From positions 248,001 to 312,000 of the forward strand of contig NC_017243.1 of NCBI RefSeq assembly GCF_000223215.1: a DNA stretch of 64,000 bases, written 5' to 3'. Shown here piece after piece: positions 1 to 64,000 of the stretch. This stretch comes from Brachyspira intermedia PWS/A. Its GTDB lineage: Bacteria > Spirochaetota > Brachyspiria > Brachyspirales > Brachyspiraceae. The translations under genes were made by a program, and so were the position numbers. Below the pieces are notes generated by a model. It was not told the DNA's origin and did no database searches. It worked only from the letters and a program-made list of their open reading frames with translations. How positions within the stretch are numbered: the stretch's first letter is position 1; the number at the start of each line of letters is the position of its first letter.

Positions 1-804
1 TCTTTAGGTTTTGCTGTAGGTCCTACTGTTACAGGGCTTATATATAAATTTGATTATAAATTGGGTTTTTATTTTGTTATAGTAGTAAGCGTAATAATGT
101 TTATACTCTTTTATCTTTCAAGACATTTGAGATTTAAGGCTAACAACAAAAAGATAAAATGGAATATACCTTTCATGCGTGCTCCTAGATATAAAGTGCA
201 TATAGGCTGGCTTGTAATATTTGTAGGTGCTATGGTTTTACATACTTTAAGGTTTATGTTTCTTGATTATGGAATAAAGGTAATAGGTTTTTCTGAGGCG
301 GACTCCTCCTTATTAGTTGGAAGTTTATCTGCTTTTATGGCTGTAGGTTCTTTATCATCTGCTTTTTGTTTGAGATTTTTGGAGAAAAAAAGAGTATTTA
401 CTATAGTAGGGCTTCTTACTCCTGCGGCTTTGCTTTTAATAACATTCACTAGGAATTTCTGGTTATTTTTGATAGCATTTATGTTTTTGGGTTTTGTTAG
501 CGGTTTTGGTTATTTCTTTGGGCTTTATTATGCTTTGGCGGATCAGGATAATGCTCCTAGAAATGTTGCTGTTAATGAGGCTTTGACGGGGGTTGCTGCT
601 TTATTCATACCTTTTATAATGGGTTATTTGGCTTCTAATTTTTCATATTTTGTGGGTTTTTTATTTATGATGAGTGTATCTTTAATATGTTACATTATAG
701 CGATATATACTATGTGGCAGAAGAAAAGAACTGCTTTGCTTAAAGAAAAATTTAACAAGATGATAGATGATATAGACAGTAAATATATAAACAAAACTAT
801 TTAA
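1..804 (+). CDS. MFS transporter, C-terminal part (5' end outside window)
   Basis: The frame is open from base 1, so the gene starts upstream. About 267 codons are visible. They encode a string of hydrophobic membrane segments broken by a basic loop (RHLRFKANNKKIK, about residues 41-53), as expected for the hinge between the two six-helix halves of a major facilitator superfamily carrier. A GPTVTG motif near the left edge resembles the conserved end of MFS helix 5. The protein ends in a short basic cytoplasmic tail. The substrate cannot be told. The inner-membrane carrier role is a family inference. Confidence 0.75.
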   Translation, partial: SLGFAVGPTVTGLIYKFDYKLGFYFVIVVSVIMFILFYLSRHLRFKANNKKIKWNIPFMRAPRYKVHIGWLVIFVGAMVLHTLRFMFLDYGIKVIGFSEADSSLLVGSLSAFMAVGSLSSAFCLRFLEKKRVFTIVGLLTPAALLLITFTRNFWLFLIAFMFLGFVSGFGYFFGLYYALADQDNAPRNVAVNEALTGVAALFIPFIMGYLASNFSYFVGFLFMMSVSLICYIIAIYTMWQKKRTALLKEKFNKMIDDIDSKYINKTI

Positions 805-1132
805 TATATTAATTATTATTTTTAATAGGGATAAGAACTAAAAGAATTATATTAGATGAGTTTTTAGAATTAATTAAATAATACTATATATTTATAATTT
901 CAGATTCTTTTATGTATATTTTTTGTTTTTTTGCAACTTTGACGAAGTCCGAAAAAAGTTGATAAAATAAAAAACTATAATTAGTTTATAAATATTCTAT
1001 TATATAAAATGAAAAATTAAACCTTATATAGTTACTATGTTTAAGACTATAAAACAATAAAAAACATATTGAATAAAATCAAAAATATAATATAGTTTTT
1101 AATCATTAAAATTAAATATTAGAGGAATTATC
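805..1132. other. Intergenic spacer with one small GC-rich hairpin
   Basis: No gene is visible in this 328-bp AT-rich gap. At 934-961 CAACTTT pairs with AAAAGTTG around the GC-rich core GACGAAGTCC. That core recurs in spacers near 26.2, 31.66, 31.97, 32.1 and 35.28 kb, so it is a single module of a dispersed repeat family. Nothing else stands out. Confidence 0.5.
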
Positions 1133-1939
1133 ATGAAAGTTTTTATTAGTGCGGATATCGAAGGAATTACTACAACTACACAATGGCCTGATACTGATGC
1201 AGGAAGTTTAACTTATAAAGAACATACTTTGCAAATGACTAAAGAAGTTAATGCAGCATGTGAGGGAGCTATTGATGCAGGGGCAAAAGAAATATTTGTA
1301 AAAGATGCACATGACTCTGCTATGAATATAGATCAAACTGCTTTGCCTGAATGCGTGAAAATACATAGAAGATGGAGCGGAGACCCTTATTCTATGATAG
1401 AAGGTATTGATGAGAGCTTTGATGCTATAATGTTTATTGGATATCATAATGCTGCTTCTATTGGAAATAATCCGCTTTCGCATACTATGAATACTAGAAA
1501 TGTTTATGTAAAGCTTAATGAAGTTTTGGCAAGCGAATTTATGTTTTTTAGTTATGCTGCAGCTTATAGAAAAGTACCTACAGTATTTTTGTCAGGCGAT
1601 AAGGGATTATGTGAAGTGGCACAAAATATGCAGCCTAATCACCCTAATTTGGTAACACTTCCAGTTAAAGAGGGTATAGGTTATTCTACTATAAATTATT
1701 CACCTAATTTAATGGTTAAGATGATTAAAGAGAAAACTAAAGAGGCTTTGAGTCAGGATTTTAAGGGTAAATTATTAAAATTGCCTAATACTTTCAAATT
1801 AGAAGTATGTTATAAGGAACATGGATACGCTCATAAAGTATCATTTTACCCCGGAGCGAAAAAAATTAATGATACTACAGTAATTTTTGAAAATAATGAC
1901 TATTATGAAATACTAAGAGCCTTGAAATTTATATTATAA
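1133..1939 (+). CDS. dppA: D-aminopeptidase, M55 family (DppA-like)
   Basis: 268 residues, normal for M55 peptidases such as Bacillus subtilis DppA, a zinc enzyme that removes N-terminal D-residues from peptides including D-Ala-D-Ala. The start MKVFISADIEG carries the metal-binding Asp8 and Glu10. His60 (KDAHD), His105 (GYHNA), His117 (LSHTMN) and Glu135 (ASEF) fall where DppA has its other zinc ligands and catalytic His. A GAGGAA ribosome site precedes the ATG. The gene stands alone and ends at a clear terminator. It has no dipeptide permease neighbours, so it probably works in recycling cell-wall or dietary D-peptides; that role is inference. Confidence 0.9.
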   Translation: MKVFISADIEGITTTTQWPDTDAGSLTYKEHTLQMTKEVNAACEGAIDAGAKEIFVKDAHDSAMNIDQTALPECVKIHRRWSGDPYSMIEGIDESFDAIMFIGYHNAASIGNNPLSHTMNTRNVYVKLNEVLASEFMFFSYAAAYRKVPTVFLSGDKGLCEVAQNMQPNHPNLVTLPVKEGIGYSTINYSPNLMVKMIKEKTKEALSQDFKGKLLKLPNTFKLEVCYKEHGYAHKVSFYPGAKKINDTTVIFENNDYYEILRALKFIL

Positions 1940-1972
1940 AATAATATAATATAGGAATCCGATAACTTATGA

Positions 1973-2015
1973 AAGCCCCCTTAAAAAGCAGCATTCTTTT
2001 AAGGAGGCTTTTTTT
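1973..2015 (+). terminator. Rho-independent terminator after dppA
   Basis: AAGCCCCCTTAAAA pairs with TTTTAAGGAGGCTT (one C-A mismatch) across a 10-base loop, followed by a T run. It lies 34 bases after the dppA stop codon. Confidence 0.85.
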
Positions 2016-2048
2016 ATTGTTAAATATATTTAATGTTTGGTAAAGTTT

Positions 2049-2555
2049 ATGAAAGAGATTTGGGATATATATGATATTAATAAAAATAAAACAGGAAGAT
2101 TTCATCAGAGGGGAATACCTTTAAAGAAAAATGATTATCATATAGTTATACATGCTTGGGTAGTTAATAGTAATGATGAAGTTATAATAACAAAAAGACA
2201 TAAGAGTAAAAAAGTATGTCCTAATATGTGGGAATGCACAGAAGGTTCTATATTAGCTGGAGAGGATAGTGCTGACGGAGCTTTAAGAGAGCTTCAAGAA
2301 GAAATAGGATTATCATTTAAAAAAGATGAAGCAGTATTTTTAACTTCTTTTGTACTTGAGTTTTCAAATACTATAGTAGATTCTTATATGTTTAGAAGAG
2401 ATGTTAATATTGAGGATTTAGTTTTGCAGGAAAATGAAGTTAGTGATGCTATGATAGTAAATAGAGAAAAATATTTAGAGATGTGTAAAAGCGGAGAGAT
2501 CATTTCTTCTATAAGATATTTCTATGATATTTATGATAAATTAAATAATAAGTAA
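2049..2555 (+). CDS. NUDIX hydrolase
   Basis: 168 residues from the chosen ATG; an upstream TTG at 2037 is also open but is less likely. The full Nudix box GX5EX7REUXEEXGU is present at residues 66-88 (Gly66, Glu72, Arg80-Glu81, Glu84-Glu85, Gly87). Residues before it (WDIYD, near the N-terminus, and the ITKR strand) resemble the YfcD/isopentenyl-diphosphate-isomerase-like branch. The enzyme should hydrolyse a nucleoside diphosphate linked to another group, with Mg2+. The end-repair gene follows 26 bp downstream on the same strand, so the two are probably co-transcribed. The substrate is unknown. Confidence 0.85.
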   Translation: MKEIWDIYDINKNKTGRFHQRGIPLKKNDYHIVIHAWVVNSNDEVIITKRHKSKKVCPNMWECTEGSILAGEDSADGALRELQEEIGLSFKKDEAVFLTSFVLEFSNTIVDSYMFRRDVNIEDLVLQENEVSDAMIVNREKYLEMCKSGEIISSIRYFYDIYDKLNNK

Positions 2556-2581
2556 ATAGATTAAGTAAATTAGGAATTATA

Positions 2582-4885
2582 ATGAAAGTATTGATATTAA
2601 CAGTAGGCCCTCAGGGAAGCGGAAAAAGTTATACTATAAAGAAAGCTAATCTTGATTATTATAGTGTAAGTTCTGATAATTTAAGAATATTATATTCAGG
2701 TGTTTTTCCAGACGGATATAATGGACTTGAAATTTCTGAAAAAGACAATGCTTATATTTGGAATAATTTAATATTAAGTATATTAGAAAATAGATTCAGA
2801 TTAGGACAATTTACCATATTGGATAGTACAGGGCTTTTTAATCTTAATAGTATTACAGAGCTTGCCAAAAAATATGGATATAGAATTGTAGCTGTTTTAT
2901 TTGATCATTTATCACTTAAAGAATGTATTGAGAATGTGAGAAAAAGAGGGGTAGGTTCTAATATACCGGAAGAAGTTATTCAAGACTTTTTTATGCGTAT
3001 GAAGAATTTCAAATTGAGCGGTGCTAATATTTTTAAAGCTTCAGATTATGGCAGTGCGGAGACTGCATTGCTTGAGGCATGTAAATGGGATAGTTTTTAT
3101 CTTAATGAAACAGAATTTGAAAAGTATGATAATATAAAAGTGATACCGGATTTGCATGGCGAGTATGATGTATTTAAAAAGTTTTTGGAGAAAGAAAATT
3201 ATTTTAATGATAAAAAAACAGCTTATATATTTGTTGGCGATTTAATAGATAGGGGAGTAAAGTCAAAAGAATTACTTGATTATTTTCTTAATAATGATAT
3301 AGGAAATAATGTTTATTTTATAGAAGGAAATCATGATGTTAATTTGAATTTTTTTGCCAATGATATAAAAGTTACAAGTCAGGAATTTTATAAAACAACA
3401 TACAAAGAAATAAAAAAAGCATTTACTATAACTAAACAAGTAAAAGATAATAGTGATAATGTTGTAGAAGAAAAAATATTAAATGAAAGCGAATTAAATA
3501 ATTATAAAAAGAAAATAAGAAATTTTTATAAGAAGTTCAGACTTTATTATTTTTTCACTTTTAAAGGAAAGAAATTTTTTATTAATCATTCCGGCATAGA
3601 TAAAATGTATGAGCATATTCCTGCATCACTTTTGAATGGTGTTGTAACTTATGGATATGGAGAAGATGATAACAGTTATAAATCTTATATAGAAGTAGGA
3701 AATAAATTTAAAAATAATCATTCAGATATTATTCAGATATTCGGACATAGAAATGTACTTCAAGAAGAATTGGAAGATAATCTATGCAAAATAAATGATA
3801 ATGCCTATTGTATAGAAAATTCTGTGGAATATGGAGAGGATTTAATCATTCTTAATTTAAAATACATGTCTATTGAAAGTTATAAAAATGACAGAGAAAT
3901 AGAAAACTTATTTGACAAAGAAAAAACTGACAGCGAGCTTGTTCGTCATAAATATTATGATACAGTTTATTCCACTAATTTTTCAGACAGAGTATTTTAT
4001 AAAAGATTATGGAATGAACAAACTATCAAAGCTAGAGGATTATACAGATATAATGAAACAAATGAAATTGCAGGAAGAAGTTATGATAAATTCTTTAATT
4101 ATGATGAAGTTAAAGAAACAAAATTAAAAGCATTACAAAATAATATAAAGTTTCCTGTGAGTGTTTATAAAAAATATAATGGTTATTTGTTTTTAGTATT
4201 TTTAGATAAAACTAGAGATGAGTTAATATTTGCAACCAAAAGTTCAATAGGTACAACAATGGCTTCTTGGGCGGAAAGTTTATTAACTGAAGAAAATAAA
4301 AACTTTATAAAAGAATATTGCAAGAAAAATAATACTACATTTGTTTTTGAATGCATACATTTAAAAGATTCAGCACACCCTATAGTTTATAATGAATCAT
4401 TTTTGATTTTGCTTGATATAATTTACAATGAAGAGAGTTTCAGAAAACTTTCTTATGAGGAATTATCAAGCAAAGATATAACAGAACAATTTCAAGTAAA
4501 AGAAAGAATAGAAATATTTGAAGCTCCAAAATCTAATATTTCAAAAGATGAGTATAATAAATATATAGAAAAAATTATTCATAAATACGTTGATGATTTT
4601 AGTATAGATTATGAGGGAGTGGTATTTGAGGATGCAAATTGCTTTATGGTAAAAGTAAAATGTCCTTTCTATATAATAAAGAAGGCATTAAGATCAGAAT
4701 CAATGCGTTTGAATAGACTTAGTTATTCTTTGAATATTCATTATCCTAATAATCATGTTATTTTTGTGGGCAATAAAATATTTTTAAAGTACAAAAGAGA
4801 AAATAGTTTGAAAGAGTGGAGAAGTTTAGAAGTATCAGAAGTTGTAGAAGCCTATAATGAAGTTTTAAAAGAATTGGGTAAGTAA
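2582..4885 (+). CDS. Three-domain polynucleotide kinase-phosphatase-ligase (Pnkp-like end repair)
   Basis: 767 residues. The N-terminal P-loop kinase has Walker A GPQGSGKS at 9-16 and a later RKRG segment. The central calcineurin-type phosphoesterase shows PDLHG (Asp190, His192), GDLIDRG (219-225) and GNHD (249-252). The C-terminal nucleotidyltransferase has motif I KYNG with probable adenylated Lys531, a motif III-like FVFEC, motif IV EGVV at about 678 and motif V VKVK at about 690-693. The order matches bacterial Pnkp, which heals and seals broken RNA, though Clostridium thermocellum Pnkp is longer (about 870 residues). The RNA-modifying partner Hen1 is not visible here. All catalytic motifs look intact. 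Whether the substrate is RNA or DNA is inference. Confidence 0.82.
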   Translation: MKVLILTVGPQGSGKSYTIKKANLDYYSVSSDNLRILYSGVFPDGYNGLEISEKDNAYIWNNLILSILENRFRLGQFTILDSTGLFNLNSITELAKKYGYRIVAVLFDHLSLKECIENVRKRGVGSNIPEEVIQDFFMRMKNFKLSGANIFKASDYGSAETALLEACKWDSFYLNETEFEKYDNIKVIPDLHGEYDVFKKFLEKENYFNDKKTAYIFVGDLIDRGVKSKELLDYFLNNDIGNNVYFIEGNHDVNLNFFANDIKVTSQEFYKTTYKEIKKAFTITKQVKDNSDNVVEEKILNESELNNYKKKIRNFYKKFRLYYFFTFKGKKFFINHSGIDKMYEHIPASLLNGVVTYGYGEDDNSYKSYIEVGNKFKNNHSDIIQIFGHRNVLQEELEDNLCKINDNAYCIENSVEYGEDLIILNLKYMSIESYKNDREIENLFDKEKTDSELVRHKYYDTVYSTNFSDRVFYKRLWNEQTIKARGLYRYNETNEIAGRSYDKFFNYDEVKETKLKALQNNIKFPVSVYKKYNGYLFLVFLDKTRDELIFATKSSIGTTMASWAESLLTEENKNFIKEYCKKNNTTFVFECIHLKDSAHPIVYNESFLILLDIIYNEESFRKLSYEELSSKDITEQFQVKERIEIFEAPKSNISKDEYNKYIEKIIHKYVDDFSIDYEGVVFEDANCFMVKVKCPFYIIKKALRSESMRLNRLSYSLNIHYPNNHVIFVGNKIFLKYKRENSLKEWRSLEVSEVVEAYNEVLKELGK

Positions 4886-4890
4886 TTTTT

Positions 4891-4937
4891 AATATTCCTA
4901 CTGCAAAATATAAATTGCGGTAGGTTAATATTTTTTA
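4891..4937 (+). terminator. Terminator after the end-repair gene
   Basis: CCTACTGCAA pairs with TTGCGGTAGG (one G-T pair) over an 8-base loop. AATATT repeats flank the stem and extend it, and a T run follows. Confidence 0.75.
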
Positions 4938-4946
4938 AATTTAAAT

Positions 4947-5175
4947 AAAGCTTGGGTGGGTTTTATATTTTATAATCAGGCTTTAAAAATAGATAAATTA
5001 AAAATTTCAAACTATAGTATTAAAGAATAAAGGGCGGGGTATGTAATTAAATTTTAAAACCTAAATTACATTTGCCCACCCTTTATATTTATAGTTTCAA
5101 TCTGCCATTAAAACTGTTATTTTTTATTATTGCTAAATTAGAATTTATAGCTGCCCACCCAATATTTTTTTAAAT
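4947..5175. repeat. Palindromic GGGCGGG-class dispersed repeat, copy 1
   Basis: A left half runs from AAGCTTGGGTGGG to AAAGGGCGGGG. It is followed by an inverted half running from TTTGCCCACCCTTTAT to GCTGCCCACCC. The GC blocks are conspicuous in this AT-rich spacer. Related copies lie at 19.84, 32.20, 40.57 and 44.08 kb. No coding sequence is seen. The 332-bp gap between the flanking genes holds only this and the preceding terminator. Confidence 0.75.
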
Positions 5176-5217
5176 TTATTGTCTTATTACCGCCCATATA
5201 ATATAAAAATATATTTC

Positions 5218-6396
5218 TTATTTTATATCATGCTTTTTACAAAAATTGTCAGCAGCTTCCATATTAAGAAAAGCCAATTTTTTAAGCCCCTCTGATATTA
5301 TATGCTTTATATGTTCATTAGCCAAATCATACGCTTTATCAAAATCATCTTCTGATTCTTTAACTAATTTATTATATTCATCTTCATTTATTTTTTCTTT
5401 TTTCATGTAGGCAGTTTTTGATTTGGATATTCCTCTGTTGAAATAGCTTTCAGAATAATTCGGATTTAATTTTATAGCCTGATCATAATAAAGTATAGCC
5501 TCATCATATATGCCCAAATGATTAAGAGCAACAGCTTTATTATAATATGCATCTGCTATATTAGAATCTAATTCTATAGCCTTATCAAAATCTTTAATAG
5601 CCTCCTGATATGCTCCCATAGTCATGGCAATTATTCCTCTATTTAGATATGCCTTCGTATATTTAGGATTTATCTTTATTAATTCATCAAAGTCTTCTAC
5701 AGCACCTTTATAATCTTTTATATGAAACTTGGCATTTGCTCTGTTGAAATATCCGTCTGCAAATTCTCTGTTAATATGAATAGCATTTGTATAATCATCT
5801 ATAGCTTCATTAAAATTGCCTAACTTTTCTTTGACATTTCCTCTGTTATTGTATGCATCAATGAAATGAGAATTATATTCTATAGCTTTGTCATAATCTT
5901 TGATGGCTTCTTTATATTCACTCAATGCATTTTTTGATAATGCTCTGTTATAATAAGCATCAGCAAAATGAGGATAAACTTCAATGGCTTTGTTATAATC
6001 TTCTATAGAACCTTTATAATCTTTTAAGCTTGCTTTTGTATTTGCTCTTACATAATAAGCCTCTTCAAGATTATAATTAAGTTCTATTGTCTTATCAAAA
6101 TCTTTTAGAGCCTCCTCACTATTTCCTAAACTTCTGTTTATTATTCCTCTATTATAATATGCTGCTGCAAATTTATCATTTAATTTTATAGTCCAAGTAT
6201 AATCTTCTACAGCACTTTTATATGAATCTTCATTATTTATATTTGCTTTAGCATTTGCTCTGTTATAGTATGCTTCGTAAATAGTTGAATCTAGTTTTAT
6301 AACTTCAGAAAAGTATTCTATTGCTAATTTATAATTTTTACTTTTAAAAGCATCATAAGCTTTATTAAAAAAGTTTTTAATATCTTTTTCAGCCAT
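5218..6396 (-). CDS. Tetratricopeptide repeat protein
   Basis: 392 residues made almost entirely of 34-residue TPR units, about nine or ten in a row. Each has the recurring pattern A-Y-x-N-R followed by A-I-x-D-(F/Y)-x-K-A-I. There is no signal peptide or membrane segment, so the protein is probably a cytoplasmic scaffold for protein-protein contacts. The last 60 residues depart from the repeat. Spirochaete genomes, Brachyspira included, carry many such genes. The partner is unknown. It is divergent from the recJ-like gene. Confidence 0.85.
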   Translation of the reverse strand: MAEKDIKNFFNKAYDAFKSKNYKLAIEYFSEVIKLDSTIYEAYYNRANAKANINNEDSYKSAVEDYTWTIKLNDKFAAAYYNRGIINRSLGNSEEALKDFDKTIELNYNLEEAYYVRANTKASLKDYKGSIEDYNKAIEVYPHFADAYYNRALSKNALSEYKEAIKDYDKAIEYNSHFIDAYNNRGNVKEKLGNFNEAIDDYTNAIHINREFADGYFNRANAKFHIKDYKGAVEDFDELIKINPKYTKAYLNRGIIAMTMGAYQEAIKDFDKAIELDSNIADAYYNKAVALNHLGIYDEAILYYDQAIKLNPNYSESYFNRGISKSKTAYMKKEKINEDEYNKLVKESEDDFDKAYDLANEHIKHIISEGLKKLAFLNMEAADNFCKKHDIK

Positions 6397-6569
6397 AAAT
6401 TAAAACCTTATATTATATTATTATTTTATGATATATTAATATCGAAAAAACTCAATTATAAATATAGCAAAATATATACCACTTGAAAGAATATCATAAA
6501 TAAAATATACTATTTCAGAATATTAGAATATATTATTTTTTATTATTAAATAAGTGATAAAGACAAATT

Positions 6570-8729
6570 ATGGATATAAATAACTTAAATACAACAATAT
6601 TAGAGCTTTTAAAATTAAGAGGCATAACTTCCAAAGAAGATATTTATGATTTCTTTTTTCAGGATATATATTCATTATCTAATCCTTTTAATATAAGGGA
6701 TGTTAATGTATTTGTAGACAGAGTAAAAGAAGCTATAGAGAATGATGAGAAGATATTAGTATACGGAGATAAAGATGCAGACGGCATAACAGCAGCATCT
6801 ATTATATATAATACATTGAAAGTAGTTACAAAGAATGTTGAGGCATTCGTACCTAATCATACAACAGGATATGGACTTTCTAAGGCTGTTATAGAGGAAT
6901 ATGCTAATTCTGGAGTAAGCCTTATTATAACAGTGGACTGCGGAATATCTAATGCTGAAGAAGTAGAGTTTGCAAGGGATTTATCAATAGATATTATAGT
7001 AACTGATCACCATGATATACCGGAAATACTTCCGAATGCTTATGCTGTATTTAATCCTAAGATTTCAAATACCGGTTTTGTATCAAAAAACTTTTCAGGA
7101 TGTGCGGTTGCTTTTAAGCTTATGCAGGCTTTTGTGTTTTCTTATACTAAGTTATATAATAAGGATATAATAGTATTGGATTATGAGATTGATAAGTCAA
7201 AAAATGTATTGAAAAGAATAAGGGCTTTGAAATCTACTAATTTCGTTATAAGCGATGAGGTATTCGGGTTTGAGCTTATTAATGATAATAATTGCTATAA
7301 ATCAATATATGCTGATTATTATGATGAACTTATGAGCGAAGATGAGGTGCTAGAAGAGCTTGCTACTTATATGTTTGAGGGTGATGGCTGTGTATTGGTG
7401 CTTACAGGAGGAGAGGAAAGATTAAAGAAACTTCTTAATTTTTATGAGAGATATGAAATATATTTGCCTGAATATGATAATGTATATGATCTTCTTCAAT
7501 TAGGTGCTAAATACGGTAATGTTAATATAAAAACTACAAAGACTTTAGATGATTTTGCTTTGGCACTTAACGTTAATATTTATAGATATGATGATATAGC
7601 GTATAGAGATTTAATTATAAAAATGGAAATATTCAGAAGACTATTTTATATAAGTCAGAAACAGCTTCAAAGTTATATAAAGAAAAAGTCTATACTTGTA
7701 TTATTTGGAAGCGTAGCCGATGTTGTGCCTCTTATAGAAGAGAATAGAGCTTATGTGAAATGTGCCTTAAAGGAATTAGAAAAGCCTAGTCATATTAGAT
7801 ACAATATTATACTTGAAAGAATAAATTTATTAAATACAAAGATAGATACTCAGGCTATAAGCTGGAGGCTAGCTCCTTTTATAAATGCGGCAGGAAGAAT
7901 GGGAAGCCCTGAAACAGCTTTGAAGCTTCTTACTTGTGAGATAAAAGAAGAGGCTGTAACTTTGTCAAATGAAGTTTATAATATGAATGAAACTAGGAAA
8001 TCTTTGACAGAGTCTAATTTCACTATTGTAAATGAATATATAAAGACTAATAGCTGTTTGAAACTTCCTATTATAGTTGTAAAAAGCAAAAAGATAGAGC
8101 AGGGGCTTACAGGACTTATTGCAGGAAAGGTATTGAGCGAATATGGTAAAACTGCTGTTATTATGCATGAGAGTGATGACGGTGTTTGTATAGGAAGCAT
8201 AAGGAGTAGGGGAGAAGATAATGCCAGAGATATGCTTGATTATGCTAATGCTTATTTAACTAAATTCGGAGGTCATAAAAATGCTGCTGGATTTACTTTG
8301 AATACTGATAATTTTGATAAGTTTCAAAGCAAAATAATAAAGTATGCATCTAGCCAGAATTTCCAAACAGAAAAAAATGAAGATGAATTTGATTTAGAAC
8401 TTAGTTTTAAAGATATTGATATAAAGTTAGCCAAATTGTTAGAGATGTTTGAGCCTTATGGCTGCGGAAATGAAGAGCCTTTATTTATGTCTAAAAAAGT
8501 GAAAGTTAATAGCATAAACAAAATGAAGAAAAATAATAAAACACATTTAAGGCTTGAGTTATTACAGGATAATAAAAAAGTTAATGCTATTATGTGGGAT
8601 AAAAGTGATGATGAGGCTGATAAATTACTATCTTCTGATTATATAGATATTATTTATAAATTAAAAGTTAACCGTTTTAATGGAAGCGAAGATGCTAGAA
8701 TATATGTAGAGAGCTATAAAATATTTTAA
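6570..8729 (+). CDS. recJ: RecJ-like single-stranded-DNA exonuclease (DHH/DHHA1) with a large insertion
   Basis: 719 residues. The DHH phosphoesterase core shows GDKDADG (66-72; the usual form is DxDxDG), TVDCG (122-126) and the name-giving DHH at 146-148. Later come SVADVVPL, NAAGRMG and the DHHA1 signature GGHKNAAGF. In known RecJ proteins the segment after the GCAVAFKL helix runs almost straight into the ADVVPL motif. Here about 190 residues (roughly 180-370) are inserted. RecJ degrades single-stranded DNA 5' to 3' in recombination and repair. The catalytic Asp/His set looks complete, so activity is likely. Confidence 0.85.
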   Translation: MDINNLNTTILELLKLRGITSKEDIYDFFFQDIYSLSNPFNIRDVNVFVDRVKEAIENDEKILVYGDKDADGITAASIIYNTLKVVTKNVEAFVPNHTTGYGLSKAVIEEYANSGVSLIITVDCGISNAEEVEFARDLSIDIIVTDHHDIPEILPNAYAVFNPKISNTGFVSKNFSGCAVAFKLMQAFVFSYTKLYNKDIIVLDYEIDKSKNVLKRIRALKSTNFVISDEVFGFELINDNNCYKSIYADYYDELMSEDEVLEELATYMFEGDGCVLVLTGGEERLKKLLNFYERYEIYLPEYDNVYDLLQLGAKYGNVNIKTTKTLDDFALALNVNIYRYDDIAYRDLIIKMEIFRRLFYISQKQLQSYIKKKSILVLFGSVADVVPLIEENRAYVKCALKELEKPSHIRYNIILERINLLNTKIDTQAISWRLAPFINAAGRMGSPETALKLLTCEIKEEAVTLSNEVYNMNETRKSLTESNFTIVNEYIKTNSCLKLPIIVVKSKKIEQGLTGLIAGKVLSEYGKTAVIMHESDDGVCIGSIRSRGEDNARDMLDYANAYLTKFGGHKNAAGFTLNTDNFDKFQSKIIKYASSQNFQTEKNEDEFDLELSFKDIDIKLAKLLEMFEPYGCGNEEPLFMSKKVKVNSINKMKKNNKTHLRLELLQDNKKVNAIMWDKSDDEADKLLSSDYIDIIYKLKVNRFNGSEDARIYVESYKIF

Positions 8730-8744
8730 TAATATTAAATAGTA

Positions 8745-9241
8745 TTATAGCTTTTCTATTTGTTCTATGCTTAATCCTGTATTATCGCTTATTATTTTTA
8801 TATCTATACCTGATTTTTTGAGATTTCTTTCTATTTCAATTTTACCTTGTTCTATTCCTTTTTCTATGCCTTCCTGAATTCCTTTATTCATAGCATTTTT
8901 TATTTCATAATCAAGCATTATTTTATTAAAATATTCATCTATTTCTTTACGTTTGTATGTATCTATAAGCGGATTATCACAAAGAAAAGATTCTGATTTC
9001 TCTTTTACTAATTCAAAAACTGTATCTTCTTTTAATAATGTTTTCATATCTTCCCCCTTAAAAAATTTTATCCAAGACAAAACTTCTTTTTTTATATCTT
9101 TTATATTTGTAGTATTATTAAACTTTGGAAGTTCTAGGCGAATGCCCGCCTTCGGCGAAAATGTATTTGACAATGATCTGTTAGAATATTATTATGCTTT
9201 ATTTCTTTAAGTACATAGCATGTATGTATATCATCAATATT
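8745..9241 (-). pseudogene. Broken Rpn-family / PD-(D/E)XK nuclease ('transposase') remnant
   Basis: The 3' part encodes LELPKF...WIKFFKG and a C-terminal GIQEGIEKGIEQG helix, typical of Rpn recombination-promoting nucleases. Just upstream, in another frame, lies TDHCQIHF, which in this family directly precedes LELPKF. Between them (9138-9157) sits an extra 20-bp GC-rich palindromic segment containing CGCCGAAGGCGGGC. It shifts the frame and adds a stop. A further stop before about 9241 removes the catalytic N-terminus. The gene is therefore dead in two ways. Reading it as a family remnant rests on recalled family motifs. Confidence 0.75.
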
Positions 9242-9290
9242 TTAGGAATTTTTTTAATTATTTATTTAAAGAAGTTTATAAAATGCAAAT

Positions 9291-9316
9291 AAAAAGGGGC
9301 TTAAAGCCCCCCTTAT
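9291..9316 (-). terminator. Terminator of the first vsp gene
   Basis: On the minus strand AAGGGG...C and GCCCCTT form a stem with a TTTAA loop, followed by T5. It lies about 35 bp after the stop codon at 9351. Confidence 0.85.
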
Positions 9317-9350
9317 AGTTATATATATTTTCTAGTTAATTTTCAATTAA

Positions 9351-10493
9351 TTATTGAGCACCGTTTAAAGCAGGTAAATACCAAGTTATACCTGTAGTAG
9401 TTTCAAAGTATACAGGAATACCAGAATTTTGTTTTGTTCCGCTGTTATTAACATCCATCTCGAAATACCATTCTAAGTCCTGAACAGGTCTTATATAAAG
9501 CTCTGTATAAGCTCCCCATGCAAGTTTATGCTCTACTTTAGGATCAGGTCCTTTTGTAATAGTACCATCAGTTGAAATAGTGTTAGCTTGTCCAGCATAA
9601 TTACCTGTATAACCTAAAGAAGGCTCAACATAAAGAGATACTATATCGCTGTTAGCAGTAATACCCAATGCAACTTGAGCAGAAACTTTATAAGGATTTT
9701 TCGCATAATAATCTGATTGTTTTACAGTTCCTGATACAAACCTACCATTACCAACATCCTCAGCTTTATATATGTACTCACCATTATTTACTCCACCTTT
9801 TAATACTGTGTGGAAATCAACTCTAACAAAAGGATTGATGCCTACATTTCCTACAGTAGTATTCAAGAAATAGAATCTTGTTTGGAAACCAAAAATTTCT
9901 GAAGTAGAATACTTACTGGCATCATTATTATATCTGAACGTAGAATTTCTATAGTAGAAGTATACTCTTATAGCATTGAAAGCATCTATACCAGTATAGT
10001 ATCTTAACTGTATATTATCGAAAGCTACACCTGTATATGTTTCTTTAACATTACCAAGACTATACTCTTTTACAGCTACTTGTATAGGTATAGATATTCT
10101 CAAATTGTTATTCAAAGCATTAACCATTAATACAGGAGTATGTACACCTATATATCCACCAAGATAATCTTTTGCCATAGTATAGCTATAACCAACACCA
10201 ATACCGATCATTTCAGAAGTGTAGCCTATACCACCGGAAATACTTGGCAACAAGTATATATTATCTGTTTGTCCTGAAAGGATTTGACCCCAATAATTAC
10301 CTTCTGCTTTGAAACCGAAAGTACCTTTAATAGTAGCGTTACCTAAAACAAATCCTAATTGATCCATTCTAGCTCTTAATTGATTGCCATGTACTAGGAA
10401 ATCAATCCAACCATCACCTCTTCCATACATACCAAAAGCAGATGCACTAGCTATAGTTAATAAAGCCATAGCTGTCACTAAAATTTTTTTCAT
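9351..10493 (-). CDS. Variable surface protein (Vsp) family outer membrane protein, copy 1
   Basis: 380 residues. A signal peptide (MKKILVTAMALL, likely cut after SASA) leads into the Vsp start FGMYG. Blocks shared with the other copies are YYTGIDAFNAIR, LGITANSDIVSLYVEP, PVQDLEWYFEMDVNN and GITWYLP near the end. Between them lie copy-specific segments. These 39-kDa beta-barrel proteins are major Brachyspira outer membrane antigens. A strong AGGAGA site precedes the ATG. The gene has its own promoter (10649-10677), a 150-nt leader with one hairpin, and a terminator. It is the most downstream gene of the tandem cluster. Confidence 0.92.
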   Translation of the reverse strand: MKKILVTAMALLTIASASAFGMYGRGDGWIDFLVHGNQLRARMDQLGFVLGNATIKGTFGFKAEGNYWGQILSGQTDNIYLLPSISGGIGYTSEMIGIGVGYSYTMAKDYLGGYIGVHTPVLMVNALNNNLRISIPIQVAVKEYSLGNVKETYTGVAFDNIQLRYYTGIDAFNAIRVYFYYRNSTFRYNNDASKYSTSEIFGFQTRFYFLNTTVGNVGINPFVRVDFHTVLKGGVNNGEYIYKAEDVGNGRFVSGTVKQSDYYAKNPYKVSAQVALGITANSDIVSLYVEPSLGYTGNYAGQANTISTDGTITKGPDPKVEHKLAWGAYTELYIRPVQDLEWYFEMDVNNSGTKQNSGIPVYFETTTGITWYLPALNGAQ

Positions 10494-10562
10494 TATTTTT
10501 TTCTCCTAAAATTTTTATATAGTTAATACTCATTATGAGCAGTAACTTCAAAGTAGTTTTAT

Positions 10563-10598
10563 GAAACAGCAAAGATTTAGAGTATCTTTATTGTTTAC
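10563..10598 (-). promoter_or_regulatory. Leader hairpin of vsp copy 1
   Basis: GAAACA(G)CAAAGAT pairs with ATCTTTATTGTTT around the loop TTAGAGT (plus-strand reading). It is the same core seen three times ahead of vsp copy 2. It lies between the predicted transcription start and the ribosome site. Confidence 0.55.
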
Positions 10599-10648
10599 TA
10601 AAATTGGTTATAGATAAATAAGAAATCCTATATTATACCAACATTTTT

Positions 10649-10677
10649 ATTCTAAAAAATTTATATAAAAAAATCAA
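10649..10677 (-). promoter_or_regulatory. Sigma-70-like promoter of vsp copy 1
   Basis: On the minus strand TTGATT is separated by 17 bp from TAGAAT. The surrounding 50 bp closely match the promoter region of vsp copy 2. Confidence 0.65.
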
Positions 10678-10867
10678 TACTAATAATAATTTATAATAAA
10701 ATAAATAATATCGGTATATAAAGACAGGGTTTATTATAAAAATTGTGAGTGTATATCAAGTTTATTTACTGTTTTATGTTATGAATACAACAAAAAAATA
10801 TATTATTTATACAATCAAGTCCACTGTAATTTTTTTAATTATTTAAAGTAGTTTATAAAATGCAAAT

Positions 10868-10897
10868 AAAAAGGAGGGCATTAAAGCCCCCCTTATA
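10868..10897 (-). terminator. Terminator of vsp copy 2
   Basis: On the minus strand AAGGGGGGC pairs with GCCCTCCTT (one mismatch) over a short loop, followed by T5. The flanking bases match the terminator region of copy 1. Confidence 0.85.
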
Positions 10898-10927
10898 GTT
10901 ATATATATTCTCTAGTTAACTTTCTAA

Positions 10928-12052
10928 TTAATTAAGAGCAGGTAAGTACCAAGTTATACCTGTAGAAGCTGCGAAATTAACAGGAACATTATTGTAATTA
11001 GCAGCACCAGTATTGTTATTAACATCCATTTCGAAGTACCATTCTAAGTCTTGAACAGGTCTTACATAAAGCTCTGTATAAGCACCCCAAGCTAATTTAT
11101 GAGTTACAGTAGGATCATTAATAGCACCTTTTTGTTTTCCGCCAGCTTCAGCAGTATAACCTAAAGAAGGCTCAACATAAAGAGATACTATATCGCTGTT
11201 AGCAGTTATACCTAATACAGCAGCAGCAGTTACTTTATAAGGAGTTTTTTCCCATTCTTGTTTACCAGTACCAGAATTAATTGCGAAAGAACCGCTATTA
11301 AATACTTTATTTTGACTATCATAAGCAGCTTCTCCAGCTCTTACAGTTTTATTATCTCCAACTAAAGCAGTATCAAATTCAACTTTTAAGTAAGGGTTGA
11401 TACCTACATTTCCAACAGTAGTATTTAAGAAATAGAATCTAGTTTGGAAACCGATTGACTGAGCAAACATATCAGTTGTACCATTTTTATATCCAGCTTG
11501 TCCATATCTGAAGTATACTCTTATAGCATTGAAAGCATCTATTCCAGTATAGTATCTTATTTGAATATCAGTGCTTACACCCATATAATCTTTTTCAGTG
11601 TTAAGACCTAAAACATTATTGAAAGGATTTGAAGAAGTAGCTATCTGTATAGGAACAGCTATTCTTAAATTGTTGTTTAAAGCATTGATCATAAGAACAG
11701 GAGTATGAACGCCCAATCTGTCATGTAAATGAGTATAGCTATAACCAACACCTATTCCGAAAGGCTCAGAAGTGTAACCTATACCAGCAGAAATAGTAGT
11801 TGTTAAATCTACAGCTCCAGTACCACCAGAAAGTATGTTGCCTAAGTAAGTTGTAGCAGCTTGAGATCTAAAACCAAAAGTACCTTTAATAGTACCATTT
11901 CCTAAAGTGAATCCTAATTGATCCATTCTAGCTCTGAATTGGTTACCATGTACTAAGAAGTCAATCCAAGAATCTCTGTCACCGTACATACCGAAAGCAG
12001 ATGCGCTAGCTATAGTTAATAAAGCCATAGCTGTCAATAAAACTTTTTTCAT
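10928..12052 (-). CDS. Variable surface protein (Vsp) family outer membrane protein, copy 2
   Basis: 374 residues from the ATG at 12052. A longer open frame to 12130 is rejected because the AGGAGA ribosome site and signal peptide (MKKVLLTAMALL...SASA) mark 12052. It shares the YYTGIDAFNAIR, LGITANSDIVSLYVEP and PVQDLEWYFEMDVNN blocks and the GITWYLPALN end with its neighbours. It differs mainly in the loops between strands, as expected for surface-exposed parts of a barrel. It has its own promoter at 12393-12421. The 334-nt leader is unusually long and holds several hairpins. Confidence 0.92.
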   Translation of the reverse strand: MKKVLLTAMALLTIASASAFGMYGDRDSWIDFLVHGNQFRARMDQLGFTLGNGTIKGTFGFRSQAATTYLGNILSGGTGAVDLTTTISAGIGYTSEPFGIGVGYSYTHLHDRLGVHTPVLMINALNNNLRIAVPIQIATSSNPFNNVLGLNTEKDYMGVSTDIQIRYYTGIDAFNAIRVYFRYGQAGYKNGTTDMFAQSIGFQTRFYFLNTTVGNVGINPYLKVEFDTALVGDNKTVRAGEAAYDSQNKVFNSGSFAINSGTGKQEWEKTPYKVTAAAVLGITANSDIVSLYVEPSLGYTAEAGGKQKGAINDPTVTHKLAWGAYTELYVRPVQDLEWYFEMDVNNNTGAANYNNVPVNFAASTGITWYLPALN

Positions 12053-12115
12053 TGTTTTTTCTCCTAAAATTTTTATATAGTTAATACTCATTATGAGTAG
12101 TAACTTCAAAATAAT

Positions 12116-12330
12116 TTTAGGAAACAACAAAGATTTAGAGGATCTTTATTGTTTCCAAGGCGTTAGAACCTTTAAGCTTAATTCTAACGGACTATAAAAA
12201 ATCAGTGAGAATAATAAGATTTAGAGGATCTTTATTCTCCGTAAAAACAGTAACTAATAGGAAAGTTATGCTGCTTTTACTAGTGTAGTAGTTTGGAATA
12301 ATAAGGATTTAGAGGATCTTTATCGTTCCT
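12116..12330 (-). promoter_or_regulatory. Array of repeated hairpins in the vsp copy 2 leader
   Basis: Three hairpins share the core GATTTAGAGGATCTTTAT (plus-strand reading) at about 12118-12156, 12207-12240 and 12294-12329. Their outer stems differ but stay paired: GGAAACAA/TTGTTTCC, GAGAATAA/TTATTCTC and GGAA/TTCC. Two further stems lie between them: CGTTAGAA/TTCTAACG at 12160-12189, and GTAAAA...TTTTAC at 12241-12280. In the transcript each core loop exposes CCUCUAA. The pairing changes argue for selected structure, or for an inverted-repeat element. Confidence 0.6.
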
Positions 12331-12392
12331 AACATTGGTTATAGACATTATAAGCAATCTTTTTTTAATGCCTATATCTTACCAACATTTTT

Positions 12393-12421
12393 ATTCTAAT
12401 GAATTTACATAAAAAAGTCAA
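12393..12421 (-). promoter_or_regulatory. Sigma-70-like promoter of vsp copy 2
   Basis: On the minus strand TTGACT is followed after 17 bp by TAGAAT. The spacer and downstream AAAAATGTTGGTA are conserved with copy 1. Confidence 0.7.
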
Positions 12422-12613
12422 CACTAATAGTCATAAATTTATGAATTTTTTAAAAAATAATAATTGAATTAGATAAAAACAGTTGATTATTTTCATTGGT
12501 AAAAGGTGTTTATAAAAATTGTAGACTTTATAAATTGAATGGAACAATTTATTTTAGAGAGTTTACTGTAGGCTGAATGAAATATACTTCATTAAAGCAT
12601 GATATTATGACGA

Positions 12614-12648
12614 CAAAAAGGGACTGATTTATACAATCAAGTCCCTAT
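12614..12648 (-). terminator. Terminator of vsp copy 3
   Basis: On the minus strand AGGGACTTGAT pairs with ATCAGTCCCT, followed by T5. A degenerate relative of this stem survives near 10810-10825, downstream of copy 2. Confidence 0.8.
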
Positions 12649-12675
12649 AATTTTTTTAATAATTAATATTATTTA

Positions 12676-13755
12676 TTAAAATTCAGGTAAATACCAAGTT
12701 ATACCTGTAGTAGCTGCGAAAGAAACAGGAACATTTGATCCGTCACTATTAGAGTTATTAACATCCATTTCAAAATACCATTCAAGATCTTGAACAGGAG
12801 TAATATAAAGTTCAGCATAAGCTCCCCAAGCTAAGTTATGTATTACTTTAGGGTCTACAGTATCTGTTTTATATTTTCCTTCATAAGTAGCCTGATAACC
12901 TAAAGAAGGCTCAACATAAAGAGATACTATATCGCTGTTAGCAGTGATTCCTAATACAGCAGCAACAGTTATATCATAAGGATTTTTATCCCATTTTATA
13001 TCTTTTTGGGCATATATTGAATAGATAGCTTCTCCTGCTCTAACCATTGTATTATTTCCAACTAAAGCTGTATTGAATGCTACTTTAACGAAAGGATTAA
13101 CTGTTACATTTCCAATAGCAGTATTTAAGAAATAGAATCTAGTTTCAAATCCAACTGATTGCTGGAACATATCCATATTATTTTGAACTTCTTTATATCC
13201 TGATTGTCCATATTTAACATATACTCTTATAGCATTGAAAGCATCTATTCCAGTATAGTATCTTATCTGTATATCTGTGCTTACTCCTAAATAGTCTTTC
13301 CAGTTATTTCCTGTACCTTTTCCAAATGGCTCTTTTGATACAGCTACTTGTACAGGAACAGCTATTCTCAAGTTATTATTTAAAGCATTCATTACTAATA
13401 CAGGAGTATGAACACCTAAAGTACTGTTGTAATAAGTAAAATTATAACCAACACCAATTCCGAAAGGTTCAGAAGTATAACCTATACCTGCAGAAATAGT
13501 AGCATCTAATCCTATATTATCTGTTTGTCCTGAAATAATATTTCCCAATAAAGTTCCAACTGCTTGTGATCTAAGACCAAAAGTACCTTTAATAGTGTTG
13601 TTTCCTAAGACAAATCCTACTTGATCCATTCTAGCTCTTAATTGATTGCCATCTGTAAGAAAATCAATCCAATCGTCCTGATCACCATACATACCAAAAA
13701 CGGATGCACCTGCCATAGCTAGTAATGCCATAGCTGTTAATAAAATTTTTTTCAT
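12676..13755 (-). CDS. Variable surface protein (Vsp) family outer membrane protein, copy 3
   Basis: 359 residues from the ATG at 13755. A TTG four codons upstream overlaps the GGAG site and is unlikely. The signal peptide MKKILLTAMALLAMAGASVFG precedes the Vsp barrel with YYTGIDAFNAIR, LGITANSDIVSLYVEP and GITWYLP. It is somewhat shorter than copies 1, 2 and 4 because of shorter variable segments. Its upstream region differs from copies 1 and 2: a simple short leader with TTTACA-16-TATAAT and no AGAGGATC hairpin. This suggests separate control of expression. Confidence 0.92.
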   Translation of the reverse strand: MKKILLTAMALLAMAGASVFGMYGDQDDWIDFLTDGNQLRARMDQVGFVLGNNTIKGTFGLRSQAVGTLLGNIISGQTDNIGLDATISAGIGYTSEPFGIGVGYNFTYYNSTLGVHTPVLVMNALNNNLRIAVPVQVAVSKEPFGKGTGNNWKDYLGVSTDIQIRYYTGIDAFNAIRVYVKYGQSGYKEVQNNMDMFQQSVGFETRFYFLNTAIGNVTVNPFVKVAFNTALVGNNTMVRAGEAIYSIYAQKDIKWDKNPYDITVAAVLGITANSDIVSLYVEPSLGYQATYEGKYKTDTVDPKVIHNLAWGAYAELYITPVQDLEWYFEMDVNNSNSDGSNVPVSFAATTGITWYLPEF

Positions 13756-13801
13756 TTTTTTCTCCAATTTTTTATTTTGTAAAATTAAAATAATTTTTAT
13801 T

Positions 13802-13829
13802 ATTATACAATAAAATTATACAATGTAAA
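13802..13829 (-). promoter_or_regulatory. Promoter of vsp copy 3
   Basis: On the minus strand TTTACA is followed after 16 bp by TATAAT, about 46 bp before the start codon. Confidence 0.6.
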
Positions 13830-14027
13830 TATATGTAGATTTCAAATTAAAATATATTGTTATCTGAAAATTATACTTTATAGAAAAAATATATATATCT
13901 ATATAATAGAAGAAAATAATTTTTTATAGTTTTAATTATACAATATTTATTAAGTAATATAAAAGAATATATATAACAGATACCTACTATATTAAAGTTA
14001 GCCTCTATAATTTTATAATTAACGAAA

Positions 14028-14540
14028 ATGAATTATTGAGCACTGTCAAAAGCAGGTAAGTACCAAGAAGTTATACCTTGTAGAAGTTTTGAAAGTAACA
14101 GGAACACCTGTTATTGAGTATTAGCACCATTATTAAAATACATCTCGAAGTACCATTCAAGATCTTGAACAGGTCTGATATAAAGTTCTGTATAAGATCC
14201 CCAAACTAGTTTGTGATTTACTTTGGGATCAACTGATGCATTTTTTAATTTTCATTCTAAGAAGCAGTATAAACATATAAAGTTACTATATTGCTGTTAG
14301 AAGTGATATCTAATACAGCAGCAGTTACATTGTAAGCATTAGCTTCATAAATATCTGATTGTTTAATTTATTAATACCATCATTTACTGTAAGAGGATTA
14401 ACAAAAGTTTCTGCTGTATAATCACCTATAGGCCTCCTTGTAAAGCTGTATTATAAGCAACTTTCAAATAAGGGTTAACAGTAACTTTACTATTTGAGTG
14501 TTTAATAAATAGAATCTTGCTTGGAAATATATAAAATTAC
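14028..14540 (-). pseudogene. Decayed 3' half of a vsp gene (segmental duplicate of copy 4)
   Basis: The stretch is nearly identical in long blocks to 14685-15200, the 3' half of vsp copy 4, but carries many small insertions, deletions and stops. For example, the counterpart of ACCAAGTTATACC reads ACCAAGAAGTTATACC, and AAGAAATAG has become AATAAATAG. No start, signal sequence or N-terminal half is present. The flank just beyond its 3' end (about 13905-14028) also matches the flank of copy 4, so one block of about 630 bp was duplicated in tandem and then decayed. It could in principle donate sequence by gene conversion; that is speculation. Confidence 0.85.
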
Positions 14541-14622
14541 ATATTATAATAGAAGAAAATAATTAAGGAATAATTTTTTATAGTTTTTAATTATCCGGTA
14601 TTTTATTAATGTATATAAAATT

Positions 14623-14662
14623 ATAAAAAAGAGGCTAACTTTTTTACTAAAGCTAGCCTCTG
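14623..14662 (-). terminator. Terminator of vsp copy 4
   Basis: On the minus strand AGAGGCTAGCTTTA pairs with the later AAGTTAGCCTCT, followed by T6. A partial relic (GTTAGCCTCT) persists next to the pseudogene near 14000. Confidence 0.85.
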
Positions 14663-14688
14663 TAAATTCTCTAATTAACAGAAATTAA

Positions 14689-15822
14689 TTATTGAGCACC
14701 ACCTAAATCAGGTAAATACCAAGTTATACCTGTAGTAGTTTCGAAGTATACAGGAACGCCTGTTGATTGAGTATTAGCACCATTATTAACATCCATCTCG
14801 AAGTACCATTCAAGATCTTGAACAGGTCTGATATAAAGTTCTGTATAAGCTCCCCAAGCTAGTTTGTGGTTTACTTTAGGATCAACTGCGCCTTTAGGTC
14901 TTCCAGCATAAGAAGCAGTATAACCTAAAGAAGGCTCAACATATAAAGTAATTATATCGCTGTTAGCAGTGATACCTAATACAGCAGCAGCAGTTACATT
15001 GTAAGCATTAGCTTCATAAACATCTGATTGTTTAAATTTATTAATACCATCATTTACTGTAAGAGGACTAACAAAAGTTTCTGCTGTATAATCACCTATA
15101 GTGCCGCCTTGTAAAGCTGTATTATAAGCAACTTTCAAATAAGGGTTAACAGTAACATTTCCTATTTGAGTGTTTAAGAAATAGAATCTTGCTTGGAAAC
15201 CGAAAGCTTCTGAAACTTGTGAGTAATCAGAACCTTCTCTTGTTATAGAAGAATTTCTATAATAGAAATATAATCTTATAGCATTGAAAGCATCTATTCC
15301 AGTATAGTATCTTAACTGTATATTATTGAAAGCTACACCTGTATATGTTGTTTTACCAGTATAACTTAATACATTATTATAGTCTTTTACAGCTACTTGT
15401 ATAGGTATAGATATTCTTAAATTGTTATTTAAAGCATTAACCATTAATACAGGAGTATGTACACCTATATATCCGCCGTTAATAGAATCATTTGCAAAAG
15501 TATAGTTATAACCAAGACCTATACCTATCATATCAGAAGTATAACCTATACCAGCAGAAATAGTTGAATCTAATTTAACATTTCCAGTACTTCCGCTAAG
15601 TATATTTCCTAAGTTGCCAAGATTGATTGCATTTGCTCTGAAACCAAAAGTACCTTTAATAGTACCATTACCTAAAGTGAATCCTATTTGATCCATTCTA
15701 GCTCTGAACTGATTACCATGTACTAAGAAGTCAATCCAAGAATCACCTCTGCCATACATACCGAAAGCTGATGCACTTGCTATAGTTAATAAAGCTATAG
15801 CTGTCAATAAAACTTTTTTCAT
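14689..15822 (-). CDS. Variable surface protein (Vsp) family outer membrane protein, copy 4
   Basis: 377 residues with signal peptide MKKVLLTAIALLTIASASA. It is most like copy 1 in its ends (YFETTTGITWYLP, GGAQ C-terminus) and in VNALNNNLRISIPIQVAVK. The YYTGIDAFNAIR and LGITANSDIITLYVEP blocks are present. The AGGAGA ribosome site is preceded by a strong leader hairpin and a near-consensus promoter, the best of the cluster, so this copy may be highly transcribed (inference). Its 3' half is the parent of the adjacent decayed copy. Confidence 0.92.
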   Translation of the reverse strand: MKKVLLTAIALLTIASASAFGMYGRGDSWIDFLVHGNQFRARMDQIGFTLGNGTIKGTFGFRANAINLGNLGNILSGSTGNVKLDSTISAGIGYTSDMIGIGLGYNYTFANDSINGGYIGVHTPVLMVNALNNNLRISIPIQVAVKDYNNVLSYTGKTTYTGVAFNNIQLRYYTGIDAFNAIRLYFYYRNSSITREGSDYSQVSEAFGFQARFYFLNTQIGNVTVNPYLKVAYNTALQGGTIGDYTAETFVSPLTVNDGINKFKQSDVYEANAYNVTAAAVLGITANSDIITLYVEPSLGYTASYAGRPKGAVDPKVNHKLAWGAYTELYIRPVQDLEWYFEMDVNNGANTQSTGVPVYFETTTGITWYLPDLGGAQ

Positions 15823-15857
15823 TGTTTTTCTCCTAATTTTTTTATAGTCTTTTGACA

Positions 15858-15895
15858 GTGTCTATTGAGAGATTGCTTAAAAACTCAATAGACAC
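15858..15895 (-). promoter_or_regulatory. Strong leader hairpin of vsp copy 4
   Basis: GTGTCTATTGAG pairs perfectly with CTCAATAGACAC over a 14-base loop. It lies between the predicted transcription start and the ribosome site. No T run follows, so it is more likely an RNA-stabilising or regulatory stem than a terminator. The box AGAGGATCTTTAT lies just upstream of it. Confidence 0.6.
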
Positions 15896-15916
15896 CATAA
15901 AGATCCTCTATAATTC

Positions 15917-15944
15917 ATTATAGGAAAAAGTTATAAAATGTCAA
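15917..15944 (-). promoter_or_regulatory. Near-consensus promoter of vsp copy 4
   Basis: On the minus strand TTGACA and TATAAT are separated by 16 bp, both perfect consensus hexamers, giving a leader of about 88 nt. Confidence 0.75.
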
Positions 15945-16156
15945 TACATATAGATAAAATTATATAAAAAAATCATCTTGTAAATACATATTTACATAGT
16001 ATTTTAACAAAAAATTATAAATTTTTGTTAATTATATAATTATCATTTTTATTTTTATAAATTTTTAATTTTTATTAATAGATATTTTTGGTATGTTTTA
16101 ATTAGATTAATGATCTTATTAGTTATATTATGGATGCTGATAGTTCTTTTTATAAT

Positions 16157-16186
16157 AAAAAAGGGAGCTTTTTTTAAGCCCCCTTG
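16157..16186 (-). terminator. Terminator of vsp copy 5
   Basis: On the minus strand AAGGGGGCTT pairs with AAGCTCCCTT, followed by T6. Confidence 0.85.
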
Positions 16187-16221
16187 TATTAAAAATTAGT
16201 TATTTATGATTTAATTACTTA

Positions 16222-17397
16222 TTATTGTAAAGCAGGTAAATACCAAGTTATACCAGTATTAGCTCCAAATACAACAGGTATATTATTGCCTGAAGCAATA
16301 GGATTTCCTTGAAGTTTAGGTACTCCGTTATTAACATCCATTTCGAAATACCATTCAAGATCTTGAACAGGTCTTATGTAAATTTCTCCGTAAGCCTGCC
16401 AGTATAATGTATGAGAAAGTTTGCTTCCTTTTCTACCGTCATCTTGTACTCTGTATCCTAAACCAGGTTCAAATATCAAATTAATGATGTCTGTATTAAC
16501 ACTTAAAGATATACTAGGTATGATTTTCAAATCATAAGCTTCTCTGTCATAAGCTTCTTCACTAGCTGTAGCTTCTCTCCATCCGCTTGCAGCCCAAGCT
16601 GTGAATCTTTGATCGAAACCGCCAGGTAATAAAGCACTACTAGCTAAAACAGATTTTCCTTTAGCACCTATAGTAGAACCGAAGTCAATTCTTAAGAATG
16701 GGTTTACAGTTACATTATTTCCTATAACTGTATTTAAGAAATGAAGTCTTAATTGGAAGCTTATAGATTGTGCTTCAAATTTTGAAGTTGTATTAGCTCC
16801 ATATGTACCATTATATCTATTTAATCCATAGTTTAATTCAAATCTTATATAGTTGAAAGCATCTATTCCAGTATAGTATCTTATTTGTGCAGGTATGCTT
16901 AAACCTAAATAATCTTTTCTTTCTGATAATACAGTATTACCATTGGCATCAACTGTACCGCCTATGCTATTTTCTACAGCTACGCTTATAGGTAATGCTA
17001 TTCTTAAATTATTATTTAAGAAATTCATAGTTACTACAGGTGTATGAGTGTTTATTCCTGTACCAGTAGCAGAATAAGTATAGTTATAACCAACACCTAT
17101 ACCGAAGCCATCACCAGTATAACCTATACCACCTGAAATAGTAGCTTCTAACGGACTTTTATTACCTTTACCGCCTGTATTTAAGATGCTTCCGTTAATA
17201 AGTGTATTAGCTTTGAAACCGAAAGTACCTTTAATAGTGCCGTTGCCTAGAGTGAAACCTAATTGGTTCATTCTAGCTCTGAATTGGTTGCCATGTATGA
17301 GGAAGAACAGCCAAGTATTGTCTGCACCATACATACCAAACACTGATCCGCTAGCTATTGTTAAAATAGCCATTACCGTTAATAAAAACTTTTTCAT
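16222..17397 (-). CDS. Variable surface protein (Vsp) family outer membrane protein, copy 5 (divergent)
   Basis: 391 residues, the longest and most divergent of the five. The signal peptide (MKKFLLTVMAILTIASGSVFG), YYTGIDAFNYIR, PVQDLEWYFEMDVNN and GITWYLPALQ ends are kept. The middle blocks differ: it has NTDIINLIFEPGLGY where the others have NSDIVSLYVEPSLGY. It is first in the cluster in the direction of transcription. AGGAG precedes the ATG. TATAAT lies about 35 bp upstream of the start, but I see no good -35 box. Confidence 0.9.
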   Translation of the reverse strand: MKKFLLTVMAILTIASGSVFGMYGADNTWLFFLIHGNQFRARMNQLGFTLGNGTIKGTFGFKANTLINGSILNTGGKGNKSPLEATISGGIGYTGDGFGIGVGYNYTYSATGTGINTHTPVVTMNFLNNNLRIALPISVAVENSIGGTVDANGNTVLSERKDYLGLSIPAQIRYYTGIDAFNYIRFELNYGLNRYNGTYGANTTSKFEAQSISFQLRLHFLNTVIGNNVTVNPFLRIDFGSTIGAKGKSVLASSALLPGGFDQRFTAWAASGWREATASEEAYDREAYDLKIIPSISLSVNTDIINLIFEPGLGYRVQDDGRKGSKLSHTLYWQAYGEIYIRPVQDLEWYFEMDVNNGVPKLQGNPIASGNNIPVVFGANTGITWYLPALQ

Positions 17398-17716
17398 TTT
17401 TATTTTTCTCCTAAATTTTTATATATAAATATTATTATATCAAAATTTTTTTAAAATTCTATAAAAAATACAAAATTTTATATTTTAATAATAATATATT
17501 TTTTTGTGTGGTAAATATGATGGTTTATATCTAATTTGTGCTATAATTATAGTAATATATGTATTAAAATATACTTATAGTATATAGCTTTTTATTTTTA
17601 AATATAAAATAATAAAATATAAATATATATTAAAATTTATTTAATATTACAGCATTTATTTTGTGAAATATATAATCATAAAAAATATTCTTTTAATTAT
17701 TACTGTGAAATTAAAA
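17398..17716. other. AT-rich intergenic spacer
   Basis: About 320 bp upstream of vsp copy 5 and downstream of the ATPase gene. It probably holds the vsp promoter. I see no gene, repeat or convincing terminator. Confidence 0.5.
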
Positions 17717-18838
17717 TTATTTAATGAGATTTCTGCTTTCATAATATTCTTTCCAACGTTTGCCCAATTTTTCAGCTTTTATTTTCACAGAATTATTGAA
17801 ATAGTTCTTTAATTTTGGTAAATCATCTTTATTTTCTTTAGCAACGCTTCCTATTAAGTTACCTACAACTGTATCCATTTTGATATTTTTATCACCATAA
17901 TAATAGGAATGAAGTGCTGACTGATAATAAACTGACACAGCTTCGGCGGTACTCATAACGGAGTTTAATTCCTGTATTTTAGCATTTTCAAAACTTTTTC
18001 CGCTTCTAAGCTCATTAAATGTAGTGGCTAGTATATCCACAACATCATAATCTATATCAATATCTATATCGGAAAGCTCTAATAATGTTTGGCATTGATT
18101 AGTTATGATTTCCCCTTCAAGTTTAGGGTTTTTTATAGGCTCAACAGTTTCAAAGTTAAATCTTCTTTTCAAGGCACTGCTCATTTCATTGATACCCTTA
18201 TCCCTAGTATTGGCAGTAGCTATGATATTAAAGCCGGCATTTGCAAATAGTACTCTGTTCTGTTCTGGAATATTCATAATTTTATCGCTCAATATACTTA
18301 TAAGAGAGTCCTGTATTTCAAGCGGGCATCTTGTAATCTCTTCAAATCTTGTTATTATTCCTTGATTCATACCTATATAAACAGGTGATGGTATAAGAGC
18401 TTCTTCTACAGGGCCTTTTGCAAAAAGCATAGCATAATTCCAAGAGTATTTTATATTATCTTCATTAGTTCCTGCTGTTCCTTGTATAGTTACCGTACTG
18501 TTTCCGCTTATAGCTGCTGATAATAATTCGCTTAGCATAGTTTTAGCAGTTCCTGGTTCTCCTACAAGCATTAATCCTCTGTTGCCTGCTAATGTTATTA
18601 TTGCTCTCTCTACTAAAGCATCATCTCCATAGAATTTTCTTTTTATTTCTACACCGCTTTTTAATTTTTTACCTAATATGAAATCTCTCACAGCTTGAGG
18701 AGATAAGTTCCAATTTTTTGGTTTACTATTTTTATCCTCATTTTTTAAGGCTTCTAATTCCTCTTTATAAAGTTCTTCCATTAAAGGTTTTTGATGTATT
18801 TTTTCCTCATTATTAATATTATCTTTTTTCATTGCCAT
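17717..18838 (-). CDS. MoxR-type AAA+ ATPase
   Basis: 373 residues. Walker A is GEPGTAKT at 93-100, preceded by NRGLMLV. The Walker B region ITRFEEI, sensor-1 IIATANTRD and an Arg-rich SALKRRFNFE segment follow in MoxR/AAA_5 order. The first ATG has a GGAG site 7 bp upstream. MoxR ATPases usually act as chaperones with a VWA-domain protein, but no such gene is next to it in this window. The 35-bp gap behind the EamA gene suggests a shared transcript. The client is unknown. Confidence 0.8.
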   Translation of the reverse strand: MAMKKDNINNEEKIHQKPLMEELYKEELEALKNEDKNSKPKNWNLSPQAVRDFILGKKLKSGVEIKRKFYGDDALVERAIITLAGNRGLMLVGEPGTAKTMLSELLSAAISGNSTVTIQGTAGTNEDNIKYSWNYAMLFAKGPVEEALIPSPVYIGMNQGIITRFEEITRCPLEIQDSLISILSDKIMNIPEQNRVLFANAGFNIIATANTRDKGINEMSSALKRRFNFETVEPIKNPKLEGEIITNQCQTLLELSDIDIDIDYDVVDILATTFNELRSGKSFENAKIQELNSVMSTAEAVSVYYQSALHSYYYGDKNIKMDTVVGNLIGSVAKENKDDLPKLKNYFNNSVKIKAEKLGKRWKEYYESRNLIK

Positions 18839-18873
18839 AAAAAACTCCGTTATTAAATATATAAATCAAAAAT

Positions 18874-19743
18874 TTACTGAGAAATTGTTTTTCGCTTTTC
18901 CCATAAAAATAAACCTATTCCTATTAATATAACAGCTATTCCTATAAACTGCTTAAAACTTATACTTTCATGCAGTATAAAATATCCCAATATGCAAGTT
19001 CCTACAGCTTCGCCTAATATAGTCATAGATATTATAGTTGCTGAGAAATATTTTAAAAGCCAGGTAAATATTACCTGTCCTAGCATTGTAGATATGAATG
19101 TAATGCCTAATATATTAATCCAAGTATTTAATGAGTATCCTATAAAAGGTATTTTCATTATATATGATAAAATTCCTAAGAATATAAAGGCACTAAAATA
19201 AGTTAAGCTAATCCAAGTTAAAGCGGATAATCTTTTTCTAGTATACTGTCCTATGATAAAGTATGTGCTTATAAGTCCTGCTGATATAAAAGCTATGAAA
19301 TCTCCAAGTAATGCTTTTGAGCTTATTTGAAAATCTCCCCAGCCTATTATTACAGAACCCATAACTGCTATAACAAATCCCAAAATAGCTAATTTGGAAT
19401 ACTGCTCTTTAAAAAAGAAATGTCCTGCTACGAATGCGAATAATGGCTGCAATGTTACTATTACTGTAGAGCTTGCGACAGATGTAAGGCTTAATGATTG
19501 AAACCATAAAAAGTAATGAAGTGCTAGAGAAAGTCCTGATATTATAGAAAGTATTATTTCCTTCCTACTAATAGATAAAAGTTCTTCTCTTGAAGATTTT
19601 TTTGATATGGTTATAACTGATATAAAACAAAATGATATAAATATTCTATAAAATGCTATTATAGATGAAGGGGCATTAGCTAGTTTAACGAATATCGCCG
19701 AAGCGGATAATGCCATAACTCCTATCAATAAAAATATAGCCAT
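18874..19743 (-). CDS. EamA-family (DMT) transporter
   Basis: 289 residues with ten hydrophobic segments arranged as two similar five-helix halves, the drug/metabolite transporter layout. A short basic tail (LWEKRKTISQ) ends the protein. It should be an inner-membrane exporter or permease of small metabolites; the substrate cannot be read from sequence. The MoxR-type gene follows 35 bp downstream on the same strand. Confidence 0.85.
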   Translation of the reverse strand: MAIFLLIGVMALSASAIFVKLANAPSSIIAFYRIFISFCFISVITISKKSSREELLSISRKEIILSIISGLSLALHYFLWFQSLSLTSVASSTVIVTLQPLFAFVAGHFFFKEQYSKLAILGFVIAVMGSVIIGWGDFQISSKALLGDFIAFISAGLISTYFIIGQYTRKRLSALTWISLTYFSAFIFLGILSYIMKIPFIGYSLNTWINILGITFISTMLGQVIFTWLLKYFSATIISMTILGEAVGTCILGYFILHESISFKQFIGIAVILIGIGLFLWEKRKTISQ

Positions 19744-19843
19744 AAAAATTAAACCTTAAATTAATTACAATATAATATATTAAAAAAATACTATTGCAAG
19801 ATAAAAACTTCCAAACTTGTTAATTTAAAGATTTTTCTCTAAA

Positions 19844-20165
19844 TCCCACCCTTTAGGCCTTCTGCCTCCATTTCAAATTAGAGTTTATTTATATATTTTG
19901 CTTAATTTGAAAAAAGGATGCCCGCCCAAGTTTTGATTAGATTTTGAACCTCTTCAACGCACGGTGAACGGACTCCTATTTATTATTTAAATTATCATTC
20001 AAAATCATTTTATATTTAAAATTTTGTTCTGCGTGCGGTTTTGGGAAGCATCAAATTTAAAAAAACTTGGGTGGGTGCTTTGATTTCTAATTAGATAACT
20101 AAAGAAGATAAAGACAGAAATTTCAAAATAAAATAATAAGTATAAAGGGCGGGCAGATGTAAGTA
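19844..20165. repeat. Palindromic GGGCGGG-class dispersed repeat, copy 2 (full length)
   Basis: Outer arms CCCACCCTTTAGG...GCCCGCCCAAG and CTTGGGTGGGTGC...AAAGGGCGGGC are inverted. Between them sits an inner pair CGCACGGT and GCGTGCGG. This copy shows the whole architecture: arm, inner pair, reverse arm. It fills most of the 538-bp gap between divergent genes. Confidence 0.75.
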
Positions 20166-20206
20166 AATTTATATTTGTAAATGCAATAAAAAAATGTAAA
20201 AATTCT

Positions 20207-20235
20207 TTGACAAAAGTTCAATTTTTCAGTATATA
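20207..20235 (+). promoter_or_regulatory. Consensus promoter of the DUF3108 gene
   Basis: TTGACA, a 17-bp spacer, then TATATA (followed by TAAT). The AAAGGAGA ribosome site follows at 20263-20270. Confidence 0.75.
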
Positions 20236-20281
20236 TAATATGTAAGAATTTAATATTTTAATAAAGGAGATTATTTGTATT

Positions 20282-21028
20282 ATGAAGAAGTACATTTTTA
20301 TAATAATGGCATTGATTTCTAATATAGTTTTCGGATACAATCAGACATTTAAAGTAGGCGAATATATAAAGTATGACGTTCTAGCACAGGTTCCAGAATT
20401 TAATATAAGCGGAAAAGTTGGTATACTTGAAGCTAAAGTGCTAGCAATAAGTAATGTAAATGGGGTACCAGCCTATCATCTATATGCCCATGTTTATACT
20501 ACCGGAGCTGCTAATTGGGTTTATAAAGTAAGCGATATATTTGAGGCTTGGGTAACTACTAATGATTTTAAGCCTATCATTTTAAAGAAAGATACTTCAG
20601 AAGGAGATTGGACTAATAAAGAATCTTTAACTTTTTATAATAATTATTATTTATTCAATGATAAAAGAACGGTTGATGAAAAGGTAGAGTTTGAAGGTAT
20701 GGCTTTTGATGCTTTATCACTCGTATTCTTTATGCGTTTCGTTGATAAAAATATTGGCACATTTAAAGTGAACTGGCTTGAGGGCAAGAATGTTAAAAAA
20801 GATATAAGATTCACTATAGAAAACGGAGAAGATTTAAAAACTAAATTAGAGAGAGATAAATTATCTACTATAAGAATATATGAAAAAGATAAATACGGTA
20901 CTGATGCATTGATTGCTAAAGATAAATATAATCAAGTGCCTTTGGATGTTATCATAGCAGAACAGAAAGTTTACGGACTCACAATAAGAGTTAGGGGAAT
21001 AATAAGAGAATATAAAGATGGAAAATAA
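20282..21028 (+). CDS. DUF3108-type exported protein
   Basis: 248 residues. The signal peptide MKKYIFIIMALISNIVFG is followed by FKVGEYIKYDV, the characteristic start of DUF3108, and a beta-rich body. DUF3108 proteins lie in the periplasm or outer envelope of Gram-negative bacteria; the biochemical role is not established. It has a consensus promoter and a strong AAAGGAGA site, so it is probably well expressed, and it is monocistronic with a terminator behind it. Confidence 0.75.
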   Translation: MKKYIFIIMALISNIVFGYNQTFKVGEYIKYDVLAQVPEFNISGKVGILEAKVLAISNVNGVPAYHLYAHVYTTGAANWVYKVSDIFEAWVTTNDFKPIILKKDTSEGDWTNKESLTFYNNYYLFNDKRTVDEKVEFEGMAFDALSLVFFMRFVDKNIGTFKVNWLEGKNVKKDIRFTIENGEDLKTKLERDKLSTIRIYEKDKYGTDALIAKDKYNQVPLDVIIAEQKVYGLTIRVRGIIREYKDGK

Positions 21029-21045
21029 TATTTAATATAACTTAT

Positions 21046-21082
21046 AAAAAAGAGATAGTAAATATACTATCTCTTATTTTTT
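21046..21082. terminator. Bidirectional terminator between DUF3108 and DUF1858 genes
   Basis: AAGAGATAGTA pairs with TACTATCTCTT, with A- and T-rich flanks on both sides, so it can serve both convergent genes. Confidence 0.85.
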
Positions 21083-21092
21083 GATATAAAAA

Positions 21093-21302
21093 TCATTTGC
21101 TAGCTTCTAATTTATCATTTATTTCTTTAACTATACTATCTATAACCTCATCGCTCATACCATGTCCGCGGCATCCTTCTTCTAAGCTTTCCCAGCTTGC
21201 CACATGACATCCTACACAATGAAGCCCTCTTCCCATCATTATTTCTACAGAATCAGGAAAGATTTGTATAATTTCACCTATGCTCATAGATTTGTTTATC
21301 AT
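21093..21302 (-). CDS. DUF1858 small redox-disulfide protein
   Basis: 69 residues. MSIGEII near the start and GLHCVGCH (Cys29, Cys32) match the DUF1858 family, also described as hybrid-cluster-protein-associated redox disulfide domains. Cys44 is a third conserved-looking cysteine. The CxxC pair suggests thiol redox or metal binding in the cytoplasm. No hybrid cluster gene is in view. It is convergent with the DUF3108 gene. Confidence 0.85.
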   Translation of the reverse strand: MINKSMSIGEIIQIFPDSVEIMMGRGLHCVGCHVASWESLEEGCRGHGMSDEVIDSIVKEINDKLEASK

Positions 21303-21359
21303 ATTTATTACCTCTTTTTTATTTTTATATGTTTATAATACTATTAATATATTTTTTTG

Positions 21360-23498
21360 TCAAAGCGTAAAATCTTTATTTAGAATAGGATAGAAGTCAT
21401 TGAAATTTTTAATATATTTTCTTATATAGTTTAAATTCAATTCACCAGTATTTTCTAATGCCTTTTTCTCCATTTTAGCCATTCTTCTAACATCATTATG
21501 CTTTTTTAATCTTTTGTATATTCTTTTTAATATCATTATTATATATATATTATGAGAATAATTTTCTATATTTTCAAATAGAGTTAGAGAAGTAACTAAA
21601 TCAAATCCTTCTATATTATTTAAAGCAAAATATGAATATAATAATGCCACATAATCATGAGAATTATTACCCAAAGCATCAACAGTTGTTTTTATTATAT
21701 CATAAGCCATCTCTTCATTCTTTTCTACTCCTATTCCTTTATAGTAGCAATGAGCTATAAGCCCATTAGAGCAGGAGCATTTAGAATTACTATTTTGGCA
21801 TATTGTCATAGCTTTGCTGTATGTTTCAAAAGCCTTAAATTCATCTTGTTCTATACCGCGTCCTAATTCATAAGCTTTTCCTATAACAGTTAAAGCACAT
21901 TCCAAAGTATTATCTATATCAAATGCTATATTTGCCATAGAAATAGCTAATTCAGGATAAGGAGTGATTATATCTCCATAGAATAATTCTTTAGCATATA
22001 TATGATATGATATAGCGTCATTTAATTCTAAGGCTTTTTTCAGCATGTATATGCCTTCATTAATATATTCATTTGGCATATTGAAAAGCATTATTTTAGC
22101 AATGGATCTGTATATTGGAGCTTTATCAAGATTGCTGTTTAAACATGCCTTAAAATTATCTAGTATTAATTTATAATCATTAGAGCCTATCATTTGCAGA
22201 GAATGAGCATATATAAATCTTATATAATACACTTCATCATCATTATCATTTACATATTCAAAGAATTCTCTGCATAATTGAGCTGCTGCTTCATAATTTT
22301 TTATTTCATAATTAGAAAATATTGATAAATAATATGTAGAATATTTATATTCTATTTTATCTATATGTGATAAATATTTCAAAGCCTCTTTATAATCATC
22401 ATCATTTTTAGCATAGTTGTGATATAATTCTGCGATTTTTTCATAAATCCATGCTTCTTTATTTTCATTTAATATTTTTTTGAACTCTGTTATTGCCTTT
22501 TTTATCTCACCCTGATAAGCATATAAGTTTCCTCTATAATATCTATATTGAAGACTTTTTATGCCTATAACATCTATAACTTTATCTAATAAATAAAAAA
22601 CTTCTGCTAAATCTTTTCCTTCTTCCTGACTATCAGGATAATGTTCATTTTCATTTTCTATAATCAAATCATGCAATGCCTGAATTTTACCAAGTAATGC
22701 ATTTAATCTATATTTATTATTATGTTTCAAAAGTTCATTATAATTTTCTATAGCTTTTCTATAATTTTCTTTATTGAAATACCATTCAGCTCTTTCATAT
22801 ATTGCATTATAATTTGATGCATTTAATTCTACAGCTCTATCCAAAAAGAATATAGCATCATCATAAAATTCAGATTTTGTGCCATTTTTGGCAAGTATTA
22901 TACCTTTAAGAAAATAAGCATCATCATAAAAAGGAAAATCATAAATAAGTTTATTAGCTTCTATATCTGCTTTAGTAAGTATATTAAGATTATAATAACA
23001 AAGTCCTCTCTCAAATCTTGCAACTTTACTATTTTCAGGCTTTACATTTTTAATAAAATCATCATAATAACCTATAGCCTGATGGAAATCTGCCTCATTT
23101 TCTCCATTATTTAAATAGCTGCTTGCAAGTATTAGTAATGCATCATAAGCGGTATTATCTTTTTCAAAAAGTATTTGAGCATACTCTCTTTCTTTATCTA
23201 CATTTTTTAAATCTCTATTAAGATACATTAATCCCCTGTATGCATCAATTATATTAGGATCTATATCTATGGATTTATTGAGATCATATTCTATAGTGGC
23301 ATAAATCAAAGCTCTTCTGGCATCATATTTATTTTTATCAAATTCTTCATTTTGAAGTTCTATAAATGCCGACTTTCCTCTCATATAAAAAGCTCTGGCA
23401 TTATCTGGTTCTCTTGATATAATAAGATCCAATTCTTCTATGGCTTTTTTGTAATCGCCATCATCAATATATTTGCTTATTTCATCTAAGGAACTCAT
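21360..23498 (-). CDS. TPR/Sel1-like repeat protein
   Basis: 712 residues. TPR units with alternating A-x-x-Y-x-R and A-I-x-x-(Y/L) patterns fill most of the protein. Around 570-625 the sequence switches to Sel1-like repeats (AYELGRGIEQDEFKAFE, YYKGIGVEKNEEMAY). There is no signal peptide. It is probably a cytoplasmic scaffold. It is the last gene of an operon with yggT (9-bp gap), the STAS protein and xthA. Confidence 0.8.
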   Translation of the reverse strand: MSSLDEISKYIDDGDYKKAIEELDLIISREPDNARAFYMRGKSAFIELQNEEFDKNKYDARRALIYATIEYDLNKSIDIDPNIIDAYRGLMYLNRDLKNVDKEREYAQILFEKDNTAYDALLILASSYLNNGENEADFHQAIGYYDDFIKNVKPENSKVARFERGLCYYNLNILTKADIEANKLIYDFPFYDDAYFLKGIILAKNGTKSEFYDDAIFFLDRAVELNASNYNAIYERAEWYFNKENYRKAIENYNELLKHNNKYRLNALLGKIQALHDLIIENENEHYPDSQEEGKDLAEVFYLLDKVIDVIGIKSLQYRYYRGNLYAYQGEIKKAITEFKKILNENKEAWIYEKIAELYHNYAKNDDDYKEALKYLSHIDKIEYKYSTYYLSIFSNYEIKNYEAAAQLCREFFEYVNDNDDEVYYIRFIYAHSLQMIGSNDYKLILDNFKACLNSNLDKAPIYRSIAKIMLFNMPNEYINEGIYMLKKALELNDAISYHIYAKELFYGDIITPYPELAISMANIAFDIDNTLECALTVIGKAYELGRGIEQDEFKAFETYSKAMTICQNSNSKCSCSNGLIAHCYYKGIGVEKNEEMAYDIIKTTVDALGNNSHDYVALLYSYFALNNIEGFDLVTSLTLFENIENYSHNIYIIMILKRIYKRLKKHNDVRRMAKMEKKALENTGELNLNYIRKYIKNFNDFYPILNKDFTL

Positions 23499-23507
23499 AA
23501 TAATACT

Positions 23508-23828
23508 CTATATCCTAGCAACTATGTTTAATAAAAATTGAAATATTACTCTTAATATTATAGGAACTACTAATTGTAGTACTAAAAGAAACACTAATGG
23601 AGATAAATCCAAAACTCCTACAATAAGTCTTCTTCCTCCGAATATTTTATCTATAATTCCATCAGTTATTTGATAGAAAAAGTTTACTATTGGGTTATAA
23701 TAGTCCAAATGCATAGCACCGAAAGCTTGAAGCCAGCTTAATATAATCCATACAAACCATATAAAAGAATAAAGTCTTAGAGTTTGCATTAATAAATAGT
23801 ATATAAATCTAATTGTTTCTATTAACAT
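23508..23828 (-). CDS. YggT family membrane protein
   Basis: 106 residues with two hydrophobic spans and the internal NPIVNFFYQITD segment typical of YggT/YlmG proteins. These are small inner-membrane proteins linked to envelope or division-site organisation in bacteria and plastids. AGGAAA precedes the ATG. It lies between the STAS gene (14-bp gap) and the TPR/Sel1 gene. Confidence 0.85.
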   Translation of the reverse strand: MLIETIRFIYYLLMQTLRLYSFIWFVWIILSWLQAFGAMHLDYYNPIVNFFYQITDGIIDKIFGGRRLIVGVLDLSPLVFLLVLQLVVPIILRVIFQFLLNIVARI

Positions 23829-23842
23829 ATATTTCCTGTATA

Positions 23843-24175
23843 TTATTTTATATTTTTAAGAGCCTCATCTATATTGTCAGCAGTATTTACTATAGTTAAA
23901 AACTTAGTAGCTTCAAATAATGATTTTAATTGTTTGCTTAAAGAACAGAAATAAACAACTCCGCCATTTTCTCCGGATAGTCTTAATGCTGATGCAATTA
24001 ATCCTAAAGCTGATGAACACATATATTCTATATTATGAAAATCAAATATTAAGTTTAAAACGCCAGCATTTTTAACATAGTTTAATTTTTCTTCTAATAT
24101 ATCTACATTTTCAGATATTATATTTTTTTCTATATTTATTATTGCCGTTTTATCCTCAATGATTGTACGAACCAT
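23843..24175 (-). CDS. STAS-domain protein (anti-sigma-factor antagonist type)
   Basis: 110 residues from the ATG at 24175, which has AAAGGAG nine bases upstream. A longer frame reaching into xthA has no ribosome site. The fold pattern fits SpoIIAA/STAS: beta strands, then FDFHNIEYMCSSALGLI with the Ser cluster where these proteins are phosphorylated. It would act in partner switching with an anti-sigma kinase; no such kinase is nearby. Operonic with yggT. Confidence 0.85.
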   Translation of the reverse strand: MVRTIIEDKTAIINIEKNIISENVDILEEKLNYVKNAGVLNLIFDFHNIEYMCSSALGLIASALRLSGENGGVVYFCSLSKQLKSLFEATKFLTIVNTADNIDEALKNIK

Positions 24176-24263
24176 GCAAACTCCTTTTAATTTTAATGAA
24201 AATAGAACAATTTTTAATATATTATAAAACTTTAAAAAATCAAGCAGTTTTTTATTTATAGCT

Positions 24264-25049
24264 TTATTGTTTATCCCATTCAATGAGTATAGGACAATGA
24301 TCGCTTCCCATAACATCGGTTAATATATCAGCTCTTTTAATATTAGGGGTAATTTCATTATTAACAAAGAAATAATCTATTCTCCAACCAACATTCTTTT
24401 CACGTGATCTAGTTTTCATGTCCCACCAGCTATAATGTCCGCCTTCTTTAACAAACATTCTGAATGTATCAGTAAAGCCTTTATTTAAAAATTCTGTTAT
24501 TTTCTCTCTCTCTTCAGGAAGAAAACCTATACTTTTTTCATTTTCTTTAGGTCTTGCCAAATCTATAGCTTCATGAGCAATGTTCATATCTCCACATAAT
24601 ATTACATTAGTATTCTTTTTTAATTTACTTAAATGTTTTGTTATTTCATCATAGAAAGAAAGTTTATACTGGAAATGTTCTTCAGATTTTCCTCCGTTTG
24701 GGAAATATACATTAAATATAGTAAAGTCATCAAATTCTAATGATAATATTCTTCCTTCTCTGTCGGAGAATTTACTTCCTAATTTATTTTTTATTTCTTT
24801 ATTAGGCTTTAATTTTGTATATATAGCAACTCCGCTGTATCCTTTTTTTACTTCAGGGTCAGCCGGATTGATAAAAAGTTCATATCCTTCTATATTTCTT
24901 AAATCTTCAGGTAGCTGTTCCTCAAAAGCCTTAGTTTCCTGAAGACATATTATATCTGGATTTTCTTTCTTTATAAAATCTACCAAGCCTTTTTTATATG
25001 CAGCTCTTATTCCATTTACATTCCAAGATATTATTTTTAGTATACTCAT
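24264..25049 (-). CDS. xth: Exodeoxyribonuclease III / AP endonuclease
   Basis: 261 residues, full length for the ExoIII family. SWNVNGIRA (8-16), LQETK with catalytic Glu38, GDMNIAH and the C-terminal GSDHCPI (Asp-His pair) are all present. The enzyme cuts at abasic sites and trims 3' ends in base excision repair. It is first in the operon that continues with the STAS, yggT and TPR genes. Confidence 0.93.
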   Translation of the reverse strand: MSILKIISWNVNGIRAAYKKGLVDFIKKENPDIICLQETKAFEEQLPEDLRNIEGYELFINPADPEVKKGYSGVAIYTKLKPNKEIKNKLGSKFSDREGRILSLEFDDFTIFNVYFPNGGKSEEHFQYKLSFYDEITKHLSKLKKNTNVILCGDMNIAHEAIDLARPKENEKSIGFLPEEREKITEFLNKGFTDTFRMFVKEGGHYSWWDMKTRSREKNVGWRIDYFFVNNEITPNIKRADILTDVMGSDHCPILIEWDKQ

Positions 25050-25216
25050 TATTTTAAATGCCTTTTATATAATTATATTTATATTATAAACTTTATGGAG
25101 TAATAATACAAGTATATAAAAAATGTATTATTATTATAATAAAATCTAAATAAGATTGATTTTTTTTATTATTGTATTATGATATATAATATAATAATAA
25201 TTTTTAAGGTGTATTT

Positions 25217-26101
25217 GTGAAAGTAAGATTTCTTGGAAGCAGAGGATCTATACCAACCCCAGGTAACAGTTTTAGTGAATACGGCGGAAATACATCTTGC
25301 ATTCAAGTAATAGACGATGACGGCACTTATATAATATTAGATGCCGGAAGTGGATTGAAGAATGCAAGTTATTATGCTTTAAAATCAGAAAAAACTGAGA
25401 GTATAATATTATTAACACATTTCCATTGGGATCATATAATAGGAATACCTTTTTTTGCTCCTTTCTTTTCGGATAAATACAGCTTTACAATATACGGTCC
25501 TAAAGATTCTTCTACAGAAATGTATGATACTATAAATAATATACTTGCTAAAGATTATTTCCCCGTTAATTTAGAGCAGTTTGCGGCTAATCTTAAATTT
25601 GAAGCATTTTATGAGGGCAAAAAGATAACATTCGGAAATATGATTATTGAAAGTATGTGGGTTAATCATCCTTGTCATACTCTTTCATATAAAATAACTT
25701 CAGGAAATAAAACTGTTATATATCTTACAGATCATGAGCCTTATAAAAAACGTCTTCATGCACAGCATCCTTCACTTTCACATTATAATCATAATGCTGA
25801 TTTGCTTCATGCAAGACTTATAGACTTTGTAAGGGGGGCTAATGTTCTTATAATAGAAGGTGAATATACAAAAAGCGAATATTATAACGGACATGTAGGC
25901 TGGGGACATTCTACTTTAAATGATGCTATTCAGGTGGGACTCGATGCCGATGTGCCTTATGTAATACTTCATCATCATAATCAGGAAAGAACAGATGCCC
26001 AAATAGATTTAATACATAATAAGTTAATGGCTTTCCTTAAAAAAGAAGAAATTGATTTACAGCTTGCCTTTGCTAAAGAAGGTTCTTATATTAATATATA
26101 A
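25217..26101 (+). CDS. MBL-fold metallo-hydrolase
   Basis: 294 residues from a GTG start. The metal motif THFHWDH gives His68, His70, Asp72 and His73. Further ligands are likely in NHPCH, LTDHEP and the late HHHNQER. The N-terminal GSRGSIPTPG is typical of the branch that includes cyclic-nucleotide and phosphoribosyl cyclic phosphodiesterase-like enzymes. A two-metal phosphodiesterase activity is likely; the substrate is unknown. It is divergent from xthA. Confidence 0.85.
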   Translation: MKVRFLGSRGSIPTPGNSFSEYGGNTSCIQVIDDDGTYIILDAGSGLKNASYYALKSEKTESIILLTHFHWDHIIGIPFFAPFFSDKYSFTIYGPKDSSTEMYDTINNILAKDYFPVNLEQFAANLKFEAFYEGKKITFGNMIIESMWVNHPCHTLSYKITSGNKTVIYLTDHEPYKKRLHAQHPSLSHYNHNADLLHARLIDFVRGANVLIIEGEYTKSEYYNGHVGWGHSTLNDAIQVGLDADVPYVILHHHNQERTDAQIDLIHNKLMAFLKKEEIDLQLAFAKEGSYINI

Positions 26102-26111
26102 ATTAATGTTT

Positions 26112-26448
26112 AAGTATATACTGAAAATTTTTAAGTTTGTCAACTGATCTACTTTATATAGAGGTTATATACTTTTTTGTCGTACACGCTCTGAGGACTT
26201 CGTCGGCACGCTTCGCTAAAACGCAATTGTTAGAACTTTATATTAAAAATATGCCTATTAAATTATGGTATAACCTAAAGATGCAGTCTTTTTGGTTCTC
26301 GCCGCAGGCGGTCTTCGCCTGTGCCAACAAAAGAACTGGGGGTGTTACCCTACGGGTACGCTTCGCGGGGGGCAAATCCCAAGATATTAAAAACAAAATA
26401 TAACTTTATTTTTTGACAAAATATAGTTGTTTAGGTATATACTGAAAT
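26112..26448. repeat. Dispersed composite repeat with GC-rich modules, copy 1
   Basis: This spacer repeat matches 31570-31920 in its AT-rich backbone (GTATATACTGAAAATTT, GCAATTGTTAGAAC, TATAACCTAAA, AAAAGAACTGGGG, TTTTGACAAAATA). The embedded GC-rich modules (GACTTCGTC, CGCCGCAGGCGG, GTACGCTTCGCG) differ between copies. GCAGTCTTTTT...AAAAGAACTG can pair as an outer stem. The same GTATATACTGAAA motif stands at both ends. The open frame inside it reads through repeat modules and is not a gene. Confidence 0.7.
26413..26441 (+). promoter_or_regulatory. Consensus-like promoter inside the composite repeat
   Basis: TTGACA, 17 bp, TATATA. No gene follows on this strand. The terminator-like stem at 26536 would end any transcript after about 130 nt. 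Confidence 0.5.
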
Positions 26449-26535
26449 ATTTTATTTCTTTATTCTTATTTGAATATGTTAAAATTATTAAAAATATAAA
26501 TTTTATAGTATATTGGAATTGTATTATGCAATTAT

Positions 26536-26576
26536 AAAAAAGCAATAGACATTTATAATGCCCATTGCTTTTTTAT
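26536..26576. terminator. Terminator of the first chemoreceptor gene
   Basis: AAAAAAGCAATAGACATTTATAA pairs imperfectly with the later ATGCCCATTGCTTTTTT. A- and T-rich flanks suit both directions; the minus-strand chemoreceptor is the likely user. Confidence 0.8.
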
Positions 26577-26588
26577 TATATTCCTAAT

Positions 26589-28430
26589 TTAAGATAATTT
26601 GAAAAATGAAATGCTTTGCTGAAGTTTTTCTACTCTGCCAAAAAGATTTTTAGATAAATTATTAGAATCCACAGCTAAAGCTGCATTTTGAGTTGTTGCA
26701 CTTTCCATACTGTTTATTGCTGTACTGATTTGGTTAACTCCTGATTGCTGTTCCAATGCTGTATTGGATATTCTTTCCATCAAATTAGAAGTTTCTCTAA
26801 CTTTATTTTGAAGTTCTTCAAATAATTCCTGAGATTTTCTTGCAGTTTGTGTGGCATTATCAATTTGCTCTGCTGTATTATCAACTAAATTAGTTATATC
26901 TTTTACAGAAGCCTGAGTAGTTTGTGCTAGATTTCTTACTTCACTTGCTACCACAGCGAAACCTTTTCCTTGGTCTCCAGCCCTTGCTGCTTCTACTGAT
27001 GCATTAAGTGCAAGTATATTAGTTTGGAATGCTATATCTTCTATTATCTTTGTTATATCTTTTATTTTTTCGCTTGATTTATAAACTTCTTCTATATTTG
27101 TTGATGTTTCAGTTATTATTTCAGCAGCTTCTCCTATATAGTTTATAGATTCATTCATCATATCCTTACCATTTACTGCATTTTCTGTAGATGATTGTAT
27201 AGTAGAAACTATTTCCTCTATGCTTGCTGCTGTTTCTTCTAAACTAGAGGCCTGAGATTCAGTTCTTGATGATAATTCGCTACTGCTTTCCATCATATTT
27301 TGGGATGATGTTAATATTTCTTTTGATGCTTCATTTACTTCATTTATAACTTCAGATAATTTTTCACTCATTATATTAAATGTTTTTTCTAATTTTCCAA
27401 ATTCATCTTTTCTTTCTTTTTTTATTTCTTTAACATTTATATAGCCTTCTGATATATTTTGAGCCTGTTTCATTATACTGTCTAAAGGAGACATAGTTTT
27501 CTTTATATATGAAATAAGGAATGTATTTATACAAATTATAGATAATATACATACTATTATGGCTATCCTAATCATTCTTATATTTTCTCTGTATATGATT
27601 TTATTGTCCATAGCCATAGTCAAAGTCCAAGGCAACTGCTCCATCTTTGAATATACTGCTGTTCTTGAAGTATTGTTGTTTAGTTTATATGTTATTATAC
27701 CATTTGGTTTATTATCTTTTTTTATTAAATTAAAATATGCTTTACCATTTTCATTTATATAATCATAAGTATCTGCTACTATAATTCCATCATTATCCAA
27801 AACAAATAATCTTCCTGTTTCATCTAACTTTAATTTTTTTAATGAATTTACAAACTCTTCCCAATTTATGATCATATAAATTGTTCCTATTAAGTTATTA
27901 TTTGCATCTCTAACTCCTGATATTAAAGCTAATGACCATTTATTATCAGCACTTGATTTTAATATTTTACTTCCATAAGCTACATCATAATTGTTTTGTT
28001 TGAAATTATCCCATATACCTGATCTTAATTCATGTATATTTTTTCCTATTTCAACATGTTTAGCATTGTCTAATATATAACCATTTGTATCTGTTACTCC
28101 TATATCTAAAGAGAATTTATTTATAGATTCAAATTTATTCAAAGTTTCATTTAATTGTATATTTGCATTAGTACTGTAGCTGTTTAATAGATAATTAATT
28201 ACAGCAGGAGTGATGGCATAAGTTTTTATGAGTGTTTTATTTTCAAAAAGCCAAGAATCCATCATTGACTTATATCCTTCTATTGTGCTTGAAAAACCTG
28301 AAAATGTTGTCTTGCTTACTCCGACAAATGCTCTATAGGATAATACGATAATAGTAATAATCAAAAATATTGTAGTTATTATGCTTATAGTCAATGGCAT
28401 TTTAAATCTTATGGAATGTCTTCTTTTCAT
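26589..28430 (-). CDS. Methyl-accepting chemotaxis protein
   Basis: 613 residues. Membrane segment at about 11-32, a large periplasmic sensor (about 33-285, dCache-like, with [10 protein letters not shown] and [10 protein letters not shown] motifs), a second membrane helix, then HAMP and a long coiled-coil signalling domain. The tip [20 protein letters not shown] and [13 protein letters not shown] are the conserved CheA/CheW contact. It reports ligand binding to the flagellar motor. There is no C-terminal NWETF-type pentapeptide. The ligand is unknown. It ends in FFKL, as does the receptor at 38.2 kb. Confidence 0.92.
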
Positions 28431-28779
28431 AAAATAATCGCTCCGTAACTTTTTGTACTCTATTATGAAATAGAATATATTTATTATAGATAATAAACTG
28501 TTTAAAAATGCGTTTGGTGATATTATTTAATTATAATTATTATATAATTTTTTATATATGTAAAAAAATGTTATCGTTAGTTTACATAAACCGCATATAT
28601 ATAGACAATTGTAAATATTAGATTTGTATTTATTGAATGATTGTAAAACAAGTATAAAAAAATAAATAACTTATTATAAGTAATAATCATAAATTTTTTA
28701 ACTTTACAAAAATGGCTAATTTTAGTATAATGATTCTGTTTTTAAATATAATTTTTTCATAACTAATGGAGGCATACAG
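28431..28779. other. Divergent intergenic region (chemoreceptor / metG)
   Basis: 349 bp, strongly AT-rich. Apart from the metG promoter at 28703-28731 I see no structured RNA, T-box or repeat. Confidence 0.5.
28703..28731 (+). promoter_or_regulatory. Promoter of metG
   Basis: TTTACA, 17-bp spacer, TATAAT, about 50 bp before the start codon. A GGAGG ribosome site follows at about 28768. Confidence 0.75.
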
Positions 28780-30735
28780 ATGACAGATAAAAAGTTTTAT
28801 ATTACAACTCCAATATATTATCCTTCAGATTATCTTCATATAGGACATTGCTACTGTACTATAGCAACAGATACTATGGCTAGATACAAAAAGATAATGG
28901 GATATGATGTTTATTTCCTAACTGGTACAGATGAGCATGGTGAAAAAATAGCAAGAAAAGCAGAAGCAGCAGGAACTACTCCAAAGGCTTATGTTGATAA
29001 TATTGTTAATGCCACAAAAGAGTTATGGAAAAGACTTCATATTGATTATAGTCATTATATAAGAACTACTGATGATTATCATGAAAGAAGAGTACAGAAA
29101 ATATTTAAAATTCTTTATGATAAAGGATATATTTATAAAGGTTCGTATAAAGGACTTTATTGTGTAAGCGATGAAGCATTTTTCACTGAAAGTCAGGTAG
29201 TAAAAAAAGATGACGGTAAATTCTACTGTCCAGACTGTGAAAAAGAATTAGAATATAAAGAAGAAGAATGTTATTATCTTAAACTTTCAGAATACGGACA
29301 ATGGTTAATAGACTATTATAAAGAACATCCTGAATTTTTAGAGCCTAAAGAAAGACAAAATGAAATGCTTAAAAATTTCTTACTTCCGGGCTTGGAAGAT
29401 TTAGCGGTTAGCCGTAAGGGATTGCAATGGGGTATACCTTGTCCTGTTGATAGTGAGCATAGTATATATGTATGGATTGATGCTTTAGCTAATTATATAA
29501 CAGCTTTAGGATATCCTGAAGAGGGTCAAGATGAATTATATAAAAAGTATTGGCCTGCTGATGTGCATTTTGTAGGAAAAGAAATAGTTCGCTTCCATGC
29601 TATTATATGGCCTATAATGCTTAAAATGCTTGATATACCTCTTCCTAAAAAAGTATATGGACATGGCTGGGTGCTTTTTGATGATGGTAAAAAGATGAGC
29701 AAGAGTAGGGGAAATGTTGTTGACCCTAATACTTTAATTGATAAATATGGCGTTGATGCTTTAAGATATTTCCTTATGAGAGAGATTAATTTCGGTTCCG
29801 ATGGTTATTATTCTCAGGAGCTTTTCTTAAAAAGAATAAACAGCGACTTAGCTAATGATTATGGTAACTTATGGCATAGAATAACTACTATGCTTGGAAA
29901 ATATTTTAATAATATTCTTCCTGATGAGGTTGAAAGCGTTTACGGAGATAGAGAAAAAGAGCTTAAAAAAATGGTTCTTACTCTTGATGCTAATGTTGAA
30001 TCTGCTTTGGATAGTTTCAAGTTCCATGAGGCTTTATCATATATTTGGGAAGTTATAAGAATGACTAATAAATATGTTGAAGAGAGTGCGCCTTGGAATT
30101 TAGCTAAAGATGAAACTAAAAAAGATCATTTAGCTAACGTAATGTATATTTCTTTCCAAGTATACTATATAGTAACTGCATATTTACAAATATTCTTTAT
30201 TGAAACACCTAAAAAAGTATTTAATAGATTAGGACTTGGCGACAGTGTTCCTTTGGATACTGCTAAGCAATGGGGTTCTTTAAAGGCTGGAATAAAAATT
30301 GAAAAAGGTGAGCCTTTATTCAATAGATATGATATAGAAAAAGAAATAGGTGCTTCTTCTGAAGAGAATAAAAAACAGGTTAATCCTCCTAAAGAAGATA
30401 AGCATAAGCCTAATATAGAAAAAGAAGATTTTGATAAATTAGAATTATTAACTGCTAAAATATTAGTTGCTGAAAAAGTAGAAAATGCTGATAAACTTCT
30501 TAAATTTGTATTAGATATTGGCGGAGGAGAGCAGAGGGTTGTTGTTTCTTCTATAGCTGAATATTATAAGCCTGAAGAGATGGTTGGTAAAACAGTACTT
30601 TATTTAGCTAATTTAAAGCCTAAAAAATTCAGAGGCGTTACTTCTCATGGTATGCTTCTTTTGGCTGATAATGGTGAGACTCTTTCTCTTATGACTACAG
30701 AAAAAGGTTTCGATGCAGGCTGTGCTGTTAATTAA
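28780..30735 (+). CDS. metG: Methionyl-tRNA synthetase
   Basis: 651 residues. The class I signatures HIGH (20-23) and KMSKS (305-309) are intact, and CPDC lies in the connective region. A C-terminal tRNA-binding (EMAP/Arc1p-like) domain begins near 550 (EDFDKLELLTAKIL) and ends with GMLLLAD. It charges tRNA-Met and is essential. The GGAGG site and a good promoter agree with strong expression. ftsQ follows 36 bp downstream. Confidence 0.97.
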   Translation: MTDKKFYITTPIYYPSDYLHIGHCYCTIATDTMARYKKIMGYDVYFLTGTDEHGEKIARKAEAAGTTPKAYVDNIVNATKELWKRLHIDYSHYIRTTDDYHERRVQKIFKILYDKGYIYKGSYKGLYCVSDEAFFTESQVVKKDDGKFYCPDCEKELEYKEEECYYLKLSEYGQWLIDYYKEHPEFLEPKERQNEMLKNFLLPGLEDLAVSRKGLQWGIPCPVDSEHSIYVWIDALANYITALGYPEEGQDELYKKYWPADVHFVGKEIVRFHAIIWPIMLKMLDIPLPKKVYGHGWVLFDDGKKMSKSRGNVVDPNTLIDKYGVDALRYFLMREINFGSDGYYSQELFLKRINSDLANDYGNLWHRITTMLGKYFNNILPDEVESVYGDREKELKKMVLTLDANVESALDSFKFHEALSYIWEVIRMTNKYVEESAPWNLAKDETKKDHLANVMYISFQVYYIVTAYLQIFFIETPKKVFNRLGLGDSVPLDTAKQWGSLKAGIKIEKGEPLFNRYDIEKEIGASSEENKKQVNPPKEDKHKPNIEKEDFDKLELLTAKILVAEKVENADKLLKFVLDIGGGEQRVVVSSIAEYYKPEEMVGKTVLYLANLKPKKFRGVTSHGMLLLADNGETLSLMTTEKGFDAGCAVN

Positions 30736-30771
30736 TAATTTATAATCAAACTTTAAAAAGCTGATATTATA

Positions 30772-31535
30772 ATGAAAGATTTTAAAGATAATAAACTTAG
30801 AAAAAAGCTTAAAAAAAATAAACTTAGCGATAAGCAGAAGAGTATAATAAAAAAATAATTATCTTTTTAGTTTTGGCTGTTATAATATTAGGTGTGATTG
30901 TAGTTATAAATAAAGCTAGAATATTAAGAGTGGAAATACGGGGATTAGAAGTTTTAAATGCTATAGATATAATGGAAGAAGCCGGATTATCAAAGTATAA
31001 TAACATAAGCATGTTTAATATACCTAAAAAAGAGATAAAGTCTGATATAGAAAATAATCCAAGACTTCAGGTAGAAAGCATAAAAACTTCTTTTCCTGAT
31101 TTGCTTATTATAAATGTAATAGAAAGAGGCACATTATTTTTATTAGAGTCAAGCAGCGGAATATATGAAATTACAGATGACGGCTATATTATAAAAGATA
31201 ATATTATTCACAATTATGATGTGCCTTATATAACAGGATTAACTATCAATCCTACAAATAAAATGATAGAAAATGATTATTCTAAATATCTTTCATCAGT
31301 TATATATGATTTAAAAACTAATCATAATGAAATATACAATCTTATATCAGAGATTAATGCTTATGGAGATGATTTGATACTTTATCCTAGAGGCTATCAG
31401 GTTCAGGTGATATTAGAAAAGTATGTGAAAACTGAGAAGTTTGTGGATTTAGCTGCTATATTAAAGACATTGCAGAATCAGGAAAATCAAACTCACAGAA
31501 TAGATTTCAGATTCAAAGAAGCTATAGTTAATTAA
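30772..31535 (+). CDS. ftsQ: FtsQ/DivIB-like cell division protein, interrupted by a one-base shift at an A7 tract
   Basis: An ATG at 30772 opens a basic 28-residue cytoplasmic tail (MKDFKDNKLRKKLKKNK...) that stops at TAA just after AAAAAAA (30849-30855). One base back in frame, the sequence continues as IIIFLVLAVIILGVIVV, a membrane anchor, then a POTRA-like domain (ILRVEIRGLEVLNAIDI) and the FtsQ core to 31535. With one extra A the protein is 254 residues with the normal FtsQ layout. The ATAAAAAAAT context is also a canonical A-AAA-AAA slippery heptamer whose -1 shift gives the same protein. FtsQ joins FtsB/FtsL at the septum and is usually essential, so loss is unlikely. Confidence 0.8.
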
Positions 31536-31569
31536 TCTTTAATTTAAGTACTCAATAAAAATTGCGGAG

Positions 31570-32170
31570 CATATTTATACTTTAGTATATATTGAAAATT
31601 TCTAAGTTTGTTATTTTTTATTCAACTTTTTCCCGCCGCACGCCACAGGCGGACTTCGTCAAAGTTGCAAAAAGTGCAATTGATAGAACTTATATTAAAA
31701 ATATACTTATTAAATATGGGATATAACCTAAATTTAGACTATAAATGCAGTTCTTTTGGTTCTCGCCGAAGGCGGGCTGTGCCTTATACCAATACCGAAA
31801 GGTACCTACTCGGTAAAAGAACTGGGGTGCGGCACGACTGTGTGCTTCGCAGCAAAGCCCTGCAAATATTTTAAATTAAAACAATTATTTTGACAAAATA
31901 AATTGTTTAGGTATATACTAAAAATTTTTAACTTTGTCAATTTTTTTATTGTTATTTTTCCAGCGACTTCGTCAAAGAACCTTATATCCTCGATAAACTC
32001 GGATACGCTTCGCGAAAGGCTATATTTTAGCTTAAATTTAATATTTTATCTTACCTGTAAGACAAAATTAGTATTATTTAGTACTAATTTTATACTTGCA
32101 CTTTCGCCGCAGGCGGACTTCGTCTGGTTCTTTTTGTGGCGGGAAAAAGAACAACAAAAAAATTATTTTT
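31570..32170. repeat. Dispersed composite repeat with GC-rich modules, copy 2 plus partial copy 3
   Basis: 31570-31920 shares the backbone of the 26.1-26.4 kb repeat, with different GC-rich inserts. The GCAGTTCTTTT / AAAAGAACTG outer stem is perfect here. A second, partial unit follows to 32170. It ends in GTTCTTTTT-gtggcggg-AAAAAGAAC, a perfect 9-bp stem, preceded by CGCCGCAGGCGGACTTCGTC. Two open frames in this stretch (31608-31874, 31903-32172) cross repeat modules and are rejected as genes. Confidence 0.7.
31890..31917 (+). promoter_or_regulatory. Consensus-like promoter inside composite repeat, copy 2
   Basis: TTGACA, 16 bp, TATATA, at the same place in the repeat as the promoter at 26413. 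No gene follows on this strand. Confidence 0.45.
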
Positions 32171-32199
32171 AGTTAAACAATTTTGATTTATATAAATTT

Positions 32200-32307
32200 A
32201 ATTACATTTGCCCGCCCTTTATATTTATAGTTTTAATCTGCAATATTAACTTTAAATTTCCTTATTGCCAAATTAGATTTTTTAGCACCCGCCCAAGCTT
32301 TTTTTAA
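32200..32307. repeat. Palindromic GGGCGGG-class dispersed repeat, copy 3 (one arm only)
   Basis: Runs from TTACATTTGCCCGCCCTTTAT to GCACCCGCCCAAGC, matching the right arm of copy 1 over about 105 bp. Confidence 0.7.
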
Positions 32308-32367
32308 TTAGTTAATTTTATGTAGCATGTAATATTTATTATATTTGAATTAACATGCATACGATTT

Positions 32368-33648
32368 TTAATGAAGTTTATTATAATTAATTTTTCTTAT
32401 AAACATATAAAAATATATTAAGCCAATCAAAGCCGGTACAATACTTGATAATGCCATAGCAATGTATATTCCTAAATAACACATATAGATTTCTAATATC
32501 TTTGATATTATCACTTTAAATATTATGGAATCTATAAATGAATTGACGAATGCTAAATATGATTTTTGAATGCCTATTAAAAAACTATCTAATACATACA
32601 TCAAAGCATAAGTAAGACAATTGAATGAAGCACATACTTGAAGATACAATATTATATCATTAATAACTTTTTCATCTCCGCTGTAGAATATGCTGATTAT
32701 ATTTTTAACGAATAAATGTATGAATATCACAGCTGTAACTGTAGCGGCAATGTTTAAGAATATAGCAAATTTAACTGTGCTTTTTATTTTTATATAATCT
32801 TTTTCTCCTGTACTCTTTGAAACAATTATACTTAAAGCCTCTCCTATAGACCAAGAAATCATACCTATAAAAGTATTTATTTTTAAGCCTATTGTAAATC
32901 CGGCAAGAACATTGTATTTATTCATCATTATATTAACAAAAAAATATGATATATTTATTATCAGCATTTGAAATATGCAAGGCAGAGAAATAAATATTAA
33001 TTCCTTTATTATTTTGATGTTAAAATTAAAAGTTAATAATTTTCTTGTATAATATAATGATAATAAGAATGAAACAGCCTGAGATATTACAGTAGCTAAT
33101 GCCGCACCTTTTACAGATAATTTTAATATATAACAAAATAAAAAGTTTAATAAAAAATTAAGTAATGCAGCTATTATAATAAAATATAATGATGTTTTTT
33201 CTCTTCCGCTTGATTTTATCACAGAAGATAAAGAAGAGTAGAGAAATATAAAAAATGTTCCTGAAAAAATTATTTTTATATAATCATCAGCATATTTAAA
33301 TGATTCTTTTGGAATATTCATAAATAATAGTATATGCCTTGAAAATATTAATCCTATTATAGAAATTATTAAAGCCAATGATGAAGATAAAAATAATAAA
33401 TTTCCTATAGATTGTTTGTATTTTATATTATCATCAGCACCTTTATATTTTGATATTATAACAGAACCGCCTATTGATAAGCCTAAAGATACAGATGTAA
33501 TTATAAACATTATAGAAGCACAGTTTCCTAATGCTATAACTCCATTATCACCTACTAAATGTGAAATAAATATTATATCTATAATGCTATATAGATATTG
33601 CAATATATTTGAAATGAATAAAATAAATGAAAATTTTATTAAATACAT
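32368..33648 (-). CDS. MATE-family efflux transporter
   Basis: 426 residues with twelve hydrophobic spans in two six-helix halves, the layout of multidrug and toxin extrusion carriers. The early segment SIIDIIFISHLVGDNGVIALG matches the first loop of the family. An AAGGAAAG site precedes the ATG. It should be an Na+- or H+-coupled exporter in the inner membrane; the substrate is unknown. It is monocistronic and differs from the larger MATE at 47.6 kb. Confidence 0.88.
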   Translation of the reverse strand: MYLIKFSFILFISNILQYLYSIIDIIFISHLVGDNGVIALGNCASIMFIITSVSLGLSIGGSVIISKYKGADDNIKYKQSIGNLLFLSSSLALIISIIGLIFSRHILLFMNIPKESFKYADDYIKIIFSGTFFIFLYSSLSSVIKSSGREKTSLYFIIIAALLNFLLNFLFCYILKLSVKGAALATVISQAVSFLLSLYYTRKLLTFNFNIKIIKELIFISLPCIFQMLIINISYFFVNIMMNKYNVLAGFTIGLKINTFIGMISWSIGEALSIIVSKSTGEKDYIKIKSTVKFAIFLNIAATVTAVIFIHLFVKNIISIFYSGDEKVINDIILYLQVCASFNCLTYALMYVLDSFLIGIQKSYLAFVNSFIDSIIFKVIISKILEIYMCYLGIYIAMALSSIVPALIGLIYFYMFIRKINYNKLH

Positions 33649-33856
33649 GAAACTTTCCTTGAATTAAAAACATATTAAAAATTTTATAATTTTTAATAAC
33701 TATAAAGAACTATAGCATACTGTTTTTAGCATGCCCCGAACAATAAAATGATTAAATATTGCCGGAGCTTAATTCAATAACAAGTTTCATATATTAATTA
33801 TATTGAAAAGTATTTTTGCTGTCAATGTTTTTATTTATTGATTTTTATATAGTAAT

Positions 33857-33888
33857 AAAAAAGGATAGCATTAAAAAATACTATCCTC
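33857..33888 (-). terminator. Terminator of fabH
   Basis: On the minus strand AGGATAGTATT pairs with the AATGCTATCCT arm, followed by T6. Confidence 0.8.
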
Positions 33889-33928
33889 TTATTAAAAAAC
33901 TATTAAATTATTAATCGAAGCCTTATAA

Positions 33929-34897
33929 TTACCAAATCATCAAAGTTGATCCCCAAGTAAATCCGCCTCCGAATCCTGTAAGAAGAACTAAATCGCCGTC
34001 ATTGATTTTATTATTATCCAAAGCATCAGTTAAAGCTAAACCTATACTTGTTGAAGAACAGTTTCCAAATTTATTTAATACAACGCTTACTTTTTCCATA
34101 GGAAGACCTATTCTTTTTGCTACAGCCTGCATTATTCTTAAATTAGCCTGATGCGGTACAAAATATTTAACATCGCTCAATTGTTTTCCTGAAGTTTCTA
34201 AAACTTTATCTATACTATTAGAAAATTCTGTAACGGCTCTTTTAAAAGTTTCAGATCCGTCCATATGTATTTTGAACTCAGGAGCTTCTAAATCATCTGC
34301 TCTTATAGGACAAGCACTTCCTCCATTAAGTACAATACTCATATCAGGTTCGCTTTGCATATGCATTCCTATTATTCCTTTGCCGTCATTTCTTGCTGTT
34401 ATTAATGAAGCAGTAGCAGCATCGCCAAATAAAATAGCAGTTCCTCTGTCTTTCCAGTTAATATCTTTAGTAAGTTTTTCACTTGATACTATAAGTACAT
34501 TTTTACATTGTCCGCTTTCTATTAATGAAGTAGCAGTGTTTAATGCATATATATATCCAGAGCATGCAGCAGATAAATCTAGAGCAAAACAGTGTTTTAA
34601 TCCCAATGCTTTTTGCAATTGCCCTGCCATAGAAGGGAATATATAATCTTTAGTTACAGTAGGTACTAATATTGTATCAACTTCTTTTAAATCTACGCCT
34701 TTTTTTTCTAAGTTTCTAACGGCATTCAAACCCATTTCAAAAATAGTTTCATCTGCTCTAGCCATATGTCTTGTTTCTATTCCTGTACGAGTGATTATCC
34801 ATTCATTGTTAGTGTCTAATATGCTTTCAAAATATTTATTGTCTAATATTCTTTCTGGCACGTAATAAGCTATGTTTTTTATATATGCTCTTTCCAT
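33929..34897 (-). CDS. fabH: Beta-ketoacyl-ACP synthase III
   Basis: 322 residues, full length. The catalytic triad is visible: Cys112 in SAACSGYIYAL, His249 in VPHQAN and Asn279 in FGNCSSTS, plus the C-terminal GFGGGFTWGS. FabH condenses acetyl-CoA with malonyl-ACP to start fatty acid synthesis. A GGAGAA site precedes the ATG. It stands alone, without plsX or fabD next to it. Confidence 0.96.
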   Translation of the reverse strand: MERAYIKNIAYYVPERILDNKYFESILDTNNEWIITRTGIETRHMARADETIFEMGLNAVRNLEKKGVDLKEVDTILVPTVTKDYIFPSMAGQLQKALGLKHCFALDLSAACSGYIYALNTATSLIESGQCKNVLIVSSEKLTKDINWKDRGTAILFGDAATASLITARNDGKGIIGMHMQSEPDMSIVLNGGSACPIRADDLEAPEFKIHMDGSETFKRAVTEFSNSIDKVLETSGKQLSDVKYFVPHQANLRIMQAVAKRIGLPMEKVSVVLNKFGNCSSTSIGLALTDALDNNKINDGDLVLLTGFGGGFTWGSTLMIW

Positions 34898-35093
34898 ACT
34901 TTTCTCCGTTTTAATGTAATGTACTTAAGATAGAATTCTTATTGTAAAAGTTTAATTAAAAATATAAAAAAATCTATAGCTAATAATAACTATTTTTTGA
35001 AATTTAGTTATAGTAATAGTGATTATTTATGATATTTTTATATGAAATTATGATGTAACAGTGATTATAAAGATTAATAAAGAGATAATATAT

Positions 35094-35132
35094 AAAAAAT
35101 TGTGAGCATCTATAAGACACTCACAATTTTTA
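35094..35132. repeat. Long hairpin in the fabH / DUF2314 spacer
   Basis: AAAAAATTGTGAG pairs with CTCACAATTTTT over about 12 bases. A- and T-rich ends make it terminator-like in both directions. Confidence 0.6.
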
Positions 35133-35137
35133 TTTTT

Positions 35138-35250
35138 TATTATTGCTAATAAAAATTGTTCGCTCTCGCTATGCGTGCCTACAGCAAAGGCTCTGTCAAG
35201 TAAACTTGCCAGAGGCTCACAATTTTTATAATTAGCTTTACAATATTTAA
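35138..35250. repeat. Duplicated gene-end segment, outer copy
   Basis: TATTGCTAATAAAAATTGTTCGCT...GGCAAAGGCTCTGTC...CCAGAGGCTCACAATTTTT matches 35449-35543. This copy has an extra run of about 18 bp (CTCGCTATGCGTGCC) after the common start. It looks like a copy of the terminator region of the DUF2314-like gene. Confidence 0.7.
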
Positions 35251-35264
35251 TAATTATTATTTTT

Positions 35265-35360
35265 TATTGTTATGCTCGTGACGAAGTCCACCTTTGGTGC
35301 AGCCCACAATAACCTACTTGGTGGCTACGACTCGCTTTTATATTTTAATTCTAATGTTTT
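35265..35360. repeat. Mobile-looking ~95-bp element, inverted copy
   Basis: Its ends TTGTTATGCTCG and CTCGCTTTTATATTTTAATTC are the reverse complement of the ends of the element at 40210-40308. The GC-rich interior differs (GACGAAGTCCACC, TGGTGGCTACGA). Confidence 0.65.
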
Positions 35361-35362
35361 AA

Positions 35363-35422
35363 AGCGATAAACGAGCAGCTGATAACTTTAGTTGTCAGCT
35401 GAATTTTAGCGAGTTTATCGCT
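35363..35422. repeat. Nested hairpin element, copy 1
   Basis: Outer stem AGCGATAAAC/GTTTATCGCT encloses inner stem CAGCTGATAACT/AGTTGTCAGCTG. An inverted copy lies at 59024-59087. Confidence 0.75.
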
Positions 35423-35448
35423 AGCAATAATAAGAAATTATTCTTCTT

Positions 35449-35543
35449 TATTATTGCTAATAAAAATTGTTCGCTTGGCAAAGGCTCTGTCAAGTAAACT
35501 TGCCAGAGGCTCACAATTTTTATAATTAGCTTTATAATATTTA
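35449..35543 (-). terminator. Terminator region of the DUF2314-like gene (inner copy of the duplicated segment)
   Basis: On the minus strand AAAAATTGTGAGCCTCTGG opens a nested stem: inner CTGGCAAG/CTTGACAG, and outer AAAAATTGT/ACAATTTTT ending in T5. It directly abuts the stop codon at 35548. Confidence 0.65.
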
Positions 35544-35547
35544 AAAA

Positions 35548-37068
35548 TTATTCTTCTTCTTGAAATAATAAATATATATTTCTTGAATTATAGTTATTTT
35601 CTTCTGTGTATATCTCCCAATCAGTAAGCCTTTCTATGCTATGCATTCCTCTGTCGCCTTCATGCATACCTAAATCTTTATAAGGTTCATTTATTAAAGT
35701 AGCATCAAAATATCCGTCATTAGTAAAGTCATGAACATCAAACCATAAATGCTCTAAGTCATTAGGGTTTTCTTCTGTTTCGCCGTATCCTAATTTTACT
35801 AAAAAAGAAGTTTTGTCATCGCCTTTATTTTTATTTAATAATTCTAGGAAATACTCTAATTTTTCAAAAGCAGCCTCTCTCATAAGAGAAGTTTCAAAGT
35901 AACTCATCATAAACATAGGGTTATCTGTAAGCTCATTTTTATAATAATCAAGAGAATGATAATTACCATCAGCATCTACAGCAAGCAAAATACCGGAAGG
36001 AGTATTATGTACCCCATCATTTCTGTCTTTTGCACTTCCTGTAACATCATCAGCAATATTTAATTTCTTCAAAGCCTCCTGCCAAGGGAACCAGCATACA
36101 TAAGTGTTATATGCAGGATTAAATTTAAATCCGGCTTCAGGTACTCCTCTCTCTATAAACATTTTTGCACAAGTATTGAGTAATGCACCATAAGCAGCAT
36201 TTGAATCTTCAACACCAACTATTTCTAATTCTATAGAACCGACTCTGTAAAGTCCATGAGTATGGAACCAATATTCAACTTTGTTAGAGTCTTTATCATC
36301 ATCATAAACTGCATGTATAGTGTATAGATAATCCAAAGAAGGCGGCAAAGCGAAAGTTGATGTATAAGAAAGCCAATCTCCGGAATGTGCTGTATAACAA
36401 GACATATCTAAAAATATAGAACATTCGGGAACTAAACTGTCCAATAATTTTAATTGTCTTTGATAGTCAGTAAGAGGGTGATTATCAAATATTGTAGATA
36501 CATGTACAGCATATTTACATTGACATGCTTCTTTATAATCATCTTCTCTTACAGTATTTACAGAGAATATTTCAGGAACATTTTCAGTAACGCTTGAAGC
36601 ATCAACTAAAGCTACATAAAAAGTAAGCTCATCATTATTTTCTTCTTCATCATGATTATGCCCGCAACCGCAGGAATGCTCTTCATCATCATGACTATGA
36701 CCGCAACCGCAAGAATGCTCTTCATCGTCATGATTATGCCCGCAGCCACATGAGTGTTCATCATCATCTTGACAGCATCCGCCTTCATCATGTCCGCATC
36801 CGCAAGAATGTTCGTCTTCATCCATAACCATAGGTAAATACTGCAGTTTAATATATGCTTCCCATTTAGATTTATCTCTTATAAATTTAGATTCTTCTAT
36901 TTCATTGAATTCTAATACCATATATTCATCTGATTGTGATAATATATCTCTGAATTCTTCAATTGTCATATTATGATCATATTCTTTAGTAAATACAGCA
37001 GCCATCCATGATTCTAATCTCTGCTCTCCGCTGGAAAATACATTATATAACTTTTCATTATAATCCAT
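35548..37068 (-). CDS. DUF2314/DUF4026-like protein with Cys/His metal-binding repeats
   Basis: 506 residues, no signal peptide. The C-terminus (EHLWFDVHDFTNDG...IERLTDWEIY) resembles DUF2314. A segment at about 83-143 is a tandem repeat of the 13-residue unit EHSCGCGHNHDDE: three full units plus a related EHSCGCGHDEGGCC unit. It offers about ten Cys and ten His for Zn, Ni or Cu. The repeats are also exact or nearly so at DNA level (39-bp period, 36640-36822), so the unit number can change by slippage. The remaining 360 residues are well conserved-looking globular sequence of unknown role. Metal buffering or sensing is inference only. Confidence 0.7.
   Translation of the reverse strand: MDYNEKLYNVFSSGEQRLESWMAAVFTKEYDHNMTIEEFRDILSQSDEYMVLEFNEIEESKFIRDKSKWEAYIKLQYLPMVMDEDEHSCGCGHDEGGCCQDDDEHSCGCGHNHDDEEHSCGCGHSHDDEEHSCGCGHNHDEEENNDELTFYVALVDASSVTENVPEIFSVNTVREDDYKEACQCKYAVHVSTIFDNHPLTDYQRQLKLLDSLVPECSIFLDMSCYTAHSGDWLSYTSTFALPPSLDYLYTIHAVYDDDKDSNKVEYWFHTHGLYRVGSIELEIVGVEDSNAAYGALLNTCAKMFIERGVPEAGFKFNPAYNTYVCWFPWQEALKKLNIADDVTGSAKDRNDGVHNTPSGILLAVDADGNYHSLDYYKNELTDNPMFMMSYFETSLMREAAFEKLEYFLELLNKNKGDDKTSFLVKLGYGETEENPNDLEHLWFDVHDFTNDGYFDATLINEPYKDLGMHEGDRGMHSIERLTDWEIYTEENNYNSRNIYLLFQEEE
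36640..36822. repeat. 39-bp in-frame tandem repeat encoding CGCGH units
   Basis: Three near-identical 39-bp units (two with GHNH, one with GHSH) plus one diverged unit lie inside the DUF2314-like gene. Confidence 0.8.
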
Positions 37069-37161
37069 TATTTTTACCTCTATATATTATTAATTTTGTA
37101 TTATAAGATTAAAAAGCTTTTTTAGTATAGTGTAATTTATATTTTTTTCAACTTCTTTAAT

Positions 37162-37872
37162 TTATAAATTAGTAAAAAAAGTATCCAAAATCTTCTTCTC
37201 TTTTTTCCATTCAGGCATATAAAGACTTACTATATTATAGAATTTTTTACTATGATTAGCCTGCAGTAAATGTGCTAATTCATGAAGCACAATATATTCT
37301 ATGGAAGAAATAGGGTATTTCATAAGCTCTAAATTGAATGTAAGATGTTTTTTTATTGTATCGCATGAACCCCATTTACTTTTTAATTTTTTTACTGTGA
37401 ATGTATTAATTTCTAAGTTCATCATAGAAGTGTATTTTCTTATAAGTGAGTCGAATAGTTTTAATGCCTCTTTTTTGTACCATGTATCAAGAAGAATATG
37501 TTTTTTTCTTATATCGCTGTTTTTATATTTTTCTTTATCTTTTATATTTACATACATATACATAGTTCTGCCTGCAAGGATTATATTTTCTTTTTGGCAT
37601 TTTAATACTTTAAGCATATAGCTTTTACCTAGATAATATACTTCATTTCCGCTTGCTAATTCTTTTTTGCTTAAATCAAAGCTATTTTTCTTTTTTATAG
37701 CTTCTTTTCTTTCTTCTATCCAATCCTTTCTTTTTTCTATGAGTTCGTATATGTATTTTTTGGTAACTCTTTTTGGGGCTGTAACATATATATTTAAATC
37801 TGGTTTTACTCTTATGTATATATTTTTAATTTTTTTGTATTCTATTATTACATCATTCATTTTATAATACAT
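37162..37872 (-). CDS. YgjP-like (DUF45) metallopeptidase
   Basis: About 236 residues. The zinc motif HELAHLLQANH (His197, Glu198, His201, with His207 as probable third ligand) and the SKWGSC segment before it identify the DUF45/YgjP family of M48-related predicted peptidases. There is no signal peptide, so it is cytoplasmic. The start is uncertain: ATGs at 37872 and 37860 and a TTG at 37881 are all in frame, and none has a clear ribosome site. It has no obvious partner gene. Confidence 0.85.
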   Translation of the reverse strand: MYYKMNDVIIEYKKIKNIYIRVKPDLNIYVTAPKRVTKKYIYELIEKRKDWIEERKEAIKKKNSFDLSKKELASGNEVYYLGKSYMLKVLKCQKENIILAGRTMYMYVNIKDKEKYKNSDIRKKHILLDTWYKKEALKLFDSLIRKYTSMMNLEINTFTVKKLKSKWGSCDTIKKHLTFNLELMKYPISSIEYIVLHELAHLLQANHSKKFYNIVSLYMPEWKKEKKILDTFFTNL

Positions 37873-38219
37873 TTTAATCAAAAATAAAACTGGAAAAATC
37901 AGCGGATATAAAACTATATCCGCTATTAAGGTAAATTATGAAGAAAAAATTTATAAAATTAGATACAAATCAACTTTGTTATACTAATAATATATAAAAC
38001 TTTTAAAAAAGTGTAAAAAAAATATTTTTTTATATTTTTTTATATTTTTTTCTAAAAATATTTTTTATATTAAAAAAGGTATAAAATTAAGAAAAAATAA
38101 CGATTAACTATAGAGGATTATTATATTTTACTATATTAATAAAAATCATGTTTAATAATAAGTAGTAATAATATATAAAATTGATTTTTTTATATATTAA
38201 GTATAAATTGGAGTTTTAT
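37873..38219. other. AT-rich divergent spacer with one perfect hairpin
   Basis: At 37901-37924 AGCGGATATA pairs perfectly with TATATCCGCT over an AAAC loop, within the likely leader of the YgjP-like gene. The rest is poly-A/T-rich and holds the chemoreceptor promoter region; no gene is seen. Confidence 0.5.
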
Positions 38220-40064
38220 ATGAAAAGGATACATAGTTTATCTTTCAAAGTTCCTGCTATAATATCAGTAATATCCATATTAATAATATTTATTATATTA
38301 AGTATAGCAGTAATGTTCGCTAATAAAGGTATAAGCAAAAGCAGATTTGAAGGCTTTGCTAATACAGCACAATCATATGCTAAATTGTTTGATGCCATAT
38401 TGATAGATCAGGTTTCTTTAGCTAAGACTTATTCAGTTGCTCCTGCAATTATGAATTCGCTTTTAAATAGAAATGAACAGACAGAAGCTGTGGCTTTAAA
38501 TGCTTTAGCTTTATTTAATGGAGCTAATGAATATTCTATAAATATAGCTGTAATAGATTTGAATGGTGATATTATAGCTGATGCTTTGGGAAATTCTATA
38601 GGTAATAATATTGCTGATACAAGGCCTAATTTTTGGAATATATTAGAAAGTAAGAATTTTGAATATACATTTGATGAGGAAATAATAGATTCAGTAGATA
38701 CTGGAAACAAATCATTGATATTAGGCGGTGCTATAAAAAGTTTAGATGGAAATTTATTGGGAGCAATACTTGTTGTAATAGACTGGAAACTTATACATGA
38801 TAATTATTTTTCAGATATAGCTTTGGGAGAAACAGGAAGAATATTAGCAATCGATTCTAATTTAATTGATATAATGGATAATATTTATGAGCAAATAGGT
38901 TCTAATGTAGTTCAGGATTATAAAACAGTATTTGATAATAATTTAAATCAAGGTACATTATCATATATTTATATGGATAAAAAAAGAACAGGTTCTTATT
39001 GCAGAATGAAGTCTATGAATTGGATAATTGCTATGACTATGTTTGACAGTGAAATATATGCTACAAATAGGGAATTAATTTTAATAAGTTCATTAGTAGG
39101 ATTGATTGCTATTTTATTATTATCTATATTTGTGGCATTGTTTATAAAAAGAATAATGGGACATATAAACAGTATTATAAGAGAGGCTAAGGAAATAGAG
39201 ACAGGAAATTTGACTTATGTTTCAAATGAGCATAAGAGAAAAGATGAGCTTGGAATATTGTTTGAATCTTTCAGCGGAATGCGTAAGAAACTTACAGAGA
39301 TAATATCTCAGGTTAATGATTCTTCTATTAAAATAACTACAGCAGCTCAGGAATTAGCTAATGGTAATTCTGATTTATCAAGAAGAACAGAGGCACAGGC
39401 TGCAAGTCTTGAAGAAACTGCTAGTTCTATGGAGGAGATGGCTTCTACAATCAAATCTTCTACTTCGCATTCTATAGAAGGTAATAATATGATGAAGGAA
39501 TCTATGAGTTCAATTAAGGATGCAGGAGCTATAATTTTAGAAACTACTAAAAGTATAGAAGAGGTTAATGAGGACAGCGAAAAGATAAAGAACATAACAA
39601 AGGTTATAGAGGATATTGCTTTCCAAACTAATATATTAGCACTTAATGCTGCAGTTGAGGCTGCACGTGCTGGAGATCAAGGTAAAGGATTTGCTGTAGT
39701 AGCGAGTGAGGTTAGAAATTTGGCACAGAACTCCCAGTCTTCAGCTAAGGATATTACAACTTTAATTAATGTTATATATGATAAGATTAGTAAATCAGTA
39801 GAGAAAGCAAAAGAGTCTGAAAAGATATTTGAGGATTTGGAAAAGAAAATAGAAGAAACTTCTAATATAATGAGGGATATAAGCGAAACAGCAATAGAAC
39901 AGCAGGCAGGAGTTGATCAGGTAAATACAGCGGTTTCACAAATGGATAGTGTAACACAGCAGAATGCTGGATTGGTAGAACAATCAGCTTCAGCAGCAGC
40001 TTCTTTGTTAAATGAAGCTAGAGAACTAGAAGAAGCAATGCGCTTCTTTAAGCTAGATAAATAA
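38220..40064 (+). CDS. Methyl-accepting chemotaxis protein
   Basis: 614 residues from the ATG at 38220, which has TTGGAG 7 bp upstream; an earlier ATG at 38181 lacks a site. Membrane helix at about 10-32, periplasmic Cache-like sensor, second helix at about 285-310, HAMP, and a long signalling coil with [18 protein letters not shown] and [12 protein letters not shown]. The protein ends in [13 protein letters not shown]. It is a relative of the receptor at 26.6 kb with a different sensor. Two orphan copies of its last 16 codons and of its terminator follow directly downstream. Confidence 0.93.
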
Positions 40065-40086
40065 TTACTTTGAATGAAGTCTTTAT

Positions 40087-40146
40087 AAAAAAATTGACAG
40101 CCGTCTGATAATTTATTATCAGAGCCTTTTAGGCTGTCAATTTTTA
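40087..40146 (+). terminator. Chemoreceptor terminator, copy 1
   Basis: TTGACAGCC...GGCTGTCAA encloses TCTGATAAT/ATTATCAGA and is followed by T5. The stem is long and nearly perfect. Confidence 0.88.
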
Positions 40147-40157
40147 TAATAATAAAA

Positions 40158-40205
40158 GCTAGAGAACTAGAAGAAGCAATGCGTTTCTTTAAGCTTGAAA
40201 AATAA
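40158..40205 (+). pseudogene. Orphan chemoreceptor tail, copy B
   Basis: Sixteen codons ending in a stop ([15 protein letters not shown]) repeat the end of the receptor gene, with no body upstream. The spacing from the true tail is 141 bp. Confidence 0.85.
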
Positions 40206-40209
40206 TAAT

Positions 40210-40308
40210 TTTTTAAATATTAGAATTGAAATATAAAAGCGAGCCGAAGCCCTTAACTTAATTTATTAAGTTAAGCCTTTAGGCGTAGGCGAGCATAACA
40301 ATAATAAA
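40210..40308. repeat. Mobile-looking ~95-bp element inserted in the tail repeat
   Basis: From TTAGAATTGAAATATAAAAG to GCGAGCATAACAATAATAAA. The centre is a perfect CTTAACTTAA/TTAAGTTAAG stem. The element is absent from the equivalent spacer 40065-40086 behind copy A, which marks it as an insertion. An inverted relative lies at 35265-35360. Confidence 0.75.
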
Positions 40309-40323
40309 ATTGAAGTCTTTATA

Positions 40324-40381
40324 AAAAAATTGACAGCCGTCTGATAATTTATTATCAGAGCCTTTTAGGCTGTCAATTTTT
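40324..40381 (+). terminator. Chemoreceptor terminator, copy 2
   Basis: Identical stem to 40087-40146, behind orphan tail B and the inserted element. Confidence 0.85.
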
Positions 40382-40393
40382 ATAATAATAAAA

Positions 40394-40441
40394 GCTAGAG
40401 AACTAGAAGAAGCAATGCGCTTCTTTAAGCTAGATAGTTAA
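40394..40441 (+). pseudogene. Orphan chemoreceptor tail, copy C
   Basis: Sixteen codons ([15 protein letters not shown], stop) again match the receptor end without any upstream body. Confidence 0.85.
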
Positions 40442-40467
40442 TTAAAATAATTTATTTGAATCTTTTA

Positions 40468-40527
40468 TAAAAAATCTACCGCTGTCTGATAATTTATCAT
40501 TAGGGTCTTTCAGGCGGTGGATTTTTT
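40468..40527 (+). terminator. Chemoreceptor-type terminator, copy 3 (diverged)
   Basis: AAAAATCTACCGC pairs with GCGGTGGATTTTT around a diverged version of the inner TCTGATAAT stem. Confidence 0.75.
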
Positions 40528-40565
40528 ATATTAAAACCTGAGATTTATAATATCAAGGCTAAATT

Positions 40566-40898
40566 TTCATTCCCCACCCTATATTCTGCTGATTTACTTT
40601 TGAATTCTAATTTTTTATTTCTTAATTGTTTATAAAGAATTTATAGCTCCCACCCTAGATATTTTTTAATTTATTACTTCCACACCGCACGTAGAATAAA
40701 ATTAAAAATATGAGTGAATTAATTATAACAATTATATTATATATGAAATTTATCTAACCGTGCGTTAAGTTAATTTTTAAATCTAATCACAGTTTGGGTG
40801 GGTGCCTTATTTTCTTAATAGACTTTAAATATAAGAAAATTTAAAATTGCAGATTATAACAATAAAGAATAAAGGGCGGGGTATGTAAATAAAATTTC
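40566..40898. repeat. Palindromic GGGCGGG-class dispersed repeat, copy 4 (full length)
   Basis: Arms CCCCACCCTATATT...CTCCCACCCTAG and GTTTGGGTGGGTGCC...AAAGGGCGGGG flank the inner pair CCGCACG and CCGTGCG. The architecture is the same as copy 2. Together with the chemoreceptor tails it accounts for the whole 900-bp gap. Confidence 0.75.
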
Positions 40899-40970
40899 AA
40901 AATATAATTGTTTTTATATTTTATTCAAGCCCATATATTTTTAAGAATTCGCTTAATATAGTATGCATAA

Positions 40971-42158
40971 TTATTCTTTTTTATCATAATCTAAATTTCT
41001 TGTAAGCTCTATTCCAAAAGATTCTATATTCTTTTTAGCGGCATAATAAGTAATAGTAGTAGGCATAGGATAATACATCTGTCTGAATTTAAACTTCATA
41101 GGCTCTATTCTTGAGTTTATATTATCCAACACTTTTACAACTTTATCATCTAATTTTCTAGTATCATATATTATTGAATCACCAAAGAATTCTTTGAATC
41201 CATTTCCTTCATGAAGTGTAAGCACAACATCTATATCATATTCATCAAGCATATCCATATATTCTTTAGCTAATTTATCAGTATCAGTTCTGCTTATACT
41301 TTTATCAAAGAATCTGTTATTGATGTCTTGCCCTTCTATAGCTCTGGTATTTTTTCTATATGCTTCAGGTACAGCAACAGGCACTATTGTAAGGCTTCCT
41401 TTTTTTATAGGCATAGTTATTCTTTCCATAGCAACATCAGTACCAACTCTCTCGCTTCCATGAGGCACTATTAAAAATATATTAGGTCCTTTTTCTGGGT
41501 GAACTACTCTGTATATAGTGTTTTCATTCTTTGTGCCTTCCATTATTTTAAAATTATATCTGTCTATATCTTCATTTAAATGGCTTGCTACTTCGCTTTC
41601 TAATTGTCTTGATACATTTTCAATTAAAGATTTTTCATTTTCTGTGGTTCTATAAGGGCCGTTAAGCATTGGTATTATAGATGTTTTATGATTAGGCTCT
41701 AAAAAATAACTTACTCCTAAAGATGCTTCAGGGGTTATTTTTACAGCATTATTATATGTTATAACAGATACTTCATCATCATAAGATACAACAGCAAAAG
41801 ATTTTCCTTTGAAATTATATCCTTTACCGTCTTTTGTTAAAGTCATTTGAATATCATCATTATGTTTGCTTTTTATATAAATATATCCATTATCCAAAGT
41901 GAATTTATTATTTTCATAGGTAAGTTTTGAACTAGGCATAAGTATTATTGATTTTTCGCCGTTATCTATTACTAGATATGATTCCTCTTTTGTAGATATG
42001 GAGAAGTAATCATCTGGGAAACTTTTTTTTATATCCATATTGGCATGCTCTTCATTAACAATTACAGATGCTTCTCCCTGTCTGGATATAACTTTAAAAC
42101 TATTAGCCGATAATATAGAACTAAGTATTATAGAAAATATTATTATATATTTATTCAT
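40971..42158 (-). CDS. Exported zinc carboxypeptidase-like protein (M14/M99 type) with FecR-like N-terminus
   Basis: 395 residues from the ATG at 42158. A signal peptide (MNKYIIIFSIILSSILSANS) is followed by a beta-rich segment (about 25-165) resembling the FecR domain. A catalytic domain then shows PHGSERVGT (His233, Glu236), INNRFF (Asn-Arg) and LTLHEGNGF (His316), with FGIELTRN near the end. This set fits the M14 fold: HxxE, NR, H, then E. Helicobacter Csd4 and Campylobacter Pgp1 (M99) are periplasmic relatives that trim peptidoglycan to give helical shape. A similar role in this spiral cell is a hypothesis. Confidence 0.65.
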   Translation of the reverse strand: MNKYIIIFSIILSSILSANSFKVISRQGEASVIVNEEHANMDIKKSFPDDYFSISTKEESYLVIDNGEKSIILMPSSKLTYENNKFTLDNGYIYIKSKHNDDIQMTLTKDGKGYNFKGKSFAVVSYDDEVSVITYNNAVKITPEASLGVSYFLEPNHKTSIIPMLNGPYRTTENEKSLIENVSRQLESEVASHLNEDIDRYNFKIMEGTKNENTIYRVVHPEKGPNIFLIVPHGSERVGTDVAMERITMPIKKGSLTIVPVAVPEAYRKNTRAIEGQDINNRFFDKSISRTDTDKLAKEYMDMLDEYDIDVVLTLHEGNGFKEFFGDSIIYDTRKLDDKVVKVLDNINSRIEPMKFKFRQMYYPMPTTITYYAAKKNIESFGIELTRNLDYDKKE

Positions 42159-42274
42159 TATAAACAACCATTAAATAAAAATATCGTTTTAATTGTCGTT
42201 TAAAAATAAAAATGCTTTAAATAAAAATTTTATTTAAAGCATCTAATATAAATTTATGGTATTAAAATAACGAA

Positions 42275-43128
42275 TTAGTTTTCTTTTGCATATAACATAT
42301 TTTCTAAAGAATATATAGTTTCTTTTTTATTGTATTTTGCTGAAATAGGCACTCCATCATCTCTTAATTGTATATCAAGATAATAATTATAATCAATATA
42401 TTCAAAATATACACTAGGTAATATACTTGCATTCTTAGCATTATATACATTTATTGATACACCAGGATATAAAAGTCCAAGCATTACACTATATCCGTAA
42501 AAACCATCTCCTTTAGATAATTCAAAGAATTTTGAAGGTATTTTCACTTTTTGAACATCATTCTCATAATATGTTACAAAATCTCCTTCTATATCTACAG
42601 TTCTTTTTAATCCATTATCAGTTCTGCTTCTTTTTCCCCAGTATCCTTTATCTATTCCTTCTCTAGGTCCTGGAGCTTTATCAATCATGCCAACTATTAT
42701 ATCTGAAGTTTTTCTATTTTTTATATATATATATCCTACAGTTTCAAATTCATCAGTAGGAAATTGAATCTCTCCAACCCAATTATCAGAACTTACTATA
42801 TATCCATAATATCTGTCATAGTATTTATTTTTATTTTCTTCTTTTATGCTGTAAATAGCATTTTTATCAAAATTAACCTTATCAGTTTTATTTGATATTA
42901 CTAAACCGCTAATTCCACCATCTGATATAACAACATCAACTGAATCATTTCCTGTGCTGTCAGCATTAAAAAATTTCCAAGTAGTATTATATTTAGCATC
43001 TAATCCTTTAACTGTATATTCACTTTCAACTGGAATAGGTGAAGTTGAACTATTGGCATTTTTACCACAGCTTATAATTAATAGAAATAGTGAAAATGTA
43101 AAGATGTAATATATTGTTTTTTTATCAT
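42275..43128 (-). CDS. Lipoprotein of unknown function, interrupted by a one-base shift at an A7 tract near the start
   Basis: AAAGGA and an ATG at 43128 begin ATG-ATA-AAA-AAA-CAA, which soon reaches a stop. One base back in frame the sequence reads TIYYIFTFSLFLLIISCGKN, a lipoprotein signal with lipobox ending at Cys, and runs on without a break to 42275. The shift sits at AAAAAAA (43117-43123). With one more A the product is 284 residues. The mature part is rich in Tyr and Asp with no domain I recognise (IDKAPGPREGIDKGYWGK, VTYYENDVQK). Only the last 137 codons have a standard in-frame ATG, so simple annotation would miss the signal sequence. Confidence 0.75.
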
Positions 43129-43282
43129 AGTATATCCTTTATTTTTTTATATATTATCTACCTTGTAAATTGTTTTTACATAATAATATTTACTAAATAG
43201 TAATATGATAATAAATATAATAAAGTTATAAATTTATGTGTTATTTTTTTATTATTTTTTTAAAAATTTATGTTTATAAAAT

Positions 43283-43320
43283 AAAAGGCTTGAATCTAAT
43301 TAAAGACTCAAGCCTTAATA
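43283..43320 (-). terminator. Terminator of the PepSY-like gene
   Basis: AAGGCTTGA(A)TC pairs with GACTCAAGCCTT over a short AT loop. On the minus strand it ends in a T-rich run. Confidence 0.8.
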
Positions 43321-43359
43321 TTATTTAATTACTTTAAAGAGATACAAAATATTTAAAAG

Positions 43360-43740
43360 TTATGCTATTATTAATTGTCCATTATTTTTTATGCATATTT
43401 CTAAAGAGTTAGTTAATCTTATTCTGTAGAATTCTATTCTCTTGCTAATTTCAAAAACATAAGCATTATTATATTTTTTCATTATGTTTTTAATTTTGCT
43501 TGCTATAGTTTTTGGAAGTATATTTTCAGATAATTTATCATCGCTGCTTATATAGTTCCAAGCTCCATTTTTGTCAAAGTTGATATAAGTTCCGTTACTT
43601 AATTTGATTTCATATTGATCCTTCACTTTATCAATATAAACGATTTTAGCCTTGCTGTAATTAGAAGCTATAAATCTTCTGATATTTTCAGGTAATTGGC
43701 TAGGTGTAATTTTAATAAAAAGGTTTAAGCTGTTAGTCAT
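43360..43740 (-). CDS. PepSY-like / DUF2874 small protein
   Basis: 126 residues forming two similar halves: LPENIRRFIASNYSKAKIVYIDK...YEIKLSNGTYINFD, and LPKTIASKIKNIMKKYNNAYVFEI...YRIRLTNSLEICI. This alpha-beta-beta repeat is typical of PepSY-like beta-lactamase-inhibitor-fold proteins (DUF2874). No signal peptide is visible from this start. A binding or inhibitor role is known only for relatives. It has its own terminator. Confidence 0.7.
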   Translation of the reverse strand: MTNSLNLFIKITPSQLPENIRRFIASNYSKAKIVYIDKVKDQYEIKLSNGTYINFDKNGAWNYISSDDKLSENILPKTIASKIKNIMKKYNNAYVFEISKRIEFYRIRLTNSLEICIKNNGQLIIA

Positions 43741-44075
43741 ATTGTATCTCCTTACAGTTAGTATTTGTAAATTCTCTTTACATTTATAATTATAGCAGAA
43801 TGTAAAAATTAAGCAATATTTATTTACAAATAATTTACAATAAATTTACAAAACTAAAGTAAAACTAGAGAATAATAATACGTATTATACATAAATTAGC
43901 TGTGTAAGAAGAATTGATGTAAAATATATTTACAAATACTATAAAATTGGCTATAAATATAATATTTTTATATGAAAATTAGAAATAAATTGGAAATTCT
44001 GGGTTAAAATTGTAATTTTTATAATATACAATAATTATTTTAAGATAAATATATCAACTTTTACAGTTAAAAATT
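43741..44075. other. AT-rich intergenic spacer
   Basis: No gene is visible in the region upstream of the PepSY-like gene. It precedes GGGCGGG-class repeat copy 5. Confidence 0.45.
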
Positions 44076-44296
44076 TTATTTACATGCCCCGCCCTTTATT
44101 CTTCAAGGCATCACTATGAAATTTTTAATTTATTTTGTTTTTCTACGCTATTAGAAATTTTAGCCCCCGCCCAAGCTTTATTTAATTTTAAAAATATATT
44201 TAACGCACGATTAACTTAACTTTGTTTATGATTTTTATTAATAATTGAGAATCGTATTATATTTGTAAATTTATTCAGCGTGCGGTGTAGAGTTAT
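44076..44296. repeat. Palindromic GGGCGGG-class dispersed repeat, copy 5 (partial)
   Basis: One arm (TTTACATGCCCCGCCCTTTAT...AGCCCCCGCCCAAGC) plus the inner pair AACGCACG...CGTGCGGTG. The reverse arm is missing. Confidence 0.7.
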
Positions 44297-44314
44297 AAAA
44301 TAAGTAAAAAATTT

Positions 44315-44707
44315 TTATTGTATATTACTCTCTGAATCATTATCTGAATATTTAGTGAAGATAATATTAAGTTTAGATTGAAGAGCTATAATAGAATAGA
44401 TATATCCAAACGGTATAAATAACAGTATAGCTAAAACGGCGGCACTTTCACCATAACTGTCTAGTTCTGCTTTTTTGCTCATATCATTAAATACTATAGT
44501 TCCATATTTATAGAACCAATATACAGAAAATAATCCGCATGTTATTATTGATAAAACAACAGCCAATGTTGGGTTAATGTATTCCTGTTCCATATAATTA
44601 TTAACATCATTTGTTGTAACATAAATCCAATAAATAAAATATATACCGCATGTTACTATTGATAAAATTGCTACAGTTAATAATGATTTAGCTTGAAAAT
44701 TTTTCAT
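44315..44707 (-). CDS. DUF4234 membrane protein
   Basis: 130 residues with three hydrophobic spans. The paired motifs IVTCGIYFIYWIY and IITCGLFSVYWFYK are characteristic of DUF4234 proteins. These are small inner-membrane proteins of unknown role. It is divergent from the PBP1A gene, with 190 bp between. Confidence 0.8.
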   Translation of the reverse strand: MKNFQAKSLLTVAILSIVTCGIYFIYWIYVTTNDVNNYMEQEYINPTLAVVLSIITCGLFSVYWFYKYGTIVFNDMSKKAELDSYGESAAVLAILLFIPFGYIYSIIALQSKLNIIFTKYSDNDSESNIQ

Positions 44708-44837
44708 AAATATATTCTCTTATAGAATGTTTTTTATTTAGTTTAATATATAAAAATGTATAAGTCAATTATAATTTTCAATATGTAAAGCTAATAATTT
44801 TTGTTATCAATAATAAAAAAATCTCAATAAATTCCGC

Positions 44838-44866
44838 TTGCAATGTTATATATATTATAGTATCAT
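44838..44866 (+). promoter_or_regulatory. Likely promoter of the PBP1A gene
   Basis: TTGCAA, 17-bp spacer, TATCAT, about 35 bp before the start codon. Moderate match to consensus. Confidence 0.45.
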
Positions 44867-44900
44867 ATAGTACAATATAATTATGTTAATATGGTGATAA

Positions 44901-47276
44901 ATGTTTAAGAAAAAAATCAAAGATAATAGTAATAACAATGTAGTAAAGAAGAAAAAATCAAAGTTAAAGAAATTTATATTAACTATTTTTATAGTATGTT
45001 TATTCATATCCGTTACAGTAGGTATAATAGGTATTTACTTTGTCGGAGGTGTATATAAAGATTGGGTAGCCAGAAGAGATCAAAGTATGGCTATGCTTGA
45101 AGAATACTATGATATAATAGTTATAAGAGGCAATGAAAAAAGGATAAGATACTTTAATCCTTTAAATCCTTTCGGAGATTCTCCTCCTACAAAGATATAC
45201 GATAGAAATAATATATTGATAGGTGAGTATATGCCTCCAGCTTATGAGGTTGTTAATGTTGATGATATTAACCCTCTTTTGGAACAGACATTGCTTTTAA
45301 TGGAAGATCAGAAATTCTATTCGCATAAAGGTATTAACTATTTTAGAACAGCCTATTTAGGTATTAGAACTATTTTGACAAGAAAAATAATAGGCGGAGG
45401 TTCTACACTTACTCAGCAATTGGCCAAATTATTATTCACTAAAAGCGAAAGAACTATAGAAAGAAAACTTTTTGAAATGTTCGCAGCTAGAGAGATAGAG
45501 CAAAAATATACTAAGAAAGAAATTTTGGCTATGTATTTTAATACTGTTTATCTTGGTGACGGAAACTACGGATTTGAAGCTGCAGCCAATCATTATTTCA
45601 ATAAGCCTTTAAGACAATGCAGATTATTAGAGTATGCTATATTAGTTGGTATGCTTCCAAACCCTACATACTATTCTATAGTTAATAATCCTGATAACAG
45701 CAGAAAAAAAGTAGAGCAGATATTATCTAGACTTGTAAAAAATAAAATCATAGATAAAGAAACTATGGAAGCTGAACTTGCTTTATTTGATAAAGAGTAT
45801 ACTAATATTAATAAGCAAGTAAAAGGTGCTCAATGGAAAATGACAGTAAATAGAACACCTTATGTTAATGAATATGTAAGACAGGAATTATTAAATTATT
45901 TTAATAAAGATGAGCTTGCATTATCCGGACTTAAAATATATACAACAGTAAATGAAAGATATTACAGAATAGCTGATTCTGTTATGAAAGAAAATATAAG
46001 AAAATTGCAGGCTAGTTCTTCAAACAGAAGTTATCAGGGAGCAATGGTATCAATAGACCCAAAAACAGGCGGAGTGCTTGTGATGATAGGGGGAGACGGA
46101 TACACATTGCAAAATCAATTTAACAGAGCAGTACAGGCAAAAAGACAGATAGGTAGCGTAATTAAACCTTTTATATATTTGTATGCATTTGAAGGGGGAG
46201 CACAGCCTTTTTCTACTATGCTAGATACAAATTATAGTTATCCTCAGGGTACAGGAAAGCCTGCATATTCACCTAGAAATTTTGACAGAAGGTATAGAGG
46301 CGAAATAACTTTAGAAACAGCATTATCAAAATCTATTAATACAATAGCTGTGAAATTATTAAATGATATAGGACTTTCTTATTTTATAGAACATTCAAGG
46401 GAATTTTTTGGAGAAAATGCTTATATACCAAATGCTTTATCTATAGGTTTAGGAACTATGGAAATGAGTCCGCTTGATTTAGCTTCTGCTTATAGTGCAT
46501 TGGCTAATGGCGGTATTAAATATGAGCCTTATATAGTAGATAAAATAATTGATATGGACGGTAATGAACTTAGCGTTACAGCTTTAGTTGATAGAACACC
46601 GCATAAAATAAGTGCAACATCTCCATCATCTTATTATTTTTTAAATACTACTTTACAGAAAGTAATAGCACCAGGCGGAACAGCATATAGAAGTGCTAAT
46701 ACTTATGGATTTAAATATCCTTCATATTCAGCAAAAACAGGAACTACAAGCGAACACAGAGATAACTGGTTTGCTGCATATAATGATGAAATAGTTACAA
46801 TTACTTGGATAGGAAGCGATAGAAATGATTTGCTTCCAAATAATGTTACAGGTGGAGCTACTACTGCTTTAGCTACATTTCAATATCTTGATGCTATAAC
46901 TCCATCATCTAAAAGGGAATTTAATTGGCCTGTTCCTAATGATGTATTAATAGTTGAAATTTGTCAGGATTCAGGACTTCCTAGAAATCATACTTGTGTA
47001 AATGTAGCACCGCTTACAGTAGGAGGAAATGTTGATCTATCTACTCAATGTCCTATAGACCATATTAGAACAGGTACTCCTAGAAATGACGCAACTAATG
47101 ATGCTATGATGGAAGATGAGGGAGATTTTTATTATACTCCTTTAGATGAGAATAGTAACAGCTATGATAGCAATCAAAATAATAACACTCAAAACAATAA
47201 TCAAAATAATAATAATATATATTTACTTCCTGAAGATAATATAGAAGATCCTAGTTTAGGAAATATAAGAAGTTAA
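44901..47276 (+). CDS. Class A penicillin-binding protein 1A
   Basis: 791 residues. A basic cytoplasmic tail and membrane anchor (about 25-48) precede the GT51 glycosyltransferase, with MEDQKFYSHKG (catalytic Glu135) and GGSTLTQQ (167-174). The transpeptidase has Ser419 in GSVIK, an SxN motif in SKSINT and KTG at 612-614. A long Asn/Gln-rich tail (about 735-791) ends the protein. It polymerises and cross-links peptidoglycan in the periplasm and is a beta-lactam target. All catalytic motifs are intact. Confidence 0.95.
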   Translation: MFKKKIKDNSNNNVVKKKKSKLKKFILTIFIVCLFISVTVGIIGIYFVGGVYKDWVARRDQSMAMLEEYYDIIVIRGNEKRIRYFNPLNPFGDSPPTKIYDRNNILIGEYMPPAYEVVNVDDINPLLEQTLLLMEDQKFYSHKGINYFRTAYLGIRTILTRKIIGGGSTLTQQLAKLLFTKSERTIERKLFEMFAAREIEQKYTKKEILAMYFNTVYLGDGNYGFEAAANHYFNKPLRQCRLLEYAILVGMLPNPTYYSIVNNPDNSRKKVEQILSRLVKNKIIDKETMEAELALFDKEYTNINKQVKGAQWKMTVNRTPYVNEYVRQELLNYFNKDELALSGLKIYTTVNERYYRIADSVMKENIRKLQASSSNRSYQGAMVSIDPKTGGVLVMIGGDGYTLQNQFNRAVQAKRQIGSVIKPFIYLYAFEGGAQPFSTMLDTNYSYPQGTGKPAYSPRNFDRRYRGEITLETALSKSINTIAVKLLNDIGLSYFIEHSREFFGENAYIPNALSIGLGTMEMSPLDLASAYSALANGGIKYEPYIVDKIIDMDGNELSVTALVDRTPHKISATSPSSYYFLNTTLQKVIAPGGTAYRSANTYGFKYPSYSAKTGTTSEHRDNWFAAYNDEIVTITWIGSDRNDLLPNNVTGGATTALATFQYLDAITPSSKREFNWPVPNDVLIVEICQDSGLPRNHTCVNVAPLTVGGNVDLSTQCPIDHIRTGTPRNDATNDAMMEDEGDFYYTPLDENSNSYDSNQNNNTQNNNQNNNNIYLLPEDNIEDPSLGNIRS

Positions 47277-47280
47277 AATG

Positions 47281-47309
47281 AAAAGGGGGCTTGTAAAAGC
47301 TCCCTTAAA
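47281..47309 (+). terminator. Probable terminator of the PBP1A gene
   Basis: AAAGGGGGCTT pairs with AAGCTCCCTTAA over a short loop. The following run is only moderately T-rich. The remaining spacer to 47611 is AT-rich with nothing else recognisable. Confidence 0.6.
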
Positions 47310-47611
47310 TCTAATTTATATAATTTTTTTCAAATTTATACATTGTTCTATATTAGCATTTTATTGTACATATAAATAAAAAAATAAATGATTTTTATAG
47401 TTGGAAATGATTATGCAGTTTATGAAGACTAAAACTATAAAATTACAAAATATATTTAAAAAATTTGTTATTATTGATATAATTATCTGCTTGTATAATA
47501 ATCAAAAAAAATTAATTTTTTGTTTTATTTATGCAAAAATTTTTTTTAATATAAAATATAATATATAATAATCGGTTATATTATTTATACGAGAAATTTT
47601 AAAGGATAAGT

Positions 47612-49459
47612 ATGATTAGTTTTTTTAAAAGTCAATCCACAGAAGCGAGACGCGATTTAATACTTCATGGACCTATTACTAATACCTTGATAATGTTATC
47701 TATTCCTACTCTTATAATGAGTATAGTTCAGTCTATGATACCATTAATGGACGGACTTTTTCTTAATAATGTTGCAGGTACTGTTATAGCAAGCAGTGTA
47801 CATTTTGCAGAACCTATAATCAATATGATGACAGCATTATCTCAAGGTTTGGGTGTTGCTGCTATGGCTATAGTAGGGCAGTATAATGGACTAGGGGACT
47901 TTAAAAATGCAAAAAGAATATCCACACAAATAGTTGTTATAGGCGTAATGTTTGGAATTGCTATGGGGCCTACACTTTATGTTGTAAGCATATTAGTATC
48001 AATGAATCTTCTTCCTAATATCAAAGAGAATGTATTTACATACTTATCCTTATACAGTTTTGTTATGCCTATGACATTTTTAGCTGCTTTATACAATGGT
48101 ATAAAAAATGCTAATGGTAAACCGGAAGCTACTCTTATAAGAAGTATAATATTACTACTTTTAAAAGTATTATTTAATTTTATATATGTTTATTTACTTC
48201 ATTTGGGTGTGGTAGGAAGTGTATTGGCTTCATTTTCAACTTATTCCATAGTAACAGTTTGGATGTATTATGATTTATTCATAAAAAAAGGTGATGATAA
48301 ATTATCTTTAAAAGAGTTTAAATTTGATTCTGCTGTATTGAAAGAACTTATGATTATAGGTGTCCCTTCTATGCTTAATACATTTTTAACTAATTTAGGA
48401 TTCTTTCTTATCAATACAGAAGTTGAAAAATATGGAGCTGCTGTATTAAATGGACAGGGTATATCCAATAATATAGTTAATATATGTTTCAATTTTACGG
48501 CTGCTTTTGGTTCTGCCGTTACTACAATGGTTAGTATGAATATAGGTGCTAAATATAATGATAAAGCTAGGAAGTCTTGTTATACAGGAATTATAATGTC
48601 GGTTATTACGGCTGTTGTTCTTATAGCTATTATAATACCTCTTACGCCTCATCTTACTATATTATTTACTAGAGAGGCTGAAGACTTATATGTAGCCAAT
48701 AGATCACTTCCTATATTTGCTTTTGGTGTATTGGGTTTTGGTGTGGCTATGGTTTCTCAGGGGGCTTTGATTGGACTTGGAAGGACTAGAATACCTCTTA
48801 TAATAAGCATACTTAGAATATGGCTTTTGAGATTTATATTTATTCTTTTAACAAGTAAGTATTTATCATATTGGTCAGTATTCTGGGGCAATTTATTTTC
48901 AAATACTATGGCTGGAGTAATAGCACTTGCAATAATATTGAGAGTGCCTTGGGTTTCTGTTATTAATTTGAAAACACAAAACAGCCTTGTTTTAAGGACT
49001 AGGTTATTTGTAGATTCTTTGGGGGCTAGATTATTCCCTAAAAATATAGGTAAGAGAAAAGATTATGTTCAGAAGATGAGAGATAAATTAAGCAAAATAA
49101 AAGACCCTGTTAAACTTGTTTTGTTTAGAGAGAGGGAATTAGAAAAGATAGAGAGAATGCAGGAGAAAGAAGAGAGAGAAAGATTAAGAGAAGAAAAGAG
49201 AAAATTAGAAAGGGCAGAATGGAAAATGCAGCTTGAAGAGATGAAAGAATTGAGAGAGAAGAAAAATCAAGAACGTAGAGAATATAATGAAAATAGGAAA
49301 AAAGAGAAAGAAGCTAAAAAATTACAAATGAAGCAGGAAGTTCAGTCTAGAAGAGAGGCAAGACATAGATTAAGAGAAGAGAAAAAGATAGAAAGTCAAA
49401 AACGCAGAGAAGAGAGAAGAAATTTAAGAAATAAAAATAATGATGCAAAAAATAACTGA
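47612..49459 (+). CDS. MATE-family transporter with a long charged C-terminal tail
   Basis: 615 residues. The first 455 form a twelve-span MATE carrier (start PITNTLIMLSIPTLIMS, loop PLMDGLFLNNVAG). The last 130 (from about 480) are almost only Lys, Arg, Glu, Gln and Met in a heptad-like pattern (LEKIERMQEKEERERLREE), so a long cytoplasmic coiled coil or single helix is likely. Such a tail is not typical of MATE proteins. An AAAGGA site precedes the ATG. ispD follows after a 14-bp gap, suggesting a shared transcript. The substrate and tail role are unknown. Confidence 0.85.
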   Translation: MISFFKSQSTEARRDLILHGPITNTLIMLSIPTLIMSIVQSMIPLMDGLFLNNVAGTVIASSVHFAEPIINMMTALSQGLGVAAMAIVGQYNGLGDFKNAKRISTQIVVIGVMFGIAMGPTLYVVSILVSMNLLPNIKENVFTYLSLYSFVMPMTFLAALYNGIKNANGKPEATLIRSIILLLLKVLFNFIYVYLLHLGVVGSVLASFSTYSIVTVWMYYDLFIKKGDDKLSLKEFKFDSAVLKELMIIGVPSMLNTFLTNLGFFLINTEVEKYGAAVLNGQGISNNIVNICFNFTAAFGSAVTTMVSMNIGAKYNDKARKSCYTGIIMSVITAVVLIAIIIPLTPHLTILFTREAEDLYVANRSLPIFAFGVLGFGVAMVSQGALIGLGRTRIPLIISILRIWLLRFIFILLTSKYLSYWSVFWGNLFSNTMAGVIALAIILRVPWVSVINLKTQNSLVLRTRLFVDSLGARLFPKNIGKRKDYVQKMRDKLSKIKDPVKLVLFRERELEKIERMQEKEERERLREEKRKLERAEWKMQLEEMKELREKKNQERREYNENRKKEKEAKKLQMKQEVQSRREARHRLREEKKIESQKRREERRNLRNKNNDAKNN

Positions 49460-49473
49460 GAGAATTGATATTT

Positions 49474-50184
49474 ATGAATAATACAACTTTAGTAATATTA
49501 ATAGCAGGAAGCTCAAGAAGATTTGCCGGTAAAGTAAAAAAACAATTTATAAAGGTTGATAATAAGCCTATATTTATTCATACTCTTATCAATATGCTTA
49601 AATTTAATTTTAATAATGTTGTTTTGGTGAGTTCTGAAGAAGAGATAAAAAATATAAAAAAATATATAGAAAAAGAAGAGCTTATAAAAGAAAAAATAAA
49701 GAAGAATATTCATTATATAAAAGGCGGAAGCGAGAGAGTATATTCTGTGTATAATGCTATGACTTTTTTGAATGAGCATAGAGATGATATTAAAACCGAT
49801 TATGTATTTATTCATGATGGTGTAAGACCTTTAGTGAAGAAAAAAGAAATTACATTGTTATATGAAACAGTTTTGAAATATGATGCTGCTATATTGGCTT
49901 CTAAGGTTGTAGATACAATTAAAAAGGTTAATGATGATAAAACTATAACAGATACTATTGACAGAACATATCTTTATAGGGCTGCTACTCCTCAGGGTTT
50001 TAAATTTGATAATTATATGAAAGCTATAGAAATGTATATAAATGATAAAGATGCTGGCTTAGTTACAGATGATGCTGAAATATACAGTAAATATTTAGGG
50101 GATGTTAAAATAGCTGAATGTTCCTCTGATAATATAAAAATTACTAATAGAGAAGATTTAGATATTTTTATAAAATTAAGATAA
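49474..50184 (+). CDS. ispD: 2-C-methyl-D-erythritol 4-phosphate cytidylyltransferase
   Basis: 236 residues from the ATG at 49474; GAGAG lies about ten bases upstream, whereas an in-frame TTG at 49465 is too close to it. The nucleotide loop LIAGSSRRF...KKQF, then HDGVRPLV, TPQGF and TDDAE, are IspD signatures. It makes CDP-methylerythritol in the MEP isoprenoid pathway. The usual first-loop Gly-rich motif is slightly changed (IAGSSRRF), but the Lys and Arg residues are kept. Confidence 0.92.
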   Translation: MNNTTLVILIAGSSRRFAGKVKKQFIKVDNKPIFIHTLINMLKFNFNNVVLVSSEEEIKNIKKYIEKEELIKEKIKKNIHYIKGGSERVYSVYNAMTFLNEHRDDIKTDYVFIHDGVRPLVKKKEITLLYETVLKYDAAILASKVVDTIKKVNDDKTITDTIDRTYLYRAATPQGFKFDNYMKAIEMYINDKDAGLVTDDAEIYSKYLGDVKIAECSSDNIKITNREDLDIFIKLR

Positions 50185-50258
50185 AATCATATTAATTATT
50201 TGTCTTTTTTTTTATTAAATGATAAAATTTTAATAATAAGTTATTAGGGGCAATAATT

Positions 50259-50807
50259 TTGAAGTGCAATATCTGTGGTAAAGAAAAAGCTGTATTATAT
50301 ATTCAAGAAATAATAGGTAATGAACGCAGACAAATTCATATATGTAAAGAATGCGAAATGAATGGCAATATTATAGAAAAATGCCTAGAATTAGAGTTCA
50401 ATAATATTGATACTATATTTCCTAATTATAAATCATTGCCTTCCAAAAAGAAGAAGAAAAAAACTCCGAATTCTAGTAAAATATGTAAAGTTTGCGGATA
50501 TTCTTTAGATGATTTTCTAAAAACTGGTGTAGTATCCTGTCCTAAATGCTATGAGTATTTTAAATCAGAACTTAGCAAGCATATTAAAAAGATACATAGA
50601 GAAAATAAGCATATAGGAAAAATATCCAGCAAAAATTTAACCAATAAAGATATAGAAGCCAAAATTAATAAATACAGAGAAGAAATAGAACTTCTTATAA
50701 AAATAGAAAAATACGAAGAAGCTGCTTTGATAAGAGATAAGTTGGAACATTTGAAAAAAGATTTAATATCTAAAAAAACTAAGAGCGAAAAAAAAGATGT
50801 CCGTTAA
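50259..50807 (+). CDS. McsA-like zinc-finger/UVR protein
   Basis: 182 residues from a TTG start with AGGGGC upstream. There are two CxxC pairs near the N-terminus (Cys3/6, 29/32) and another two at 76/79 and 94/97 (CKVCGYSLDD, CPKCYEYF). A UVR motif (about 130-165, YREEIELLIKIEKYEEAALIRDKL) ends the protein. In Bacillus McsA activates the arginine kinase McsB in the CtsR/ClpC heat-shock operon. Here the kinase-like gene follows with an 11-bp overlap, so the pair is coupled, but no ctsR or clpC is adjacent. Confidence 0.85.
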   Translation: MKCNICGKEKAVLYIQEIIGNERRQIHICKECEMNGNIIEKCLELEFNNIDTIFPNYKSLPSKKKKKKTPNSSKICKVCGYSLDDFLKTGVVSCPKCYEYFKSELSKHIKKIHRENKHIGKISSKNLTNKDIEAKINKYREEIELLIKIEKYEEAALIRDKLEHLKKDLISKKTKSEKKDVR

Positions 50808-51858
50808 TAATACAGCAAATTGGATATACAAAAAAGGTGAAGATGATAATATAGTTTTATATTCTAAAATTTCAATTTATAGAAATATAGATGATATTAG
50901 ATTCTTTCACAATATGGATAAAGAAGATTTTAAAAATACAGAAAATATTTTAAAATCTAATATAGAAGAATTAAATCTTAATTTATCATATAAAAAACTT
51001 ATTAATATACCTGCTCTTAATATAAGAATGCTTATAGAAAATCTTACAATACCAAGCAATAAGAATATAGTTCATGCATCATTATTTACAGATGAAGATG
51101 AGGATATATCTCTATTAATAAATTCAAATGAGCATTTAGAAATTCAAACTATAGCAAGAGGTTTGGAATTAGAAAATTGTTTTAATAAAGCTTATGAAAT
51201 AGAAAGTGCTTTGGATCAGAAAATTGATTTTGCTTATGATAAGAAGTTTGGATTTCTTACAAGTTCACCAAATATAATAGGTACGGCTATGAGGGCTGAA
51301 GTTTGTGTTGCTGTGCCTTGCCTTGCTTGGAAAACACCGGATAATATAGACTATATAATAAGCGAATGCAATAAAAAAGGGCTTGAAGTTAATGTGAAAA
51401 ATGGCTTATTAAATATAAGCAATAATATCATGATAGGTGTTACTGAAAAATTTATACTTGATACTATTATAGAAAAGGTTAAAGAGATATCAGAAAAAGA
51501 AAAGAAAATAAGAAACAGAATAAAAAAACTTGATAGGGTTAAGGCTGAAGATAGAATATACAGAAGCCATGCCGTATTATTGTCAGCAAGATCTTTAAAA
51601 TATAGAGAACTTATCAATTATAGTTTGTGGCTTAGATTAGGTATTTATTATGATATTATTGAGAATATAAATTTGGATACTATATATTATATGGCATTTG
51701 TTGGAAAGAATGCCCATTTAAAGCATTTATATGAAAAGAGTAATTATTATAGAAATATTGATGAAATTAGGGCTAATGTTATAAGAGATATATTAAAAAA
51801 TAGTTATTTTATAAAGTTAATTTCTACATTGTATTTAAAATTGAAATTCATACCATAA
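50797..51858 (+). CDS. McsB-like ATP:guanido phosphotransferase, diverged
   Basis: 353 residues. The McsB framework is recognisable: FGFLTSSPNIIGTAMRAEV matches the kinase FGYLTxCPxNxGTGLRA block, EHLEIQ matches the EHxRIQ block, and a RSHAVLLSARSLKYRELIN region matches the C-terminal part. Key arginines are changed: the usual SSRxRxARN reads YSKISIYRN, and RIQ reads EIQ. It may therefore bind phosphoarginine or ATP poorly, or be a pseudokinase. Phosphoarginine tagging in protein quality control is the family role. Its end overlaps the convergent LEA gene by 55 bp. Confidence 0.75.
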   Translation: MSVNNTANWIYKKGEDDNIVLYSKISIYRNIDDIRFFHNMDKEDFKNTENILKSNIEELNLNLSYKKLINIPALNIRMLIENLTIPSNKNIVHASLFTDEDEDISLLINSNEHLEIQTIARGLELENCFNKAYEIESALDQKIDFAYDKKFGFLTSSPNIIGTAMRAEVCVAVPCLAWKTPDNIDYIISECNKKGLEVNVKNGLLNISNNIMIGVTEKFILDTIIEKVKEISEKEKKIRNRIKKLDRVKAEDRIYRSHAVLLSARSLKYRELINYSLWLRLGIYYDIIENINLDTIYYMAFVGKNAHLKHLYEKSNYYRNIDEIRANVIRDILKNSYFIKLISTLYLKLKFIP

Positions 51859-52292
51859 ACATTAAAAGTTAAAATTATATCAGCATTGCATTTTAAACTT
51901 TCTGATTTTATAGCATCTAAGGCTGTTTGAAATAAATCCATATATTTTGCTTTAGATTTCATATTCATTTCTCTAGAATCATTTGCAGGAATTTTTATAA
52001 TATTTGATTCTTCAGATGATACTGAATTAGCAAATATATCACCTGAAGAATTAATTAGGTTTATTTCAAGTTTTTCTATTGGAATCTCAAACGGTAGATT
52101 ATTTTTTATTTCGAGCAATGTATTTAATGTAATATCAGATAAAGTCATATTATCTATAGAGGCTGATTTTACTGTTATATCAGGCTTATACTTTTCTATA
52201 TATTCCCTAGTAATTTTATTAGCCTCTGACTTTACTTTGGAGCATGATGCTGCTACAATTAATAATAAAATAGATATTTTTATTAATTTCAT
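51804..52292 (-). CDS. LEA type 2 (WHy) domain lipoprotein, copy A
   Basis: 162 residues. Lipoprotein signal (MKLIKISILLLIVAASC, Cys17), then a LEA-2/WHy-like beta sandwich with LNTLLEIKNNLPFEIPIEKLEI, the usual 'N-N-P/F-x-x-P' first strand. Related proteins are desiccation-stress LEA14 and bacterial exported relatives. Its start shares one base with the stop of copy B (TAATG), so the two are translationally coupled. Its 3' end overlaps the McsB-like gene. Confidence 0.75.
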   Translation of the reverse strand: MKLIKISILLLIVAASCSKVKSEANKITREYIEKYKPDITVKSASIDNMTLSDITLNTLLEIKNNLPFEIPIEKLEINLINSSGDIFANSVSSEESNIIKIPANDSREMNMKSKAKYMDLFQTALDAIKSESLKCNADIILTFNVYGMNFNFKYNVEINFIK

Positions 52293-52783
52293 TATTCTTT
52301 AAATGTCAATTCTTTAGTATAAGGGAAATCAAATTTCATTCCATATATAGTGAATGTTAAAGTTATTTTAGCATCACATTTAAAAGATTTTGATTTTATG
52401 GCATCAAAAGCTGTTGTAAATACATCTAAATATTTTGCCTGGAAATCTAAATTAATATCTCTAGCCTGATTTGCAGGTATCTTTAATGTTTCTACAGAAG
52501 TGGCTGTGCTAAAAGTTTTTCCTGAAGTATTAATTAGTTCTATTTGAACTTTATCTATAGGTACTTCAAAATCTAAATTATTTTTTATCTCAAAAAGAGT
52601 AGTTAAAGTGATATCTTTTAATGTTATGCTTGATATTTTAGCACTTTTCACTCTTATATCAGGTTTATGTTCTTCTATATAGGCTCTTGTGATTTCTCTT
52701 GCAGATGACTGTAATGTTTCGCATGAAGATAATACAAATAGCATTGATAATATTGAGATTATAACGGTTATTTTCTTAATCAT
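52292..52783 (-). CDS. LEA type 2 (WHy) domain lipoprotein, copy B
   Basis: 163 residues. Lipoprotein signal MIKKITVIISILSMLFVLSSC, then a domain closely similar to copy A (TRAYIEEHKPDIRVKSAKI, LFEIKNNLDFEVPID, IPANQARDINLDFQAKYLD). The two arose by tandem duplication. It is the first of the coupled pair. A membrane-anchored periplasmic or outer-envelope location is predicted; function is unknown. Confidence 0.78.
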   Translation of the reverse strand: MIKKITVIISILSMLFVLSSCETLQSSAREITRAYIEEHKPDIRVKSAKISSITLKDITLTTLFEIKNNLDFEVPIDKVQIELINTSGKTFSTATSVETLKIPANQARDINLDFQAKYLDVFTTAFDAIKSKSFKCDAKITLTFTIYGMKFDFPYTKELTFKE

Positions 52784-52890
52784 AATTCATACCCTTTTAT
52801 TTAATCATATTTATATAACAAATATAACTGAAAATAGTAATATATAATAATGTATTATTATTTATAACTAAAAATAAATTAAACAGAAGT

Positions 52891-53304
52891 TTATGAATTA
52901 TATAGATGTTTTATAATATTAAGTATATCAACATTATGTTCATAATTTTTTAAATTTATTGGTATAATAGAAAACATATTTAATTTAGCAGTTATTATAT
53001 GAATTTTAAATATTGATTTTTTAAAGTTAAAAAAGTTATTTATTAAGTTTGAAAACTCTTTGTTGTATAGTATAATATTAAAAGTAATATCTTTACTTTC
53101 TTTTGATTTTATTGATATATTATCGCATTCACCATAGGCAAATTTTTCATTTAAGCAATTAATAAGATTGAATTTTAGATCTTCTAATTTTATTTTTATA
53201 GGATAATTATTTTTGATATTTAATGTTATTTGAAAGTATGTGCTGTCCCATTCAAATTTTTGAAGAAGAATATTTTTTATTTTAACATCTACAAGTAATT
53301 TCAT
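52891..53304 (-). CDS. LEA type 2-like protein, copy C (diverged, no signal)
   Basis: 137 residues. FQITLNIKNNYPIKIKLEDLKFNLIN aligns with the first strands of copies A and B (as printed it is a loose match), but the lipoprotein signal is absent. Either it is cytoplasmic, or the 5' end has been lost. It is Asn- and Ile-rich with extra divergence, suggesting relaxed constraint. It lies 107 bp upstream of copy B. Confidence 0.55.
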   Translation of the reverse strand: MKLLVDVKIKNILLQKFEWDSTYFQITLNIKNNYPIKIKLEDLKFNLINCLNEKFAYGECDNISIKSKESKDITFNIILYNKEFSNLINNFFNFKKSIFKIHIITAKLNMFSIIPINLKNYEHNVDILNIIKHLYNS

Positions 53305-53322
53305 TATAAAGAGATTATATTA

Positions 53323-53365
53323 TAAAAAAAGTTACAATCTGAATCAGACTGTAACTTTTTATTTT
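53323..53365. terminator. Terminator behind the NfnA-like gene
   Basis: AAAAAAAGTTACAATCTGA pairs with TCAGACTGTAACTTTTTA. It is symmetrical enough to work in both directions; the NfnA-like gene on the minus strand ends just before it. Confidence 0.82.
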
Positions 53366-53376
53366 ATAATTAAATA

Positions 53377-54204
53377 TTAATTAGCTAATTTTAAATTGCA
53401 TTCATGCTCTTCTTTTTTGTACATAGCCTGTCTTTTCATAAGAAGATCAAAATCAATTAAATGTCCGTCAAATTCAGGACCTTCAACGCATGCAAATTTA
53501 GTTTGATCTCCTACTTTAACTCTGCAGCATCCGCACATACCAGTACCGTCTATCATGATAGGGTTTAAGCTAACAACAGTAGGAAGATTATATTTTTTTG
53601 TAAGCATAGCAACAAATTTCATCATAATAGCAGGGCCTATAGCTATAACTTCAGAAATTTTTTCGCCTCTTTCATATATTCTAGTAATCATATCAGTTAC
53701 AAGACCTTTTTCGCCGTAACTTCCATTATCAGTACAGATAAGAACTTCATCAGATATTTTTTTCATCATATCTTCCATAATGATAAGTGATTTATCTCTA
53801 GCACCCAATATAGAAATAACTTTATTACCAGCTTTATGATGAGCTTCTACTATAGGATGTAAAGGAGCAATACCTACACCGCCGCCGACACCTAAAACTA
53901 TACCATCTTTTTTTTCTATATGAGTAGGTTGACCTAATGGTCCTATGATATCCAATATTTCATCACCAACTTTAAGTCCCATAAGTTTAGTAGTTGAATA
54001 TCCTATACTTTGAGTAACTATAGTAATAGTACCAGCTTCTGCGTCAGCATCAGCTATAGTTAGGGGTACTCTTTCACCTTTCTCATCTAGTCTGAATATT
54101 ATAAAATTACCAGCTTTACGATGTTTAGCAATATCCGGAGCTAGTACTTTCATCATGAAAACTTTTTCTGACCATTGCTCTCTGGCAACTATTTTATAGC
54201 CCAT
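53377..54204 (-). CDS. NfnA-like ferredoxin:NADP oxidoreductase subunit (SudB/NfnA family)
   Basis: 275 residues. An FAD-binding barrel (RVPLTI, Arg45) precedes an NAD(P) domain with GVGGGVGIAPLHP (105-116). The C-terminal [2Fe-2S] site has Cys224, Cys226, Cys227 and Cys239 (GMCGCCRVKVG...FACVEGPEFDGH). This matches the small subunit of NADH-dependent ferredoxin:NADP oxidoreductase and sulfide dehydrogenase. The large glutamate-synthase-like subunit is not next to it, so the partner must be elsewhere in the genome. Useful in anaerobic electron transfer. Confidence 0.88.
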   Translation of the reverse strand: MGYKIVAREQWSEKVFMMKVLAPDIAKHRKAGNFIIFRLDEKGERVPLTIADADAEAGTITIVTQSIGYSTTKLMGLKVGDEILDIIGPLGQPTHIEKKDGIVLGVGGGVGIAPLHPIVEAHHKAGNKVISILGARDKSLIIMEDMMKKISDEVLICTDNGSYGEKGLVTDMITRIYERGEKISEVIAIGPAIMMKFVAMLTKKYNLPTVVSLNPIMIDGTGMCGCCRVKVGDQTKFACVEGPEFDGHLIDFDLLMKRQAMYKKEEHECNLKLAN

Positions 54205-54240
54205 AAAATTCTCCTTAAATATTAAAAAATAATAAAAATA

Positions 54241-54675
54241 TTATTCTGCTGAAGAAGTATTATTTTCTTCTACTGCCGTATTTTCTTCAGTAGTATTTTT
54301 TATTAAATCTGAATGTTTAGGTATTTTTACACCTAATCTTTCTACTAAGCGGGCTTTTTTACCAACTTTATTTCTAAGATAGTAAAGTTTAGCTCTTCTT
54401 ACTTTAGCTTTTCTTATGATATCAACATGATCTATTCTAGGAGAATTCAATAAGAATATTCTTTCAACGCCTACGCCGTAAGATATTTTTCTAACAATAA
54501 AACTTTTATTAATTCCTTTTCCGCGAATAGAAATCACAGTACCTTCATAAGCCTGTAATCTTTCTCTATCGCCCTCGATAATTTTTACCCATACTTTTAC
54601 TGTATCACCTATTTCAAAAGGTAGTATGGCTTCTTTTTTATATTTTGCTTCTACTAATCTTATCTGTTGATCCAT
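54241..54675 (-). CDS. rplS: 50S ribosomal protein L19
   Basis: 144 residues. [29 protein letters not shown] (as published for the family; shown here only as FEIGDTVKV and QAYEGTVI) and SPRIDHVDI identify L19 at the 30S-50S interface. A 25-residue Glu/Thr-rich C-terminal extension ([12 protein letters not shown]) is beyond the usual 115-residue length. AGGAG precedes the ATG. The usual trmD-rimM neighbours are not visible. The NfnA-like gene follows 36 bp downstream. Confidence 0.95.
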
Positions 54676-54831
54676 TTGTAATATCTCCTAATTAATTTTA
54701 TTTATATTAATGTTATTTAATTTCCGTAAGAATCTAAAATAAACAAATATAACATTATAGAATATAGTTGCAATATTCTAACATAATATGTTAATTTTAT
54801 CAAGTAAAATTCAAAATAAATTTTAATAATA

Positions 54832-55869
54832 TTAATTTTGTAAATTCTCTAAAAATATTATTTTAGAATCAGAAACCTCCCAATTAGTACTAACATTTTT
54901 CTTGTATATCATTTCAAACATCATTTTACCGGCATTGTATCCTTCCATGAATACGCCTTCCATAACAGTAAATGATATTATGCCTGATTTTATTAAGTTT
55001 TTGATGCTTTCTGCCATACCATGAGTAACTATTTTCTTGTCTTTCAATATGCTTTTATCTATCATATCATAAATTTCCTGAGCATATCTATTGATATAAA
55101 TTCCTTTGATATTATCTTTAGAACATATTTTTTTTATAGTATGTATGCTGTCTTCTATATTTCCGCAGTAAATAGGTCCTATAATATCTATTTTAGTATA
55201 TTTTATTCTTTGTAAAAAGCCTTCTAAATACATTCCTGAAGAAATATTATCATCGCCATTATCTATAATAAGAAGTTTTTCATTATCCCTCAAAAGATTA
55301 GAAACTATTCCAGCTACTATAGAGCCTTGTTTTATATGATTAGGACCTACATGAGGTATATTTTCAGATAATCTTGTTCCTATAGATATTATATTGATTT
55401 TACCGAAATATGGTTTTAGTATATTATGTATTACTTCTCTATTTAAAGGCGTTATTATTAAACCGTCAATATTACCTTTTTCTAAGATATTTTTTAGAGT
55501 TTCTATCTGCTTATCTGGAGAATGTATTTCTGTTGGGGTTATTTTTAGATTATAATTATATATAGAATATTCTTTTTGAATAGTATTAAGTCCCCGTACT
55601 ATTTCTTTTGTGTAGAATTCATTAAAAGAATTAGCTATAAGGCAATGGACTGTTTTTTCTTTTTGATTTGCTAAAGAGCTTCCTATATAATTTTTTTCAT
55701 AATTCAGCTCTGAAGCCAATTCTAATATTTTGGATTTAGTTTCTTCTTTTATAAACTCGCTTCCGTTTATAGCTCTGGCTACAGTTGTTCGGCTTATTCC
55801 AAGTCTTTTAGCTATTTCTTTCTGCGTTACTCTTTTTAGGTTTTTCAATTCTATTACATTATCGTTCAT
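54832..55869 (-). CDS. LacI-family transcriptional regulator
   Basis: 345 residues. The N-terminal helix-turn-helix (about 15-37, QKEIAKRLGISRTTVARAINGS) is the LacI DNA-binding motif, preceded by a 14-residue extension. A periplasmic-binding-protein-like effector domain follows (DGLIITPLN, GLIITPL segment near 130; IKGIYINRY). No sugar genes are adjacent, so the target and inducer are unknown. I see no clear operator palindrome in the promoter region. Confidence 0.9.
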   Translation of the reverse strand: MNDNVIELKNLKRVTQKEIAKRLGISRTTVARAINGSEFIKEETKSKILELASELNYEKNYIGSSLANQKEKTVHCLIANSFNEFYTKEIVRGLNTIQKEYSIYNYNLKITPTEIHSPDKQIETLKNILEKGNIDGLIITPLNREVIHNILKPYFGKINIISIGTRLSENIPHVGPNHIKQGSIVAGIVSNLLRDNEKLLIIDNGDDNISSGMYLEGFLQRIKYTKIDIIGPIYCGNIEDSIHTIKKICSKDNIKGIYINRYAQEIYDMIDKSILKDKKIVTHGMAESIKNLIKSGIISFTVMEGVFMEGYNAGKMMFEMIYKKNVSTNWEVSDSKIIFLENLQN

Positions 55870-55953
55870 GATGCTTCATACTATCCGAATATTTAGTTAT
55901 TTATATTATAGTAAAAGTTTTAATTTTTGCAAATATAAATGATATATTTTCAT

Positions 55954-56562
55954 TTATTGAAACATATGTGAAGTTTGTGCTATAATATTAGTTCCTGTTT
56001 CAAATTTTAAGAAAGGAAATTTTCCCATTATACCGGCTACAATGCTTGAAGGAGGAGTTGTTGTAAGCCTGTTATATTCTAATACATGATCATTATAAGT
56101 GGATATATATTTTTTTTCATCTTCTATTATAGGACGCATTTCATTTAATGCTGCTATATAGTTTTGATTTGTTCTTAAAACAGGGTAATTTCTTGCTGTA
56201 TAATTAATTTTATTTATATTCTCTGTTATTCTTGCCTGTATATACTGATATTCCTGAAATGTTAATGGCTTTTCTATCAAAGTAGAATCAGCTTCTATTG
56301 ATTTTATTCTTTCTATATAATTGCTTAAAGAATGCAGTACATATATATCTATTTTTGGTATTACGGATACTGCATTATAATAATTTTCTGAGGCTATATT
56401 TTTTTTATAATAAGTATCTAATATAGAGTCCAATGATTCTCTGGATAATTTTTCTTCTGATAAAATAGATTCTTTTATAGAAGTGGTGGAAACTATCATA
56501 AATATGCTGATAGCTATTATATTCACTATAATAAATATTACTGCTACCGCAGAACCTCTCAT
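55954..56562 (-). CDS. LemA family protein
   Basis: 202 residues. One N-terminal membrane anchor (about 6-27), then long helices with the LemA-like pattern YNDHVLEYNRLTTTPPSSIVAG near the C-terminus (shared form YNxxVxxYNxxxxxxPxxxxA). GGAGAT precedes the ATG. LemA proteins are anchored helical-bundle proteins of unclear role. The usual TPM-domain partner is not adjacent. The Glu/Ser-rich middle is divergent. Confidence 0.7.
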   Translation of the reverse strand: MRGSAVAVIFIIVNIIAISIFMIVSTTSIKESILSEEKLSRESLDSILDTYYKKNIASENYYNAVSVIPKIDIYVLHSLSNYIERIKSIEADSTLIEKPLTFQEYQYIQARITENINKINYTARNYPVLRTNQNYIAALNEMRPIIEDEKKYISTYNDHVLEYNRLTTTPPSSIVAGIMGKFPFLKFETGTNIIAQTSHMFQ

Positions 56563-56681
56563 ATATTTAATATCTCCAATTTTATTATTTATTATTTAGG
56601 TAGAAATTATATATTATATGTCTTATTAATTCAAATTCATTTATATGATAAATTAGTATTTGAAAAGCATATATTTTTACC

Positions 56682-56709
56682 TTGACTTTTTTACATTATT
56701 ATATAGAAT
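56682..56709 (+). promoter_or_regulatory. Promoter of the amino-acid ABC operon
   Basis: TTGACT, 16 bp, TAGAAT. The start codon lies 35 bp downstream. Confidence 0.6.
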
Positions 56710-56743
56710 TATTTCAAAAATCTAGAAAGTAAAGGGTTTTATT

Positions 56744-57487
56744 ATGTTTAAGAATAATATTATAAAAATAGTTGTGGCTTTATCAATAGTTTTAGTTCTA
56801 TTTATAAGCTGTCAAAAGAAAGAAGAAAAAAACAAATTGTATGTAGGTACTAATGCAGAATTTGAGCCTTTTGAATACAGAGAAGGTGATAAAATAGTTG
56901 GTTTTGATATGGATTTAATAGCAGAAGCAGCTAATTTAATAGGTAAAGAAATAGAAATAGTGGATATGCAATTTGATGGTCTTCTTCCTGCTTTAGAAGC
57001 TAAAAAGATAGATATTATTGCTGCAGGTATGACAGCAACTGAGGAAAGAAAAAAGTTTGTTAATTTTACAGATCCTTATTATAATTCAAAACAATCTATA
57101 GTAGTTCAGGCTGCAAATACAGATATAACTTCTTTTGATAATTTTACAGGTAAGAAAGTAGGTGTTGTTTTAGGATATACAGGAGACATATTGGTAAGCG
57201 AAATGCCTAATGTAGAAGTTCAAAAATTCAATAATACTGCAGAAACAATATTAGCTTTGAAATCTCAGAAAGTTGATGCTGTTGTATTAGATTATGAGCC
57301 TGCTAAAAATTATGTAGCTCAGAATACTGAATTAAAATTGGTAGAAACTGATGCTGCTGTTGAAGAGTATTCTATTGCTATGAGAAAAGAAGATACAGAA
57401 CTTCTTGCTCAAATGAATGATGCTTTAAAAACACTTAAAGAAAACGGCACTTATGATGCTTTAATAAGCAAGTATTTTGGGAAATAA
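56744..57487 (+). CDS. Amino-acid ABC transporter substrate-binding lipoprotein
   Basis: 247 residues. Lipoprotein signal with Cys23 (LFISCQKK), then the class 3 solute-binding fold: LYVGTNAEFEPFEYREGDKIVGFDMDL (signature shown in part as NAEFEPFEY and GFDMDL). It captures an amino acid and delivers it to the permease that follows. The ligand is probably polar or acidic, but this cannot be fixed from sequence. A terminator-like stem between this gene and the permease should make it more abundant than the membrane parts. Confidence 0.9.
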   Translation: MFKNNIIKIVVALSIVLVLFISCQKKEEKNKLYVGTNAEFEPFEYREGDKIVGFDMDLIAEAANLIGKEIEIVDMQFDGLLPALEAKKIDIIAAGMTATEERKKFVNFTDPYYNSKQSIVVQAANTDITSFDNFTGKKVGVVLGYTGDILVSEMPNVEVQKFNNTAETILALKSQKVDAVVLDYEPAKNYVAQNTELKLVETDAAVEEYSIAMRKEDTELLAQMNDALKTLKENGTYDALISKYFGK

Positions 57488-57496
57488 TATATATTT

Positions 57497-57557
57497 TATA
57501 TCTTCTTCTTATTTTCTCGATTTTTTATGAGATCATAAGAAGAGGATATATTTTTTA
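57497..57557 (+). terminator. Internal attenuating terminator between binding protein and permease
   Basis: TATATCTTCTTCTTAT pairs with ATAAGAAGAGGATATA, with a 22-base loop and T6 behind. It is placed to let only part of transcription through. Confidence 0.75.
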
Positions 57558-57572
57558 TAAAGGTTTTATTAT

Positions 57573-58286
57573 ATGCTTGAATATTTAGAACTTCTAAAGT
57601 TAATATTCATATCAAATGAGAGATACATCTATATTATAAAAGGATTATTATTTTCTGTAGGAACAACAGCATGCTCTACTATAATAGGTGTTATACTAGG
57701 TATATTAGTTGCATTGCTTCAGCTTTCCGAATTTTATCCATTCAAAAACTCTGCAAAGTTAAAAGATTTCAATCCTTTATCAAAATTGGCATTCTGGTAT
57801 GTAAATATTTTAAGAGGAACTCCTGTTGTAGTCCAGCTTATGATATGGGCTAATGTTATTTTTGTTGATAGTTTAAGAGATACTCCTATACTTATTATAG
57901 CTGCAATTGCTTTTGGAATAAACTCTGGTGCTTATGTTGCTGAAATTATAAGAGCAGGCATACAAAGTTTGGATAAAGGACAAATGGAAGCTGCAAGGGC
58001 TTTGGGTATGAATTATTCTATGTCTATGAAAGAAATCATAATACCTCAGGCTATCAAAAAAATACTTCCTCCTCTTGTAAGCGAGTTTATAGCATTGCTT
58101 AAAGAAACTTCTGTTGTTGGATTTATAGGTGGAGTTGATTTGCTTAGATCTGCAAACATCATCACAAGTCAAACATATAGAGGAGTTGAGCCTTTAATTG
58201 CTGTGGGGATAATATATTTTATACTTACTTCTGTATTTGCTATGATTATGAAGAGAGTAGAGGAGGGTTTGAGAGAAAGTGATTAA
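57573..58286 (+). CDS. Amino-acid ABC transporter permease
   Basis: 237 residues, several hydrophobic spans. The EAA loop ([20 protein letters not shown], contact for the ATPase) lies at about 148-167. [12 protein letters not shown] is a hallmark of the HisM/GlnP family. It forms the inner-membrane channel with the downstream ATPase, whose start overlaps this stop by 8 bp. Confidence 0.93.
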
Positions 58287-59007
58287 GGTAAGAAATTTGC
58301 ATAAACAATTTGGAAAATTGGAAGTTCTTAAAGGTATAGATGTTGATATTGCAAAAGGAGAAATTATAGCTGTAATAGGACCTTCAGGAAGCGGTAAATC
58401 AACGTTTTTAAGATGTTTAAACAGACTTGAAGAACCTTCTCAAGGTGATATTATCATAAAAGGCAAAAATATCATGGATAAAGATACTGATATTAATGTT
58501 ATAAGGCAGGAACTTGGAATGGTATTTCAGCATTTCAATTTATTTCCTCATAAAACTGTTATGGAAAATATCACTTTAGCCCCTATGAAAGTAAAAAAAA
58601 TTTCAAAAGAAAATGCTGAGAAAAAGGCTATAGAACTTCTTAATAAAGTAGGGTTGGTAGATAAAAAAGATGTTTATCCAAGCAAACTTTCTGGAGGACA
58701 GAAGCAGAGAATAGCTATAGCTAGGGCTTTGGCTATGGAGCCAGATATTATGCTTTTTGATGAGCCTACTTCTGCATTGGATCCTGAAATGATTAAAGAG
58801 GTTTTAGATGTTATGATAGAGCTTGCCAGAGAAGGTATGACTATGATAATTGTTACTCATGAAATGGGTTTTGCTAAGAATGTTGCTACTAGAATACTTT
58901 TTATGAATGACGGAAAGATACTTGAAGATGAGAAGCCTAATGAGTTCTTCTCTAATCCTAAACATGATAGAGTTAGAGAATTCTTGTATAAAGTATTAAA
59001 CCATTAA
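58279..59007 (+). CDS. Amino-acid ABC transporter ATP-binding protein
   Basis: 242 residues from a GTG start. Walker [10 protein letters not shown] (34-42), Q-loop, signature LSGGQKQR (137-144), Walker B LFDEPT (159-164) and H-loop His194 are all intact. GlnQ/HisP-type. It drives uptake of the amino acid carried by the lipoprotein two genes upstream. Confidence 0.95.
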
Positions 59008-59023
59008 TTTTATTATTATTGCT

Positions 59024-59087
59024 AGCGATAAACTTTTTATTTTTAATATATCTGACAACTAAAGTTATCAGCTGCTCGTTTATCGCT
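59024..59087. repeat. Nested hairpin element, copy 2
   Basis: Inverted relative of 35363-35422: AGCGATAAAC...GTTTATCGCT around TGACAACT/AGTTATCAGCTG. It lies just behind the ABC operon and may end its transcript, though the T run is weak. Confidence 0.7.
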
Positions 59088-59229
59088 TTAAAAAATTAAT
59101 ATATAATTTATCATATAACAGTTTTATATGTTTTAACCTTAAATTAGTAAAATAAAAAATAATTTTTATTATAAATAATAATAAAAGTTTTTTATATTTA
59201 AATAACATATATTTTTAAGGAAACAAATA

Positions 59230-59967
59230 ATGGTTTATGAAATATTTTCTAACAAACTTTCAATAGGCATCATATCTTATGTTGTATTTATAATATCAGC
59301 AAGTACTCATGAATATTCTCATGCTAGGACAGCATTTATGTTTGGTGATAGAACTGCTATGAGGCTTGGAAGGCTTACTCTCAATCCTTTGGCACATATT
59401 GATATATTGGGAAGTGTAGTTCTTCCTATAATTGCTGCAGTTACAGGTATTCCAGTTATAGGATGGATGAAGGCTGTTCCTGTTAATCCTAATAATTTTA
59501 ATAATTTTGAAAGAGATCAGGCTTTGGTATCATTTGCTGGACCTTTTGCTAATCTTATGATTGCAACTGTATCATTTATAATAATGAAAATACTCACATT
59601 TACAGTTGATGGTACTTTTATAATATATAAAATAATGATGTTTTTAGAGCATAGTAATAACGGTTTATCAAATTTTATGCTCAATGCTTTACCTATAGTT
59701 TTAACAATGTTATTTATGTTTTATATGATTAATATAATGCTTATGTTCTTTAATTTATTACCTTTCCCACCATTAGATGGAGGCTGGATATTAAGGTTTT
59801 TTCTATCTCCAAAGGGTAAAGACACTTATGATAAAATATATCCTTATGGATTTTTAATACTTTATGCGTTGCTTTTCTTTGGTATATTAAGAACTATATT
59901 GGCATTTATACAAACTATATCTCAGCATTTATTAGGAAAGAGTATTAATATTATATTTTCTATATAA
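59230..59967 (+). CDS. Site-2 protease family (M50) membrane metallopeptidase
   Basis: 245 residues with about six hydrophobic spans. The zinc motif HEYSH (His27, Glu28, His31) is within the first helix. The third ligand is in NLLPFPPLDGG near 175. These features identify the S2P/M50 intramembrane proteases of the short, rhomboid-like class without PDZ. It may cut membrane-anchored regulators; no substrate is evident. It is monocistronic and convergent with the envelope operon. Confidence 0.88.
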   Translation: MVYEIFSNKLSIGIISYVVFIISASTHEYSHARTAFMFGDRTAMRLGRLTLNPLAHIDILGSVVLPIIAAVTGIPVIGWMKAVPVNPNNFNNFERDQALVSFAGPFANLMIATVSFIIMKILTFTVDGTFIIYKIMMFLEHSNNGLSNFMLNALPIVLTMLFMFYMINIMLMFFNLLPFPPLDGGWILRFFLSPKGKDTYDKIYPYGFLILYALLFFGILRTILAFIQTISQHLLGKSINIIFSI

Positions 59968-59976
59968 TGTTTTTTA

Positions 59977-60870
59977 TTATCTATTTAGACTCCACCAACT
60001 GCCTTTAGGGGTATAGAACATATATTCTATACCAAAATTAAATGTTGATGTATTAGGGGCATTACCTGTTCCATATACTGTTTTTTGATACGATACGGTC
60101 ATATATAAAAAGTCTGATATTGTAGCTTTAAATTTAACGAATATATCTAAATAAGAAAGGCTTGACTGTTTTGTATATGGAAATATATAATTAACTCCTG
60201 TATATAAAGTTATAAAAGGAGAAGTTATAATCTCTATTCCTCCGGATATCTCACCTGTATTAAGAATATCTTTTAATAGATTATCCCTAGTATCAAAAGT
60301 ATAGCAAAAGAAGAAATTAAGAGGTATTACTTTAGGAATTCCTGCTAACATTATTGTTGTGTATATATTGAAAGGATCTTTGATTTCAGAATATATATGA
60401 GTATTTTTCATAAAACTATAACTCAATCCTACTTTAACGCCTATAGACAAATACCAGTCTAAAAGTGTAGCTTTCATAGTGGCATTAATAGAATCGAAAT
60501 TAAATTCATCAGTCATATTTGTGGCACTTGTTATGTCATTTCTCCAATCCTGCCTTTGATATGTGAAGCTTGTTGATACCCCTAATTCTAAATATTTAAT
60601 AGGTCTTACTTTGAAATAAGGCATAAATGTAAAATACAAATCTCTTCTGCTTATATCTTGATTATTAGGATCTAATATTTGTAATTTACCGCTTTGAAAC
60701 CAGCTATTATATTCAGAAAATATTCCTCCTATACCTACAGAAAACATTTTATTTTTTTCTATAAGAGGAGTTACATCAAAATCAAAATCATTTCTTCTTG
60801 CAAAAGATATTTGCGAAAAACAGAATAATATAAAAAATATAAAGTATATAATTGATAATCTATTTTTCAT
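59977..60870 (-). CDS. Predicted outer membrane beta-barrel protein
   Basis: 297 residues. Signal peptide (MKNRLSIIYFIFFILFCFSQISFA) followed by alternating polar-aromatic strands (RDLYFTFMPYFKVRP, YLELGVSTSFTYQ) and a final strand ending in SWWSLNR. No family is recognised; a barrel in the outer membrane is inferred from pattern only. It is the last gene of the operon headed by YtxH, 23 bp after the SurA-like gene. Confidence 0.6.
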   Translation of the reverse strand: MKNRLSIIYFIFFILFCFSQISFARRNDFDFDVTPLIEKNKMFSVGIGGIFSEYNSWFQSGKLQILDPNNQDISRRDLYFTFMPYFKVRPIKYLELGVSTSFTYQRQDWRNDITSATNMTDEFNFDSINATMKATLLDWYLSIGVKVGLSYSFMKNTHIYSEIKDPFNIYTTIMLAGIPKVIPLNFFFCYTFDTRDNLLKDILNTGEISGGIEIITSPFITLYTGVNYIFPYTKQSSLSYLDIFVKFKATISDFLYMTVSYQKTVYGTGNAPNTSTFNFGIEYMFYTPKGSWWSLNR

Positions 60871-60893
60871 AATATTAGTTAATAATTACTTTT

Positions 60894-61958
60894 TTAATAA
60901 TAAATTAATATTTTTTCTATATTGTATCTGTATCTTAAATCTGTAACTAATATTTGATATTTTTGCTGAGTCTTAGCTTCTATTACTAAACTAGCCAATG
61001 CTTTTTGAGCATCTGCATAAGGCAAAGAATCTATATTATACATTTTACCATATCTTTCATAAGCCAAGTTAATTTCATCTTCTGTAGGAGTAGGTATAGT
61101 TGATCTTATAGTTTTATCTATATAGTGCGATGTAACGGCACTTCTAGTTAAGAAATTTTCTATAGATTTAGCCTGAGGAGTTTCATAAAACCCTTCTTTT
61201 TTGGCTTCATACATCATAATTTCTCTAGCTACAAAAGCTTTGAACATTCCTTCTTTAGCCTGAAGTTTTAAAGCAGCTGGAATATTTGCTCCTGCCTGTT
61301 TTATAGATTCATCAAACATATTGTTAAATTCTGATAGAGGTACAGTTTCTTCTTCTATAGTAACACAAGGATCTGTATCCATAGAATATTTTACATTATA
61401 TTTAGTTTTTCCTGTTTCTATGATTTTATCATATTCATTTCTCATACGCTCTTGAAGAATTGTTGTTTCTATTTCCATAGCAACCTGTTCATATCTTACA
61501 TTAGGACCTACTGCGGCTCTTATTCTTGATATATTATCATTGAAAAATTTTCTTTTTTCAGCATCTGTTACTACAGCGAAAGAATCAGATACTTTACTTT
61601 GCATATAGATTTGTGATAATTGATTATCTCTTTCTTTAGCTATTAGTTTTAATACTTCTTCATCTTTATCGTATCCTTCTTCAACAGCTTTCAAATATAT
61701 TACTTCCTGTTCTATTATTTGAGAAGCAAACTGCCATAATTGAAAATCATTTGTAAGAAGTGCATTAACAGCATTTTCTGGAGCTCCTCTTAAGACAGTA
61801 AGATTAGATATTTCAGATAAGCACTCTTCAACAGTTATAAGTTTTTTAATATTTCCTTCTCCATCTCTTATTCTAATTACCCAATTAGTATCCTGTGAGT
61901 ATAAGAAAGTAGAAAATAAAACTATGCAAAAAATTGAAAAAAATATTCTTTTTATCAT
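60894..61958 (-). CDS. Exported SurA/PpiC-like chaperone without a clear PPIase domain
   Basis: 354 residues. Signal peptide MIKRIFFSIFCIVLFSTFLYS. The body is helical with Lys/Glu/Tyr-rich segments (LWQFASQIIEQEVIYLKAVEEG, in part like SurA 'QLIDQxLLxQEAxxxG'). A second, similar chaperone-like half follows near 205-280. The parvulin PPIase signature is not seen. With a beta-barrel gene directly downstream, a role in outer membrane protein folding is plausible but inferred. Confidence 0.55.
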   Translation of the reverse strand: MIKRIFFSIFCIVLFSTFLYSQDTNWVIRIRDGEGNIKKLITVEECLSEISNLTVLRGAPENAVNALLTNDFQLWQFASQIIEQEVIYLKAVEEGYDKDEEVLKLIAKERDNQLSQIYMQSKVSDSFAVVTDAEKRKFFNDNISRIRAAVGPNVRYEQVAMEIETTILQERMRNEYDKIIETGKTKYNVKYSMDTDPCVTIEEETVPLSEFNNMFDESIKQAGANIPAALKLQAKEGMFKAFVAREIMMYEAKKEGFYETPQAKSIENFLTRSAVTSHYIDKTIRSTIPTPTEDEINLAYERYGKMYNIDSLPYADAQKALASLVIEAKTQQKYQILVTDLRYRYNIEKILIYY

Positions 61959-61983
61959 AACAAAACAATTCCTAAATTATAAA

Positions 61984-62391
61984 TCAAAAATCCTCATCAT
62001 CATTTTCTGTGAAATCATCTCTTTTTCTATTTTTACCAGTAAATAAGGCAAATATAGATTTAAATATATTAATAATACTAAAATTATTAGATATATCTGT
62101 AGTTATAGAACTGAAATTATTAATACTATTAGTTAAACTGTTAAAAGAATCATGTATACTATCTAATGTTACTTTAACTTTATTGGCTTCGTCATTTACT
62201 GTATCTGCAATGCTTCCTATTTTTTCACTAATAGATTCGATATTTTCAAGTATTCTATCGAACCTATTAGTAAATCTAAAATAACCTGCAAGTAAAACAA
62301 AAAATATAGCTAATACCAATATCAATATAGAAATAGCTATGAAAGCTAAAGATATAGCTATAACATTAATTTGAAATGTAATATCTTGCAT
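61984..62391 (-). CDS. Small membrane-anchored coiled-coil protein (DUF948-like)
   Basis: 135 residues. One N-terminal membrane helix (about 13-37), a helical part with repeats of I-x-x-(S/N)-x-x-(D/N) (ENIESISEKIGSIADTVNDE), and an acidic tail. The pattern resembles DUF948 proteins, which often sit next to YtxH genes, as here (8-bp gap). Function unknown. Confidence 0.65.
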   Translation of the reverse strand: MQDITFQINVIAISLAFIAISILILVLAIFFVLLAGYFRFTNRFDRILENIESISEKIGSIADTVNDEANKVKVTLDSIHDSFNSLTNSINNFSSITTDISNNFSIINIFKSIFALFTGKNRKRDDFTENDDEDF

Positions 62392-62399
62392 ATTAATTA

Positions 62400-62666
62400 T
62401 TATTCTTCAACAGTTTCTTCAGAAGTTTTTTTCTTTCTTTTTTCGAAGAAATCATTAGTTCTTTCTTTTCCTTTTTCAACTAACTCTGAAGTTTTTAATA
62501 CACTTCTATGGTAAATATCATCTACTTTATATTTGATATTGTCCATAGTTTCTTTGATATCTTCTCTTGTTTCTTCACCTGCTTTTGGAGCGAATAATAC
62601 ACCCAATGCTAAACCAGCTGATAAACCTAGTAAAAATGAAAACATACCTGATACTTCTTTAGACAT
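62400..62666 (-). CDS. YtxH domain protein
   Basis: 88 residues. Hydrophobic Gly-rich start (FLLGLSAGLALGVLFAPKAGEETR) with the APKxGxETR signature of YtxH/GvpP-like proteins, then a charged helix. Small membrane-associated stress-type protein, function unclear. AGGAGG precedes the ATG (upstream TAGGAGGAT). First gene of the four-gene envelope operon. Confidence 0.85.
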   Translation of the reverse strand: MSKEVSGMFSFLLGLSAGLALGVLFAPKAGEETREDIKETMDNIKYKVDDIYHRSVLKTSELVEKGKERTNDFFEKRKKKTSEETVEE

Positions 62667-62883
62667 AATAATATCCTCCTAGTTACATAACTTAACTTTA
62701 ATATTAAATTTAATTTACATTTTTGTCAACTAATCAAAAATGTATTTATGATATAAAAACTATAAATAATCCAATAAGTAATATTGTTTTTTTATATAAA
62801 AAGCATTAATATGTATGATAGTTTTTGTAAAATTATTATTAGTTAATTTTATATGAGTATATATAGCAATAATAGGAGTTATT

Positions 62884-63396
62884 ATGGAATTAAAAGTATT
62901 AAATAAGCAAAACAATTCAAGAATGTGTTTAGTATGCGGATTTAAAAATGATTTAAGTTTGAAAGCTGAATTTTATGAATTAGAAGACAAATCATTATGT
63001 GCTTTGGTAACTTTTAAAGATGTGCATCAAGGTTATCCTTCAAGAGTTCATGGAGGCATACTAGCAGCTATTTTAGATGAAACTATAGGAAGAGCTATGA
63101 TGCCTTATACTGGTGAAGATAAATGGGGTGTTACTATGACACTTACAACAAAATATAAAAGACCTGTACCTATTAATAAAGAAATCAGAATAATAGGAAA
63201 AATCACTTCAGGGGATGGAAGAATCTTTGAAGGCGAAGGTTATATACTTCTTAATGATGATAAAGTGGCTGTAACTGCTAAAGGTACATATATATGTATG
63301 AGTCTTGAAAAAATAGCAGAGATGGATCCTAATAATGAGGAGGATTGGGCTGTAGAGAAAAAAGATACTGATCCTACAACAATAAATATACCTTAA
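62884..63396 (+). CDS. PaaI-like hotdog-fold thioesterase
   Basis: 170 residues. The hotdog core VHGGILAAILDETIGRAM carries the His-Gly-Gly and Asp/Glu typical of PaaI/YbgC-type acyl-CoA thioesterases. MCLVCGF at the N-terminus, with two Cys, is shared by related proteins. A C-terminal acidic tail (PNNEEDWAVEKKD) is extra. A GGAG site precedes the ATG. The acyl substrate is unknown. Confidence 0.85.
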   Translation: MELKVLNKQNNSRMCLVCGFKNDLSLKAEFYELEDKSLCALVTFKDVHQGYPSRVHGGILAAILDETIGRAMMPYTGEDKWGVTMTLTTKYKRPVPINKEIRIIGKITSGDGRIFEGEGYILLNDDKVAVTAKGTYICMSLEKIAEMDPNNEEDWAVEKKDTDPTTINIP

Positions 63397-63462
63397 TACT
63401 TTTATTTAATAAAACATTATTTTCAAATACTATAATAAACTTTTTTATTAAACGGCTTCAAT

Positions 63463-64000
63463 ATGAATAAAAAATTTGTTATGTCGTATAGCGGAGGAAA
63501 AGACAGTACTTTAGCATTATACAAAATGATTAAAGACGGATATATACCTAAATATATAATGACTACTATAAATGAAGAAGATGAACATTCATGGTTTCAT
63601 GGAATATCTAAAAAATTATTTTATGAAGTAAGTAAATGTTTAGATATTCCTCATATTGCTATCAATACCACTCATTATACTTATAGAGTAAATTTTATAG
63701 AAGAATTAAAAAAAGTTAAAGAAGAAGGAATTAATATTTGTGCTTTTGGAGATATTGATATTCAAATGCATAGAGATTGGGCTGAAAATTTATGTAAGGA
63801 ATCAGGTTTTGAATCAAAGTTTCCATTATGGCATCAGTCAAGAATATCATTAGCAAGAGAATTTGTTGATGCTGGTTTTAAGTCTAAAATAAAGATAATT
63901 GATACATCAAAACTTGATAAAAAATATTTGGGTCTTGATTTTACTAATGAACTTATTGAAGAATTCATATCTATTGGAATAGACCCTGCCGGAGAATCTG
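63463..64000 (+). CDS. Dph6/DUF71-type ATP-binding protein (3' end outside window)
   Basis: 179 codons visible. The N-terminus MNKKFVMSYSGGKDSTLALY contains the SGGKDS PP-loop of N-type ATP pyrophosphatases. ICAFGDIDIQMHRDWAENLCKESG (shown in part as FGDID and HRDWAE) and FPLWH match the diphthine-ammonia-ligase-like DUF71 family. Bacteria lack diphthamide, so the true substrate here is uncertain. The gene runs off the right edge. Confidence 0.85.
   Translation, partial: MNKKFVMSYSGGKDSTLALYKMIKDGYIPKYIMTTINEEDEHSWFHGISKKLFYEVSKCLDIPHIAINTTHYTYRVNFIEELKKVKEEGINICAFGDIDIQMHRDWAENLCKESGFESKFPLWHQSRISLAREFVDAGFKSKIKIIDTSKLDKKYLGLDFTNELIEEFISIGIDPAGES

Follow-up and report, generated by a model that had tools for sequence, protein, structure and literature searches.

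T1, a dispersed hairpin element of Brachyspira that is probably mobile and often abuts translation starts

A 99-bp insert behind a chemotaxis gene of Brachyspira intermedia PWS/A belongs to T1, a MITE-like family of hairpins that lack inverted ends and were found only in Brachyspira, a genus of spirochaetes, and in prophages of that genus. Copies are dispersed, occupy orthologous sites in some hosts and prophages but not in others, fold on the sense strand and are nearly always oriented in sense within transcription units; they combine an RNA-level signature with an unusual preference for translation starts. On balance, we regard T1 as a non-autonomous mobile element, ~70-110 bp long and specific to Brachyspira, which is moved in trans, persists within transcripts and is compatible with translation starts. 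Since the searches yielded no mobilising enzyme, its transposition is inferred. If this reading is correct, unrelated genes across Brachyspira, including the glycolytic pgk, have time and again acquired a small hairpin at their ribosome-binding sites, and many unannotated hairpins in these genomes would be explained. The filled and empty sites would offer a natural series for measuring how a hairpin acts when it lies upstream of a Shine-Dalgarno sequence or across one, and T1 would pose a clear question about its mobiliser.

The insert behind the chemotaxis gene

The window, a stretch of 64,000 nucleotides, contains a methyl-accepting chemotaxis protein (MCP) gene with MCPsignal and HAMP domains (Pfam), the 3' tail and terminator of which occur as three tandem copies on the plus strand (40015-40543). 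Tail A (40015-40155) comprises the gene end and a terminator hairpin (40089-40146), tail B (40156-40391) the same repeat with the insert and a terminator at 40325-40382, and tail C (40392-40543) is more divergent. Alignment of the repeat units showed tail B to be 99 bp longer than tail A, with the best placement of the extra DNA at 40207-40305; a sequence-only reading, which had put an extra ~95 bp without counterpart in tail A at 40210-40308, was right to within 3 bp. The corresponding empty site (AAATAAT/TACTTTG) lies in tail A at 40059-40066.

The insert is a long form of T1, consisting of an AT-rich 5' arm, a hairpin and a CAATAAT tail, all read on the plus strand. The arm (AATTTTTTAAATATTAGAATTGAAAT, 40207-40232) is common to a subset of copies, recurring at L002, L004, L007, L009 and L015 and in several other genomes. 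The T1 core (40233-40308) matches our covariance model R1 with 95.7 bits and contains the hairpin GCGAGCCGAAGCC...GGCGTAGGCGAGC (40239-40294), which carries tandem G.A mismatches and is supported by RNA folding, covariation and conserved G.A columns. Its apical stem-loop (CTTAACTTAATTTATTAAGTTAAG, 40252-40275, loop TTTA) is the exchangeable part, and conservation within the family is highest in the 3' tail (ATAACAATAAT, 40295-40305). The insert stretch folds better than shuffled sequence (z -2.9), and the T1 model gives the MCP terminators a weak score (32 bits). The tail B copy is an ordinary member of T1, located behind the MCP gene and away from any start; it is outside coding sequence, and a strong effect is improbable.

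Two features of the neighbourhood are recorded here. The number of tandem MCP ends with their terminators varies by species, from one in G024 to three here and seven in G007. Farther on, at 40560-40900, lies another and larger intergenic repeat, whose inverted parts are CCCACCC...GGGCGGG and CGCACG...CGTGCG; a ~330-bp relative, found in G025 and G022, is missing from G000 at concatenated position 66.4 kb, just outside the window.

Filled and empty sites

The orthologous MCP site is empty, and free of any scar, in G007 (all seven tandem tails), G024, G021, G004 and G017; tail A of G025 is also empty. Three genomes carry related hairpins at this site: G022 has the same T1 plus a hairpin of type T2, and G023 and G025 have an inverted hairpin of type Z together with a T1 whose tip differs. 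Because the site is empty without scar in five other Brachyspira genomes and holds related hairpins in three, insertion is the derived state. The sequence-only reading had taken filled and empty sites in one sequence as direct evidence of mobility; these sites are real, but the tails of one genome cannot by themselves separate insertion from deletion, and it is the comparison across species that does so. That tail A has instead lost the element, an option left by the symmetry of filled and empty copies within one genome, is scarcely credible given that the outgroup tails lack the deletion scar named beforehand as a refutation and that tail A of G025 is empty as well. The history of the site may be a single entry in one clade followed by remodelling of its contents, or repeated hits; as the apical hairpin there is another one in some species and further hairpins are added in others, the present tail B copy may be remodelled rather than freshly inserted.

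Mobility of this very short, non-coding hairpin finds further support elsewhere: seven unrelated loci with no flanks in common carry copies that match the window insert at 95-99% identity, and filled and empty orthologous sites were found not only at the MCP gene but also at the L002 site, in the pgk leader (23 genomes) and in prophages.

Related hairpins in the window

An inverted relative with another interior, noticed at 35265-35360 in the earlier reading, is indeed present: positions 35260-35341 of the minus strand match the T1 model with 32 bits, and 41 nt are 88% identical to the left part of the insert. With its 5' arm the relative spans 35260-35363. It belongs to a cluster of four hairpins (35125-35560; T2, T1, Z, T2) that further comprises the terminator-like T2 (AAAAATTGTGAGC...GCGAACAATTTTTATTAGCAATAA, 35137-35240, minus strand), a Z hairpin (GCGATAAACGAGC...GCGAGTTTATCGCTAGCAATAATAA, 35358-35434, plus strand, 35 bits with the T1 model) and a second T2 (35448-35560, minus strand). 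The cluster is wholly missing in G025 and G007, and one T2 remains in G022. Another Z lies at 59011-59093 on the minus strand, and its G022 orthologue has a T2 nested within; the point of nesting inside Z is identical in G022 and G025. T2 and Z are paralogous hairpins that, like T1, have a GAGC/GCGA core together with a TAGCAATAATAA tail. Nearby, a minus-strand open reading frame (35548-37068) contains in-frame Cys/His-rich repeats at 36641-36827 (HSCGCGHNHDDEE) that may bind metal.

Family size and spread

Covariance model searches of genomes gave at least 57 T1 copies in the genome of the window and at least 87 in the richest others, with T1 present in at least 22 of the 26 genomes of the genus. 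G014, G022, G000 and G024 are rich in copies, and no match was listed for G001, G011, G012 and G019. Among the matches listed, none fell in the 270 other Spirochaetota, three of which are from the same family. In the genome-wide search by end sequence proposed at the outset, the end motif GCGAGCATAACAATAA occurred 47 times at up to 2 mismatches, as opposed to 0 for the reversed control pattern, and a pattern scan of genome contigs gave hits in Brachyspira records only. T1 is thus short, non-coding, multi-copy and present or absent at orthologous sites, as a MITE is. A keyword search of Brachyspira genome papers returned no description of a repeat of this type, and Rfam gave no match above the gathering score in the window between 34000 and 42000, where weak hits were at chance level. 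The genome paper on B. hyodysenteriae WA1 states that no insertion sequences were identified (PMC2650404).

Two local arrangements stood out. At L014, L152, L154 and L162, T1 marks the junction between gene truncations that are not the same in G000, G002 and G014, which hints at adjacent deletions or at rearrangements involving the element. In G010 (at least five T1 matches), a tandem array of three copies lies upstream of a methionine synthase activation-domain gene (L300).

Copies in prophage genes

Related prophages also provide filled and empty pairs. In two Brachyspira prophage contigs from IMG/VR (L350 and L355), T1 lies between the portal and prohead protease genes, as annotated by Pfam. 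In L363 it is found within the prohead protease gene itself, where 90 bp follow AATAAT in frame and add 30 residues; relatives of this protease read MTVKNNEIRSI without the insert. Among GenBank phages, none matched the protease region. A third site is empty in six phages, which have TTTATGAAAGTTGG with an overlapping stop and start, and is filled in four records, with T1 in L361, L362 and L419 (71 bp in L362). There the insertion supplies AGGAG before the hairpin and re-creates an ATG behind the tail. Two further scans of phage genes each yielded one or two relatives.

Rickettsia palindromic elements are palindromic inserts that lie in frame inside coding genes. The prohead protease copy of T1 resembles them in this respect; the two differ in that they belong to unrelated lineages and that T1 is mostly found between genes, in 5' leaders. 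The Rickettsia elements are among those named in PMC10969869.

Structure and modularity

The T1 consensus reads AAAAGYGAGYCGNAGCC, a variable apical palindrome that usually has a TTTA loop, a bulge of 6 to 8 nt and GGCGNAGRCGARCATARCAATAAT, and it folds as one asymmetric hairpin. Among 130 distinct rows, standard pairs make up 96.6% of pair cells, and two-sided changes occur at all 18 of 18 pairs. The covariation score in this alignment, which is fitted to the model, was 0.589 versus 0.194 for shuffled and at most 0.095 for slid controls; an independent MAFFT alignment of 16 rows scored 0.658. Compensatory changes thus exceed the controls, as in a conserved structured RNA. Unpaired tandem GA/GA columns are kept in 112 of the 130 rows and are as conserved as paired columns, which suggests sheared tandem G.A pairs. 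Since G.U wobbles outnumber A.C cells six to one (90 vs 15), it is the sense strand whose fold is maintained.

The hairpin is also modular. In the pgk leader, compared over 23 genomes, the lower stem (with the locus signature GCCAAAGC) and the tail are orthologous, the apical hairpin varies among species, the number of hairpin copies ranges from one to four, and the site is empty in several other genomes. Tandem arrays likewise differ by species, with seven Z units of 111 bp in G007 and six T1 units of 89 bp in G009.

Such observations lend weight to a reading in which T1 does not transpose at all and is a conserved cis-acting RNA hairpin spread by duplication, by template switching and by recombination, either homologous or at microhomologies, with phages and the VSH-1 gene transfer agent as carriers from strain to strain. 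Arrays of three to seven copies, apical hairpins swapped over a retained locus-specific lower stem and tail, and hairpin content that differs at one orthologous site would all follow. So would one phage site at which identity shifts across T1, from 83.8% upstream to 94.3% downstream; given this shift, that copy also fits recombination. Flank homology, however, hardly explains how almost identical copies came to lie at unrelated loci that have no flanks in common, or the clean in-frame insertion into a phage gene, and we judge this account somewhat unlikely for the family.

Insertion junctions and the mobiliser

Five filled and empty pairs could be resolved, and in all of them AT immediately precedes the insert, whose own last bases are CAATAAT. 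Any target duplication amounts to AT or AATAAT at most, which in A+T-rich DNA is inseparable from bases encoded by the element; the five sites are equally compatible with a duplication of 2 bp, with one of 6 bp, and with no duplication but a fixed 3' end. A clean long duplication was rejected, as the part common to the five sites is only AT; the L002 site alone suggests 10-12 bp, but in A+T-rich simple sequence. Under the favoured reading of T1 as an element moved in trans, a candidate enzyme or recombination route would place it 3' of an AT dinucleotide.

The closest known counterparts are the ERIC, Correia/NEMIS and RUP MITEs, which measure ~100 bp, are transcribed into stable hairpins and are in some cases fused in frame to genes (PMC2229807). 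T1 resembles them in size, non-coding nature, intergenic dispersal, occasional in-frame fusion and, presumably, transcription into hairpins and movement in trans. Unlike them, it has neither terminal inverted repeats nor a clear target duplication, and no parent insertion sequence was found among end matches in the genome of the window; it further differs by its covarying hairpin with conserved G.A mismatches, by a strong bias towards the sense orientation and by a tail directly adjoining the Shine-Dalgarno sequence.

Could T1 nonetheless be a conventional MITE, that is, an internally deleted insertion sequence whose ends are recognised by a DDE transposase? This description agrees with the size and copy number of T1, its A+T-rich target and its in-trans behaviour (PMC2229807, PMC10969869), and inverted ends (TTATTATTGYTA) do exist, though only in a composite of inverted Z and T1 in G023 and G025. 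Minimal T1 copies, in contrast, start with AAAAGYGAGCC and end with TARCAATAAT, which are not mutually inverted, and the conserved end is on the 3' side only. A transposase with matching ends, which the sequence-only reading had proposed to look for, did not turn up: the end matches in the genome of the window include no autonomous or full-length element, and right-end copies almost always have a left half within 150 bp. The covarying pairing partners, moreover, are not needed for recognition of double-stranded ends. A conventional MITE is therefore unlikely.

Less likely still is a REP-like single-stranded element moved by an HUH transposase of the Y1 (RAYT or IS200/IS605) or Y2 (IS91-like) type. 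A strand-specific imperfect hairpin, a fixed 3' end and insertion 3' of a short fixed sequence would suit such an enzyme, and T1 shares imperfect palindromes and a conserved tag at one end with REP/BIME, which are associated with RAYT, and with CGTC palindromes (PMC3733652). CGTC repeats also have no known transposase, and the text of that paper does not mention Brachyspira (PMC3733652). T1 is longer than REP/BIME (70-110 bp), and the Pfam family Y1_Tnp was found in 0 of the 26 genus genomes, compared with 5 of 14 controls; Y2_Tnp occurred in one of the 26, not that of the window, in a search with no positive control genome. This largely refutes the HUH reading for resident enzymes, although a Pfam-divergent or extra-genomic HUH enzyme is possible.

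A retro-element served by a resident reverse transcriptase was rejected: RVT_1 (Pfam) is missing from the element-rich G000, G002, G014, G024 and G025, and is present in 7 of the 26 genomes, several of them element-poor. By Pfam, resident Y1, Y2 and RVT_1 proteins are excluded for the genome of the window; DDE enzymes, serine or tyrosine recombinases and recombination aided by gene transfer agents are the candidates left. The variable tip also raised integron attC sites, which were dropped because T1 has no R box motifs.

Orientation and position at gene starts

Among 124 distinct copies with flanks, T1 is in sense with the downstream gene in 113 of 122 cases and with the upstream gene in 100 of 115; in the genome of the window alone, about 22 of 27 are in sense. 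This orientation, the placement at ribosome-binding sites and the covarying fold form a wider pattern that the sequence-only reading had missed. These counts and those of spacing include copies at orthologous genes, which are not independent, so the associated p-values overstate certainty. The bias could stem from loss of antisense copies rather than from choice of site.

Spacing to the start codon is narrow. An ATG lies 6-13 nt past the end of the T1 model in 36 copies, with GGAG or AAGGA in between, and in no copy at 14-30 nt. The copies whose tail is joined to a Shine-Dalgarno sequence in this way make up a third of the copies and represent, by our own count, about 17 unrelated gene families. 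The downstream Pfam families include PGK, ribulose-phosphate 3-epimerase, 2-hydroxyacid dehydrogenase, LrgB, an EF-Tu-like GTPase that we read as SelB-like, ABC permease and the methionine synthase activation domain. Of 16 copies in which the ATG instead lies at the T1 tail, 6 have a Shine-Dalgarno sequence 5' of the hairpin, compared with 2 of 133 others.

Copies may persist at such positions because the hairpin and its unstructured A/U-rich tail (AUAACAAUAAU) would be compatible with, and perhaps helpful to, translation initiation. Upstream of a Shine-Dalgarno sequence, the tail would keep that sequence open; between Shine-Dalgarno and ATG, the folded hairpin would restore the spacing, by analogy with T4 genes 38 and 25. 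In these genes, a hairpin between the Shine-Dalgarno sequence and AUG shortens the effective spacing, and its destabilisation lowers translation (PMC3014915). A bolder version, that mobility or retention depends on the transcribed RNA hairpin, that translation initiation regions are targeted and that the mover falls outside all known transposase and reverse-transcriptase classes, strikes us as doubtful.

The arrangement known from T4 is matched at few T1 sites. As judged by sequence and fold, the hairpin separates Shine-Dalgarno from ATG at three or four phage genes, and not at the window copy; in T4 the hairpin is a fixed part of the native gene, whereas here a dispersed element supplies it. 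At one of these sites, the relative L419 has an ordinary Shine-Dalgarno sequence and no hairpin. In two other phages (L350:7640-7700 and L463:1420-1504), Shine-Dalgarno and ATG of the same gene are likewise split by a hairpin, one that is unrelated to T1.
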